NCBI GenBank assembly: GCA_016744575.1
Contig: JADGEC010000009.1
Coordinates: forward strand, 1 to 51,788
Source: Sulfurimonadaceae bacterium
GTDB lineage: Bacteria; Campylobacterota; Campylobacteria; Campylobacterales; Sulfurimonadaceae
Reading direction: 5' to 3'
DNA length: 51,788 nt
Shown: positions 1 through 51,788 of the stretch, in pieces
How the letters are laid out: each line of letters opens with the position of its first letter
Position numbering within the stretch: position 1 is the stretch's first letter
Position numbers and translations under genes: made by a program
The notes under the pieces: generated by a model
What the model saw: only the letters and a program-made list of their open reading frames with translations
What the model was told of the DNA's origin: nothing
Database searches by the model: none

Positions 1-42
1 GTTCATGTATATAGGCTGGTGATCTGGAGCAGAGTCAACCGC

Positions 43-735
43 TTATATCCCGTGATGCAGTTCGATACTGTGGTGTAGTTCGATACTACACTGTTTGGCG
101 ATCTCACTTAACGGTGAGAACTGATAAGTGTCCGGATCATAGTAGTCGATGTCCCCCGTCTCTATATCGTAATGCCATCCATGGATAAAGAGCGTCTCAT
201 CATCAAGGCATTTTTTTATATTAGGGTAGGTCAGAAGATTGTCGATCTGTGTGATGATAGACATCCTTTCTGTCAGACGCAGCAACTCCTCTTTTGGAGC
301 TTTTGTACCCAGTTTCTCAAGAGCCATCGATTTGGCCTTCTCGCCCAGGTCTAGCCACTTTTTGGTATGTATCAGAGATGGGTCATCGATCGGTTCGTAG
401 AGATGTTGGCAAGCTCCACAGTGAGTGTGACCACAGACGATGATCTCAGAGACCTTGAGCACACTGACGGCGTACTCGATCCCCGAAGCTGTAGCATGGT
501 AATCCTCATCGGGTTTGTAAGGGGGCACGAAGTTGCCTACATTACGGATGACAAAGAGATCACCCGGTTTTGATTGGACGATAAGATCAGGGATGACACG
601 GGAGTCAGAGCAGCCTATGAACAGAGCTTTAGGGTTTTGTCCTTTACTGGCCAGTTCCAGTAGTTCAGTCTCATGTTTTTTGAAATAGGTACGTCGAAAG
701 ACTTCATTACCTTGTGCATAGTCACTGAGATTCAT
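43..735 (-). CDS. can: Beta-class carbonic anhydrase
   Basis: Zinc enzyme interconverting CO2 and bicarbonate in the cytoplasm, which would supply carbon for autotrophic fixation. The beta-class motif CSDSR is at residues 42-46, giving Cys42 with the Asp44/Arg46 dyad, and the HTHC motif gives His103 and Cys106, so the metal site is complete. At 230 aa the length is usual for the family. The C-terminus carries a duplicated hexapeptide (SIELHH twice) from an 18-bp tandem repeat at about 49-84. The gene stands alone, its start preceded by only a weak ribosome site. The family call is firm; the symbol follows the common usage for bacterial beta enzymes. Confidence 0.93.
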   Translation of the reverse strand: MNLSDYAQGNEVFRRTYFKKHETELLELASKGQNPKALFIGCSDSRVIPDLIVQSKPGDLFVIRNVGNFVPPYKPDEDYHATASGIEYAVSVLKVSEIIVCGHTHCGACQHLYEPIDDPSLIHTKKWLDLGEKAKSMALEKLGTKAPKEELLRLTERMSIITQIDNLLTYPNIKKCLDDETLFIHGWHYDIETGDIDYYDPDTYQFSPLSEIAKQCSIELHHSIELHHGI

Positions 736-775
736 AGTTTATCTTTATAGGGGTTTGAAATAGACAGGTCAGAGA

Positions 776-1048
776 TCACTCACAGGTCGTTATATCAAGT
801 CTTTTCATCAATGGTTCTACAACATCACCTGATTGACGATCATAATCATCATGATATTCTACTACCACGACTTTTCTTCCATTAGATATATCTGTGACAT
901 ATGAGGAGTGCTCGACTGGAAAGTCTTTGTGGACTTCATCAAGTGCCAGACTGATCTCTTGATATTCATCTTCCGTACTATAAGCTATGGAGATCTTTGC
1001 GTAACGTTCTTCACTTTTGTATTCGATGTCGATGCATGAACCAGTCAT
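776..1048 (-). CDS. Hypothetical protein, 90 aa
   Basis: Small acidic soluble protein with no signal peptide or membrane segment and no motif I recognise. Alternating charged and beta-prone stretches (for example KVVVVEYHDDYD) suggest a small alpha/beta fold. The ATG is preceded by AAAGGTAG at a proper distance on the minus strand, and codon use resembles the neighbours, so it is probably a real gene. It lies between radA and the carbonic anhydrase gene, same strand, with spacers of about 80 and 40 bases. Function unknown. Confidence 0.6.
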   Translation of the reverse strand: MTGSCIDIEYKSEERYAKISIAYSTEDEYQEISLALDEVHKDFPVEHSSYVTDISNGRKVVVVEYHDDYDRQSGDVVEPLMKRLDITTCE

Positions 1049-1128
1049 GGTCTACCTTTATTTGTTTTATAAAGAGATTATATAATAAATCTACTAAATA
1101 AGTATAGAACAGTTGATTAAAAAATAAC

Positions 1129-2478
1129 CTAAAACCACTCAATAAGTTTAGTTACTTCATCGATCTCATAACATTTCATCTTATGCGTATCTAGTGGTTT
1201 TTTTGCGATAAGTGCTTTGGTTATTTTCTGAAGCTTGGCCTCTCGGAGACGTTGATCAAGTTGAAAGACCTCACGGATGTCACCTACAAGGGAGACCTCA
1301 CCGATGAACACGGTCTCTTTAGAGATGACACGATCTCGAAAACTGCTGATGATGGCAGCCAGGACTGCAAGGTCTGCAGCAGTCTCAGTTATCTTTATCC
1401 CGCCTGTAATATTGATAAAGACATCGTAGTGTGTCAGTGGTATTTCTAACTTTCTCTCAAGTAGAGCAAGCAGCATATTGAGACGGTTATTATCAAAACC
1501 TGTCGCCTGCCTTTTTGGATTGGGCGCCTGCGTCTCGGAGACCAGAGCCTGTACTTCGAGGATGATAGGGCGCGAGCCCTCCATCACAACGGTCAGTGCC
1601 GATCCGGGTTGAGACTTGTTTCGGTTGAAAAATCTTGAGGATATGTCTTTGGCAGAGATCAAGCCCTCAGCACGCATCTCAAAGACACCGATCTCACTGG
1701 TCGCACCAAAGCGGTTTTTAAAGCCGCGAAGGATCCTAAGCTCCTGTGAGCTATCGCCTTCAAAATAGAGCACTGCATCGACCATATGCTCCAAGACCCG
1801 TGGGCCTGCTATGGAACCCTCTTTGGTGATGTGTCCGATGATGAAGATAGCGATACCACGCTCTTTGGCGATCCGCATCAACTCAAAGGTGATCTGACGT
1901 ACCTGAGTCACAGAGCCAGGTGCTGAGGTGATATTCTCGGAGTAGAGTGTCTGGATGGAGTCAACGATCAAAAAATCATAACTTCGGTGTTCCAGTTCTA
2001 TTAAGACCTGTTCCAGACGTGTCTCGCTGACAAGATAGAGTAAGTCTACGACAGATCCTAGTCGGTCAGCCCGCAGTTTGACCTGGCCTTCTGACTCCTC
2101 TCCAGTGATATAGAGTACTTTTCGTCCCGTCTGTGCGATATTGGCACCGACCTTAAGAAGCAGGGTGGATTTTCCTACTCCAGGACTACCCCCGATGAGC
2201 GTTAGCGAACCCGGGACTATTCCCCCGCCAAGGACAAGGTCAAGCTCTACATCATTACTGGAGTAGCGCTGGACAAGCTCTTCATCGATCTCGGTGATAA
2301 GCTGGGCTTTTGATGAACGTCCTGATGGGGATGTCGTCAGTTTGACCACTTCTTGTTGCTGCTCTGTCAACTCGACAAGTGAGTCCCATGTACCGCAATT
2401 TGGGCACTTTCCCATCCATTTTGGACTGGTGAAGCCGCAGTGTTGGCACTCAAAAAGAGCAGTTTTTTTCTTGGCCAT
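1129..2478 (-). CDS. radA: DNA repair protein RadA (Sms)
   Basis: RecA-related ATPase that promotes branch migration and processing of recombination intermediates. The sequence shows the N-terminal four-cysteine zinc finger (Cys11, Cys14, Cys25, Cys28), a Walker A loop GGSPGVGKS near residue 95, the RadA-specific KNRFG motif about mid-protein, and a C-terminal Lon-protease-like domain. Length 449 aa is normal. It lies upstream of the 90-aa ORF and downstream of ftsY on the same strand, separated from ftsY by about 130 bases in which no gene was seen. Confidence 0.96.
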   Translation of the reverse strand: MAKKKTALFECQHCGFTSPKWMGKCPNCGTWDSLVELTEQQQEVVKLTTSPSGRSSKAQLITEIDEELVQRYSSNDVELDLVLGGGIVPGSLTLIGGSPGVGKSTLLLKVGANIAQTGRKVLYITGEESEGQVKLRADRLGSVVDLLYLVSETRLEQVLIELEHRSYDFLIVDSIQTLYSENITSAPGSVTQVRQITFELMRIAKERGIAIFIIGHITKEGSIAGPRVLEHMVDAVLYFEGDSSQELRILRGFKNRFGATSEIGVFEMRAEGLISAKDISSRFFNRNKSQPGSALTVVMEGSRPIILEVQALVSETQAPNPKRQATGFDNNRLNMLLALLERKLEIPLTHYDVFINITGGIKITETAADLAVLAAIISSFRDRVISKETVFIGEVSLVGDIREVFQLDQRLREAKLQKITKALIAKKPLDTHKMKCYEIDEVTKLIEWF

Positions 2479-2609
2479 AAATAAGGGTCTCCATTTATAG
2501 GGTGTTGAGTTATGTGAGTAGTGCTTCAGTAGAGAGTATACAGTAGAACATGTTCAAAGGTAAAAGAGTTGACGATCTGTCATCTCTGTTTACATTTTTA
2601 AAGGAGCCC

Positions 2610-3746
2610 CTAACTCTCTTTTACCAGTAAAGCGGCATCATAGGCATGGAGGATATCCCCATTACGTTCGAGGATCTGAAATTGTTGTAGCTCTTCATTT
2701 GCGACATACTTATACTCGTTCCAGTTACGCTGATCACGGACAAAGTGTTTGGAGAGGACATCAAAGCCATCACTGTTGATCAGTCGGTAAAGCTCTTTTC
2801 GCTCTTCATCACGCAGGGCAAGTATATTGACTATCTTGGCCGCGATCTTCTCAGAGACTTCTACTTTGATCTCTTCATCTTCAAAGATGGCATCGAGAAA
2901 ACTGTCTACAAAGGCATATTTGTTAAAAGGGACGAGATGTTCAGGCTGTTCACCGACCCCGACATACAAGATAGGCAGCTCAAGAGCGTAGGCGATGCTA
3001 AACACTGAGCCACCTTTGGCAGTACCATCTAGTTTGGTGATGATGATACCGTCAATATTGATGATCTCGTGAAACGCTTTAGCTTGTGCGATCGCAGAAT
3101 TACCCTGTGTCCCATCAAGGATCAGCAGTTTACGATGTGGTGCACCGCCATGGGCCTTATCACAGATACGTACGATCTTCTTGAGTTCGTTAGCAAGGTT
3201 CTTCTGATTGTGCAGGCGACCGGCTGTATCAATGATGACATGCTCAAAGCCTTTTGCTTTTGCTGACTCTATAGCGTCATAAGCAACAGCGGAAGGATCA
3301 TGACCCTGTCTGGATGAGACAATTGGCACATCGAGCTTCTCCGCCCAGCGGGTAAGCTGCTCTATAGCTGCTGCGCGAAAGGTATCAGCAGCACCAAGAA
3401 GGACTCGGTCTCCCTGATCAAGGTAACGTTTGGCCAGTTTTGCTATGGTTGTCGTCTTACCGGCTCCGTTGACACCAACGACGAGATCGACAAAAGGAGC
3501 GCTGTACTCGGGCTCTTTATAGTGAGCGTATGCGAGTGTCATCAAGAGCTTTGAACGAAGCTGTTCTCGGGTGACTTCATCTTGATAGAGTTCACGCTCA
3601 ATGATCTCTATAAGGGCATATTCTACATCAGCTTCAAGCAAGATGTCCTCGATCTCATCTTTGGAGAGCTTGATCTTTTTCTTTGGCGCTACATTCTGCA
3701 TGGCGTCAGTGGTCTTTTTAAGCCCTTTTGTAAAGTAATCGAGCAT
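2610..3746 (-). CDS. ftsY: Signal recognition particle receptor FtsY with extra C-terminal tail
   Basis: GTPase that docks SRP-bound ribosomes at the inner membrane. The N domain (about residues 25-75) is followed by the G domain with [10 protein letters not shown] at 91-100, [16 protein letters not shown] and [10 protein letters not shown]. The usual family end, [10 protein letters not shown], falls near residue 288, yet the frame stays open for about 90 more residues rich in charged and aromatic amino acids. That tail is not part of the standard NG core. The acidic A domain of E. coli FtsY is absent, with only a short basic N-terminus. The gene begins three bases after the stop of the upstream thioredoxin-like gene, so the two are probably cotranscribed. 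Confidence 0.94.
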
Positions 3747-3749
3747 CGC

Positions 3750-4316
3750 CTAGCGTTCCAGAGCCTGTTGGATATCGCTTTCGATCATCTCTTCGGGAAT
3801 AGCCCCGACATAGTGTGTGACATACTTACCGTCTTTATACATCACCATCAACGGAATAGGGAACTGCTGACCGACATTGATAGCCGATGCTATGATCCGT
3901 GAGAGTTTGATGTTGTCTTTGCTATGAGTAAGTGTATAGTCCGCACCATAGGTCTCTCTATAATCTTGGAGTTTTGCATCGGTCATATCTTCCTCGATGG
4001 TCATACCAAGGATAAGCAGATCGTCAGCATATTTTCTCTGTAGACTTGCTAGATGGGGTGCTTCTGCGCGACATGGGGGACACCAGGTCGCAAAGATGTC
4101 ATAGATGACGACTTTCCCCTGGTGCTCTTTGAGTACGAAGTTCTCTCCCTCTTTTACTACGGTGTAGTTTTGGTCTTTAAGATCGCGAAGTGTGTACTCA
4201 TTGGAAGAGATCATACTGTTGAGTGCTGCTGCCTCCTCCTGTGGGGTGTCACTGCTGCAACCTTGTAACAATAAAAGTAGTGTAGTCGCCGTGAGAAGAA
4301 GTGTTTTTTTCAGCAT
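3750..4316 (-). CDS. TlpA-like thioredoxin-fold lipoprotein
   Basis: Exported thiol-disulfide protein. The N-terminus is a lipoprotein signal with Cys20 as the lipidation residue (LLLLLQGC), placing the mature protein in the periplasm on a membrane anchor. The thioredoxin-fold active site WCPPC gives Cys79 and Cys82, in the TlpA/ResA context ATWCPPCRAEAP, followed by a second half with the cis-Pro region (QFPIP). Such proteins usually reduce apocytochrome or other periplasmic thiols; the real partner cannot be told here. It is first in a pair with ftsY and divergent from the 5-formyl-THF cyclo-ligase gene. Confidence 0.85.
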   Translation of the reverse strand: MLKKTLLLTATTLLLLLQGCSSDTPQEEAAALNSMISSNEYTLRDLKDQNYTVVKEGENFVLKEHQGKVVIYDIFATWCPPCRAEAPHLASLQRKYADDLLILGMTIEEDMTDAKLQDYRETYGADYTLTHSKDNIKLSRIIASAINVGQQFPIPLMVMYKDGKYVTHYVGAIPEEMIESDIQQALER

Positions 4317-4391
4317 TTATGACCTTTTGGATAAAATATGCGAAATTATACCAGACCAAAGAGGCCAGTACTGAAACGAGAAGATATAAAG

Positions 4392-5015
4392 ATGGACAAA
4401 GCAGCGTTTAGAGAGTATTGTCTGGGTAGACTGAAGTCGGCGACAAAACATAATAAACGTTATAAAGAGGCACTGCTTGAGAATATGCTTTATGGGCTGC
4501 TTAAAGAGACTAAAGCAAGCAAGGTATTGCTCTACTGGCCACTCCCTTTTGAAGCAGACCTACGTAGGCTGACACGGCGTATACGAAGGCGCTCAGAGGT
4601 TTATATACCATTTATGGAAGGTGACAGTTTCAAGATGGTACCATTAAGATTGCCGCTGGAGCGTAAACGTTTTGGGATTTACGAGGCGGGAAACACGAAT
4701 AGAAAAATAAAAAATATTGATATTGCTGTAGTACCAGCCGTCGGTGTTGATTCCGATGCGCGCCGAATTGGATTTGGAAAAGGGATGTATGATCGTTTCT
4801 TTTCCACATTGAAAAAAAGACCTACTATATATTTTGTACAGCTAGAACCTTGCTTGAGTCAAAGAGATATATGTGATGATTTTGATATTTCGGCTGATGT
4901 ATTGGTGACACCAAAGGTGTGCTACAGCAAGATGGGGACAGAACATGTTAAACGAAATACTCTTAGGCGGGGGCATTGCCACGCTAAGCGGAGTAGTCGG
5001 TTTTCTCATCTCTAA
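4392..5015 (+). CDS. 5-formyltetrahydrofolate cyclo-ligase family protein
   Basis: Converts 5-formyl-THF to 5,10-methenyl-THF using ATP, recovering folate. The family motifs are present: an N-terminal basic helix region, LLYWPLPFEADL, then VPAVGVDSDARRIGFGKGMYDRFF, the conserved glycine-rich nucleotide-binding stretch. I start it at the ATG at 4392, preceded by GAGAAG; the open frame reaches upstream to 4338 but that segment looks non-coding. The end overlaps rny by 71 bases; the last 35 or so residues are basic and unlike the family end, so the original stop may have been lost. Confidence 0.85.
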   Translation: MDKAAFREYCLGRLKSATKHNKRYKEALLENMLYGLLKETKASKVLLYWPLPFEADLRRLTRRIRRRSEVYIPFMEGDSFKMVPLRLPLERKRFGIYEAGNTNRKIKNIDIAVVPAVGVDSDARRIGFGKGMYDRFFSTLKKRPTIYFVQLEPCLSQRDICDDFDISADVLVTPKVCYSKMGTEHVKRNTLRRGHCHAKRSSRFSHL

Positions 5016-6513
5016 AAAAATAACGTCTTCAAACTTTGAGATCTATGTAGAACAGGCAAAAGCGAAAGCAAAAGCGATCGAGAACGAGGCGGAGATGATC
5101 CTTCATCGTACGAACCTCAGATCGCAGGAGATGGAGCTAAAGTCTAAAAAACATTATGATGAAGCCGCTGACCTGGCAAAGCGTGACCTTTCCGAGCGGG
5201 AATCACGTATAACCCTTGAGGAGAACAAGTTCTCTGAACATAAGGCAGAAGAGCAGGAGAAGTTTACTCGTGAACGTGACAAGCTTGATAAACTGCGTCT
5301 GAATCAGGACAGGAACGAACAAACGTTAGAGAGACTGAAGATCGACTATGAAGCGCGCCTTGATGAGGCGATGAGACATATAGAAGGCAGTGCGGGCCTG
5401 ACCCGCGAGGAAGCTAAAAAGATCCTGCTTGAGCAGGTAGAAGAACGTTCACGTGCTGATATCGCGCATATCGTACGACGTTATGAGAACGAGGCTAAGA
5501 CCGAAGCAAAGCGTAGAGCCAATTATATTCTGGCGCAAGCGACTTCGCGTTTTGCCGGGGAGTTCGCATCTGAACGTCTGATAAACATCGTCCATCTCAA
5601 CGATGATGAGCTCAAAGGTCGTATCATCGGAAAAGAGGGTCGTAATATCAAGACTCTTGAGATGCTGCTTGGTGTGGACATCATCATCGACGATACGCCA
5701 AATACGATCATGATCAGCAGTTTTAATCTTTACCGTCGTGCGATCGCGACGAAGACATTGGATCTGTTGATAGAAGATGGTCGTATTCACCCGGCTCGTA
5801 TTGAAGAGATCTACGCAAAAGTGACAGAGGAGTTTGAGATCTCTGTGCTGCATGAGGGTGAGGAGATCCTGTTTGAGATGGGTCTTGGCACCATGCCGGA
5901 GGAGCTGACAAAACTGCTTGGACGCCTTCGCTACCGTGCCAGTTATGGTCAAAATGCTCTGGCACATACGCTTGAGGTAGCCAACCTTGCAGGGATCATG
6001 GCTGCTGAGATGGGCGGTGATCAACTGTTGGCTAAACGGGCAGGTCTGTTGCATGACATAGGGAAATCACTGACCCATGATCATGAAGGTTCGCATGTCG
6101 ACCTAGGTGCAGAAGTGTGTCGTCGTTTCCATGAAGACCCGGTAGTGATCAATGCGATCTACGCGCACCATGGTCAAGAAGAGATCAAAAGTGTAGAGTG
6201 TGCGGCAGTCTGCGCGGCAGATGCACTCTCTGCTGCACGTCCAGGAGCACGCCGTGAAGTGTTGGAGGGCTTTTTGAAACGGGTCACGGAGATAGAGGCA
6301 ATAGCTTCAGAGAGACCCGGTGTCAATCAGGTCTATGCCATCAACGCAGGACGGGAAGTGCGAGTCATCGTCAATGCTACACTCGTGACAGATGATGAGT
6401 CTATACTGCTTGCAAAAGAGATCGCCGAAGAGATCGAACAGCGGGTCCAGTATCCGGGTGAGATCAAGGTGAATGTCATTCGTGAGAGTCGTGCCATCGT
6501 ATATGCACGTTAA
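4945..6513 (+). CDS. rny: Ribonuclease Y
   Basis: Membrane-anchored endoribonuclease that starts mRNA decay. Domain order is as in the family: N-terminal membrane helix (about residues 4-24), a long charged coiled coil (about 30-190), a KH domain with GRIIGKEGRNIKTLE, and an HD hydrolase domain with HDIGKSLTHDHEGSH carrying the metal ligands. Length 522 aa is typical. The start lies within the preceding folate gene, which points to coupled expression. A likely terminator follows the stop. Confidence 0.96.
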   Translation: MLNEILLGGGIATLSGVVGFLISKKITSSNFEIYVEQAKAKAKAIENEAEMILHRTNLRSQEMELKSKKHYDEAADLAKRDLSERESRITLEENKFSEHKAEEQEKFTRERDKLDKLRLNQDRNEQTLERLKIDYEARLDEAMRHIEGSAGLTREEAKKILLEQVEERSRADIAHIVRRYENEAKTEAKRRANYILAQATSRFAGEFASERLINIVHLNDDELKGRIIGKEGRNIKTLEMLLGVDIIIDDTPNTIMISSFNLYRRAIATKTLDLLIEDGRIHPARIEEIYAKVTEEFEISVLHEGEEILFEMGLGTMPEELTKLLGRLRYRASYGQNALAHTLEVANLAGIMAAEMGGDQLLAKRAGLLHDIGKSLTHDHEGSHVDLGAEVCRRFHEDPVVINAIYAHHGQEEIKSVECAAVCAADALSAARPGARREVLEGFLKRVTEIEAIASERPGVNQVYAINAGREVRVIVNATLVTDDESILLAKEIAEEIEQRVQYPGEIKVNVIRESRAIVYAR

Positions 6514-6524
6514 AGGGAAGCTCT

Positions 6525-6550
6525 AAAGACTGTCTCTCAGACAGCCTTTT
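6525..6550 (+). terminator. Probable intrinsic terminator after rny
   Basis: AAAG-A-CTGTCT / CTC loop / AGACAG-C-CTTTT forms a short hairpin ending in a T run, 11 bases after the rny stop. The stem is only six perfect pairs plus an outer four, so the strength is modest. The downstream gene is convergent, which fits a terminator here. Confidence 0.55.
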
Positions 6551-6565
6551 GACGAAAACACCCTT

Positions 6566-7150
6566 TTACTTCTTAATAGTGACAACGATCGCACCGCGCA
6601 GGTCGTTTAGCTTATAACCAGTCGCTTTGTCTGCTGGGTAGTTCTCCCCGATATACGCTTCGACTTCTTTGTCTTTACTGATATCACCATGACATTTTAG
6701 ACAGACACCTTTGTTGATACTTAATGGCTTATAGTACTTATAGGTATCTTTATTGACCTGTTCGACCAGGTACTTAGGTAAAAGGATGTTATTGTCTTGC
6801 AGTGCCTGAAAGGTGTTCAATACAGTGCTCTCCTCATCTGTCGCAGGTCTGTTGGCAGGATTACGCTCTTTCAGACTGATCCGTTTGACAGTGACATCCT
6901 CACCCAGATCATTGCCGACTTTATCAGTAAGTGTAAAAGCATTGGTCATACAAAACTCAGCTGCGGCGATAGGACCTCCAGCTTTCATATGCTTTTTAAG
7001 ATTGCCACCAAGGGTCTTTAACAGCAGCATCGATGACTTTTGACCGGTCTCGATGACAGAGGCTAGTTCCTCTTGTTCACTCTCATAAGGGTTGGCTAAG
7101 ACGATAGTCGACGTGAGCAGTCCACTAAGAAGTAGAGTAGTGACTTTCAT
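6566..7150 (-). CDS. DUF3365-family periplasmic mono-haem protein
   Basis: Secreted c-type haem protein. A Sec signal peptide covers about residues 1-20 (ending VLAN), and a CLKCHG haem-attachment motif sits at residues 150-154, followed by a short C-terminal domain. The region around NPANRPATDEES matches the DUF3365 (Tll0287-like) family, which often serves as a haem- or redox-sensing module, here alone without a kinase. I start it at 7150, where GGAG lies six bases upstream; the frame can be read 12 bases further from a TTG. The biological partner is unknown. Confidence 0.8.
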   Translation of the reverse strand: MKVTTLLLSGLLTSTIVLANPYESEQEELASVIETGQKSSMLLLKTLGGNLKKHMKAGGPIAAAEFCMTNAFTLTDKVGNDLGEDVTVKRISLKERNPANRPATDEESTVLNTFQALQDNNILLPKYLVEQVNKDTYKYYKPLSINKGVCLKCHGDISKDKEVEAYIGENYPADKATGYKLNDLRGAIVVTIKK

Positions 7151-7238
7151 ATATTTCTCCAAATTATAATTTTTATAATTATAGAGAGAATAATCTTAAG
7201 GTGTCATCTAGAAATAGATAAAGGCTATATAGGACAGA

Positions 7239-7338
7239 ATGACAAAAGTTTGAGACGAGTAGCCCTAAAGCACGTGTGTCCTATGCCATTTCAAAGCATA
7301 GGATGAAAGGATAAGAGGGGTGCTTGTTCGTTTGACGT
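7239..7338 (-). repeat. Intergenic repeat, copy C (ends conserved, core replaced)
   Basis: Read on the minus strand this element starts with ACGTCAAACGAACAAG and ends with GTGCTTTAGGGCTACTCG and CTCAAACTTTTGTCAT, matching both ends of the repeats at 12400 and 28059. The middle (about 7274-7321) is unrelated to the other copies and holds its own perfect 8-bp inverted repeat TCCTATGC/GCATAGGA (7279-7303). It follows the CDF gene stop by 17 bases. Confidence 0.7.
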
Positions 7339-7355
7339 TCTAAATGATCTTTATC

Positions 7356-8249
7356 TTAATGCTCATCTTCTAATTCATTTATCTCAGAATCATCATAGGG
7401 GTCCATATGCATTATGCTTTGGACCTCTTTGTCAGGGAAAAGCCCTTTTAATTCCAGTTCGATATTGTCAGCAATACGGTGGGCATCATAAAGCGAGATA
7501 CTGACGGTAAAGACCAGGTGTACAGAGATAAAGACGACTGAGCCTGATTGTCTGGTACGTAGAAAGTGGTAGTCTGTGATCTCTTTCTGATCGTCAAGAA
7601 GGTTCTTGACAGAGCTAAGGTCCTCGGTCTCCAGTGCGACATCAAGTAGCATCAGTACACCCTCTTTTATCAGTGGATAGGCGGAGTAGATCATATAGAT
7701 AGCAATACCGATACCAAGGATAGGATCAATAAGGTCATTCCCTGTAAATGAGATCAGTCCAAGTGCGACGAGAACAGCTGCATTGGAGAAAAGGTCGGTC
7801 TTGTAGTGGAGTGCATCAGCTTTGATGACCATGTTCCCGGTACGTTTTGCTATGGACTGTAAGAAGATGACCAATCCACCAGTGATGAGGATCGATACGA
7901 GCATGACGTAGATCGATATCTCAATATACGCAGTCGTCTGCCCATGCCACATCTTACTTAGGGCCTGATAGAAGATAAAGAGTCCGGAGATCGAGATGAT
8001 CGTCCCCTCTATCACAGCGGCAAGTGGTTCAAGTTTGCTACGTCCGAAGTTAAACTGTTCATCTGGTGCTTTTTCTGCATTATGCAGAGCAAAGAAGTTA
8101 AATATAGAAACGGCGACATCCAAGAAAGAGTCGATGGCAGAAGCAAGCACAGCGATGGAACCGCTCATGATACCAACGGCCATTTTTATGATCACCAGAA
8201 TACTGGCTACTGAAGTCGAGATTAATGTGGCTTTTTTTTCAATTCGCAT
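7356..8249 (-). CDS. Cation diffusion facilitator family metal exporter
   Basis: Inner-membrane divalent metal/proton antiporter. The sequence shows about six membrane helices in the first 200 residues, with the CDF metal-site aspartates in DSFLD near residue 40 and HYKTD (about residue 148), then a cytoplasmic C-terminal domain with a His/Asp/Glu-rich end (MHMDPYDDSEINELEDEH). The domain layout matches the FieF/MMT1 group that moves Fe(II), Zn(II) or Mn(II); substrate cannot be told from sequence. The 172 bases between it and the divergent 8422 gene are very A+T rich and probably hold both promoters. Confidence 0.92.
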   Translation of the reverse strand: MRIEKKATLISTSVASILVIIKMAVGIMSGSIAVLASAIDSFLDVAVSIFNFFALHNAEKAPDEQFNFGRSKLEPLAAVIEGTIISISGLFIFYQALSKMWHGQTTAYIEISIYVMLVSILITGGLVIFLQSIAKRTGNMVIKADALHYKTDLFSNAAVLVALGLISFTGNDLIDPILGIGIAIYMIYSAYPLIKEGVLMLLDVALETEDLSSVKNLLDDQKEITDYHFLRTRQSGSVVFISVHLVFTVSISLYDAHRIADNIELELKGLFPDKEVQSIMHMDPYDDSEINELEDEH

Positions 8250-8421
8250 GAATGGGATTTTAGCTAAAAAAGGATAAAATTCGATTTATTATTTATAATG
8301 TGCAAAACTGATGCTTTGTTGGTTTTATAATGTTTATATAAGTTTATATATATTATATTAAGTTAAATACTGGTAATATTGACTTGATTGTCTATATAAA
8401 TGTATCAAAAGTGGAAAATAT

Positions 8422-10389
8422 ATGAAAAAAAGTCTACATCTGTTACTATTGTTGACCATTGTGAGTGTAGCTTCACTATATGCTGCAGTCCAATCAAAAA
8501 GGGTATTGGTCGGGATATATAAGTCTGAAGCGGCACTGACTGAGGCGAAGCAGCTGCTACGCACGGATCCCCCTTTAGTCAAAGTCAAACGTGATCATGG
8601 TTTTGAGACCGTAAGTCGCATGCAGGGTAATAAACGCATCTTATACCTGGAGACATTTAGCAAGACAAAAGACCTTTTAAGTACATTTGTCATTGTCAGC
8701 CGTAAGTTTCCAGATGCCTTTATTGAAGAGTATATGGACAGCTCTACGAATCTCCCTGCTCCGGTAGAGGAAAGCAGAGTCGAACCAAGGTCTATACCAG
8801 TTCAGGAACCGGTGCAGATGAGTGTTCCAGCACCGGTCATGGCTGCAACTGCTATCTCGGGCTTTGATGGTTTTGAGCCAGTCAGTGATGTCAGCGATGA
8901 TGATGGTGTCTTATGGGAGCGTGTATCTATCGATGAGAACGGGAAGGCTAAAGACACTGACAACAGTTTTTTCGGGGCAGAAGAGATCGAGACACCTGCT
9001 GCCGTACCTAATGCAAAGCCTACAGAACGCAGAGTAGCTGAGGTGAAAACAGTGACACCTAAGAAAGAGGTAGTCAAAAAGCCGACCCCTCTTCCAGCAT
9101 CGAACGAGGAAGAGTGGAACCTTGATTTTATGCGTGAGCCTGCACTTAAAGAGAGCTTGAATGAAAAGCCAGTGGAGACAGTCAAAAAAGAACCCGTACC
9201 AGTAGCCGAGATTAAGCCTATTGTACGTGAAAAGAAAAGCATACCTGTGGAGAAGGTGCAAGAAGAAGTCATACCAGCCAAGATCGAGGCGGTCGCAGTC
9301 AATGACGAATACCGGCGTGCTGGACAATCGTCTGAGTCAGTCCTTGATGAGGTCCATGAGATCAAGTTGGTCCTTGATACGAAGACGATCTTGATCCTTG
9401 TAGTAGCCATCATCCTACTGTTCTGGCTCTTCACGCGTAAGAAAAGACCGAAGAGAAGCCAGTCAGAGTATAATGATGATAATAGCTATGATGATCTGGT
9501 AGCTCAGTCTGATGCACATTCGGATCTTGTCGACTTACTGATCAAAAAGAAATCCCCTCAGGCAGCTCAGACGACACAGGCGGCTCCTGCGAAAAGTTTT
9601 GAAGATATCTTTAGCCATGGAGAAGATGAGGTTGGTCCGGAATGGGAGCTTAAAATTTCACCTAAAGCGAAGAAGGCGCCGACTAATAAAAAATTCCCTC
9701 TAGTCGTCGATATCCACTCCCATATGATCCCGGGCATAGATGATGGATCGAAATCGATGAAAGAGTCTGTCGCGATGGTAAGACAGCTTCATGCTTTAGG
9801 TTATAAAAAAGTCATCACCACGCCACATATAATGAGTCATCGGTATCCAAACTCCTCTCAGATCATACTAGATGGTCTGGCAAAGCTGAGAGAAGAGTTG
9901 AGCAGACAAGGGGTCGATATTGTCGTCGAAGCAGCAGCAGAGTACTATCTGGATGAACATCTTAGAAGCCTTGTAGCGAAAAAAGAGATCTTGACATTTG
10001 GTAAGAACTGTCTACTGTTTGAACTCTCTTATAATGTCAAACCGATCAATCTGGAAAGATGGATAGCACTGATGCAAGAAGCGGGATATCAACCTGTACT
10101 GGCACACCCTGAGCGGTATCAATATATGCGTCGCGATTTCAATATCTACCAGCAGTTGAAAGATATGGGCGTCTACCTACAGGTAAACATCAACTCACTC
10201 AACGGCTTTTATGCTCCAGAGGCTAAACAGACGGCCTTAAAACTTGCCAATAAGGGAATGATCGACTTTTTAGGCAGTGATGCACATGCTATTCGTCATC
10301 TGCAGGCACTCTCCAAAACAGTCAAGACAGAGCTTTTTGCAAAGATCGTGCAGACTAATAAGATAAAGAACAATACACTTTTGACATAA
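8422..10389 (+). CDS. Membrane-anchored PHP-type (CpsB/YwqE-like) phosphatase with periplasmic SPOR-like region
   Basis: A composite protein of 655 aa. Residues 1-22 form a signal peptide or signal anchor. Residues about 26-110 resemble a SPOR fold (VGIYKSE, then LETFSK and FPDAFIEEY). A long Pro/Lys/Glu-rich linker follows to about 310. One membrane helix spans about 322-338, followed by RKKRPKR, which predicts a cytoplasmic C-terminus. Residues 428-655 are a PHP-family tyrosine phosphatase with DIHSHMIPGIDDGS (His432, His434), TTPHIM, LAHPERY and GSDAHA, all metal-binding motifs of CpsB/YwqE. The usual enzyme is soluble and about 250 aa. No tyrosine-kinase or capsule gene is adjacent. Likely a transmembrane phosphatase whose activity responds to the cell wall; that role is inference. 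Confidence 0.82.
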   Translation: MKKSLHLLLLLTIVSVASLYAAVQSKRVLVGIYKSEAALTEAKQLLRTDPPLVKVKRDHGFETVSRMQGNKRILYLETFSKTKDLLSTFVIVSRKFPDAFIEEYMDSSTNLPAPVEESRVEPRSIPVQEPVQMSVPAPVMAATAISGFDGFEPVSDVSDDDGVLWERVSIDENGKAKDTDNSFFGAEEIETPAAVPNAKPTERRVAEVKTVTPKKEVVKKPTPLPASNEEEWNLDFMREPALKESLNEKPVETVKKEPVPVAEIKPIVREKKSIPVEKVQEEVIPAKIEAVAVNDEYRRAGQSSESVLDEVHEIKLVLDTKTILILVVAIILLFWLFTRKKRPKRSQSEYNDDNSYDDLVAQSDAHSDLVDLLIKKKSPQAAQTTQAAPAKSFEDIFSHGEDEVGPEWELKISPKAKKAPTNKKFPLVVDIHSHMIPGIDDGSKSMKESVAMVRQLHALGYKKVITTPHIMSHRYPNSSQIILDGLAKLREELSRQGVDIVVEAAAEYYLDEHLRSLVAKKEILTFGKNCLLFELSYNVKPINLERWIALMQEAGYQPVLAHPERYQYMRRDFNIYQQLKDMGVYLQVNINSLNGFYAPEAKQTALKLANKGMIDFLGSDAHAIRHLQALSKTVKTELFAKIVQTNKIKNNTLLT

Positions 10390-10406
10390 ATGCAAGGTAG
10401 GCCGTA

Positions 10407-11303
10407 TTGGATATAAAAGCGCTCAGAGAAGAACGTGCGAAATGGATGAACTGGAAGAACATAGCTCCGATGCGTAAAGCACTTGAAGCGCTTCCAGTTC
10501 TAGATACGACTGTTGGACTTGGTCCTACCGTCACACTACAAAGCAAAGATAGCTCCCCTGATATGCAGCAGCTTGAAGCAGCTGCAAAGATGATGATGCC
10601 ATGGCGCAAAGGTCCTTTTGAGCTGTTTGGTCTTTTTATCGATACCGAGTGGAAAAGTGATATCAAGTATGATCTGCTTCGTCCCTATTTCGATCTTAAG
10701 GGTAAACGTGTAGCAGACATAGGCTGCAATAACGGCTACTATCTATTTCGTATGCAAGAAGATGATCCCGCACTACTTGTAGGGTTTGACCCATCCGCAC
10801 TCTATAAGACCCAGTTTGACCTTATTGACCGTTTTGCCAAGACTAAGATAGTATATGAGCTTTTCGGTGTCGAACATCTCCCTTTTTATGAAGAGAAGTT
10901 CGATACCATCTTCTGTCTGGGCGTGCTTTATCATCGTAGTGATCCTGTAGCGATGCTAAAGTCACTGTATAAAGGGCTTGATAAACAAGGTGAAGTGATC
11001 TTGGATACATTTATGATCGATGGAGAGGACGAGATCTGTCTCACTCCAGCAGGTAGTTACTCTAAAATACCAAATATCTATTTTGTCCCTACCGTCAAAG
11101 CATTGAAGAACTGGTGTCTACGGGCAGGTTTTAAGGGCTTTGAGGTGTTAGAGATCATGGCAACGACTGCGCACGAACAGCGTAAGACTGCATGGATGGA
11201 GGGACAAAGCCTTGAGGACTTCCTCGATCCGGACGATAGTAGTAAGACAGTTGAAGGTTATCCCGCTCCTAAACGGATATATGTAAAACTGATAAAGGAA
11301 TGA
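10407..11303 (+). CDS. cmoB: tRNA U34 carboxymethyltransferase CmoB
   Basis: Transfers a carboxymethyl group from carboxy-S-adenosylmethionine to 5-hydroxyuridine at the tRNA wobble base. The N-terminal region has the CmoB signature (MMPWRKGPFELFG, IDTEWKSDIK) and the methyltransferase core follows with VADIGCNNGYYLFRM. The start is a TTG at 10407, chosen because AAGGTAG lies nine bases upstream and the ATG at 10390 is out of frame and stops at once. 298 aa, slightly short of the E. coli length. It follows the phosphatase gene by 17 bases. CmoA is not in the window. Confidence 0.92.
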   Translation: MDIKALREERAKWMNWKNIAPMRKALEALPVLDTTVGLGPTVTLQSKDSSPDMQQLEAAAKMMMPWRKGPFELFGLFIDTEWKSDIKYDLLRPYFDLKGKRVADIGCNNGYYLFRMQEDDPALLVGFDPSALYKTQFDLIDRFAKTKIVYELFGVEHLPFYEEKFDTIFCLGVLYHRSDPVAMLKSLYKGLDKQGEVILDTFMIDGEDEICLTPAGSYSKIPNIYFVPTVKALKNWCLRAGFKGFEVLEIMATTAHEQRKTAWMEGQSLEDFLDPDDSSKTVEGYPAPKRIYVKLIKE

Positions 11304-11304
11304 T

Positions 11305-11754
11305 ATGGCAGAGGAAGTAATAGAGGAGATCGAATCTGATGAGGTGTTCTTAAACACACATGAGTCGATCGACCGTGCACTGTGTGGTGACATCGAGATA
11401 CTGGAAAAAGGTTATGCACTTGTCAAGTTGCATACGACAGAAGCTATGCGCGCAGATGAACACGGCTTAGTCCACGGCGGTTTTATCTTCGGTGCGGCAG
11501 ATTTTGCAGCGATGGCTGCCGTGAACGAGCCAAATGTCCTTCTCTCAGGTAGTACAAGTGTCTTTCTGGCTCCTGTACGTGTGGGTGATGAGGTGACTTT
11601 TGAAGCAAAGGTCCGACAGACAGAGGGACGCAGACGAGATGTCGTCGTGACCGCGCTCTCTTATGAGGTGAAGGTGTTTGAAGCAGAGTTCAAGACCGTG
11701 GTGACTGAGAACCATGTACTGAACATCTCACTGCTTAATGATGATGACGCGTAG
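11305..11754 (+). CDS. Hotdog-fold thioesterase family protein
   Basis: Small acyl-CoA thioesterase-like protein. The hotdog motif HGGFIFGAADFAAMAA, followed by SGSTSVFLAPVRVGDEV, matches the PaaI/4HBT group, with the conserved His-Gly-Gly at the active-site helix. 149 aa includes an acidic 30-residue N-terminal leader. The ATG is one base after the cmoB stop and has AAAGGA upstream, so the two genes are cotranscribed. Substrate unknown. Confidence 0.8.
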   Translation: MAEEVIEEIESDEVFLNTHESIDRALCGDIEILEKGYALVKLHTTEAMRADEHGLVHGGFIFGAADFAAMAAVNEPNVLLSGSTSVFLAPVRVGDEVTFEAKVRQTEGRRRDVVVTALSYEVKVFEAEFKTVVTENHVLNISLLNDDDA

Positions 11755-12348
11755 TCAGATACTTCTTATCCAGTAGTCTGCATTTTTCTGTTCGCGTGCT
11801 ATTGTCGTTGGGTTTCCATGACCGGGATAGACAGCCTTGTCATACTCTATCTTCTTAAATCTTTCCAGACTATCTTTCATATCTTTGGGACTTGAGTAGG
11901 GGAAGTCTACTCTTCCTATAGATTGTTCAAAGATGAAATCCCCGCTAAACATCGCATCAGCTATCTCAACCGTAGAACAGCCAGGACAATGGCCTGGAAA
12001 ATGGCGGAACCTCACAGATATACCGGCTATCTCCACGGTCGCATCTCTTTCTACCTCGAAATCAGGATAAGAGGGTGGAAGATCAGGCATGAAGGTGCTG
12101 TTTTGAAGTAAGAAGACATCATCTTTGGGTGTATAAAGTAGGATGTCTAGCTTCTCTTTTACCTCCTGGTTACTCCAGACATGGTCGAAGTGTCCATGAG
12201 TGTTGACGATGGCGACAGGATCAGTCACATTCTCCAGGACCCACTTTGTCGCGTCTACACCTGGATCGATGATGATATCTTTACCATCGACCGTGATGAT
12301 ATAACAGTTGGTCTGATAAGGCCCCATGGGCTGTCGTTTTATCTGCAT
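11755..12348 (-). CDS. MBL-fold hydrolase, glyoxalase II-like
   Basis: Metallo-beta-lactamase-fold hydrolase with the dizinc motif NTHGHFDHVW, then FPGHCPGCSTVE and SGDFIFEQSIGRVD, and a final YPGHGNPTTI. This matches the short YcbL/GloB-like group, which acts on thioesters such as S-lactoylglutathione; the exact substrate is unknown. I take the ATG at 12348 (MQIKRQPMG), where family similarity begins, rather than the one 14 codons upstream. Its stop directly abuts that of the convergent hotdog gene. Confidence 0.87.
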   Translation of the reverse strand: MQIKRQPMGPYQTNCYIITVDGKDIIIDPGVDATKWVLENVTDPVAIVNTHGHFDHVWSNQEVKEKLDILLYTPKDDVFLLQNSTFMPDLPPSYPDFEVERDATVEIAGISVRFRHFPGHCPGCSTVEIADAMFSGDFIFEQSIGRVDFPYSSPKDMKDSLERFKKIEYDKAVYPGHGNPTTIAREQKNADYWIRSI

Positions 12349-12399
12349 AGTCACTCTTTTCGGGGTATTAGAGCTACTCTTCAACATCATTTATTTAAG

Positions 12400-12511
12400 A
12401 CGCCAAACGAACAAGTCCGTTTGACTACGCTAACGCTAAGTTTGCTTCGGCAGCAGGCCCTCGCACTTTGTGTGCTCTTGGGTTACTCGTCTCAAACCTT
12501 TGTCATCTAGT
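12400..12511 (+). repeat. Intergenic repeat, copy A (112 nt)
   Basis: Same 112-base element as at 28059-28170, with about ten mismatches by eye. It starts ACGCCAAACGAACAAG and ends TTTGTCATCTAGT. Inside are CAAACG/CGTTTG (a six-pair hairpin) and GCAC-TTTGT-GTGC. It lies between the divergently transcribed MBL hydrolase and DUF455 genes. The upstream open frame of the DUF455 gene runs into this repeat and is not coding there. Confidence 0.85.
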
Positions 12512-12574
12512 ATATATTCACTTAAAGTCAATGGTATTGGAGGTGCCCTTTATATATTTTCACTAGAATTATAC

Positions 12575-13390
12575 ATGGACTTTTTTAGAATTTTACATGA
12601 TATATTGATAACAGACACACCTTCAGACAAGATCGCACGCTTTAAAGCATTTTATGATGCCTACCTTTTAGATGATGTCATCTTTGAGAACGAGTACGAA
12701 CCTATCTATTTTGATTCGCCTTCGTATGCGGGGTTCTGTCAGATCGTCGAACCGCTGGCTGTCCCAAAACGCAGAAACATGGCACAGAGGAAGGGTCAGA
12801 TAATACTGCTTCATGCCATCACCCACATTGAGTACAGTGCGATCGACCTTGCATTGGACCACGCTTATCGTTTTACTGATATGCCCCGGGATTATTATGA
12901 TGACTGGCTGAAAGTAGCTGATGATGAGATACGCCACTTCTTGATGCTTGAAGGGCTGTTGAACGAACTAGATAGTAGTTATGGAGAGGTCGAAGTGCAT
13001 GACTCTCTGTTTGAGGCCTCGCAGCGTACTCAGTCACTGCTCGAGCGAATGGCTGTTGTCCCTCGGTTTCTCGAAGCCAGTGGACTTGATGCCACACCGG
13101 AGATCCTTCTCAAACTAGAGCGTATGCCCAAGACGCCTTTTATCGAAAAGATCAAAGCGGCTCTGGAGGTCATCGTGGATGAAGAGGTAGACCATGTCCT
13201 AAAAGGTGACCGCTGGTTCTCTTATGCCTGTGAACAAGAGGGTGTCGAGACTTCAGTCTATTTTGAGATCATTGAAAAATATTATCCAAGAAGTTTCCCA
13301 AGAAAGAAGATGATCAACGTGAAAGCCCGCCAGGAGGCTGGTTTTAGCTGTGATGAGCTAAATATTATCGCATCGGCAAAAGTTTGTTAA
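12575..13390 (+). CDS. DUF455 ferritin-like protein
   Basis: Probable di-iron carboxylate protein of the DUF455 family, 271 aa. The ferritin-like four-helix core is marked by LLHAITHIEYSAIDLALDH (His80, His84, Glu86), then DDEIRHF (Glu118, His121) and, further on, DEEVDHV. Members are thought to be oxidase- or hydroxylase-like, but no substrate is firmly known to me. I start it at ATG 12575, since the longer open frame begins within the dispersed repeat. The ribosome site is weak. Confidence 0.83.
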   Translation: MDFFRILHDILITDTPSDKIARFKAFYDAYLLDDVIFENEYEPIYFDSPSYAGFCQIVEPLAVPKRRNMAQRKGQIILLHAITHIEYSAIDLALDHAYRFTDMPRDYYDDWLKVADDEIRHFLMLEGLLNELDSSYGEVEVHDSLFEASQRTQSLLERMAVVPRFLEASGLDATPEILLKLERMPKTPFIEKIKAALEVIVDEEVDHVLKGDRWFSYACEQEGVETSVYFEIIEKYYPRSFPRKKMINVKARQEAGFSCDELNIIASAKVC

Positions 13391-13418
13391 TTAGTTTTCT
13401 TTGTAAACAGAACTTGGA

Positions 13419-13424
13419 TATAAT
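13419..13424 (+). promoter_or_regulatory. Probable -10 box of the nadE operon
   Basis: A perfect TATAAT hexamer, preceded by an A/T-rich stretch without a clear -35 box, as is usual for vegetative promoters in this phylum. It lies 46 bases before the nadE ATG. It would serve the nadE to histidine-kinase gene run, in which all spacers are short. Confidence 0.5.
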
Positions 13425-13470
13425 CAAATTTGTTAAACTCTACTTCAGTTTTGTGTAAGGAAGTGTTTCG

Positions 13471-14271
13471 ATGAGTAAATATGCGGAGATCTCTGATCAT
13501 CTTGTCCGATTTTTGCAAGATGAAGTCTATAAGACGGGTCTGAGAAGTTCCGTTTTAGGACTGAGTGGCGGGATCGACTCTGCCGTAGTGGCAGTATTGG
13601 CACACCGTGCCTTTGGTGATGACCTTCTATGTATCAAGATGCCCTCACACTACTCCTCACAAAGTAGTCTTGATGACGCTGATGAGCTCTGTCAAGCATT
13701 TGACTTGAACTGTGTTACCAAAAGTATCGATAAGCTCTTAAAGGCTTATGAAGATGATGCGATGGACAACCTTCGTAAAGGGAACTTCTCATCACGGATG
13801 AGGATGGCGACACTCTATGATGTCTCGGCAGAGCAGGGCGGGCTTGTACTTGGGACCAGTAACAAGAGTGAGTTGATGCTGGGTTATGGGACGCTTTATG
13901 GTGATCTAGCCAGTGCATTGAACCCTATCGGTGATCTTTATAAGACCGAAGTCTTTGAGCTGGCTCGCTATCTCGATGTCCCGTCCTCGATCGTCGATAA
14001 ACCGCCCTCTGCAGATCTTTGGGCGGGTCAGAACGATGAGGATGACCTCGGTTATACCTATGCCCAACTCGATGCAGTGCTAAAGCGTTATGTCGAAGAG
14101 CGTGCATCAAGAGAAGAGTTGTTGAATGAGAAGTTTGATGAGAAGCTGGTAGATATGATCATAACACGTATCTACCGTAATCAGTTCAAACGAAAGATGC
14201 CGGTTATCGCGAAATTGACATCGCGGACGATCAACCATGATTTCAATTATCCAAGAGATATAACCTTATAA
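13471..14271 (+). CDS. nadE: NAD+ synthetase
   Basis: Last step of NAD synthesis, amidating nicotinic acid adenine dinucleotide with ATP. The PP-loop LGLSGGIDSAV (from about residue 29) and the later GTSNKSELMLGYGT, PIGDLYKTEV and KPPSADLW motifs are all family hallmarks. 266 aa, with no glutaminase domain, so the ammonia-dependent form. AAGGAAG lies seven bases before the ATG. First gene of the run nadE-degT-lpxK-argB-cutA-RR-HK. Confidence 0.95.
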   Translation: MSKYAEISDHLVRFLQDEVYKTGLRSSVLGLSGGIDSAVVAVLAHRAFGDDLLCIKMPSHYSSQSSLDDADELCQAFDLNCVTKSIDKLLKAYEDDAMDNLRKGNFSSRMRMATLYDVSAEQGGLVLGTSNKSELMLGYGTLYGDLASALNPIGDLYKTEVFELARYLDVPSSIVDKPPSADLWAGQNDEDDLGYTYAQLDAVLKRYVEERASREELLNEKFDEKLVDMIITRIYRNQFKRKMPVIAKLTSRTINHDFNYPRDITL

Positions 14272-14278
14272 GGAGTAA

Positions 14279-15406
14279 GTGATGAGTATGACTATACCGT
14301 TTTACCGGGCAGATATAGGCGGAGATGAGCGCGAGCGAATAGATGAGGTACTTGATGGCGAGGTCTCTTCGATCATCGAAGACCTTGAGAGCGAGTTCGA
14401 GTCTTATACCGGTGCATCATACGCACTGGCTACCTCACATGGAACGGGTGCACTGCACCTTGCCATGTTGGCGATCGATCTTAAGCGTGGTGATAAAGTC
14501 ATCTGTTCAGTCAATGCTTTTCCTGCACTTCCGGAAGTCGTCCGTCACTTTGATGCTGAGCCGGTCTTTATCGATATTGACGAGGAGACGTTCAATATAG
14601 ACTTGAACAAACTTGAGGCCTACCTTGAAGACCACGCATCGAAAAAACTCAAAGCAGTCATCGTCTCTCATGTAGCTGGACAGACGATGAACCTTGAACG
14701 TCTTTATAATATCGCCAAGATCTATAATGTCAAGATCATCGAAGATGCTTGCGATGCATTGGGTGCGACATATAAGGGTGACAGGATAGGCTCCACCGGT
14801 GCAGATATAACCTGTTTTAACTTCAGTCCGCATCTGAAGAAAAACGTCAGTAATGGCGGTATGCTGGTGACAGACGATGAAGATATCATGGAGCGTGCAA
14901 AACTGCTTAGAAATCATGCCATGATCATTGATGATGGTGGCCTTGACTATATCTACGATGTCGTCGATATTGGAAATAAATATACGATGAGTCCTCTTGA
15001 TGCAGCGTTCATCGGGGTACAACTGGAGAAACGCGACAGCGAGATAGCTCGTCAAAAAGAGATCGCAGCAGTCTATGATAAGAAACTCGAAGGTGTCGGA
15101 CATATCTCTATCCCGGTAGCCAAAGAGGATCACCTCTTCTCGCTTTACATCATCAAAGTCGATAAGAACCGTGACTCATTTGCCCGTGAACTGCTGCTCA
15201 AAGGGATCGAGACCGGACTGCACTATATACCGTTACATCTGCTAAGTTACTATAAAAGCAAATACAGTCTACGGATCAATGATTTCCCGGTTGCTTTACG
15301 TAACTATCAGCAGGTCCTTTCTATTCCGCTCTATGCGTCGATGAGTGATAAAGAGGTCGACTATGTCTGTAAGGCGATCAAAGATGTCGCTAAAAGTCGG
15401 GTTTGA
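14279..15406 (+). CDS. DegT/DnrJ/EryC1 family PLP-dependent sugar aminotransferase
   Basis: Fold-type I aminotransferase of the sugar-modifying DegT group, 375 aa. The cofactor-binding landmarks are ATSHGTGALHLA, IIEDACDALGA and FNFSPHLKKNVSNGGM; the Schiff-base lysine is one of the two in HLKK. Most members read K-x3-5-GEGG there, so NVSNGG is a little unusual. The enzyme would aminate a keto-sugar nucleotide for surface polysaccharide or lipid A-type sugar. Placed seven bases after nadE and overlapping lpxK, it may contribute to envelope glycan synthesis, but no other sugar pathway gene is near. Confidence 0.88.
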   Translation: MMSMTIPFYRADIGGDERERIDEVLDGEVSSIIEDLESEFESYTGASYALATSHGTGALHLAMLAIDLKRGDKVICSVNAFPALPEVVRHFDAEPVFIDIDEETFNIDLNKLEAYLEDHASKKLKAVIVSHVAGQTMNLERLYNIAKIYNVKIIEDACDALGATYKGDRIGSTGADITCFNFSPHLKKNVSNGGMLVTDDEDIMERAKLLRNHAMIIDDGGLDYIYDVVDIGNKYTMSPLDAAFIGVQLEKRDSEIARQKEIAAVYDKKLEGVGHISIPVAKEDHLFSLYIIKVDKNRDSFARELLLKGIETGLHYIPLHLLSYYKSKYSLRINDFPVALRNYQQVLSIPLYASMSDKEVDYVCKAIKDVAKSRV

Positions 15407-16314
15407 CCCAGAGTCTGCATAGCTGGGGGGAGCGTTATCTTTACGCACCAGATCGGTATCAGCGTCTTATCTCACTGCTCTTACTGCCGTTAAGCTGGCT
15501 CTATTGTGCACTAATGTACTGGCGATTTCATCTAAAAAAACCGCTTGCACAAGGTGTCGCAGTCGTAAGTGTAGGTAACCTGACGGTAGGTGGAAGCGGA
15601 AAGACCCCACTGGTAAGTGCCTTAGCGGGCCGTTATACAGATGCAGCTATCGTCTTACGTGGTTATGGTCGTCACAGTAAGGGTATGGCGGTAGTCTCTG
15701 ATGGTGAGACTATCTTGTGTGATGTACGCTGCAGCGGTGACGAAGCAATGATCTATGCCCAAAGTGTTCAAGGTGTCGTGGTGATCGTCAGTGAAGAGCG
15801 TGAAGCGGGTATCGAACAGGCAAAGAAGATGGGTCGTAGTGTCATCTTCCTCGATGATGGATACAGTAAACATCAAATAGAGAAGCTTGATCTGCTCATC
15901 GATGTGAAGACAAGAAGCCATGCCTGTCTGCCATCAGGCCCTTACCGAGAGCGTCTGTGGCAGGGAAAAGAAGCATTGACCCTTACAGAGGAGAGAGACT
16001 TCTTTCGACGTGTCACGGTAAAAGATGCTACTGAGCGTATGGTCTTGGTAACAGCTATCGCCAGACCGAAGCGGCTGGATGATTTTTTACCAGCAGTAGC
16101 AGAGAAACACTACTTTCCAGACCATCACTTCTTTAGTAAAGAGGAGTTAGAGACCATTCTCGCCAAGAGTGGTGGGACTTCACTATTAGTGACGTTTAAA
16201 GACCAGGTCAAGATGGAGACGTTTGGACTACCTTTATCACTACTGGACCTTGAACTTGAAGTGAGTGAGACATTGTTAGATAAAATAGATAGATACGTGG
16301 AGAGACATAGATGA
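15403..16314 (+). CDS. lpxK: Tetraacyldisaccharide 4'-kinase
   Basis: Phosphorylates the 4' position of the lipid A disaccharide at the inner membrane. An N-terminal hydrophobic segment (LLLLPLSWLYCALMY) anchors it, followed by the P-loop VGNLTVGGSGKTPLV and LDDGYSKHQIE, as in the family. 303 aa. The start is a TTG overlapping the upstream TGA (TTGA), a likely coupled start; no clear ribosome site is visible. The stop overlaps argB by ATGA. Confidence 0.94.
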   Translation: MTQSLHSWGERYLYAPDRYQRLISLLLLPLSWLYCALMYWRFHLKKPLAQGVAVVSVGNLTVGGSGKTPLVSALAGRYTDAAIVLRGYGRHSKGMAVVSDGETILCDVRCSGDEAMIYAQSVQGVVVIVSEEREAGIEQAKKMGRSVIFLDDGYSKHQIEKLDLLIDVKTRSHACLPSGPYRERLWQGKEALTLTEERDFFRRVTVKDATERMVLVTAIARPKRLDDFLPAVAEKHYFPDHHFFSKEELETILAKSGGTSLLVTFKDQVKMETFGLPLSLLDLELEVSETLLDKIDRYVERHR

Positions 16315-17162
16315 AAAAAAAGATGGATCAGGTCAAGGTACTCCTTGATGCCCTTCCTTATATTAAAAAATTCGCAAATCAGATATTTGTCATCAAATAT
16401 GGTGGATCGGCGCAGATAAACCCCAAACTTAAAGAGAAGTTTGCACAGGATATCCTACTGATGTACCTTGTCGGGATCAAACCGGTCATCGTTCATGGTG
16501 GTGGCAACAAGATCAGTGGACTTCTGGAGCAACTGGAGATAGAGAGTAAGTTCGTAGATGGTCTGCGTGTCACAGATGATAAGGCGATGGAAGTCGTGGA
16601 GATGGTCCTTTCGGGAAGTATCAACAATGAGATAACCTCGCTTCTCAATCAGCACGGTGCCAAAGCACTTGGGGTCAGTGGTAAAGATGCCAACTTCATA
16701 ACAGCAAAACCTATAGACAGTGAGAAATATGGCCTGGTCGGTAATATCACCAAAGTCGATAAAAGTGTCATAGAGAACCTTATAGCTGAAAAGTTCATCC
16801 CTGTGATAGCTCCTATCGCTTCGGGTGATGAGATGAACCATCCAGGCTTTAATATCAACGCAGACCTGGCAGCAAGTAAGATCGCAGCTAGTATCGGTGC
16901 CCAAAAGATAATCTTTATGACAGATACCCCGGGTGTGATGGACAAGGAGAAAAACTTCTTCTCGACTCTGCGTGAAGAGGAGATCATCGCGCTTAAAGAA
17001 GACGGTGTGATAGCTGGAGGTATGATACCAAAAGTAGATGCCTGCATGGAAGCGATAGATGCCGGTGTCGAAAAGGCACACATCATCGATGGCCGGGTCG
17101 AACATGCACTGCTTCTGGAAGTCTTTACCAGCGAGGGTGTAGGGACTGTCATCAAAAAATAG
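16311..17162 (+). CDS. argB: N-acetylglutamate kinase
   Basis: Second step of arginine synthesis, phosphorylating N-acetylglutamate. The family signature is intact: KYGGSAQ (substrate-site lysine Lys29), HGGGNK at 62-67, NINADLAASKIA, MTDTPGVMD and IAGGMIPK. 283 aa is normal. Overlaps lpxK by ATGA and is followed after six bases by cutA. A second, degenerate copy lies about 3.2 kb downstream at 20334. Confidence 0.96.
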   Translation: MKKKMDQVKVLLDALPYIKKFANQIFVIKYGGSAQINPKLKEKFAQDILLMYLVGIKPVIVHGGGNKISGLLEQLEIESKFVDGLRVTDDKAMEVVEMVLSGSINNEITSLLNQHGAKALGVSGKDANFITAKPIDSEKYGLVGNITKVDKSVIENLIAEKFIPVIAPIASGDEMNHPGFNINADLAASKIAASIGAQKIIFMTDTPGVMDKEKNFFSTLREEEIIALKEDGVIAGGMIPKVDACMEAIDAGVEKAHIIDGRVEHALLLEVFTSEGVGTVIKK

Positions 17163-17167
17163 GAAGA

Positions 17168-17527
17168 GTGATGCCTGATACAGATGCCCTGATAGTCTCC
17201 TGCACAGTCCCTGACGCTTCAGTCGGCAGAGGTATCGCGAGGCGTATCGTCAAAGAAGGCCTGTGTGCCTGTGTCAACCAGATCCCTTCAGTGACCTCTT
17301 ACTACCTATATGAAGGAGAGTTCAATGAAGATACTGAAGAACTGCTTATCATAAAGAGTGACAGTGCACACTTTGAGAGTCTACAGGCCCGTATTACTGA
17401 ACTCCATCCCTACGATGTTCCTGAGATCATTGCAACAGCCGTCATCGCTGGAAATAAAGCCTATATGCAATGGCTTGACACCTCTATGCTTTTAGATAAA
17501 AAATCATCGAGCATGAAAAAAGGGTAA
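17168..17527 (+). CDS. cutA: CutA-type divalent ion tolerance protein
   Basis: Small trimeric protein linked to copper and divalent-metal tolerance. The sequence shows the CutA core: VSCTVPDASVGRGIARRIV, GLCACVNQIPSVTSYYLYEG and ELHPYDVPEIIA. 119 aa is usual. The ATG is five bases after the argB stop, with AGGAAGAG covering the junction. It precedes the response regulator gene by five bases. Confidence 0.93.
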   Translation: MMPDTDALIVSCTVPDASVGRGIARRIVKEGLCACVNQIPSVTSYYLYEGEFNEDTEELLIIKSDSAHFESLQARITELHPYDVPEIIATAVIAGNKAYMQWLDTSMLLDKKSSSMKKG

Positions 17528-17532
17528 ATATT

Positions 17533-18246
17533 ATGATCGATCATAAAGAGTTTGCCAAAAAGATGAAAGCGTATACGGTCTTGTATGTCGAAGATGATAT
17601 CGAAGTACGTCAGTATATGACTGAGTTTCTGAGGCGCTACTGTAAAGCGGTCTATGCGACTGATAATGCGGCTACTGGACTGACACTTTATAAAGAGCAT
17701 CGACCCGATATTCTCCTACTTGATATCAATCTTCCCGGGATGAGTGGCATAGATCTGGCCGCATCGATCCGTGAGAGTGATCCGCTTACACGCATTATCA
17801 TGTCCACGGCATATACGGACAAGGAGTTCATGCTCAAAGCCGTAGAACTTGGATTGACACGTTATCTGGTCAAACCTGTCACCAGTGAAGATATCTTTGC
17901 AGCTTTTGAGAAGTGTATGATAGAGCTTGTCGAACTGGCACCAAAATATAGTGAAGTGGACCTCGGAGAGGCTTTTGTCTACAACAAAAAACTAAAGTCA
18001 CTTTTAAAAGATGGTGTGACGATGGCCTTGCGAAAAAAAGAGACCGATCTTTTGGAGTTTTTCATCGATCGTCCCAATGAGGTCGTCACTTATGCACTAC
18101 TGGAGACAGCCATCTGGAATGACCAGGTGATGACGAGTGATGCTATTCGTTCTCAGATCAAAAACCTTCGAAAAAAGATACATCATAAAATCTTGAAAAA
18201 TGTAAGCGGTGTCGGTTATAGACTTTATCAGAAGAGTGATATATGA
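17533..18246 (+). CDS. OmpR-type response regulator
   Basis: DNA-binding response regulator, 237 aa. The receiver domain has the acid pair Asp21-Asp22, phospho-acceptor Asp64 (LLLDINLPGMSG), the switch STAYTD at 91-96 and Lys114. The second half is a winged-helix domain (about 145-235) ending with the typical SVVSGVGYRL-like end, here NVSGVGYRLYQ. Its stop overlaps the start of the adjacent histidine kinase (ATGA), so the two are a pair. Target genes are unknown. Confidence 0.93.
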   Translation: MIDHKEFAKKMKAYTVLYVEDDIEVRQYMTEFLRRYCKAVYATDNAATGLTLYKEHRPDILLLDINLPGMSGIDLAASIRESDPLTRIIMSTAYTDKEFMLKAVELGLTRYLVKPVTSEDIFAAFEKCMIELVELAPKYSEVDLGEAFVYNKKLKSLLKDGVTMALRKKETDLLEFFIDRPNEVVTYALLETAIWNDQVMTSDAIRSQIKNLRKKIHHKILKNVSGVGYRLYQKSDI

Positions 18247-20132
18247 TCAGTCTAAAGAAGATCGCCCACAAGAAAGCATTTGATATCGATCATAAAGCGT
18301 CGTTAAAAGATGCGATGGCTCTGATGCAAAAAAACAAGAACGGATGCATAGTCTTGCTAAACGACAAGACCCCGGTCGCCATACTTACTGAGAGTGATAT
18401 TGTCAACTCTCTTTCAGGTACTATCGATCTGACTACTGACGCATATAGATATGCGACTACGACCGTGATAACGACCAACGAAAACAGACCGATAGATTTT
18501 GCTTTTGATTTTTTGAGCGGTCATGATATACGCCGTATCATCCTTGTCGATGACGATCGGCGTTATGCTGGTATTGTCTTACAAGAGGACCTTTTTGACT
18601 ATCTTGAAGAGGATGTCTATAAAGTCGATCTGAAGATATCGCATATCATCAAGAGTAATCAGCAGATCACGACTGTCAATGAGAACGCTTCGATAGATGA
18701 AGCATTGATCTTGATGCAGATGCATCATATAGGATCGATCATCGTAGTCGATGAGATGGCTCACGTCGGCATACTCACAGAGAAGGATGTCCTGAACCTG
18801 ACCTATCAGGAGATCGATACAAAAGAGATCGTCGCTGAGCATATGTCAAAACCTGTGATCAGTGTCGATAAAGAGATGCTTGTCGCTGACGTCATCGAAC
18901 TGATGCGCATAAGAAAGATAAGACGTATAGTCGTTACTGGGACAGGGAACAGGATGGTCGCACTTTTGACCAATAGAGACATCCTTAAACACATCAAAGG
19001 CAACTATACTCGGATATTGCAGATCAAGATCAAACATGCACAGGAGATAATGGACTATCTACCTGAGGCGATCATCGAGGTCTTTGATGCAGAGGGACAC
19101 CAGGTCATCCATTGGATGAACCTTAAAGCCAAAAATATATTCGGTAAGCAGCTGATCGACAAAGGCCTTGACACTATCTTCTCAAGACAGGACTGGAGTG
19201 TGATAAGTACGCATTTTCAAAGTGCCACCTCTATCGTGAACAAGATGGTCCATATTGGCGATGCAGCATTTGAGGTATCGGGCACTTCATCAAAAAACCT
19301 TAATAGCACCTACATCAAACTCATCTTTAAAGATGTGACAAAACACGAAAATACCAAGCTCAGGCTACAACAGGAGATCGATAAGGAGATCGAGAAGCGC
19401 CTCGAGAACGAATACCTGCTGATGCAACAGTCTAAACTTGCTACGATGGGGGAGATGATAGGGCATATCGCCCATCAATGGAGACAGCCTTTGGCACAGA
19501 TCGGAGGGGTCTTTATGAACCTGGAGTCTGCCTATGCTTTTGACGAGTTGTCTGAGAAGTATTTTAAAGCAAAGGTAAAGAGCGGAAATGAACTGTTAAA
19601 ACATATGTCGAACACTATCGACGACTTTCGCCACTTCTTTGAACCAAATCGTGCTAAAGAGATCTTCGACCTTAGCCAATATGTCCAAAATGCGATCAAT
19701 ATCATCCAGGCTTCACTGACCTACTATCATATAGAAGTGAGGTTCACAGCACCTTCAGAAGCGGTCACTATCTCTGGTTATCCCAGTGAGTTTGCCCAGG
19801 TCATCTTGAACCTACTTGACAATGCCAAAGACATCTTACTGGAGAATGCGATCGCAGCACCTTGGATCTCGATCGAGATAGTCGAAAAAGATGATGTTGT
19901 CTACATCAATGTCGAAGACAATGGTGGAGGTATCGATGAGAGTATCATCGATAAGATCTTTGACATCTATTTTACGACTAAAGATCGTGAGCAGGGGACA
20001 GGTCTGGGTCTGTATATGTCCAGACTCATCATCGAAAGCAAGATCCATGGGAAGATCGAAGCTAAAAATGGTCGTACTGGCGCTATCTTTATGATCGAGA
20101 TAGACCGAATAGCTCGTGAAAGCTCATCATAA
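18243..20132 (+). CDS. Cytoplasmic histidine kinase with four CBS domains and a PAS-like region
   Basis: 629 aa, no signal peptide or membrane helix. Residues about 1-125 and 125-253 are two tandem CBS pairs, recognisable from repeated units such as HHIGSIIVVDE...VGILTEKDVL and IRRIVVTG...VALLTNRDIL. A PAS-like region follows (about 260-345), a coiled coil (365-400), the phospho-acceptor box GEMIGHIAHQWRQPL with His411, and an HATPase domain with NLLDNAKD, NGGGIDES and GTGLGLYMS. CBS pairs commonly bind AMP, ADP, ATP or related nucleotides, so a cytoplasmic energy-state sensor is plausible but inferred. Overlaps its response regulator by four bases. Confidence 0.92.
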   Translation: MISLKKIAHKKAFDIDHKASLKDAMALMQKNKNGCIVLLNDKTPVAILTESDIVNSLSGTIDLTTDAYRYATTTVITTNENRPIDFAFDFLSGHDIRRIILVDDDRRYAGIVLQEDLFDYLEEDVYKVDLKISHIIKSNQQITTVNENASIDEALILMQMHHIGSIIVVDEMAHVGILTEKDVLNLTYQEIDTKEIVAEHMSKPVISVDKEMLVADVIELMRIRKIRRIVVTGTGNRMVALLTNRDILKHIKGNYTRILQIKIKHAQEIMDYLPEAIIEVFDAEGHQVIHWMNLKAKNIFGKQLIDKGLDTIFSRQDWSVISTHFQSATSIVNKMVHIGDAAFEVSGTSSKNLNSTYIKLIFKDVTKHENTKLRLQQEIDKEIEKRLENEYLLMQQSKLATMGEMIGHIAHQWRQPLAQIGGVFMNLESAYAFDELSEKYFKAKVKSGNELLKHMSNTIDDFRHFFEPNRAKEIFDLSQYVQNAINIIQASLTYYHIEVRFTAPSEAVTISGYPSEFAQVILNLLDNAKDILLENAIAAPWISIEIVEKDDVVYINVEDNGGGIDESIIDKIFDIYFTTKDREQGTGLGLYMSRLIIESKIHGKIEAKNGRTGAIFMIEIDRIARESSS

Positions 20133-20205
20133 GGGCATATGCGTACTTCTGAAAAAATTCCACAAATAATCCATCTTTATTTGCTACCATATAGGCTGGA
20201 TTCAT
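20089..20205 (-). CDS. Candidate 38-aa small protein with strong ribosome site
   Basis: On the minus strand an ATG at 20205 is preceded, with a five-base gap, by a full AGGAGGA. The 38-codon frame reads MNPAYMVANKDGLFVEFFQ and continues with an aromatic, alanine/methionine-rich end. Its 3' part overlaps the histidine-kinase 3' end in antisense by 44 bases. The ribosome site is among the best on either strand of this region, which is why I list it. There is no family match and the gene may still be spurious. Confidence 0.35.
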   Translation of the reverse strand: MNPAYMVANKDGLFVEFFQKYAYALMMSFHELFGLSRS

Positions 20206-20333
20206 AACATTCCTCCTGATCCATGGAGTGTTTACGGACGGTGATGTCATGCAACTGCATCTGTCGTACGTGGACCTCCCCTTGCTAGTGACGATAGACA
20301 ACTCGATATCCCATACATCTCTTAAGGACATCA

Positions 20334-21175
20334 TTGAAACAAAAGATCCAACAGGTAAAGATACTTCTTGACGCCTTACCCTATATAAAAAAATATACTA
20401 ATGCCATCTTCGTCATAAAGTTTGGCGGTTCTGCTCTACTCGATCCCACTTTGAAAGCGAAGTTCGCAGAGGACATCTTATTGATGTACCTGATGGGGAT
20501 CAAACCTGTCATCGTCCATGGCGGTAGTAAGAAGATCAGTGCGATGCTGGAGAGATTACAAATAGAGACTGAGTTCATAGACGGTCTCAGAGTGACGGAT
20601 GAGCGCGTGATGGAGGTCGTGGAGATGGTGCTTTCAGGTAACATCAACAAAGAGATCACAACACTACTGAACCATCATGGGGCTAAAGCACTGGGAATCA
20701 GCGGTAAAGATGCCGATCTCATCACAGCACGCCCGAGAGAGAAAGAGAAGTATGGTCTAGTCGGAGATATCATAGGTGTCGATGATACGGTCATCAAGAA
20801 CCTCATAGCAGAGAAGTTTATCCCGGTCATCGCACCTATCGCTACGAGTGACGAGATCAATCATCCCGGTTATAACATCAATGCTGATTGTGCTGCGAGT
20901 CAGATCGCGGCGAGACTGGGAGCCAGAAAGATAATCTTTATGACTGATGCACCTGGTGTCATGGACAAAGAGAAGCAGCACTGGATGAAGAAGAGATAAT
21001 CGCGCTTAAAGAGGATGAGATGATCGCAAGAGAGATGATCCCAAAGATCGATGCCAGTCTTAATGCCGTCAAAGAGGGTGTGCCAAAAGCTCATATCATC
21101 GATGGACGAGTAGAGCATGCCCTGTTACTGGAAATATTTACCAGTGAGGGTGTAGGTACGATGATAAAAAGATAG
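20334..21175 (+). pseudogene. Degenerate argB paralogue (frameshifted N-acetylglutamate kinase)
   Basis: A second copy of argB, close to the 16311 gene along its whole length. The reading frame from a TTG at 20334 ends at 20999 after MDKEKQ; the remaining C-terminus ([10 protein letters not shown] ... GVGTMIKR) continues in another frame to 21175. Against argB, about ten bases are missing near 20965-20977. Active-site residues have also changed: HGGGNK is now HGGSKK, and IAGGMIPK is now IAREMIPK. Both changes hit glycines of ligand-binding loops, so even an unbroken product would probably be inactive as N-acetylglutamate kinase. Most of the protein is still highly conserved, so decay is recent or the truncated product is retained. 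Confidence 0.82.
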
Positions 21176-21184
21176 GAGACGAGG

Positions 21185-21436
21185 ATGAGTGAAAGAGGTC
21201 AGGGCGCGGTTACGCTTGAACAGTGTGAAGCTGTCATCGATGAGGGGCTTGAGGCTTTTGAGAAAGTGAGACGTGCCCTACAGGTCATCGAAGAGATGAA
21301 GCTCTATCCAAAGAAGTACCATGACTTGGAAGCGTATTGTGATGACAATTGGGAACTCCCTATAGGAGTCCATGATCTCTATGTAGCTCCCAAAGTGCAT
21401 GTTAGCAAGATACTCTCTATGCCGATCACAAGATAG
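21185..21436 (+). CDS. Hypothetical protein, 83 aa, with an LY-x-EYC-W-like motif
   Basis: AGGAG lies six bases before the ATG. The protein is helical in its first half, with KVRRALQVIEEMKLYPKKY followed by HDLEAYCDDNWEL. This resembles a motif (about IGxALxxIRxxxLYRxxYxTFEEYCxERW) seen in small proteins of mobile elements and phage-like regions. The likeness is by memory only. It sits between the argB pseudogene and the phosphagen kinase gene, ten bases after the former. Confidence 0.5.
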   Translation: MSERGQGAVTLEQCEAVIDEGLEAFEKVRRALQVIEEMKLYPKKYHDLEAYCDDNWELPIGVHDLYVAPKVHVSKILSMPITR

Positions 21437-21511
21437 AGTGACATGCGCGAAATCCACATATATTCCATTTAAATGAGTTATGATCTCGGTCACACAATAC
21501 AAGGGATAAAG

Positions 21512-22552
21512 ATGAACGACAAAAACGAATTTCCGGAACTACCTGCTGATTGTAAGTCACAGTTATGTAAACATCTGAGCAAAGAACTCTTTGAGACACT
21601 CAAAGACAAAGAGACCAGTAACGGTTTCACATTGCGACAAGCGATAAACTCTGGCGTAGAGAACATCGACAGTGGTATCGGTGTCTATGCGGGTGATGAA
21701 GAGTCTTACACGACTTTTTCCGGACTATTCGACCCCATCATCGAAGAGTATCACGGTTTTTCCAAAGAGGACAAGCATAAGAGTAATCTGGACCCGGCTG
21801 ACCTAAATGCACCTAATCCCGATCCTGATGGAGACTTCATCGTCTCTACACGGATCCGTGTCGGTCGTAATGTCGCTGACCTTCCTCTTGGGCCGGCGAT
21901 CTCCCGTGATCAGCGTAACGACATCGAACATCAGGTCTCCGGAGCGCTAAATGGCCTTACAGGCAGCCTTGCCGGTACATATTTTCCACTTCAGGGGATG
22001 AGTGAGGCAGACAGTACGCAGCTTATCGCTGATCACTTCCTTTTTAAAGCAGGCGACCGTTTTCTTGAAGCAGCCGGACTGAACCGCGACTGGCCGGAAG
22101 GCCGTGGTATCTATCACAATGATGAGAAGACCTTTCTTGTATGGGTCAACGAGGAAGATCAGCTTCGTATTATCTCCATGCAGATGGGTGGGGACATCAA
22201 AGAGGTCTTCACACGTCTCTCAAATGCCATTAGTGAGATCGAGCAGCAGGTCCCATTCTCTTATACCGAGCACCTTGGTTACCTTACGAGTTGTCCTACA
22301 AATCTTGGGACAGCGATGCGCGCCAGTGTCCACATCGCTCTTCCTAAGTTAGCTGCTGACATGGAGGTGTTCGAAAAGATCGCTGATCAGTACCATCTGC
22401 AGATCAGAGGTATTCATGGTGAGCACTCTGAGAGTGAAGGCGGAGTCTATGATATCAGTAATCGTAGAAGACTGGGCGTGACTGAAGTCGAGTGTGTTCA
22501 GGATATGTATGATGGGGTAGTCGCCATGATCGCAGCTGAGAAAGCTCTCTGA
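21512..22552 (+). CDS. Phosphagen (arginine) kinase, full-length two-domain form
   Basis: ATP:guanidino phosphotransferase of 346 aa. The N-terminal domain has the arginine-kinase loop SGIGVYAGDEESYTTF (54-69) followed by LFDPIIEEYHGF. The catalytic domain shows STRIRVGRN with Arg114/Arg116, WVNEEDQLRIISMQMGG with Glu214/Glu215 and Arg219, the reactive CPTNLGT with Cys261, Arg270, and RGIHGEHSE with Arg299. Every catalytic landmark seems present. Presence of the N-terminal domain separates it from the protein kinase McsB. Phosphoarginine serves as an ATP buffer. I start at 21512 (AAGGG six bases upstream), not at 21473. A TATGAT at 21479-21484 may be its own -10 box. Rare in bacteria; probably acquired. 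Confidence 0.92.
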   Translation: MNDKNEFPELPADCKSQLCKHLSKELFETLKDKETSNGFTLRQAINSGVENIDSGIGVYAGDEESYTTFSGLFDPIIEEYHGFSKEDKHKSNLDPADLNAPNPDPDGDFIVSTRIRVGRNVADLPLGPAISRDQRNDIEHQVSGALNGLTGSLAGTYFPLQGMSEADSTQLIADHFLFKAGDRFLEAAGLNRDWPEGRGIYHNDEKTFLVWVNEEDQLRIISMQMGGDIKEVFTRLSNAISEIEQQVPFSYTEHLGYLTSCPTNLGTAMRASVHIALPKLAADMEVFEKIADQYHLQIRGIHGEHSESEGGVYDISNRRRLGVTEVECVQDMYDGVVAMIAAEKAL

Positions 22553-22568
22553 TCTGAAATGTCATCGA

Positions 22569-22593
22569 GTACCCTGGTCAATTCTTTGGGTAC
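22569..22593 (+). terminator. Possible hairpin after the phosphagen kinase gene
   Basis: GTACCC and GGGTAC form a perfect six-pair stem around a 13-base loop, 16 bases after the stop codon. No T run follows, so it could instead be part of an insertion-sequence end. Confidence 0.3.
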
Positions 22594-22644
22594 GCTTATT
22601 AGGACATAAAAATGACAGGACTTGTAGATAGCTAGGTATACTCA

Positions 22645-23200
22645 AAGGCATACACACAAGAGTTTATAGATCCAACGATACAGTTATCATTGAATAGTAA
22701 AAAGTCAACAATGAAGATCGCTAAAGAGTTGAGTATGAGTAACAAAACGTTGTAAGTATATTTGTGTGATTATTAAAAAGTACATAATTTTGATAGCCCA
22801 ACTGCAGACTTCTCTAAGACTACTTATCCAAAGAGTCTCTTGAAGAAGAAAATCGCCATTTGGATAAAGAGCTGCTCATGGTTAAGAAAGAGCGAGAGAT
22901 CTTAAAAAAGTAACGGTCCACTTCACAAAAGAAGTTCGCTGAAGTATAGTTGGATATAAGAGTTTCGCATTGCGATGAAGTGCCAGCTAGTAGGCAACTC
23001 ACGATTGTATTTGTTGACCTTGAAGAGAAGTTGTCATGAAATGAAATGTGTATTCTGATAGTTCGTATTCTTTGCCCGTAATAGTGTTGACAGATTAAGA
23101 TGTTATGGGAAGGGGGCTTTCAATGAGAATGAGATACTAGTCATTACTCTGATCCAGGGTGCCATAGAAAAGAAGTCTTCTCAAAGGCTAATAAGACATA
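22645..23200 (+). mobile_element. Decayed IS3-family transposase remnant
   Basis: Pieces of both IS3 frames can be read through stops and frameshifts. At 22645-22755: KAYTQEFIDPTIQLSL and KIAKELSMSNKTL, like the OrfA helix-turn-helix. At 22818-22910: SLEEENRHLDKELL and KKEREILKK, the OrfA leucine zipper ending. At about 22955-23030: WI-EFRIAMKCQLVGNSRLY, like the start of OrfB. At 23142: HYSDPG, like the catalytic-domain HSDQG motif. Much of OrfB is gone and no terminal repeats were found. This covers the 665-base stretch between 22552 and 23218, which holds no intact gene. Confidence 0.65.
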
Positions 23201-23217
23201 AGTGTGATGATACGCTC

Positions 23218-23607
23218 TCACTCCGAATAGCCGGAGAAAGCACCTTCTACACTTAAAGCACTTTTATAGTGTGTGTTAGTCAGTCTGACATGTTTAGTCT
23301 TCAAGTCACAGACAGCCAAACGAAAATTTGAGCCCATAAAAGGCTCCATGATGCAGATGATCTTATCTCCGACCTGGCGTGTCGCATGGACACTTCCCTG
23401 AAGTGTATGAAAGAAGTACTGAGGATAGCTCAGCGGTGTGATCTCTACGATCTCGACCTCTTTTCTATGATCAAGGCTATCTGCAATGATCTGCGCATCC
23501 TCATAGCTCTCAAACTGAACACACCAGTCGTCAAACTTCTTATTGAAGTGTCTCAGGTCTTCATCTAAAAATCCACCTGCAGGCGATTGTAAAGCAAAGA
23601 TTTGCAT
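23218..23607 (-). CDS. Hypothetical protein, 129 aa
   Basis: Soluble protein with no signal peptide, membrane helix or family I recognise. It begins MQIFALQSPAGGFLDEDLRHF, minus the last residue of the aromatic start segment, and has an alpha/beta pattern with ADSLDHRKEVEIVEITPL and VGDKIICIMEPFMGSNF. The open frame and codon use look coding. It sits next to the IS3 remnant and 60 bases downstream of the 102-aa membrane gene on the same strand. Function unknown. Confidence 0.6.
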   Translation of the reverse strand: MQIFALQSPAGGFLDEDLRHFNKKFDDWCVQFESYEDAQIIADSLDHRKEVEIVEITPLSYPQYFFHTLQGSVHATRQVGDKIICIMEPFMGSNFRLAVCDLKTKHVRLTNTHYKSALSVEGAFSGYSE

Positions 23608-23669
23608 GGAAACAGCCTTATAGTCCTTAGTTCAGTCGTATCATGAGCGAAGGTGCTTAAGCACTCTCT

Positions 23670-23978
23670 CTATATCTCACACAGAAGTCTTCTGGCGACA
23701 TACCATGTGGCGATGGCCTTGTCGCTGTACTGATACTCTTGTTGGGTGAGGGGGATGGCACTGTTGCGTAATTTGGAACGGATGATACCTATGATGAGGT
23801 AACTGATGAGTAGTGCACCAACAGCAAAGAAAAGGTCATACATAGACCAGATGATCGCCGCAACGATAAAAGAGCCGTACGTGAGGCCTATGGTGATCAG
23901 CAGTGCGAAGGTCTTACACTCTTTTTTCTTGAGTTCTGGTGTCGGTTCTATCAGTTCGATTATCTCATCATTTATCAT
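23670..23978 (-). CDS. Small membrane protein, 102 aa, unknown
   Basis: Two hydrophobic helices are evident (FALLITIGLTYGSFIVAAII and LFFAVGALLISYLIIGII), with a charged N-terminus (LIEPTPELKKKE) and a basic C-terminal tail. No recognised family. It probably sits in the inner membrane with both ends in the cytoplasm. It precedes the 129-aa gene and may share its transcript. Confidence 0.6.
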   Translation of the reverse strand: MINDEIIELIEPTPELKKKECKTFALLITIGLTYGSFIVAAIIWSMYDLFFAVGALLISYLIIGIIRSKLRNSAIPLTQQEYQYSDKAIATWYVARRLLCEI

Positions 23979-23992
23979 AAAGGCATTATAAC

Positions 23993-24133
23993 TTACTCAG
24001 CTAAAAGTGTGTCAAATATTACCGGGTCTGAGGTGGGAAAATAGTCTCTGAAGGTCAGCGCTCTCTTGACATAAGGTCGAAGGTCATGTACCGAGTACAG
24101 TAGATGGGGATATCTTTGTCTACAGGTCTTCCC
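23993..24133 (-). pseudogene. Possible decayed gene, C-terminal fragment
   Basis: A 46-codon frame without a start reads RQRYPHLLYSVHDLRPYVK then RALTFRDYFPTSDPVIFD and ends in a TAA at 23993. In another frame just upstream the sequence reads LNTQDCIAYHIDRGRPVDKD. The two look like parts of one protein separated by a frameshift. No family assigned. The rest of the 24001-24390 stretch holds only the two inverted repeats listed. Confidence 0.3.
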
Positions 24134-24207
24134 CTATCGATATGATAAGCGATGCAGTCCTGAGTATTTAGTACGGCTGCTTTTTTTCTGCTATACCCAG
24201 TTCATTA

Positions 24208-24246
24208 TGACGATTTAACTATACAAAAAGTAAACTTAAATCGTCA
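24208..24246. repeat. Inverted repeat, 11-bp arms
   Basis: TGACGATTTAA (24208-24218) and TTAAATCGTCA (24236-24246) are perfect reverse complements separated by 17 A/T-rich bases. It lies 52 bases before the larger inverted repeat and upstream of the 63-aa gene. It could be a regulator site or a bidirectional hairpin. Confidence 0.6.
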
Positions 24247-24298
24247 ATATAGATCGACATGTTCATGGCCTATATAAAAGAAATAGTTATTCTTCCGC

Positions 24299-24367
24299 AA
24301 ATGATCGACTGTCTGGCTATCGGTTTTCACCTTTCTCCTTTCCCGATAGCCAGACAGTCGATCATTT
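24299..24367. repeat. Perfect 25-bp inverted repeat before a small membrane protein
   Basis: The arms 24299-24323 and 24343-24367 are perfect complements over 25 bases, with a 19-base pyrimidine-rich loop. No mismatch is present. The right arm ends 23 bases before the ATG at 24391. The loop contains CTCCT, complementary to the AGGAG of the ribosome site at 24377-24382. This may be an RNA hairpin in the 5' leader, or the folded core of a small mobile repeat. Confidence 0.9.
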
Positions 24368-24390
24368 ACACATTATAGGAGGATCGATCG

Positions 24391-24582
24391 ATGAATGAAC
24401 CAACATTAGAAGCTATAGAAGACTATAAGACACTTTCGGGTGAAAAACGAAAGATCGTCTGGGCAGTGGTCATCTCTGGCCTGATAATCGGTAGCATATA
24501 TGCGGGAGCAAAAAGTTACTACGGCACAGTTGATGATGAGTTAGTCACAACACAGAAAATAGGGCTTATGCCTGTCAAATAA
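24391..24582 (+). CDS. Small membrane protein, 63 aa, unknown
   Basis: A charged N-terminus (LEAIEDYKTLSGEKRK) is followed by one membrane helix (IVWAVVISGLIIGSIYAGA) and a short polar tail. AGGAGG is placed ideally before the ATG. The likely topology is N-terminus in the cytoplasm. No known family. Preceded by the 25-bp inverted repeat and followed by a 10-bp hairpin, so it seems to be a self-contained transcription unit. Confidence 0.65.
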   Translation: MNEPTLEAIEDYKTLSGEKRKIVWAVVISGLIIGSIYAGAKSYYGTVDDELVTTQKIGLMPVK

Positions 24583-24599
24583 TGCTACAATACACCAAA

Positions 24600-24629
24600 T
24601 GATCAGAGGTGCTCTAAACCCTCTGATCA
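24600..24629 (+). terminator. Hairpin after the 63-aa gene, probable terminator
   Basis: TGATCAGAGG and CCTCTGATCA form a perfect ten-pair stem with a ten-base loop, 18 bases after the stop. Only a weak T-containing tail (CTATTTGCTT) follows. Confidence 0.5.
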
Positions 24630-24754
24630 CTATTTGCTTATAAGACCTAGTGGATCACCATAAGGCCATCGACTAGATCTTACAAATAAAAATCCATCAC
24701 CCTCTTTACTGATATATGACCTATCACAAGATGTGTGTAAAAGGCAAGACGAAA

Positions 24755-26005
24755 ATGTTAATGACCGCTATCGTGATCATATCCCTCTATCTACTGGTGC
24801 GACTCTATGTGAGTGTGATGCAGATCGGCTATATCAATCAGACAAAACGTAAAGATGCTGTCTTGATGTTACCCGGTGAGTTTTTGAAAGCAGGTAACTA
24901 CAGTGTCGCTAAAGAGAAGCTCTCCATGGTCAGCGCGCTTATTGAGTATCTGCTCTTCTTCGTCTGGATAGGTGGAGGTATTGCCTGGCTGGAAAGTACC
25001 GTACTGGTCCAGGATGAAGCGTTGAAGACTGTCATCATGGTCCTTGGTTTTGTCATCATCAGCTCTTTGGTCTCACTGCCACTGGATTGGTACAGTAAGT
25101 TTGTCATGGATGAGAAGTTTGGTTTCAACCGCTCATCTATGGGCCTTTTCATCAAAGATACGCTTATCACTGCATTGATCAGCATAGTGCTTGGAGGGCT
25201 TGTCATCTGGGGCATCCACGCGATCATCAGCAATTTCGCTCTCTGGTGGTTATGGAGTTTTCTCTTTATCTTTGGTGTCATCATCTTGATAAACATGTTT
25301 TTTCCAACGGTCCGTGCACTCTTTTTCGACAAACTCTCACCACTTGATGATGAGGAGCTAAACAGCAAGATAGCTGCCTTGATGGATAAGACCGGTTTTG
25401 TGAGTAGTGGTGTCTTCATCAGTGATGCTAGTAAGCGCGATGCACGTCTTAATGCTTACTTCGGTGGTCTTGGAAAGACTAAACGAGTAGTGTTGTTTGA
25501 CACTCTGCTACAGAAGCTGACACATCAGGAACTTCTTGCAGTCCTGGGACACGAACTGGGCCATTTCGCCCACGGAGACCTTTACAAGAACATAGGACTT
25601 GTCGGAGGCATGCTCTTTGTGATGTTTGCACTCTTTGGCAATCTACCTGAAGCACTGTTCTTGGAACTTGGCCTCTCCTCTTCACCAGCTGTCGTGATGA
25701 TCTTGTTCTTGCTCTTTATGCCGGTACTGAGTTTTATCATGATGCCGATAATGGGTATAGTCAGTCGTCATAATGAGTATGAGGCAGATAAGACAGGCTC
25801 TGAGCTTGGCGGTAGACTTTTTCTAGCTGAGGCACTGAAAAAGCTGGTGACTGAGAACAAAAGTTACCCGCTTTCTCACCCGATCTATATCTTCTTTTAC
25901 TATACGCACCCACCAGTGCTTGAACGCTTACGCGCACTTGGTTTTGATGAGAACATCGATACAAAAAATGGACTGGAAGGCTCATGGCAGACGACAGATC
26001 AGTAG
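24755..26005 (+). CDS. M48-family (Ste24-like) membrane metalloprotease
   Basis: Zinc protease of the CAAX-processing type embedded in the inner membrane. The active site is HELGHFAHGD with HELGH at 266-270 and the third ligand in NEYEADKTG further on. Several membrane helices precede and follow it. Bacterial members are involved in membrane protein quality control; the natural substrate is unknown. I start at 24755 (MLMTAIVII); the frame extends 13 codons upstream but lacks a better ribosome site. It overlaps prmC by 22 bases. Confidence 0.9.
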   Translation: MLMTAIVIISLYLLVRLYVSVMQIGYINQTKRKDAVLMLPGEFLKAGNYSVAKEKLSMVSALIEYLLFFVWIGGGIAWLESTVLVQDEALKTVIMVLGFVIISSLVSLPLDWYSKFVMDEKFGFNRSSMGLFIKDTLITALISIVLGGLVIWGIHAIISNFALWWLWSFLFIFGVIILINMFFPTVRALFFDKLSPLDDEELNSKIAALMDKTGFVSSGVFISDASKRDARLNAYFGGLGKTKRVVLFDTLLQKLTHQELLAVLGHELGHFAHGDLYKNIGLVGGMLFVMFALFGNLPEALFLELGLSSSPAVVMILFLLFMPVLSFIMMPIMGIVSRHNEYEADKTGSELGGRLFLAEALKKLVTENKSYPLSHPIYIFFYYTHPPVLERLRALGFDENIDTKNGLEGSWQTTDQ

Positions 26006-26817
26006 GGCAGTGGCTCACACTTATCACTGCTGAGCTGCATGATGCGGCCGAGCGTCCCCGACGTGAGGCAGAACTGCTGCTGATGGCCTACCTTCAGCGT
26101 GATCAGGTGTGGCTTATCACGCATCAAGATGAACTTCTCACCGAGACCCATCGTCTTGAGACGTGGATCAAGCGACGAAAAGCTGATGAACCACTTGAGT
26201 ACATCACCAACAGTGTCAGTTTCTATTCACAGACCTTTCATATTGAACGTGGGGCCCTCATCCCGCGACCTGAGACCGAGCTGCTTATAGACAGAGTCCT
26301 TGAGATCGTCAAGCCTGATACTAAGGTACGGATCGTCGAAGTAGGGGTGGGAAGTGGTGTGGTGTCTATCATACTGGCACAGCATCTGCCTCATGCCGAG
26401 ATCATCGCTGTAGACATAAGTGATGATGCCCTTGCTATTGCGAGTAAGAACATCGAAGCTGCCGGTCTACAAGAGCGCATTGAGTTACGAAAAAGTGATC
26501 TGCTCACTAACGTGGATGAGCAGATAGACCTGCTAGTCTCAAATCCCCCTTATGTTGCACAGAATGCTCCGGTAGAGAATAACCTCTCTTATGAGCCTGA
26601 TAGGGCACTTTATGGTGGAGAAATGGGAGATGAGGTAATACAGCGTCTTTTGGATGTTGTAGATGAACGGAGAATAAAGCTTTTTGCCTGTGAGATGGGT
26701 TACGATCAAAAGCCGGGCGTTGAAGCCTATGTCAGCTCTTTTTCGTTAGAATCATTGGAGTTTTACAAAGACCTTGCCGGTTTTGACCGGGGATTTATTT
26801 TGAGGATGGATAGATAA
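25984..26817 (+). CDS. prmC: Release factor glutamine methyltransferase
   Basis: Methylates the GGQ glutamine of peptide release factors RF1/RF2. The N-terminal helical domain is followed by the SAM-binding fold with VEVGVGSGVVSIIL and the catalytic NPPY motif (LLVSNPPYVAQ). 277 aa is normal. The start lies inside the end of the M48 gene, which points to one transcript. Confidence 0.95.
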   Translation: MADDRSVGQWLTLITAELHDAAERPRREAELLLMAYLQRDQVWLITHQDELLTETHRLETWIKRRKADEPLEYITNSVSFYSQTFHIERGALIPRPETELLIDRVLEIVKPDTKVRIVEVGVGSGVVSIILAQHLPHAEIIAVDISDDALAIASKNIEAAGLQERIELRKSDLLTNVDEQIDLLVSNPPYVAQNAPVENNLSYEPDRALYGGEMGDEVIQRLLDVVDERRIKLFACEMGYDQKPGVEAYVSSFSLESLEFYKDLAGFDRGFILRMDR

Positions 26818-26818
26818 T

Positions 26819-27304
26819 ATGAAGACAAGATTGTATATAGAACTGACATACCTACTGCTCCTTGGGGCTACATTCGGTGCTGTCATGGTGCTGGGCATCT
26901 TTGTCGCACCGGTCATCTTTAACTCAGATACCCTCTTAAGTGTCGCCTTGTTAGATAACTATAACGAAGGTGTACTCATGGCTGAGATCTTTCATCGCTT
27001 CACCTACTGGGTCTATCTGATGACGATAGCTGTCGTACTTTTTGAAGTCTATGAGTATAAGCAGGCAAGGCGTAATAAAGTGGCTATGACCAGTGCCTTT
27101 ATCGCAGTGAGTACGATGCTGCTTTTCAGTGCTGTCTATACACCTAAGATCTTGGCTCTTCAGGAAGAGGGTGTCGAAGCGACGATGAGTGATGCTTTCG
27201 CCAGTCTACATACTGCCAGTGAACTTGATTTTAAGATCTTGGCAGTAGCACTTGCCGTACTCTTCTTTCAGCGTATCGTACTCTTAAGGACTATTAAAAA
27301 ATGA
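26819..27304 (+). CDS. DUF4149-like membrane protein
   Basis: 161 aa with four predicted membrane helices (YLLLLGATFGAVMVLGIFVA, YWVYLMTIAVVLFEV, FIAVSTMLLFSAVY and ILAVALAVLFFQRIV). The FVAPVIF and LHTASELDFK stretches resemble DUF4149/TMEM205-like proteins. Function unknown. It follows prmC by one base and overlaps the ABC ATPase gene by ATGA, so the three appear cotranscribed. Confidence 0.7.
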   Translation: MKTRLYIELTYLLLLGATFGAVMVLGIFVAPVIFNSDTLLSVALLDNYNEGVLMAEIFHRFTYWVYLMTIAVVLFEVYEYKQARRNKVAMTSAFIAVSTMLLFSAVYTPKILALQEEGVEATMSDAFASLHTASELDFKILAVALAVLFFQRIVLLRTIKK

Positions 27305-28053
27305 TCCGACTGGAAGGTCTGCATAAGGGGTTTGGCTCAAGGCAGATATTGAAGGGAGTCGATCTTGAGATCCCGGTAGGTCAGACGACAGTGGTCTTTG
27401 GCGTGTCTGGGGGAGGGAAATCGACGATCATCAAACACATCGTCGGGCTGCTTCAACCAGACAAGGGCAATATCTATGTCGATGATGTCCGGGTCAATGG
27501 GGCAGATGAGGCGACACTGCTGGCTGTTCGAAAGAAAGTAGGTTTTCTCTTTCAGAACGGGGCACTTTTTGACAGTATGAACATTCGAGATAATGTCGCA
27601 TTTCCGATCGTCGAGCATCAGAACCTGAGTGAAGAGGAGATCGAGAAGATCGTCGATGAGAAGTTAAACATGGTCGGTCTGCGTCCTGACGATGTGAAAA
27701 AGCTCTATCCTGATGAACTCAGTGGCGGTATGCGTAAGCGTGCAGGGCTTGCCCGAACACTGGCTCTTGAGCCGGATATCATCTTGTATGATGAGCCTAC
27801 TTCAGGTCTTGACCCTGTCACCAGCGATAAGATAACCCAGATGATCCGTATGCTGCAACGTGACCTGGGTGTGACGTCTATTTTGATCAGCCATGATATA
27901 AAAGAGAGTTTTAAAGCTGGTGATTTCTTCGTGATGTTATATGATGGCAAGATCATCGAGACGGGGGATAAGGAACATTTTCAGACTACGGATAACCCTG
28001 TGATCCAACAGTTCATCCATGCAAGGGCAGAAGGTCCTATACAGTTCGATTAA
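27301..28053 (+). CDS. MlaF-like ABC transporter ATPase
   Basis: ATP-binding subunit of an MCE-type lipid transporter. Walker A is GVSGGGKST, the Q-loop is LFQNGALFDSMNIRDNV, the signature is LSGGMRKRAG and Walker B is ILYDEPTSGLDP, a pattern typical of MlaF/Ttg2A. 250 aa. Such ATPases drive phospholipid movement between inner and outer membrane together with an MlaE permease and an MCE-domain MlaD, neither of which is next to it here. Ends just before repeat copy B. Confidence 0.88.
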   Translation: MIRLEGLHKGFGSRQILKGVDLEIPVGQTTVVFGVSGGGKSTIIKHIVGLLQPDKGNIYVDDVRVNGADEATLLAVRKKVGFLFQNGALFDSMNIRDNVAFPIVEHQNLSEEEIEKIVDEKLNMVGLRPDDVKKLYPDELSGGMRKRAGLARTLALEPDIILYDEPTSGLDPVTSDKITQMIRMLQRDLGVTSILISHDIKESFKAGDFFVMLYDGKIIETGDKEHFQTTDNPVIQQFIHARAEGPIQFD

Positions 28054-28058
28054 TTGAA

Positions 28059-28170
28059 ACGCCAAACGAACAAGTCCGTTTGACTACGCTAACGCTAAGT
28101 TCGCTTCGGCAGCAGGCCCGCGCACTGTTTGTGCTTTAGGGTTACTCGTCTCGAACAATTGTCATTTAGT
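28059..28170 (+). repeat. Intergenic repeat, copy B (112 nt)
   Basis: Same length as and about 90% identical by eye to copy A at 12400. It starts six bases after the MlaF-like stop and fills most of the gap to the convergent J-domain gene. Internal hairpins CAAACG/CGTTTG and GCAC/GTGC-type pairs are conserved in position. Confidence 0.85.
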
Positions 28171-28206
28171 CAAGAGTCTTTTTAGACTTGTATCATTAGA
28201 TAACTG

Positions 28207-28497
28207 CTAACGCCCACCAAAACGCTTTTCCCACCACTCTTGTGGTGACAATGTCATGTCCTGCAGATACTCTTCATCAAACCGGTACTCATAGTTGTTA
28301 CAGTATTGTAAGATCAGACTATAGGCGCCATTGATATCTGAACTCATCTTTGTAGCAGTCTCTATGTCATCTTTATGTTTATCAGGATGCCATCTTTTCA
28401 TGAGGTTCTTATAGCGGGTCTTTATTTCGGAGAGGGAAGCTTTATCATGAAGACCAAGGAGTGTTTTGGCCTTCATAAGTTGGTCAAAGGAGGACAT
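28207..28497 (-). CDS. Small J-domain (DnaJ-like) protein
   Basis: 96 aa made of a single J domain. Helix II ends in KRWHPDK, with the HPD triad at His37-Pro38-Asp39, which stimulates DnaK ATPase. The C-terminal third (EEYLQDMTLSPQEWW) is not a known substrate-binding part. The gene is 14 bases downstream of ftsZ on the same strand, so it is the last gene of the division operon and may help fold or disassemble a division protein; that is inference. Confidence 0.85.
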   Translation of the reverse strand: MSSFDQLMKAKTLLGLHDKASLSEIKTRYKNLMKRWHPDKHKDDIETATKMSSDINGAYSLILQYCNNYEYRFDEEYLQDMTLSPQEWWEKRFGGR

Positions 28498-28511
28498 CTA
28501 AATGGAAATGA

Positions 28512-29636
28512 TCAATCTTTTTGTTGTCGCATATAGGTCGGGACATCCAGGTAATCGTCACTGAGGTCTCCACCGACGACTAGTCTTGGACGTGACTTGA
28601 CCTGTACTGGTTGAGGGTTCTCACTCTCAAAGTCCTGGTTGTTGCCTGCCGATGAGTTTAGTTCACGTTCAAAACCTGTAGCTACAAGTGTGATGCGGAC
28701 ATAATCAGTCGCAAAAGACTCATCAGTACTGGTACCGAAGATGACTTCAGCTTCTTCATCAGCGCTCTCGTGGACTACATCCATCGCTTCAGCAAGTTCC
28801 ATCATTGGGAAGTCAGGGTGCATGTTGAAGTGTACAAGTACTCCCATCGCTCCATTAATAGACATATTGTCAAGTAGTGGAGATTCTATAGCGGCTTTGA
28901 TCGCTTCATAAGCAGCGTTCTCGCCTTGGTACTCACCAACACCCATAAGTGCCATACCTCTGTGACTCATGACAGTCTCAAGGTCAGCAAAGTCAAGGTT
29001 GATGTCGTTCTCACCGCTGGAGAGGATGACACCACTTGTCCCGCTTACTGCTCGTGAGAGGACTTCATCGACGATCTTGAAGCTCTCTTTCATGCCGAGT
29101 CTGCGATCGATGATAGAGAGGAGTTTGTCATTAGGGATGACTACGATAGAGTCACTCTCTTTTTTCAACTCTTCTAGACCTGCCTCAGCAAGTTTCATAC
29201 GTCTACGGCCCTCAAATGAGAATGGCTTGGTGACGACAGAGATAGTCAATGCACCGACCTCTTTAGCGATGTTAGCTATGACAGGTGCAGCACCGGTACC
29301 GGTGCCTCCACCCAGTCCAGCTGCGATGAAGACGATGTCAGCACCATCAAGTGCGTCACGTATCTCATCATAGCTTTCCAGAGCCGAGTCTTTACCAATA
29401 GAGGGTTTCATCCCTGCACCCAGTCCTTTGGTAAGTTTATCGCCTATCTGTATCTTTTTCATCGCGGCAGACTCATTGAGTACCTGCACATCGGTATTGG
29501 CGGTGATCATCTCGATACCGTCAACAGCCTCTTTGAGCATATGCCCAATCATGTTCCCGCCGCCTCCGCCAACGCCTATTGCGATGATCCGTGCGCCTTT
29601 TTGTATTTGTGATTCTATAATTGAAAATGGTTCCAT
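28512..29636 (-). CDS. ftsZ: Cell division protein FtsZ
   Basis: Tubulin-like GTPase that forms the division ring. Motifs: VGGGGGNMIGHM at the N-terminus, the tubulin signature GGGTGTGAAPV, and DFADLETVM. The C-terminal tail ends VPTYMRQQKD, close to the conserved peptide that binds FtsA. I start at 29636 (MEPFSIIES), since AAGGAG stands nine bases upstream; the frame can be extended 12 codons. 374 aa. It follows ftsA by 14 bases. Confidence 0.97.
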   Translation of the reverse strand: MEPFSIIESQIQKGARIIAIGVGGGGGNMIGHMLKEAVDGIEMITANTDVQVLNESAAMKKIQIGDKLTKGLGAGMKPSIGKDSALESYDEIRDALDGADIVFIAAGLGGGTGTGAAPVIANIAKEVGALTISVVTKPFSFEGRRRMKLAEAGLEELKKESDSIVVIPNDKLLSIIDRRLGMKESFKIVDEVLSRAVSGTSGVILSSGENDINLDFADLETVMSHRGMALMGVGEYQGENAAYEAIKAAIESPLLDNMSINGAMGVLVHFNMHPDFPMMELAEAMDVVHESADEEAEVIFGTSTDESFATDYVRITLVATGFERELNSSAGNNQDFESENPQPVQVKSRPRLVVGGDLSDDYLDVPTYMRQQKD

Positions 29637-29650
29637 TTTACACTCCTTTG

Positions 29651-31021
29651 TTAAAATAATTGGGTTGCCCAATTCCAGAATTTGGCAAATACGCTGGCCT
29701 CGTCGCTCTTTTTAGCATCCCTTTTGGGAAGCTGTACGAGTCTATCGAGTACACTTGTGTTCTCGGCTGGTGCTAGTGGTGCATCCATGAACTCGGGAAC
29801 TATATCATCCAATGCGACCGGCTCTGTATAGATAGGGTCCTCATTGTGATGGCGCATGTTTTTGTTTATATCGATCTCATAAGCAGAATAACCTGCAGCC
29901 GCATACTTCACCAGTCCGATAGCGGCAGAGTAAGAAGGGTCGCGTAGTGTATCGAATAGCCCCTCCATCTCTACTGGTTTCGCGATGCGTACCGGCATAT
30001 TGTCAAAGATAGCGATAGCAAGCTCTCTTAACCCCTCGATCCTGGTGAAACCACCGGTAAGGACTATGCCGGCTCCCAGATGATCTTTGAGTCCGCTCTT
30101 CTCTAGAGACTGTGCAATGATCATCAGTGTCTCTTCGACCCTTGCATAGATGACATTGTGTACGACTTCGAGTGAGACCTCATGTGTCGAGTTCTCATCA
30201 CCGATGATCGGCAGTTCGATGAGCTCGTTTCTTGGGGCGTTGAGTGAACCATACTCCAGTTTGACACTTTCTGCCATGTTCAGTGGAGTATGTAGTGCCA
30301 TGGAGAGGTCATTGGTGATGTGGCTGGAGCCTACGCCCAGGAAATCATTATAACGGACAGAGTTTCCTGAATGGATCACGATGTTACTCGTACTTCCACC
30401 CATGTCTATCACGGCTGCTCCAAGCTCTTTCTCATCCACAGTAAGTACCGCGATGGCTGAAGCGTATCCTGAAAGGATGATGTTCTCTACTTCGACGCCT
30501 GCTGCCTGTACTGCTTTTCGCAAGTTGTTTAGGTTGGTTCGCTGTGAAGTGATGATATGTGTCTCTACTTCAAGGCGTGCAGCGTTCATCCCAAGTGGGT
30601 CCTCTATGGATTCCTGGTCATCGACTTTGAAGTTGTAAGGAAGGGCGTGTAGGACTTCGAACTCATTAGGTATGTTAGCATTGTAGAGTGAGGTACGCAT
30701 GACACGATCGATCTCGGTAGCACTGATCTCTTTATTGGGGATATTGACTATGCCACTGGAGTTCAGACTTTTTGTATAAGCACCTGAGAGTGAGACGATG
30801 GCACGTTTGAGTTCTGTACCTGCGACACGTTTAGCATCACTGATCGCGTGCTTTATTGATTTGGAAGCAAGCTCGATATTGGTGATGCTTCCTTTTTTAA
30901 GCCCTTGTGCTTTAGCGATACCTGCACCAATGATCTTGATCTCATTGTCTTCATCGATGTTGGCTATGATCGCACAGACTTTAGTCGAACCGATGTCTAT
31001 GGCTAAAACACTCTTTTCCAA
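29651..31021 (-). CDS. ftsA: Cell division protein FtsA
   Basis: Actin-like ATPase that tethers FtsZ to the membrane and recruits later division proteins. Phosphate-binding loop VLAIDIGSTKVCAII at the start, AAVIDMGGSTSNIVI in the middle and GAGIVLTGGFTRIEGL near the end match the family. The C-terminus ends in an amphipathic segment (FAKFWNWATQLF) that would insert into the membrane. 456 aa. Between the PpiD-like gene and ftsZ in one operon. Confidence 0.96.
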   Translation of the reverse strand: MEKSVLAIDIGSTKVCAIIANIDEDNEIKIIGAGIAKAQGLKKGSITNIELASKSIKHAISDAKRVAGTELKRAIVSLSGAYTKSLNSSGIVNIPNKEISATEIDRVMRTSLYNANIPNEFEVLHALPYNFKVDDQESIEDPLGMNAARLEVETHIITSQRTNLNNLRKAVQAAGVEVENIILSGYASAIAVLTVDEKELGAAVIDMGGSTSNIVIHSGNSVRYNDFLGVGSSHITNDLSMALHTPLNMAESVKLEYGSLNAPRNELIELPIIGDENSTHEVSLEVVHNVIYARVEETLMIIAQSLEKSGLKDHLGAGIVLTGGFTRIEGLRELAIAIFDNMPVRIAKPVEMEGLFDTLRDPSYSAAIGLVKYAAAGYSAYEIDINKNMRHHNEDPIYTEPVALDDIVPEFMDAPLAPAENTSVLDRLVQLPKRDAKKSDEASVFAKFWNWATQLF

Positions 31022-31022
31022 C

Positions 31023-32489
31023 TTACACCTCTCCCATATAGATCTCGACAGCGTATTTGCTTTCCAGCAGTTTTATCAGTCCCTGATCGAGCAGTGTGGC
31101 TTTCAATCTTAACACGCTGTTCTCCTGGTCTGTTTTAGATGTTTTAAGCAACTCTTGTTCCAAAATGTTGAACATAACGATCTTTTCGTTAGTCAGAGTT
31201 ATAGATCCACGCTTCTCTTGCTGATCGAAGAGTGCATTGAGAAACTGGCTGCTTTCGGTAGTGTCGAGCCCTTCGAGGCTTTCCGTATACTCGCGAGTCA
31301 CAAACGGTGTCGTTTGTCCCTGGAAATCTTCAAGAGAGTCTTTGACAAGTTGCTGAAGCTTTATCTGTTTTTGTTGTGATGTATATACATCTTTGACTGC
31401 GTCTCTTGCCATCTCAAAACTCTTTGGTTTAGCCGGCGTGACACTTTCGAGTCTTATGATGGCATAGTCTTCGCCGTTTTTACGGGGTTTGAGGTAAGGT
31501 GCATCAGTCGTGAGCGCAGTGATCTCATTAAAGACCTCTGCTGAGTAGAGACTAGAATCACGGTCTATACTTACTGACTCTACTGTAAGAGCGCTGTCGA
31601 GCTTCTCTTTCTTGAATGCGATGTAATTACGTAGTGCCTCTTTATGCGTCGCTTTCTCATCAAGGGCTGCGGTGATCTTAGGTGTCGCCTCTTCAAAGGT
31701 CAACAGTTTTCCATCTTCGCCTTTATAGTCATGACGATTAGCTTTGTAATACTCTTGCATCGCTGCACCATCTTCGGCAACAGTGATACGTGGTTGCGTG
31801 ACAACAGAGAGCTGATACTTTGGCAGTGTCAGATACTCTTGCTTCTGACCCTCCCAGAACTTCTTCAGTGTCTCTTCAGAGTCGTCAATAGTGATCATCT
31901 CTGATGTGAGTACCTTGTAGTCGATCTTATCTGCGATATTGAGTGCAGAATTGATGACCTTAGTCTCGATAGGGTACTCTTTTTGTGCGAAAAGCCCCAT
32001 TGTCTTTTGGATCAGAAGGGTCTTTGTCAGATCCTCTTCATACTCATGTATGTTCAGGTTATTTTGACGAAGTACTTTCTGGTAGACATCTTTGTCAAAC
32101 TTCCCGTCTTTGGTAAAGGCTTTCTCTGAAGTGATGACAGTAAGAAGTTCTTCATCAGTGACTCGCAGTGAGTAGCTCTGAGCAAGGTTCAAGATCAGGG
32201 ACTGGTCTACAAGCTGTTTTAGTGCTTGCTTCTCCAGTCCGAAACTCTTGGCCTGTGCTTCATCAAAATTACCCTTAAAGGCTTTGTTGTACTGACTGTA
32301 AAGTCTACTGTAGCCTTGCTGTAGCTCGCGCATGCTTATCTCAAGTTCACCGACTTTGGCGACTGCTGTGGCTTTCTCGCCGTAAGAGTATTGTCCCCAA
32401 CCGACAAAACCGGCGCCTATAAATGCGATCGCTGAGATCCACATCGTTACGACAAGGTATTTTCTATGTCGCTGCATCCATGTAATCAT
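31023..32489 (-). CDS. PpiD/SurA-type membrane-anchored chaperone
   Basis: Periplasmic folding factor anchored in the inner membrane, 488 aa. A short cytoplasmic N-terminus (MQRHRK) and a single membrane helix (YLVVTMWISAIAFIGAGFVG) are followed by a SurA_N-like region (ELQQGYSRLYSQYNK) and a long helical, Lys/Glu-rich rest. A clear parvulin catalytic core is not evident to me, so it may act only as a chaperone. First gene of the operon ppiD-like-ftsA-ftsZ-J-domain, starting one base from ftsA. Confidence 0.8.
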   Translation of the reverse strand: MITWMQRHRKYLVVTMWISAIAFIGAGFVGWGQYSYGEKATAVAKVGELEISMRELQQGYSRLYSQYNKAFKGNFDEAQAKSFGLEKQALKQLVDQSLILNLAQSYSLRVTDEELLTVITSEKAFTKDGKFDKDVYQKVLRQNNLNIHEYEEDLTKTLLIQKTMGLFAQKEYPIETKVINSALNIADKIDYKVLTSEMITIDDSEETLKKFWEGQKQEYLTLPKYQLSVVTQPRITVAEDGAAMQEYYKANRHDYKGEDGKLLTFEEATPKITAALDEKATHKEALRNYIAFKKEKLDSALTVESVSIDRDSSLYSAEVFNEITALTTDAPYLKPRKNGEDYAIIRLESVTPAKPKSFEMARDAVKDVYTSQQKQIKLQQLVKDSLEDFQGQTTPFVTREYTESLEGLDTTESSQFLNALFDQQEKRGSITLTNEKIVMFNILEQELLKTSKTDQENSVLRLKATLLDQGLIKLLESKYAVEIYMGEV

Positions 32490-32599
32490 AGTTTTCTAGC
32501 CTTACTTAATTAATAATAGGTGCATTTTAAGTTTATTTTCATTAAAACCCACTAAATAGTTGGCCTAAACCATACTTTTGTTGCTTGTTAGTACTATAA

Positions 32600-32618
32600 C
32601 AGAAAATCGGTATTTCTG
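32600..32618. promoter_or_regulatory. Inverted repeat in the bioA/ppiD-like divergent promoter region
   Basis: CAGAAA (32600-32605) and TTTCTG (32613-32618) are perfect complements around ATCGGTA. TATTAT follows, which could be a -10 box, and the bioA ATG is 37 bases further on. A repressor site is possible; no known regulator motif is recognised. Confidence 0.35.
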
Positions 32619-32654
32619 CTATTATATTAAATGAGATCAGAAAAGGTATATACA

Positions 32655-33950
32655 ATGAACAATCAGACAATGGCAGAGCGTGATCTGGATGTCATCTGGC
32701 ATCCATGCACGCAGATGAAAGATCACGAATTTTTACCTATGATACCCATAAAAAGCGGCTCTGGTGTCTATCTTGAGGATTATGAGAGTAATCGTTACAT
32801 CGATGCTATCAGTAGTTGGTGGGTGAACATATTTGGACATTCAAACCCAAGGATCAACGATGCGGTCAAGGCGCAGTTAGATACGTTAGAGCATGTTATA
32901 CTTGCCGGTTTTACCCATGAGCAGGTCGTACGTCTTTCAGAACGGCTTGTAAAGCTGACTCCGGAGGGACTAACACGCTGTTTTTATGCAGATAATGGCT
33001 CAAGTGCTGTCGAAGTGGCACTGAAGATGAGTTACCATTATCATAAGAACCGTGGTGAGGAGCGGCCGATCTTTGTCTCGTTGAAGAACAGTTATCATGG
33101 TGAGACCATTGGTGCTCTCTCAGTAGGGGATGTGGAGCTTTATAAAGAGACCTATGCGCCACTGCTGATACGTTCTATCCAGACAGCGGTACCAAAAGAT
33201 CAGAGCGAGGCTTCAGCATTTGAGGCAGCGTTGGCACTTGAGGAGCTCTTTAAAGAACGTGGAAGTGAGATAGCAGCTTTTATCGTAGAGCCGTTAGTAC
33301 AGGGTGCAGGTTATATGCATATGTACAATGCTCGTTATCTTGTCGAAGCAAGACGTATCTGTGATGCTTATGGCATCCATCTCATAGCTGATGAGGTGAT
33401 GGTCGGTTTTGGCCGGACAGGTACACTGTTTGCTGTAGAACAAGCTGCGATCACGCCTGATTATATCTGTCTTTCAAAAGGTCTCACTGGTGGATACCTT
33501 CCACTCTCAGTCGTCTTGACGACAGATGAGGTCTATCAAGCTTTCTATTGTGATTATGATCTTAATAAGGCCTTTTTACATTCACACAGTTATACCGGAA
33601 ACGCACTTGCCTGCGCGGCGGCAAATGCGACACTGGATATCTTTGAAGAGGATGATGTCATAGAGAAGAACAAGCTTAGTAGTGCTTATATCGCGCAGAA
33701 GTTAAAACGCTTCGAATCGCTTGAGCAGGTCGGCTCTGTCCGTCAGACAGGGATGATCGCTGCAGTAGAGTTACAGGGTTTTGATCCGCACGATCGCATC
33801 GGTCTGAAAGTCTATAAATATGGACTTGAACGGGGCGTATTGCTCCGTCCATTAGGCCACATCATCTACTTTATGCCGCCTTATGTCATAACGACAGAAG
33901 AGATCGATGTGATGATGGATACAGCTTATGAGGCTATAAAGACATTATGA
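32655..33950 (+). CDS. bioA: Adenosylmethionine-8-amino-7-oxononanoate aminotransferase
   Basis: Third step of biotin synthesis, using SAM as amino donor and PLP as cofactor. Motifs: WHPCTQMKDHE near the start, INFGHSNPRI-like segment NIFGHSNPR, YADNGSSAVEVALKM, IADEVMVGFGRTGT and the cofactor lysine in LSKGLTGGYLPLS. 431 aa from the start at 32655, chosen because AAAAGG is nine bases upstream. It is the only biotin gene visible here. Confidence 0.94.
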   Translation: MNNQTMAERDLDVIWHPCTQMKDHEFLPMIPIKSGSGVYLEDYESNRYIDAISSWWVNIFGHSNPRINDAVKAQLDTLEHVILAGFTHEQVVRLSERLVKLTPEGLTRCFYADNGSSAVEVALKMSYHYHKNRGEERPIFVSLKNSYHGETIGALSVGDVELYKETYAPLLIRSIQTAVPKDQSEASAFEAALALEELFKERGSEIAAFIVEPLVQGAGYMHMYNARYLVEARRICDAYGIHLIADEVMVGFGRTGTLFAVEQAAITPDYICLSKGLTGGYLPLSVVLTTDEVYQAFYCDYDLNKAFLHSHSYTGNALACAAANATLDIFEEDDVIEKNKLSSAYIAQKLKRFESLEQVGSVRQTGMIAAVELQGFDPHDRIGLKVYKYGLERGVLLRPLGHIIYFMPPYVITTEEIDVMMDTAYEAIKTL

Positions 33951-33951
33951 G

Positions 33952-34545
33952 TTAGCGGATATCATCTACTGCTGATATCTCTTTGTCAAGCATCAAGATC
34001 CGGCAGCTACGCTCCAAGATGGCAAGTTGTTTGGCCATCTCATGCAGATCGCGGTGATAAGCGAAGATCCCGTATCCCCGTATCACCATGATATTGGTAT
34101 CATGGGTGAAGAAGTACTGGGCTATCTCACTGCTTGCTCTGTCATACCAATCCTCAAAGTTTTTAGGATCATAGATCGGTATCTGACCAAGCTGCTGGTG
34201 ACCGAAATAGTCCTGAGGTATGATGACATCATGATAAAGTGAATAGGAAGTGGTAAAAGGTGCCATGGTAAAAGTGATGAACTTGGCATCCGTTATCAGT
34301 TTATAGATACTTTTATGGATATCTGCATCTATACTGGCCTCTTTCCAGCGATAGTCTTTGTTGAAACGCAGTTCGACAAGCTGATTCTCATCGATGGCAT
34401 CAAAGATACTCTCTTTGGCATTGATGACGAAGAGTGCGGACTCAAGTTTTGCTGAGATCGATCCGTGATAGATACCGAAAAAATCTTTTCTGAAGAGTGA
34501 GAGCGCAAATGTAGAAAGCTTTTGTTTCATATGCTGTTTGTTCAT
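33952..34545 (-). CDS. Class II aldolase/adducin-like protein, probably lacking the metal site
   Basis: 197 aa with the fold pattern of class II aldolases: IYHGSISAKL near the start (usual GNISVR), IHKSIYKL, a hydrophobic centre and NIMVIRGYGIFA near the C-terminus. The zinc-binding His pair is missing at its usual place (TFTMAPFTTS at 91-100), and the family's NHG is RGYG (156-159). It is therefore probably not an active aldolase. Tail to tail with bioA, one base apart. Divergent from rsmH. Confidence 0.72.
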   Translation of the reverse strand: MNKQHMKQKLSTFALSLFRKDFFGIYHGSISAKLESALFVINAKESIFDAIDENQLVELRFNKDYRWKEASIDADIHKSIYKLITDAKFITFTMAPFTTSYSLYHDVIIPQDYFGHQQLGQIPIYDPKNFEDWYDRASSEIAQYFFTHDTNIMVIRGYGIFAYHRDLHEMAKQLAILERSCRILMLDKEISAVDDIR

Positions 34546-34562
34546 AGTGAGATCTTAGCATA

Positions 34563-34585
34563 ATATTGTAAAATACTGACAATAT
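34563..34585. promoter_or_regulatory. Inverted repeat between divergent rsmH and aldolase-like genes
   Basis: ATATTGT (34563-34569) and ACAATAT (34579-34585) are perfect complements around nine bases. It lies 17 bases upstream of the aldolase-like start and 39 upstream of rsmH, a typical position for a shared operator. Confidence 0.4.
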
Positions 34586-34624
34586 AAGGGCATCTCCAAT
34601 GACCCTGTTTTTAAGTGAGTAAAT

Positions 34625-35551
34625 GTGAATGATAGTCCACATATTCCCGTATTATATAGAGAAGTCACTGCTGCCTTTGACGATCTTGGTAGCGGGATCT
34701 TCATCGACTGTACGTTAGGTTATGGTGGTCACAGTGAGTTACTGCTAAAGGCAAACCCGGATATGCGTCTTATTGGCATCGACCAAGATCAGACTGCCAT
34801 CGATTTTTCCCGTGAGCGCCTAAGTACTTATGGTGAGCGTGTCACTATCAAAAAGGGACGCTTCTCTGCCATCATCCGTGAGATACTTGATGAGGTAGAC
34901 CCGGCAGAGATCTCAGGTGTATTGGCCGATATCGGTGTCTCTTCACTGCAGTTGGACCAGGACTCTAGAGGTTTCTCTTTCGAGAGTGATACTTTGGATA
35001 TGCGGATGGACCCCGATGCTGCACTTAGTGCTTCAGATGTAGTAAATAGCTACTCCAGAGGTGAACTTGAGCGGATCATACGTGAATATGGTGAGCTGCG
35101 AAACTGGAAGAAGATCGCTGATGCTATCATCAGTCATCGTCCATTCAGTTCAGCAAAAGAGCTTGCAGAGGCAGTACGACCTTTGATGCCGCGGGGTAAG
35201 AAGATCCATCCGGCAACATTACTTATGCAAGCGGTACGGATCGAGGTCAATGATGAACTCGGTGAGCTCCATCGTCTGCTTGATGCTCTTGAGAGTGCGA
35301 AGCTTCCTCAGGCAAAAGTGGCGATCATCTCCTTCCACTCACTTGAAGACCGCATCGTCAAGCAGTCTTTCGTCAAATGGGCGAAGTCCTGCATCTGTCC
35401 ACCCGAAGCGATGCGCTGTACCTGTGGCAATGACCATCAGATGGGCAAGGTCCTGAGCAGAAAGCCTGTCATGGCTCTTGCGGATGAGCTAAAAGCCAAT
35501 CCACGTAGCCGAAGCGCCAAGATGCGTCTTTTTCAGATGGATATGATGTGA
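34625..35551 (+). CDS. rsmH: 16S rRNA (cytosine-1402-N4) methyltransferase RsmH
   Basis: Methylates C1402 in the ribosomal P site. Motifs: HIPVLYREV at the start, DCTLGYGGHSELLL (SAM binding), DIGVSSLQLDQDSRGFSF and the C-terminal SFHSLEDRIVK. 308 aa, normal length. The stop overlaps the next gene (GTGA), as often seen at the head of a division cluster. Confidence 0.96.
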   Translation: MNDSPHIPVLYREVTAAFDDLGSGIFIDCTLGYGGHSELLLKANPDMRLIGIDQDQTAIDFSRERLSTYGERVTIKKGRFSAIIREILDEVDPAEISGVLADIGVSSLQLDQDSRGFSFESDTLDMRMDPDAALSASDVVNSYSRGELERIIREYGELRNWKKIADAIISHRPFSSAKELAEAVRPLMPRGKKIHPATLLMQAVRIEVNDELGELHRLLDALESAKLPQAKVAIISFHSLEDRIVKQSFVKWAKSCICPPEAMRCTCGNDHQMGKVLSRKPVMALADELKANPRSRSAKMRLFQMDMM

Positions 35552-35826
35552 GTGAGAAAAGTGAGATATTAGACGCCGTAGACAGTGTCATCGCACCTTC
35601 ATCGATGATGGGCATGCCCTTTTTGGTCATCTTCTTGCTTGCAGTCTTTGTCTCATTACTGGTCATATTCCCAAAGATCTATCTTCAGAGTCAGATCTAT
35701 TATAAGAGTCGTGATATCGCTGTCCTTAAGCGTGAGTATAATACGCTTAGAGAAGAGAACGCTATCGTCAAGAACGAAGTGGAGACTATCCGTTTCAAGA
35801 ACCAGATACTTGACACACTGTTTTGA
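35548..35826 (+). CDS. FtsL-like membrane protein with coiled coil
   Basis: 92 aa: a short cytoplasmic part, a membrane helix (FLVIFLLAVFVSLLVIFPKI) and a periplasmic coiled coil (KREYNTLREENAIVKNEVE). This is the build of FtsL/DivIC, and the position right after rsmH (mraW) is the classic one for ftsL. Sequence conservation is too low for a firm name. Starts at GTG 35548. No penicillin-binding ftsI gene follows here; an RND permease does. Confidence 0.7.
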   Translation: MSEKSEILDAVDSVIAPSSMMGMPFLVIFLLAVFVSLLVIFPKIYLQSQIYYKSRDIAVLKREYNTLREENAIVKNEVETIRFKNQILDTLF

Positions 35827-35858
35827 GCGTTCATTAAGTATATTTTTATGAGGTCCCC

Positions 35859-38800
35859 ATGATCAGACGTTTTATAGAGTTCGCCATAGACAAACCTCTA
35901 CTTAACCATATTTTGTTACTTTTTATCCTTTTGCTTTCTATCTTTGCCTACATCAACATCCCTAAAGAGATATTCCCTCCCATACAGATGGATAAGATCT
36001 CCATCACCGGTGGTTATGCCGGGACCAGTGCGGATGTACTCGATAAGATGGTCGTGCGTACAATAGAGGACGATCTTAAGAACATCAATGAACTTGATAC
36101 TGTCGAGACGACGATAAAGAACGGCTCTTTTTCGATGATGATCGATATCAAACCCGGTGCAAACAACATAGCCGTCTTGAACGATGTGAAAGATATCATC
36201 GCACTCTCTAAACGTGACCTTCCTGCTGATATGAACGACCCGATGGCGAAGATCCATGAAGAGACGATACCGCTTGTGCTTATTGCTATTGCAGGGAACG
36301 TTGGTACTAAGGAACTGCTAGAACGCGCTGATGAACTCAAAAGTAGTCTCAGTCACTTTAAAGACCTGAGTGAGATCACGATACGGGGTGACTCCGATGA
36401 TGAGCTGGTGATCCGTCTTGATGAGGCGAAGATCCGTGCTTATGGTCTGGAGCTTAATAGCGTAGTCGCCTCCTTGCAAAACCTTAGCTCGATCTTTCCC
36501 ATCGGGACGATCAAACAGCGCGGCCAGCATCTCTATATCAGTACCTATAATGGAGAGAAAGACAAAGCAGCTGTCGAGAACACTTTGATCTCTGTTGGTA
36601 GCAGACGTGTCAGTGTCGGGGATATCGCCGATATCTCGTTTGAGCTGAGTGATAACAGTGAGCTTTCACACTATAACGGCCTGCGGAACATCTCTATCAA
36701 CATCACCAAATCAAAATCGGGTAACTCCATCGAACTGGTCAAAGAGATCAGAGTGCTCTTAAAAGAGTATGATGCCCGTTATGAACACCTTCACTTCAAT
36801 GTCTATACCGACACTTCTATCTGGATAAAGAACCGTCTGAACACCGTCTTTGCCAACATCATCTTTGGTCTGGGGCTTGTCTTTCTGGCGATGCTGATCT
36901 TTGTCAATAGAGGCATAGCAGTAGTAGTGGCGATGGGGATCCCGCTAAGTTTTATGATCGGTCTGATAACGACTAATGCCTTTGGTCATAGCCTTAATAT
37001 GCTCTCACTGCTGGGTGCGTTGATAGCTCTGGGTATGCTTGTGGATGAAGCGATCGTCGTGGCAGAGAACATCTACCGCCACATAGAGGAGGGGATGGAG
37101 CGGCGTGAAGCGGCTATAGTGGGAGCGACGGAGATGTTCCCTGCGGTACTGACGGCTACGCTTACGACGATCTTCGCTTTCTTACCGCTGCTGATGCTCT
37201 CAGGGGAGATGGGTGCTTTTATCAAGATATTACCGATCATGATCTCCATACTGCTGGTAAGCTCCCTTTTTGAAGCCTTCTTCTTTCTTCCACTTCATGC
37301 ACATGATTTTTTACGACTGCGTAAAGAGGACCATCTGGCCCATGTTATCTGGGACCGTCTCTACCGCTGGTATGATAAGGTACTGCATACATTGATGCTC
37401 AGGCGAGGACTCTCTGTCTTGGTGATCGCTGTGCTGATTGGTTCCATCACAGTAGTGCTGGTCAAAAATAGCAAGTTTCAGCTTTTTCCCGATTTTGATG
37501 TGACACAGGTCTACGTCACCGGTAAGGTGAACATCAACAATGACCTTGAGAACACGGAGACGATCGTCACCACAATAGAAGAGATATTGCTAGAGCGGCT
37601 CGATGAAGAGGAGTTCACCTCCGTTACCTCGGTGATAGGTATGCGTCTGGATGCCAAGAACAAGGCTGAGCTGGGTGAAAACCTCTTTCATATCTTCATA
37701 GAACTTCATGAGCGTGCACCCGATAATCTTTTTAATAAATATATCAATCCCTACCTCTCGGTAGAGTATGATGCTGATGTACTGATCCGCGAGCGTACCG
37801 CTAATGCTATCAGTGAGGATGTCATCAGCTGGCTTGCACCTTTGCAGGAGTCTACAGAGAAAGAAGAACTGCTTTTTGAAGAGCTTACGGTCAATACTCC
37901 CGGCACCGGTGTTGTTGCACATGATATAGAGATAGCCCTGAGTGGTCAAGAAGATGACGTGGTGCTCGAAGGGGTGAAAGTACTCAAAGATGCGTTGACA
38001 TCAATCACAGGGGTAAATAATATCGCTGATGATGCTGATATCGGTGAGAAAGAGCTAAAACTTCGTGTCAACCGTTATGGACAGGAGCTTGGTTTCAACG
38101 AACAACTTATCAATGCTGAACTCAGGTCGTACTATCTAAAAGGTGAGTACGGCAAGATGTTCAACAGCAGCGGTCTGGTGCGTATCCGTATTGAGGGTGG
38201 TATCAAAGATGAGTTGTCATCACTGCAAGATTTTCAGGTACAGATACCAGGGACCCGGCAGTTTATCGCTTTGGAAGATGTGTGTGACTTTATCTTCACG
38301 CAAGCCTATGTCTCTGTAGAGAAAGAGGATGGTAAACGGATACGTTCGGTATTTGCTTCGCTCAACAAAGAGATCATCACCTCCGCGGAAGTGATGGCTG
38401 AGGTCATGCCGACTATAGAGACGTTACGAGAGCAGGGGCTTGATATCGACATAAAAGGTGAGGAAGAGGAGAACGCCAAAACGAAAAAAGAGATGGGTCA
38501 AGCCGCTGCGGTGGCTATCTTCCTGATCTTTATCACCCTGGTCTGGCTCTTTGACTCACTTAAGCAGTCTTTGATCGTGCTTAGTACCATACCTCTAGTG
38601 CTTTTAGGTGTCTATACTGGGCATCTTATCATGGGGTTGAACATGACTATGCCGGGTATGATCGGTATCGTCGGCTTAGCAGGGGTGGTCGTCAATGATG
38701 GTCTGATCATGGTCAGTTTTCTTAAGCGTGCGACCGATACAGAAGACCTGATGCGTCTTGCCAAGACAAGACTACGACCGATATTACTTACCTCTATCAC

Positions 38801-38990
38801 GACAGTACTGGGACTTTCGACACTGATATTCTTCGCCTCAGGGCAGGCAATGATCTTACAGCCGATGGCGATATCACTGGGATTTGGCATCACCTGGGCA
38901 ACGGTCTTGAACCTATTGTTCGTACCGCTGCTCTATTCGGTGGTGTTTCGTGTCAAAAGGTCTGAACCAGTGGAAGTGACATCGATCTAA
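35859..38990 (+). CDS. RND-family efflux permease (HAE1/AcrB-like)
   Basis: Large proton-driven inner-membrane pump, 1043 aa. About 12 membrane helices in two halves are separated by two big periplasmic loops. Family motifs: GGYAGTSADVLDKMV (pore region), a TM4 segment with GMLVDEAIVVAEN carrying the acidic proton-relay residue, and IGIVGLAGVVVNDGLI in the second half. No membrane-fusion protein or outer-membrane channel gene is adjacent, so the partners are elsewhere. Substrate unknown. Confidence 0.92.
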   Translation: MIRRFIEFAIDKPLLNHILLLFILLLSIFAYINIPKEIFPPIQMDKISITGGYAGTSADVLDKMVVRTIEDDLKNINELDTVETTIKNGSFSMMIDIKPGANNIAVLNDVKDIIALSKRDLPADMNDPMAKIHEETIPLVLIAIAGNVGTKELLERADELKSSLSHFKDLSEITIRGDSDDELVIRLDEAKIRAYGLELNSVVASLQNLSSIFPIGTIKQRGQHLYISTYNGEKDKAAVENTLISVGSRRVSVGDIADISFELSDNSELSHYNGLRNISINITKSKSGNSIELVKEIRVLLKEYDARYEHLHFNVYTDTSIWIKNRLNTVFANIIFGLGLVFLAMLIFVNRGIAVVVAMGIPLSFMIGLITTNAFGHSLNMLSLLGALIALGMLVDEAIVVAENIYRHIEEGMERREAAIVGATEMFPAVLTATLTTIFAFLPLLMLSGEMGAFIKILPIMISILLVSSLFEAFFFLPLHAHDFLRLRKEDHLAHVIWDRLYRWYDKVLHTLMLRRGLSVLVIAVLIGSITVVLVKNSKFQLFPDFDVTQVYVTGKVNINNDLENTETIVTTIEEILLERLDEEEFTSVTSVIGMRLDAKNKAELGENLFHIFIELHERAPDNLFNKYINPYLSVEYDADVLIRERTANAISEDVISWLAPLQESTEKEELLFEELTVNTPGTGVVAHDIEIALSGQEDDVVLEGVKVLKDALTSITGVNNIADDADIGEKELKLRVNRYGQELGFNEQLINAELRSYYLKGEYGKMFNSSGLVRIRIEGGIKDELSSLQDFQVQIPGTRQFIALEDVCDFIFTQAYVSVEKEDGKRIRSVFASLNKEIITSAEVMAEVMPTIETLREQGLDIDIKGEEEENAKTKKEMGQAAAVAIFLIFITLVWLFDSLKQSLIVLSTIPLVLLGVYTGHLIMGLNMTMPGMIGIVGLAGVVVNDGLIMVSFLKRATDTEDLMRLAKTRLRPILLTSITTVLGLSTLIFFASGQAMILQPMAISLGFGITWATVLNLLFVPLLYSVVFRVKRSEPVEVTSI

Positions 38991-39048
38991 GTCGCATGAA
39001 AAAGTATTCTTGGGTTATGGGCTAGCTAGAGCCATTGATGTGATCTTA

Positions 39049-39078
39049 CTCCCTAAGAGCGTGCTCTCTTAACGGGAG
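39049..39078. terminator. Hairpin between convergent RND and PAS genes
   Basis: AGAGC-GT-GCTCT nested in an outer CTCCC/GGGAG pair, in a 96-base gap between two convergent genes. A T run is not clear, so this is only a candidate bidirectional terminator. Confidence 0.35.
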
Positions 39079-39086
39079 ATATCAGA

Positions 39087-39611
39087 TCAATAAAACTTGT
39101 GGATGTTCTCCATGATGCTCTCAAAGCCGATATCAGGATCGCGCTCTTTGATGTACGCATCAAGATATCTTTCAGCGGCGTCTACACCTTCACGTTTCTC
39201 GATCTCAAGCAGTTCATCGTAGAGTGAAGTGATGATCTCGATGATGTGTTTGGAGACGGTCTTTCTGGATGCAGTATAACCGATGACCTCATGAGTGGAT
39301 GGGTCTTGTCGTATATTGAACTCGGTAAACACCCAGTAGTAGCGTCCATCTTTTGCCAGGTTCTTGACAACGGCATTGATGTTTTGACCGTTTTCAATAA
39401 GACTCCAAAGTAGTTTGAAGACGACCTTCGGCATATCGGGATGGCGTATGATGTTATGCGGCTGACCGATAAGCTCCTCTCTGCTATAGCCAGATACCTC
39501 TACAAAATAGTCATTACAGTAGGTGATGACACCTTTTGGGTCTGTCTCACTGACAAGGTAACGTTTTGGGTCAAGTACTATCGCTTCATCGATTACTTCG
39601 GGTCTTATCAA
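39087..39611 (-). CDS. PAS-domain protein, Aer-like
   Basis: 174 aa with a single PAS domain (about 18-125): VISETDPKG-like start, ITYCNDYFVEVSGYSREELIG and the Aer-type HNIIRHPDMPKVVF. A helical tail follows (IIEIITSLYDELLEIEKREG). No methyl-accepting or kinase domain is present. Aer-type PAS domains bind FAD and report redox state; the protein probably works as a stand-alone sensor acting through other chemotaxis proteins. That role is inference. Confidence 0.85.
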   Translation of the reverse strand: MIRPEVIDEAIVLDPKRYLVSETDPKGVITYCNDYFVEVSGYSREELIGQPHNIIRHPDMPKVVFKLLWSLIENGQNINAVVKNLAKDGRYYWVFTEFNIRQDPSTHEVIGYTASRKTVSKHIIEIITSLYDELLEIEKREGVDAAERYLDAYIKERDPDIGFESIMENIHKFY

Positions 39612-39776
39612 ATCTTATCCTTTAGGTCTTGTTTCATATAGGGTCTTAGTCCCTCCCTGCTGGCTCTGAGATGATATTCAGAGTCAGTTAGAAGTCCCCT
39701 TTAATAAATAATATATTACTATGCCAGAATAAATATTAAGGGTAGGGCTTCTATGTCGTACAAGGAAGAGTCGATC

Positions 39777-40802
39777 ATGAAAAGAACCAGAGCTATATCA
39801 TCAGAAGCCGATAAAGCTTATCATCTTGTCGAAGCGCTGCAAAAACGTTTGGTAGAGAAGATGGAGGCACTAGGGACTAAGACGGCATTTGAGCCTGTCG
39901 AGTGGTTTCGTGATGAAGGCCGGCATGGCGGTGGTGTACGATACGAGGCCACGGATGAGTCCATGTTCAATCGGGCTTCTGTCAATATCTCTCAGGTCCA
40001 TTATGATGATAGTCCTTCTAAAAAACTGGCTTCTGCTACGGCACTCTCAGCGATCATCCACCCTCAGGACCCACACGCACCATCTGTTCATATGCACTTC
40101 AGCTGGACCGAACTCAGAGAAGGTCGCGGCTACTGGCGTCTGATGGCAGACCTTAATCCTTCCATAGAGGAGCTTGAGGACACGTTACAATACTCCATCT
40201 GTCTTCAGGCAGCGGCAGCGGGCCAATATGATGAGGCAGAAGCTCAGGGTGACCGTTATTTTTACATCCCGGCTTTAAAACGTCATCGCGGTTCGACTCA
40301 CTTCTATCTTGAGGAGTTTAACAGCAGCGATTCGGAGTATGATCTTTTCCTTTCTGAGGTCGTAGGTAACGCAGCGATCGACTGTTATGTCAATATCATG
40401 CGAAATGTGATGATACGAGGGAAGGTGGCTTCGGCTGAGGATGAAACGGCGCAACTGGCCTATCATACACTCTATCTTCTACAGGTCTTGACCTTAGACC
40501 GCGGTACGACTTCAGGCTTGCTTATCCATGACCAAAACGATGTAGGAATACTTGCATCACTACCTGCAAAAGTCGATAGGGAGCTATTGATCTCATGGAC
40601 AAAAAAGCTGCCTGTTCCACAAAACAGTCTTCTTCAGCGTATCATAGAAGTCCTTCCTCATACTTCTCCATCGCTGGTGGATGAAGATGTCAAGCTTGAC
40701 CTTGCGAGAGTGGTACGTGAGCACTATCGTCTCTACCCAAAGGCACTGACACTTCAGGCATCAGGTGGTGTCTTACCGACTACGGTCGATAATCACAAGT
40801 AG
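39777..40802 (+). CDS. Divergent HemF-like (oxygen-dependent coproporphyrinogen III oxidase family) protein
   Basis: 341 aa. Alignment by eye to HemF is good at three points: DEGRHGGGVRYEA with FNRASVNISQVH, YFYIPALKRHRGSTHFYLEEF, and LDRGTTSGLLIHDQNDVGILASLP. The FGGGxDLTPxY segment of classical HemF is replaced by GYWRLMADLNPSI, so activity may differ. HemF decarboxylates coproporphyrinogen III with O2. The start at 39777 has AAGGAAGAG nearby; an ATG at 39753 is an alternative. Placed alone; haem genes hemA and hemC are in another operon. Confidence 0.75.
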   Translation: MKRTRAISSEADKAYHLVEALQKRLVEKMEALGTKTAFEPVEWFRDEGRHGGGVRYEATDESMFNRASVNISQVHYDDSPSKKLASATALSAIIHPQDPHAPSVHMHFSWTELREGRGYWRLMADLNPSIEELEDTLQYSICLQAAAAGQYDEAEAQGDRYFYIPALKRHRGSTHFYLEEFNSSDSEYDLFLSEVVGNAAIDCYVNIMRNVMIRGKVASAEDETAQLAYHTLYLLQVLTLDRGTTSGLLIHDQNDVGILASLPAKVDRELLISWTKKLPVPQNSLLQRIIEVLPHTSPSLVDEDVKLDLARVVREHYRLYPKALTLQASGGVLPTTVDNHK

Positions 40803-40935
40803 CATCAGAACACCAGAGCCTTCCATCATCGGCAGATATCTTTCAACGTCGATCTCACTTTTTACATCATGTGAGATGTGTTCAGGTGGAGCGAATGCTC
40901 TGAGATGCGATGACAGTGGTCGAAAAGAGTAGTAT

Positions 40936-41619
40936 ATGTGCGGACGAGTTGGATTCTTTGATGATGTGCAGTGGCAGCAGGCTTTGCGTGAGAGTAAGCT
41001 CTGGTATGAGAATAGAGTCGCTTCGTTCAGACCCAGCTATAATATCGCGCCATCACAGCAGCTTCCGGCGCTTCTAAGTGATCATCGCTACATCAACACC
41101 TCTTTTGGACTGATACCGCACTGGGCCAAAACGGCCGAAAACCGTCCCATCAATGCCCGCTCAGAGAGCATCGACGAGAAGCCGATGTTTCGTGACTCCT
41201 TTCAGCATAAGCGGGCACTTATCCCTATCAATGGTTTTTATGAGTGGCGTAAAGAGGGCAAACTGAAACAGCCATACTGGTTCCACCCGACAGAACAGGA
41301 TTATTTTGCCTTGGGCGGGATCTGGGATGAGTGGTATGACAATGAACTAGGTAGAAGTGTCATCTCCTCGGCCATCATAACGACAAGACCCAATGCGACG
41401 ATGGCTCCCATCCATGACCGCATGCCTGTGATCATCCCCAAAGAGTCATGGGCTCTTTGGCTTGACAGTGAGGTCCAGGAAAAGGAGCTATTACAGGAGT
41501 TATTTGCGCCATGTGAGAGTGATAAGATCTCGGCCTACAGAGTCTCCACCCGTGTAAACTCTCCGGTGAACGATGATGCGGCTCTACTACTGCCAAAGCA
41601 AGCAGTAACACTTTTTTAA
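40936..41619 (+). CDS. SRAP-domain (YedK/HMCES-like) abasic-site protein
   Basis: Forms a thiazolidine DNA-protein crosslink with abasic sites in single-stranded DNA, protecting them. The catalytic Cys2 is exposed after Met removal (MCGRVGFF), and the other conserved residues are present: Asn73 in NARSES, Glu103 in GFYEW and His160 in PIHDRMPV. 227 aa is normal. No SOS-type LexA box could be recognised upstream. It stands alone after the HemF-like gene with a 134-base spacer. Confidence 0.92.
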   Translation: MCGRVGFFDDVQWQQALRESKLWYENRVASFRPSYNIAPSQQLPALLSDHRYINTSFGLIPHWAKTAENRPINARSESIDEKPMFRDSFQHKRALIPINGFYEWRKEGKLKQPYWFHPTEQDYFALGGIWDEWYDNELGRSVISSAIITTRPNATMAPIHDRMPVIIPKESWALWLDSEVQEKELLQELFAPCESDKISAYRVSTRVNSPVNDDAALLLPKQAVTLF

Positions 41620-41666
41620 GTCACTGCTATCTATATTTATATCCTGACCTCAAAAGCCTGAATCAT

Positions 41667-41975
41667 CTACAACGATCGAATATAGATGACCAATGATCGC
41701 ATCTCAACTGAATCTTCAGAGATCGATCTTCCTTGAAGAGCACCCTGTATACAAATATTGATCATAGAAGGCAGATCAGAACGGTGACCTGCCTTTTCTA
41801 GACCTTTACCGCCTACATGACAGGTATTACAACTTCTTTCATTTACTGAGCTACCCAGTCCTGAGTCATTAAAAAGTCTTTCTCCAAGACCCGATGAGGC
41901 TTGTTCTACCGCCAGAAGACCAGACGAAAAAAACGTACCTAAGAGTATAGACCCAGTCATCATCACTGTTTTCAT
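41667..41975 (-). CDS. Small periplasmic cytochrome c-like protein
   Basis: 102 aa. A signal peptide (about 1-23, ending LLAVEQA) is followed by one haem motif SCNTCHVGG with Cys49, Cys52 and His53. The C-terminal half (MINICIQGALQGRSI) ends with SVEMRSLVIYI, whose Met may be the second axial ligand. I start at 41975 (AAGGATC upstream); the frame extends eight codons further. Divergent from the acyl-CoA synthetase gene. Confidence 0.8.
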   Translation of the reverse strand: MKTVMMTGSILLGTFFSSGLLAVEQASSGLGERLFNDSGLGSSVNERSCNTCHVGGKGLEKAGHRSDLPSMINICIQGALQGRSISEDSVEMRSLVIYIRSL

Positions 41976-42091
41976 TTTTGATCCTTTTTGGTAAGTCATT
42001 GTGTATTATGATCATCTTCTGATGAAGCAGGCAGTAAAAGTCGTGCTTAATCGTAAGATGAGACCTAGATTTAAATTCGAGATATAACTTG

Positions 42092-42108
42092 ATATGATAT
42101 TATCATAT
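42092..42108. promoter_or_regulatory. 17-bp perfect palindrome upstream of the acyl-CoA synthetase gene
   Basis: ATATGATA-T-TATCATAT, centred on 42100, ends 34 bases before the start codon. Position and symmetry fit an operator for a dimeric repressor; no known consensus is recognised. Confidence 0.5.
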
Positions 42109-42142
42109 TGAGAATCCATATTGATCCAAACAAAGGGAATAT

Positions 42143-43930
42143 ATGCAAAAGCCTTTTATAGAACTTCCCAAACTGACCCTCCAATCACTTTTTAAATACA
42201 GTATAGAGACCTACGGTGACATACCTGCAGTACGATTCGTTGATGGAGACACAATAAGTTACAGAGAACTTTCTGAAAAAGTCCATGACATACAAGAGGT
42301 ACTTCAGGCTCACGGTATAAAACGTGGCGATAAAGTCGCACTTTATAGTGAGAACATGCCAAATTGGAGTGCTATCTACTTTGCTGTCACGACCATGGGA
42401 GCCGTCATCGTCCCTATCTTGCCGGATTTTCATACCTCTGAAGCCCTGCATATTGCCATACATGCTGAATGTAAAGCAGCATTTATCTCTCAAAGACTCT
42501 TTGAGACTCTGCTTGATGAGACCCAGCCTCCTTCCATGCAGCTACTGGTAATAACAGACGACCTAAAGGTATTACATAAACTCTCTAGAAGATCAAAGAT
42601 GGGAAATGTATTAGAAAAAGGTGGAGAACAGTTCAACAAGGCCATGGACAAGCTAGGTCAAAGTGAAAAGATCGATGAAGCACGCTCTATGTTAGAAAAA
42701 CGTGGAGAACAGTTTAACAAAGCCATGGGCAAGCTAGGCAAAAGTGAAAAGGTAGACGAAGAACTTTTTATAGATGAAGAGGACCTTGCAGCCATCATCT
42801 ATACCTCGGGGACTACGGGAAGTTCAAAAGGGGTGATGTTAAGTCATAAAAACATCGTCTTTGATGCTACCGCATCTCAAAAGGTCGTAGATATCTACCC
42901 TGAAGATAGATTTCTTTCCGTCTTACCATTGGCACACACTTATGAGTGTACGGTGGGCATGGTCATCCCGATCTTGAACGGGGCATCGATCCACTACATA
43001 CAAAAGCCTCCCACGCCAACGATACTTATTAAGGCTATGGCAACGGTCAAGCCAAGCTTCATGCTGACCGTACCTTTGATCATAGAGAAGATCTATAAAA
43101 ATAAGATCCTGCCTAACTTCCAAAAAAACATCTTTATCAAAACACTCTATTCCATACCTTTCATACGCCTACAACTAAATCGCATAGCTGGTAAAAGACT
43201 TAAAGAGACTTTTGGAAATAACATCCGTTTTTTTGGGATCGGCGGCGCGGGAGTATCTCCTATAGTCGAAAAATTCCTACGTGAAGCACGATTCCCTTAT
43301 GCTATTGGTTATGGTCTGACTGAGACAGCTCCATTTCTGGCAGGGACCAATCCTTCTTTCACAAAATACAAAGCCATCGGACCAGTCATACCTGGTACAG
43401 AACTTCGACTTAGAGATGTAGATTCAAAAGGAAATGGTACGCTATGGGCAAAAGGGCCCAATATTATGATGGGTTACTATAAAGACCCTGAAAAGACGGC
43501 GGAAGTCATAGATGAAGATGGATGGTTCAACACAGAGGATATAGGATATATAGATGAAGATGGGTATTTCTTCATGAGCGGAAGAGCCAAAAATATCATC
43601 GTAGGAGCTAGCGGTGAGAATATCTATCCTGAGCAGATAGAGGCTGCGATCAATGCCCACAGCCTTGTCGCAGATTCATTAGTATTTGATGACAATGGAA
43701 CACTCTCTGCACGAATACAGCTTGATTATGATCTAGTAGATGTAGCCCTTGGTATCAGCGAAGAGTCTGAGACAAAGATGCATGTGAAAGTAGATGAGCT
43801 GCTTGAAGAGATAAAGAGCGAGGTAAATGAGAATGTATCTTCATTCTCACGTATTAAAAAAGTAATAGAACAAAAAGAGCCATTTATCAAAACACCCACC
43901 AAAAAGATAAAACGATACCTTTACGTGTGA
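42143..43930 (+). CDS. AMP-binding long-chain acyl-CoA synthetase family protein
   Basis: Activates fatty acids (or similar carboxylates) with ATP and CoA. Motifs: IIYTSGTTGSSKGVMLSH (P-loop), GYGLTETAPFLAG, GWFNTEDIGYIDEDGYFFMSGR and a C-terminal lysine in PTKKIKRY. 595 aa. An 81-bp tandem duplication sits between the first third and the P-loop: residues 157-179 and 184-206 are two copies of LEKxGEQFNKAMxKLGxSEK with different spacers. AAAGGG lies eight or nine bases before the ATG. The precise substrate is unknown. Confidence 0.9.
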   Translation: MQKPFIELPKLTLQSLFKYSIETYGDIPAVRFVDGDTISYRELSEKVHDIQEVLQAHGIKRGDKVALYSENMPNWSAIYFAVTTMGAVIVPILPDFHTSEALHIAIHAECKAAFISQRLFETLLDETQPPSMQLLVITDDLKVLHKLSRRSKMGNVLEKGGEQFNKAMDKLGQSEKIDEARSMLEKRGEQFNKAMGKLGKSEKVDEELFIDEEDLAAIIYTSGTTGSSKGVMLSHKNIVFDATASQKVVDIYPEDRFLSVLPLAHTYECTVGMVIPILNGASIHYIQKPPTPTILIKAMATVKPSFMLTVPLIIEKIYKNKILPNFQKNIFIKTLYSIPFIRLQLNRIAGKRLKETFGNNIRFFGIGGAGVSPIVEKFLREARFPYAIGYGLTETAPFLAGTNPSFTKYKAIGPVIPGTELRLRDVDSKGNGTLWAKGPNIMMGYYKDPEKTAEVIDEDGWFNTEDIGYIDEDGYFFMSGRAKNIIVGASGENIYPEQIEAAINAHSLVADSLVFDDNGTLSARIQLDYDLVDVALGISEESETKMHVKVDELLEEIKSEVNENVSSFSRIKKVIEQKEPFIKTPTKKIKRYLYV

Positions 43931-44135
43931 TTAGATCAGATCGGTGGAGAAGAGTGGGATAAGATCGTCGATCTCTTCGCTACTATATTTCCTTTTTCTC
44001 TTATCAAAGTAGAGCAGTCGAGTAATGACTATGCCTATTTGGCTCTTTATCTCGCTATAGATGCTTAAAAGGCATCACATCCCTCTATGAGCCCAATATA
44101 CAAACGTGATACTTTGGTGATATCTTAAGATCGGC

Positions 44136-44831
44136 TCAATCCTCACTAACTACCGTCAGTGTCATCTCATAGACCCACTGCTGGAGATCGAACATATCCT
44201 CATAGACTCTGTAGGCATCGAGGACCAACTCTTCAGAGAAGAAACGCTCATCTGGTGAGATGACTTTAAAAGCATACATCGCGTCAAAGAGTGCTAAGTA
44301 GGAATGGGGCATATCTTTAGCAAAGCCTTTAGGGTAGCGTTTATAGCGGGGTTCGGGTAGACTGTAGCCTTTGGCACGGATCGTTTCGAGGATATCGTGG
44401 AGTTCGTCTCGGTGTCTCTCTTCTTTGATATACAGTCGGTAGGCAGCGAGCAGATCACGTTTGAAAGTACGGATCCCTACGGCGAACATGATGGCCCCAG
44501 GTTCGAACTGTAGATAAAATGAAGAACTTGACATCCGTTTTGCATGACCTTGCCAGAAGATAACGCCTATGCGGGACTTGATGGGGGTCTTGTTCTTTGA
44601 GAATCGAGTGTCACGATAGATGCGAAAGAGAGACCCATTTACCTTTGGGATGGCATTGATCGTCGGTACCAGAGCCTGAATATGTTCACCAAGCTCGACT
44701 ACCAGACTCCGGCTTGGTTCAAGGATGAGTCGTACATACTCCTCTTTATGGAGTTCAAACCACTCTTTTGTATTGTTCGATGCGATGGAATCTAAAAACT
44801 CCAGGCTCTTTTTTGGAAACCCGTGAAACAT
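44136..44831 (-). CDS. DUF2461 (TIGR02453) family protein
   Basis: 231 aa soluble protein with the family start HGFPKKSLEFLDSIASNN, the central FRIYRDTRFSKNKTPIKS and the PRYKRYPKGFAKDMP region. Function is not known for the family. Its 205-base upstream gap on the right-hand side of the acyl-CoA synthetase (43931-44135) holds no clear gene, only a short broken frame. Confidence 0.85.
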   Translation of the reverse strand: MFHGFPKKSLEFLDSIASNNTKEWFELHKEEYVRLILEPSRSLVVELGEHIQALVPTINAIPKVNGSLFRIYRDTRFSKNKTPIKSRIGVIFWQGHAKRMSSSSFYLQFEPGAIMFAVGIRTFKRDLLAAYRLYIKEERHRDELHDILETIRAKGYSLPEPRYKRYPKGFAKDMPHSYLALFDAMYAFKVISPDERFFSEELVLDAYRVYEDMFDLQQWVYEMTLTVVSED

Positions 44832-44950
44832 GATAAGACCTTTGTTACATTCATGTCGATATTCTACTTTAAAGTAACAGATATGCTGATATATTTCTGG
44901 ACTATTTTTAGATGTCGGTCACTTTTGGCTTGCTCATAAGAGTTATATTG

Positions 44951-44956
44951 TATAAT
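44951..44956 (+). promoter_or_regulatory. Probable -10 box of the hemA-hemC operon
   Basis: Perfect TATAAT, with TTGTATAATCC context and no clear -35 box. It lies 27 bases before the DUF2018 start at 44984; this argues against the longer frame starting at 44912. All genes from here to 51717 are on the same strand with short spacers or overlaps. Confidence 0.55.
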
Positions 44957-44983
44957 CCTCGGATTTTATTATTGAGGAATGAC

Positions 44984-45271
44984 ATGAAGTATGAAGCCCT
45001 ATTTGAAGACGAAGATAATATTTTCGGGGGATCTCCGAGAAGCAAGTTTCACGATATTGTCTACAATGCAAACCGTGATATAGTCGAGATGGAGCTGGAA
45101 CGACTGATCGAACGTCAGGCAGTCTTAGAGAACATGCTTGGCGAAGAGCATGGCGACGATTTTGATGAGAAGATCAAGTTGTATCATGTCAGTAATAGAG
45201 CTGAAGTGGAGAGTAAGGCTAAAAGCCTTTTCATCGAGTCAGTTGGAAACATCCTTTCACAAAACGAGTAG
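44984..45271 (+). CDS. DUF2018-family protein
   Basis: 95 aa. Matches the Campylobacterota-specific DUF2018 pattern: YEALFEDEDNIFGGSPRSKF, HDIVYNANRDIVEMELERL and a helical, acidic rest. Soluble and probably helical, of unknown function. Starts at 44984 with GAGGA upstream. The next gene starts directly after its stop. Confidence 0.8.
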   Translation: MKYEALFEDEDNIFGGSPRSKFHDIVYNANRDIVEMELERLIERQAVLENMLGEEHGDDFDEKIKLYHVSNRAEVESKAKSLFIESVGNILSQNE

Positions 45272-45679
45272 ATGCGTTCTCTTTGGCATCTGCTTCTCAT
45301 CATCGCATTGGGTAGTACTGTTATCAATGCTGAGTGGCAGGAGACCAAAGAGATACGTCTTAAAAAAGATGTCACACAGACAGTAATAGTAAGATATGAT
45401 GACCAGCAGCGACTGTTGACGTTTCGATGGACACTGTTCACAAACGGTGAACTGGTCATCCATCGCTCCCTTGATGAGTTTGTGGCGCAGAACATACTCT
45501 CTTTGAACCATAAGAACCAGAGTCTTCGAGTAGAGTTTACGCCCAGAGGCAAGAAATACGGAGTGATCTCGTATCTCTTCATCACGTTCAAACGCTTTGA
45601 TTTCGAGAAGAAAGAAGCTGTTTTTGAACTCTTACTGCATGATGATGAGAAGAAGATCGTCTTAAAATACCTAAAGTAG
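45272..45679 (+). CDS. Exported protein of unknown function, 135 aa
   Basis: An N-terminal signal peptide (LWHLLLIIALGSTVINA) is followed by a beta-rich basic protein with no recognised domain. No gap to the DUF2018 gene and 16 bases to the polyprenyl synthase. Envelope location is likely; no function can be given. Confidence 0.65.
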   Translation: MRSLWHLLLIIALGSTVINAEWQETKEIRLKKDVTQTVIVRYDDQQRLLTFRWTLFTNGELVIHRSLDEFVAQNILSLNHKNQSLRVEFTPRGKKYGVISYLFITFKRFDFEKKEAVFELLLHDDEKKIVLKYLK

Positions 45680-45695
45680 ATGGACAGGCAAGCTG

Positions 45696-46586
45696 ATGAG
45701 TGAACTAGTAGAAAAGCAGATCGACAAGTTAGTAGAAGAGGTGGGCTATGCTGAGGTAAGCAGGCTGTTTAAGACCCTTAAAGGTGGAAAACGGCTTCGT
45801 GCCCGTCTGGTAGAGAAAATAGCGCCGGATGAGTCAAGTGCTCCACTGCTTGGTGCAATCATCGAGTTGGTCCATGCTGCAAGTCTTCTGCATGATGATG
45901 TCATCGATGATGCATCGCTTCGTCGTGGTGTCGCCTCTGTTAATGCGACAGAGGGGAGTAAACAGGCGATAATGCTGGGTGATATCCTCTACTCAAAGGG
46001 CTTTAGTGCTCTGGTCAGTTTTGATAAAGCCATCGCTCAGAGCATAGCTGATGCGGTAACGGCACTCTCCATCGGTGAGATGATGGATGTCAAGATGGCA
46101 GAGTCTTTCAATAGTGATGAGACAAAGTATCTTGAAATGCTCTATCTTAAGACAGCATCTCTCATAGAAGCATCCGCGAGAAGTGCAGCACTCTTATCTG
46201 GTAAAGACCCGCAACGATATGCGCTTTATGGCAAGAACCTTGGCCTTGCTTTTCAGATCATCGATGATATCCTTGATATCGTCTCTGACGAAGAGACATT
46301 GGGCAAACCAGCGATGAACGATTTTGTCGAGGGTAAATGTACGCTGCCATATATCTATCTCCATGAGGCACTTTCGGGTGAAGATAAAGAGAGATTGGAG
46401 TCACTGCATGCAAAGGAAGTCACGGCTGAGCAGTCAGCATGGCTTAAAGCAAAGATGACTGAGCATAAGACAGTAGAGCGCTCCTATCTACTTGCACGTC
46501 GCCTTACAGAAGAGGCGATGGCAGAGGTCAGTGATGAACCTGGACTTATCGCCATCCTTGAGACTATGATGAAAAGAGAGTACTGA
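45696..46586 (+). CDS. ispB: Polyprenyl diphosphate synthase (IspB-like)
   Basis: Builds the long isoprenoid tail of menaquinone-type quinones. The first Asp-rich motif is HDDVIDD at 66-72, preceded by LVHAASLL, and the second is QIIDDILDI. The small residues ahead of the first motif suit a long-chain product. 296 aa. Its stop overlaps the hemA start by one base (TGATG). The product chain length is not certain. Confidence 0.9.
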   Translation: MSELVEKQIDKLVEEVGYAEVSRLFKTLKGGKRLRARLVEKIAPDESSAPLLGAIIELVHAASLLHDDVIDDASLRRGVASVNATEGSKQAIMLGDILYSKGFSALVSFDKAIAQSIADAVTALSIGEMMDVKMAESFNSDETKYLEMLYLKTASLIEASARSAALLSGKDPQRYALYGKNLGLAFQIIDDILDIVSDEETLGKPAMNDFVEGKCTLPYIYLHEALSGEDKERLESLHAKEVTAEQSAWLKAKMTEHKTVERSYLLARRLTEEAMAEVSDEPGLIAILETMMKREY

Positions 46587-47863
46587 TGTACTACCTGACG
46601 ATAAGTTTCAACCATAAGAACTCAACGCTTGCTATACGTGAGAAGCTGGCTTTTCCTGAGGATGAGGTCGAAGCGTGTCTGGCTAAGATCAATGAACATG
46701 AAGCTATCAACGAGACCTTTCTTGTCTCTACCTGTAACCGAATGGAGATATTCGCAAGCTGTAGTAATGTAAGTGGTGGTAGTGAGCACATCTTTATGAT
46801 GCTCTCAGAGCGTTCAGGCATCTCACTTGAGGAACTTGAAGGGCGTGCAGATTTCTTTGAGGACCAAGGTGCTATCCACCACCTCTTTACCGTGGCAAGT
46901 TCTCTCGACTCTATGGTCGTCGGAGAGACGCAGATCGCGGGTCAGCTCAAAGATGCTTACCGTTTCTCACATTCACATGGCTTCTGTGATCAGAAGGTCT
47001 CCCGAGCAGTGCATTTTGCTTTTAAATGTGCCGCAGAGGTGCGAAGGGTCACCGATATCTCCTCAAAACCTGTCTCCATAGCCAGTGTTGCCGTGGCACA
47101 GGCGAGGCAGAAGATCAGTGACCTTACCGACAAAAGTGCTTTGGTCATCGGTGCCGGAGAGATGTCTGTCATCATCGCAAAACATCTGGTCTCCAATGGT
47201 GCGAACGTCACTATCATGAACCGAACGCTGCATAAGGCAGAAGAGATCGCTAAAGAGGTGGGTTGTAAGGTAGTCGCATTCGAGACACTTCCCGAGGCAG
47301 TCAATGAGTTCCGGTTCATCTTTACCTCTACGGGTTCGAAAAAGCCTATTATCGTCAAAGAGATGGTCGAAGAGCGTGAGTTCAGCCGGTATTGGTTTGA
47401 TATCGCAGTCCCACGAGATATAGAACAGGTCGATCACGAGACTATCCAGATCTTCCGTGTCGATGACCTTCAGGAGATCGTAAGTGATAATCTTACGATG
47501 CGAGAAGATGAGGCAAAGGCAGCCTATACTGTTGTCGGACGCCATACCATCGAGTTCTTCGATTGGTTGAAATCCCTTTCAGTCGAGCCGATGATCAAAG
47601 AGATGTATCTGCGTGCACATGTTGCGGCTGTCGAAGAGACAGACCGTGTCATCGCAAAAGGCTTTATTGACAAAGCTTATCGTGAGCAGGCCCTGAAGAT
47701 GAGTGAACAGAGTATCAAGCGGTTTTTGCATGATCTCACCAGCAATATGCGAGACACTACCGGACTGGAGAAGTCAGATATCCTGGTAGAGTCACTGAAA
47801 TTCCTGCTTGGAAAAGAGGGTGAGAACCTTCCTGAAGCGTATGAACATAAAGGAAAGATATGA
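46586..47863 (+). CDS. hemA: Glutamyl-tRNA reductase
   Basis: First step of tetrapyrrole synthesis by the C5 pathway, reducing glutamyl-tRNA to glutamate-1-semialdehyde. The active-site Cys50 is in [23 protein letters not shown] and VIGAGEMS (NADPH-binding) follow, and the C-terminal dimerisation helix is present. 425 aa, normal. Overlaps proS by ATGA. Confidence 0.96.
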
Positions 47864-49563
47864 GGTTTAGTAAGGCATTTATCCCCACGACAAAAGAGGC
47901 ACCTTCAGATGCGGTACTCGCGAGTCATATCTATCTTACCCGCGCGGGATTCGTTGCTCAGGTCGCAAGTGGTCTCTACAACTATCTTCCATTAGGTAAA
48001 AGAGTGTTGAAGAAGATCGAAGCGATCATCAACGATGAGATGGAGCGTGCTGATGCCCAAGAGGTGGAGCTGAGTTTTGTCACACCGGCAGAACTCTGGC
48101 AGGAGAGCGGCCGCATAGAGAAGTTCGGTAAAGAGCTGCTTCGTCTACGTGACCGCAAAGAGAACCTCTTCGTCCTCGGACCGACCCATGAGGAGATGAT
48201 GGTAAACCTTGTCAGAAACCGTGTCACAAGCTACAAGCAGCTTCCACTTAACCTTTATCAGATCAAGACGAAGTTCCGTGATGAGGCAAGACCGCGTTTT
48301 GGTCTGATGCGTGCACGTGAGTTCGTGATGAAAGATGGCTACAGTTTCCATGCTACTGCCGAAGACCTCGACCGTGAGTTTGATGCGATGGAAGCGGCTT
48401 ATAAACGTATCCTTGAGCGACTTGGCCTGGACTTTCGTATTGTCGAGGCTGACAGTGGCGCTATAGGTGGATCAGGTTCAAAAGAGCTGATGGTCATCGC
48501 CGACAGTGGCGAAGATACGATCGCCGTCTGTGATAGTTGCGAATATGGGGCTAATATAGAAGCCGCACATCGTCGCGTGATCTCTTCTGCACCAAGTGAA
48601 CCATCACTGGCGAATGAGAAAGTACACACACCAGATGTGCGTACTATCAATGATCTGGCAGACTTTTTCAAGATCGACCCACACTACACACTCAAAGCAG
48701 TAGCTAAGCGTGCTATCTATGAAGAGAGTGATGAGATCGTAATCTTTTATCTACGTGGTTCTGATGAACTGCAAGAGGTCAAAGCAGTCAATGCTGTCGC
48801 GGCTCTTGAACTTGTCGATGTCACTGAGGAAGAACTTGAGGCTGTTGGTCTTGTCCCAGGTTTTATTGGACCATTTGGACAAAACGATATCACGAGTGTC
48901 TTTGATAGTGGCCTCAAGGGTGCTACGGCGATGATCACGGGTGCGAATGAACGCGACTACCATATGAGTGGTGCTGACCTTTCTGCCCTTGATGGAGTCA
49001 CTTTTGCTGATCTTTATGAGGTCAAAGAGGGTGACGGCTGTCCACACTGTGACGGTAGTCTGACTTATACCAAAGGTATCGAAGTCGGTCATATCTTTAA
49101 ATTGGGGACTACCTACTCAAAAGCCTTAAAAGCTGAGTTCCTTAACGATCAGGGTCGCGCAGAGCCTTTCGAGATGGGAACGTATGGCATGGGTGTCAGT
49201 CGTCTTGTCGCTGCGGTCATCGAGCAGCATCATGATGAGAAGGGCTGTCGATGGACAAAGGCCACTGCGCCTTATCAGGTCAATATCATGGTCTCAAACA
49301 TCAAAGATGAAGCGCAACTTGAACTTGGAGAGACACTCTACAGTCGTCTAAAAGAGAGTGGTGTCGAAGTGATCATCGATGACCGTAAAGAGCGTTTTGG
49401 TTTCAAGATGAAAGATGCAGAACTCATCGGACTACCATATACCATCATCATCGGTAAAGAGTTGAAAAACGGGAAGATCCAAATATTTGATAGAGCGACA
49501 CTTGAGAAGAGTGATGTCCAAGTAGAAGAGGCATTTGAGACGGTCATGGGTCTACTCAAATGA
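47860..49563 (+). CDS. proS: Prolyl-tRNA synthetase
   Basis: Class II synthetase charging tRNA-Pro, 567 aa. Motif 2 region [21 protein letters not shown] is present, with an editing (YbaK-like) insertion in the middle (about 230-390) and the [10 protein letters not shown] motif 3 and anticodon-binding C-terminus. This is the bacterial long form. Overlaps hemA and fxsA by four bases each. Confidence 0.97.
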
Positions 49564-49991
49564 TCTACTTCCTTCTCTATCTCTTTTTAGAAGTACTGGT
49601 CTCAGTCAATATCTCTTCTGCTATTGGCGGGATATACACCTTTTTGGAGCTGATCCTCTCCGCCTTTATTGGCGTTGGTATCTTGGTCAACTTCCGAGCT
49701 ACGCTGGCAGAGAACATGCGGGCAGTCTCGGTCAATGCCATCGACCTAAAGCAGTTTCAGGAGTTGAACCTCTTTATCCTGCTGGGGGCTTTTTTATTGA
49801 TCGTCCCTGGTTTTTTGACAGATATAGTGGGGGTCTTTCTCCAATTTACCGTCTTTACGAGTATGTTGGTTAACCGTTATGCGTCAAAATACAAACCTGA
49901 AAACAAACCTGAGAACAAATACACACAACAAAAAAAGGATGACAATGTCATTGATGTCGAGATCATTAGCGATACTTCTATTAAGCATTAG
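49560..49991 (+). CDS. fxsA: FxsA-family membrane protein
   Basis: 143 aa with about three or four membrane helices ([33 protein letters not shown] and [18 protein letters not shown]). The pattern PGFLTDIVG is characteristic of FxsA. In E. coli its overproduction shields F-plasmid cells from phage T7 exclusion; the normal role is not known. Overlaps proS by ATGA, and its 3' end overlaps the next gene. Confidence 0.87.
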
Positions 49992-50772
49992 CCTCTTCGG
50001 CGCTGACGCGGATGTTATAAAGTTTTTAAAAGATGGGATCGGTAAAAACCCGAATATAGTCTCACTGGACATAAAAGTACTCAACAAGATCGCACTGGAT
50101 GAGCCTGCGGGCTGGGAAGCGTACGTGGTCAATCTGGACGGTATCGTAAAAGCAGAGGGTAAAGAGCGTCCTATCTCTCAGCGTTCTGTCTATTTTGTCA
50201 AGGGTGACATCATCACTCAAGAGCTGATCGATATGAAAACGGGTGCTCGTATCAATGACACCCTTGCTCCAGAGTTCAAGCCGGAGTATTACAAAGAGGC
50301 AAATCTGATCTACGGGAGTGCGGATGCTAAACATAAAGTAGCTATCTTCTCTGACCCACTCTGTCCATACTGCCGTACTTTCGTGCCTCAAGCGATATCA
50401 GAGATGCTTAATAAGGACATCGCTGTCTATTATTACCACTTTCCTCTTGCGGGCATGCATCCTGCTGCCGTTGCTTTGACTAAAGCGGCTATCGCTGCAG
50501 AGCATAAGGGTCGTAAAGATGTCGTCACTGATATGTATAAAGTCGAAGTCGATGCGAAGATCACGGATGAGACGGTAATACTCGCAGCCTTTAATAGTAG
50601 TCTAAATACTAATATCACGGTCGCTGATATTCATACTGCGGCAGTCGAAGCGCAGTTCAAACATGATCAGGAAGTAGCGATGAACTTGATGGTCAACGGT
50701 ACACCGACGATCTTCTTTGATGGTAAGAAAGACGCTAGCAAAGCAAAATATAAACAAGTCAAAGGGAACTGA
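49945..50772 (+). CDS. Periplasmic thiol-disulfide (DsbC/G-like) protein
   Basis: 275 aa with a signal peptide (about 1-19, ending LFGADA). The thioredoxin active site is DPLCPYC, Cys140 and Cys143, and the cis-Pro loop is NGTPTIFFDG. A domain of about 100 residues precedes the thioredoxin fold, as in DsbC/DsbG-like proteins. Start chosen at 49945, with AAAAGG suitably placed; the frame is open upstream to 49879. It would shuffle or reduce disulfides in exported proteins. Overlaps fxsA by 47 bases. Confidence 0.85.
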   Translation: MSLMSRSLAILLLSISLFGADADVIKFLKDGIGKNPNIVSLDIKVLNKIALDEPAGWEAYVVNLDGIVKAEGKERPISQRSVYFVKGDIITQELIDMKTGARINDTLAPEFKPEYYKEANLIYGSADAKHKVAIFSDPLCPYCRTFVPQAISEMLNKDIAVYYYHFPLAGMHPAAVALTKAAIAAEHKGRKDVVTDMYKVEVDAKITDETVILAAFNSSLNTNITVADIHTAAVEAQFKHDQEVAMNLMVNGTPTIFFDGKKDASKAKYKQVKGN

Positions 50773-50775
50773 TCT

Positions 50776-51717
50776 ATGAAAAACATCACTATCGCCACAC
50801 GTGGAAGTAAGCTGGCACTTTGGCAGTCAAACCACATCAAATCCGTTCTCGAAGCGCAAAACCCGGGACTTAGCGTAGAGCTGAAGATCGTCATCACCTC
50901 AGGCGATAAGATCCTTGATGTCCCTTTGGCTAAGATCGGGGGTAAAGGTCTTTTTCTTAAAGAGATCGAGGAGACGATGTTGAGAGGTGAGGCGCATATC
51001 GCGGTACACTCGCTTAAAGATGTCCCGACAGAGATGCCTCCGGGTCTTGTCCTGGCTGCTATCACAGAGCGCGAGGATGTACGTGATGCACTGCTCTCTG
51101 AGAACTATGCTGATATCGATGCGCTTCCACAAAAAGCGGTCGTGGGTACTTCTTCACTACGCCGCCGCATGCAGTTGGAGCGTGTCCGTCCGGACCTGGT
51201 CATCAAGGACCTTCGTGGAAATGTGGATACCCGTATCCGTAAACTCAAAGAGGGTCAATATGATGCGATCGTCCTTGCATCAGCGGGGATCAATCGCCTT
51301 GACCTTGTAGACAGTGTCAAACATGTCTATCCGATCTCACTTTTTGAGATGATCCCGGCTATGGGGCAGGGTGCACTCGGTATCCAATGTGTGGACACTC
51401 CTGAGATCGTCAAGATCGCAAAAGGTCTTGAGGATGAGTACAGCCGTATCGAGACGACTATTGAACGTGATTTCGTCGAGATGCTCGAAGGCGGTTGTCA
51501 GGTGCCTATCGGTATCAACGCTACAGTCATGGAGAACGGTGATGTCATCATCAAGTCGACTCTTGGTCTTCCAAACGGCTTTGAGGTGATGGGTGAGACG
51601 AAGCTGGGAAGGCGTGAGGATTATGAGACGCTAGGCAAAGAGATGGCGCAGCGTCTGATCGACAAAGGTGCTAAAGAGCTTCTTGAACGTGCAGAAGTGA
51701 TGGCGTCCCAGCAGTAG
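50776..51717 (+). CDS. hemC: Hydroxymethylbilane synthase (porphobilinogen deaminase)
   Basis: Joins four porphobilinogen units into hydroxymethylbilane. Motifs: IATRGSKLALWQSN at the start, KGLFLKEIEE, HSLKDVPTEMP, RGNVDTRIRKL and the cofactor-carrying Cys in LEGGCQVPIG. 313 aa. Last gene of the operon; a strong terminator follows. Together with hemA it covers two steps of tetrapyrrole synthesis in one transcript. Confidence 0.97.
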   Translation: MKNITIATRGSKLALWQSNHIKSVLEAQNPGLSVELKIVITSGDKILDVPLAKIGGKGLFLKEIEETMLRGEAHIAVHSLKDVPTEMPPGLVLAAITEREDVRDALLSENYADIDALPQKAVVGTSSLRRRMQLERVRPDLVIKDLRGNVDTRIRKLKEGQYDAIVLASAGINRLDLVDSVKHVYPISLFEMIPAMGQGALGIQCVDTPEIVKIAKGLEDEYSRIETTIERDFVEMLEGGCQVPIGINATVMENGDVIIKSTLGLPNGFEVMGETKLGRREDYETLGKEMAQRLIDKGAKELLERAEVMASQQ

Positions 51718-51734
51718 ATGACGACCGTTTAACG

Positions 51735-51765
51735 CCTTGCCACTTCAGGCAAGGAACTCTTTTTT
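51735..51765 (+). terminator. Intrinsic terminator after hemC
   Basis: CCTTGCC (51735-51741), loop ACTTCA, GGCAAGG (51748-51754), then AACTC and a run of T. A perfect seven-pair G/C-rich stem 18 bases after the stop; the best terminator in the window. Confidence 0.85.
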
Positions 51766-51788
51766 AGAGTAATGCTTCAAAAGGAAAC

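Follow-up and report, generated by a model that had tools for sequence, protein, structure and literature searches.

The window, by which we mean the whole stretch of 51,788 nucleotides that was analyzed, carries on its forward strand a series of genes leading up to one for an arginine kinase (AK; ATP:guanido phosphotransferase) at positions 21512..22552, with a product of 346 aa. Upstream of AK, and all on the same strand, are the following: argB1 (16311..17162), an intact N-acetylglutamate kinase (NAGK) gene identified by TIGR00761; a cutA-like gene (CutA1; 17168..17527); a gene for an OmpR-type response regulator (RR) with Response_reg and Trans_reg_C domains (17533..18246); a gene for a histidine kinase (HK) with four N-terminal CBS domains and a HATPase_c domain in Pfam (18243..20132), which overlaps the RR gene by 4 nt; a pseudogene of an AK-linked NAGK, argB2 (20334..21175), frameshifted by a 10-nt deletion; and the gene for an 83-aa small helical protein, which we refer to as S5 (21185..21436). 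Between the HK gene and the argB2 pseudogene there are ~200 bp without a convincing gene (20089-20334), which may be what is left of the beginning of argB2 or may contain an internal promoter. Downstream of AK, also on the forward strand, a possible degraded remnant of an IS3-like orfA was read by eye in three frames at about 22650..22960; its match to PF01527 (E=0.054) is sub-threshold and lends weak support to the IS remnant that a first-pass annotation had reported next to AK. A gene-poor stretch further along the window has an inverted repeat (24299-24367), with perfectly matching arms of 25 nt and a loop of 19 nt, that would form a strong hairpin.

The AK open reading frame has no internal stops, and an alternative ATG at 21473 would extend the product to 359 aa. 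Both domains of the enzymes of EC 2.7.3.3 were identified in it far above the Pfam cut-offs, the N-terminal phosphagen-kinase domain (PF02807, E=2.7e-28) and the C-terminal catalytic domain (PF00217, E=9.5e-78), and its best matches in the PDB (phmmer) were the arginine kinases of an anemone (4rf6, E=2.4e-261) and a shrimp (4bg4, 4e-132). Consistent with these matches, all of the residues expected of EC 2.7.3.3 (R124, R126, E225, R229, C271, R280, R309 and E314 of the shrimp enzyme) are conserved, as R114, R116, E215, R219, C261, R270, R299 and E304, respectively, and H185 is present as H175. The first-pass annotation, which had recognized a full-length arginine kinase in a Campylobacterota-like genome, is thereby borne out, as are its arginine and cysteine landmarks (Arg114, Arg116, Cys261, Arg270 and Arg299) and its N-terminal guanidine-specificity loop (residues 54-59); its catalytic Glu pair, given as 214/215, is revised here to Glu215/Glu304, with E214 aligning to the neighboring E224. 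Judged by its domains and catalytic residues, the window gene is a genuine, intact arginine kinase. It is the sole AK copy in a genome that is 100% complete in 228 contigs and it is under strong purifying selection, having a dN of 0.045 and a dS of 0.786 relative to the sibling species, and the resulting dN/dS of ~0.06 indicates that the gene is in use.

Two other functions for this enzyme were considered. The first, that it is a McsB-type protein-arginine kinase that marks proteins for Clp degradation, draws on the fold that the catalytic domains have in common and on weak scores against the NCBIfam McsB models. However, those scores (80-151 bits) are well below the equivalog cut-offs of 381-679, PF02807 is present, and the McsB chains in the PDB reached only ~100 bits and aligned with the C-terminal catalytic domain only; as such, we agree with the earlier placement of the protein outside McsB and regard a McsB identity as having next to no chance of being correct. 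The second is that the enzyme acts on another guanidino substrate, or phosphorylates free arginine for signaling or nitrogen storage and not for energy buffering. The substrate of the window AK was assigned by sequence, the phosphagen kinases of animals have changed substrate repeatedly, and the link to NAGK would fit arginine or nitrogen storage as well. On the other hand, the guanidine loop (S54-G55-I56-G57-V58-Y59, aligned to residues 63-68 of shrimp AK) differs from that of the shrimp enzyme by V65I and I67V without an indel, the loop and the substrate residues are the same as in true AKs, the creatine, lombricine and glycocyamine kinases in the PDB scored lower than the AKs did, and the adjoining enzyme of arginine synthesis points to arginine. 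We therefore consider a different substrate or role to be very unlikely, and refer to the enzyme as an arginine kinase below.

A comparison of AK loci revealed a recurring gene order, RR - four-CBS HK - argB2 - S5 - AK, in which AK is the last gene of the operon. The core of this cassette, argB2-S5-AK, was found at 14 loci in four families: f1 (the window, L058, L059, L172 and L173), f4 (L235/G587), f6 (L076) and f7 (L003, L004, L005, L150, L152, L157 and L164), with the RR and CBS-HK genes just upstream in most of them. Three of the f7 loci, L003, L004 and L005, were equated with genomes G600, G543 and G611, respectively, by contig number and match position; in L004, where the AK reading frame is long and S5 runs into it, S5 was picked up from the S5 listing. 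Of the 13 loci that were measured, 11 have argB2 and S5 overlapping by 1-4 nt, and in 12 S5 runs up to or into AK; the exception is the window, where 75 nt separate S5 from AK. These overlaps imply a tight translational linkage. Variants of the arrangement were also identified: in L179 (f1) argB2 is coupled to AK and S5 is absent, while in L161, from a fifth family (f9), the same partners are arranged as AK-RR-CBSHK, separated by 23 and 4 nt. In the sibling species the order argB1-cutA-RR-HK-AK is kept, including cutA between argB1 and RR as in the window, and argB2 and S5 have been lost. With argB2 a pseudogene in the window and the sibling retaining only RR-HK-AK of the cassette, we read the cassette as eroding in the window's genus. 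The pseudogene noted in the first-pass annotation is thus real, being an argB paralog with a 10-nt deletion, and it is better described as a decayed operon partner than as the debris of an insertion.

Around four fifths of the campylobacterotal AK loci that were examined are outside of the cassette, and at most AK loci of the order the neighbors are unrelated genes, which indicates that AK can function without these partners. It could therefore be argued that the window holds an ordinary bacterial AK that buffers ATP by itself, and that its neighbors are there by chance or as hitch-hikers on a transferable block. In the loci L074 and L166, HK and RR genes near AK were matched over ~230-250 residues only and were not counted as orthologs. 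Other gene sets were also seen beside AK: in L025 (1613-3318) AK is preceded, at a distance of 15 nt, by an argB from a different lineage, a second argB-AK pairing that we take to be independent, and in L013, L014/L162 and L153, from Poseidonibacter and relatives, a different conserved set of three genes (~326, 410 and 108 aa) precedes AK.

The genes of the cassette were associated with AK across genomes. When the S5 profile was run on the same 399 genomes of the order as the AK search, strong matches were obtained in 10, all of which are AK-positive (hypergeometric 6e-10, before correction for relatedness). S5 is just upstream of AK in the nine loci that were read and in G587, a genome that had been left out of the profile, in which the S5 and AK matches are 44 nt apart and the complete RR-HK-argB2-S5-AK order is present on the contig. 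Four further S5 matches (E 0.002-0.009) were in long unrelated frames and were treated as chance. Among 100 relatives, orthologs of the CBS-HK (E<1e-60) were detected in exactly four genomes (G000, G001, G013 and G055), and these are the genomes that have AK at this locus. A second argB was likewise confined, in those relatives, to cassette genomes (G013, G055 and, as the pseudogene, the window); other apparent double entries were one gene in fragments or a marginal match.

Arginine synthesis is committed at the step catalyzed by NAGK, which arginine normally inhibits. A tree of 56 rows united the AK-linked argBs of f1, f4, f6 and f7 in one clade together with argB1 of the window (support 96/90), with the argB of L025 as the single AK-linked sequence outside it, and the housekeeping argBs of the same genomes were placed elsewhere, mostly with their own families; six genomes that carry both copies allowed a direct comparison of the two. 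This separation marks the AK-linked NAGK as a lineage of its own, one that has moved along with AK. The distance matrices of AK and argB2 were correlated (r=0.53, n=14, p=0.0006). In the six genomes where the two argBs coexist, however, the correlation with AK was almost as high for the housekeeping copy (0.87 vs 0.92), and so this measure of co-evolution is not decisive. In the window genome, argB1 is the only intact NAGK gene that we found, and no argB of the housekeeping lineage was found in it. Either the AK-linked lineage has replaced the housekeeping argB there, or the cassette argB arose as a duplicate in a close relative and spread afterwards; the tree would accommodate both. The argB2 copy of the window has an early stop and no intact reading frame, and conserved residues are altered (HGGG to HGGS and GGMIPK to REMIPK). 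Intact argB2 genes match the NAGK equivalog model, that of L004 scoring 252.5 bits against the TIGR00761 cut-off of 151.3. Arginine-sensitive NAGKs have an N-terminal helix and a C-terminal HIIDGR..HALLLE motif, and both are retained in the intact AK-linked proteins, for which reason these are probably still sensitive to arginine. A loss of arginine feedback in argB2 was also considered, and the sequences gave no sign of it.

In view of these associations, we find it unlikely that AK acts alone amid incidental neighbors. Such a reading does gain from the Sulfurovum AK that, as far as its citation in a review conveys, had already been described, and from exchange of AK across taxa, exemplified by a gammaproteobacterial clade nested among the campylobacterotal AKs. 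Against it are the restriction of S5 to positions beside AK, the distinct argB2 lineage found with AK, the overlapping genes of the operon and the fact that the CBS-HK accompanies AK even where the order is rearranged.

The CBS-HK has a conserved H-box (AHQWRQPL), and no membrane segment was evident in it by inspection. An AF2 model of residues 1-260, which span the CBS sensor, had a pLDDT of 87.8, and the top PDB folds for it were MJ1225, AMP-bound SSO3205 and AMPK gamma, with a TM of ~0.8. A match to the AMPK-gamma fold is expected of any four-CBS protein, and many CBS pairs bind ligands other than adenylates. In the alignment of CBS-HK proteins, the ribose/phosphate motif of adenylate sensors is clear in full in CBS3 and CBS4 only, with T179 and D182 invariant in the former and T243 and D246 nearly invariant in the latter; CBS1 retains part of it (T49) and CBS2 lacks it. 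Together, the predicted fold and the motif suggest that the sensor probably binds adenine nucleotides. Bacterial CBS proteins that sense energy charge are known, such as AcuB (PMC13121692).

S5 belongs to a family of ~72-98 aa proteins (typically ~85 aa), aligned in 13 rows, in which QCE, W and Y are invariant, and it is predicted to fold into three helices (pLDDT 85.6). Searches of Pfam, PHROG and PDB folds gave no convincing match. A YC..W motif raised the suspicion that S5 may be a DNA-binding protein, for which those three collections offered no convincing match in support. From its position between the two enzymes, S5 is likely to be an adaptor or regulator of either the argB2 product (NAGK2) or AK. 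It represents a new protein family, found only directly upstream of arginine kinase.

AK was detected in 31 of 228 genomes in the family and in 52 of the 399 sampled in the order, and its N-terminal domain was found in none of 14 control genomes. In an 88-row tree that included five eukaryotic domains, and whose deep forks had modest support, the campylobacterotal AKs formed one group that excluded the anemone, shrimp and schistosome sequences, and the gammaproteobacterial clade nested among them comprises Psychromonas and relatives. The patchy distribution of AK implies that, within the order, the gene has been exchanged or lost. There is no sign that the window genome acquired it recently: its AK belongs to a campylobacterotal clade and that of the sibling species is 92% identical and in the same syntenic block. 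The first-pass annotation had proposed a likely horizontal origin, citing the IS remnant and the pseudogene; a recent import tied to the IS remnant is not supported by these data, and an insertion of AK together with an IS element was considered and rejected given the synteny with the sibling and the weak evidence for the element. Carriage of AK by phages or plasmids was also considered, and collections of phages, viral contigs and plasmids held no close match, the sole full-length plasmid match being 38% identical. This match is a phosphagen kinase-like gene annotated as 'hypothetical protein' on a plasmid of Candidatus Bandiella woodruffii, a Rickettsiales symbiont of the ciliate Euplotes (L218; NZ_CP110821.1, 55143-56240); it has transposases on both flanks, and a eukaryote is a possible source of it. 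A second AK-like ORF was observed in G640 (L191, 12000-26000 region), in addition to the ordinary AK of that genome; it is 390 aa in length, with ~40% identity, and so strongly diverged that it forms a very long branch in the tree.

Arginine kinase is best known from animals, where spare energy of ATP is stored on arginine. In the model that we favor, AK would catalyze ATP + L-arginine <-> ADP + phosphoarginine and serve as a cytosolic ATP buffer. A shift in the adenylate balance would act through the CBS kinase and the OmpR-type RR to switch the operon, such that AK and an added flux of arginine synthesis through NAGK2 are made together and the phosphoarginine pool is filled, while S5, encoded between the two enzymes and translationally coupled to both, would adjust either NAGK2 or AK. 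We are fairly confident in this model as a whole, that is, of an adenylate-sensing, arginine-supplied phosphoarginine buffer with AK as the effector of the operon. Of its parts, the kinase step is well grounded in the sequence and the operon emerges from the comparison of loci, whereas the arginine substrate, the phosphoarginine pool, nucleotide sensing, regulation and the role of S5 are inferred. More tentatively, and with somewhat less than even expectation, we speculate that the Campylobacterota carry a dedicated phosphagen operon in which an AMPK-gamma-like HK senses adenylate charge and acts via its regulator to co-control AK, a private NAGK and S5 as a new small coupling protein, a counterpart of the link between AMPK and phosphagens in animals. 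To our knowledge, the role of bacterial phosphagen kinases is poorly understood, with a few isolated enzymes having been studied. The conserved operon gives AK a physiological context, an arginine supply and a candidate energy sensor, and yields a regulatory circuit that is directly testable.

Bacterial AKs from Sulfurovum lithotrophicum, Desulfotalea psychrophila, Myxococcus xanthus and Moritella are reviewed in PMC6429109 and are of the same enzyme family by the account of the reviewers. The Sulfurovum enzyme, from the window's own order, was characterized in 2013 (Suzuki et al., as cited in PMC6429109); to the extent that this citation describes it, the window enzyme by itself is a further case of an enzyme known in the order. 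With that publication, and with AK present in 52 of 399 genomes, the first-pass annotation was correct that a bacterial AK exists here and overstated how unusual it is. What is new is the surroundings of AK, a recurring cluster previously unremarked in the literature searched, a body of work that left most subscription journals outside and contained no operon in which AK is combined with a dedicated NAGK, S5 and a two-component system of the CBS kind. Compared by description, the reviewed bacterial AKs differ in that the same literature gave them no CBS-HK/RR, argB2 or S5 partners. Relative to sensors of the AMPK gamma, MJ1225 and AcuB type, the CBS-HK shares the four tandem CBS domains, the predicted fold and the motif in CBS3 and CBS4, but it combines these with a histidine kinase in one protein and is paired with an OmpR-type regulator, and its nucleotide binding is predicted. 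The AKs of animals (shrimp 4bg4 and anemone 4rf6) align at all catalytic residues and the guanidine loop with no change of class, whereas the campylobacterotal AKs are a clade of their own with the animal sequences that were tested outside it. Lastly, argB2 resembles the arginine-sensitive ArgB proteins of Synechococcus (2jj4), P. aeruginosa (2buf) and T. maritima (2bty) in having the full kinase together with the N-terminal helix and the motif at the C terminus, and is distinguished from them as an extra lineage that is translationally coupled to S5 and AK.
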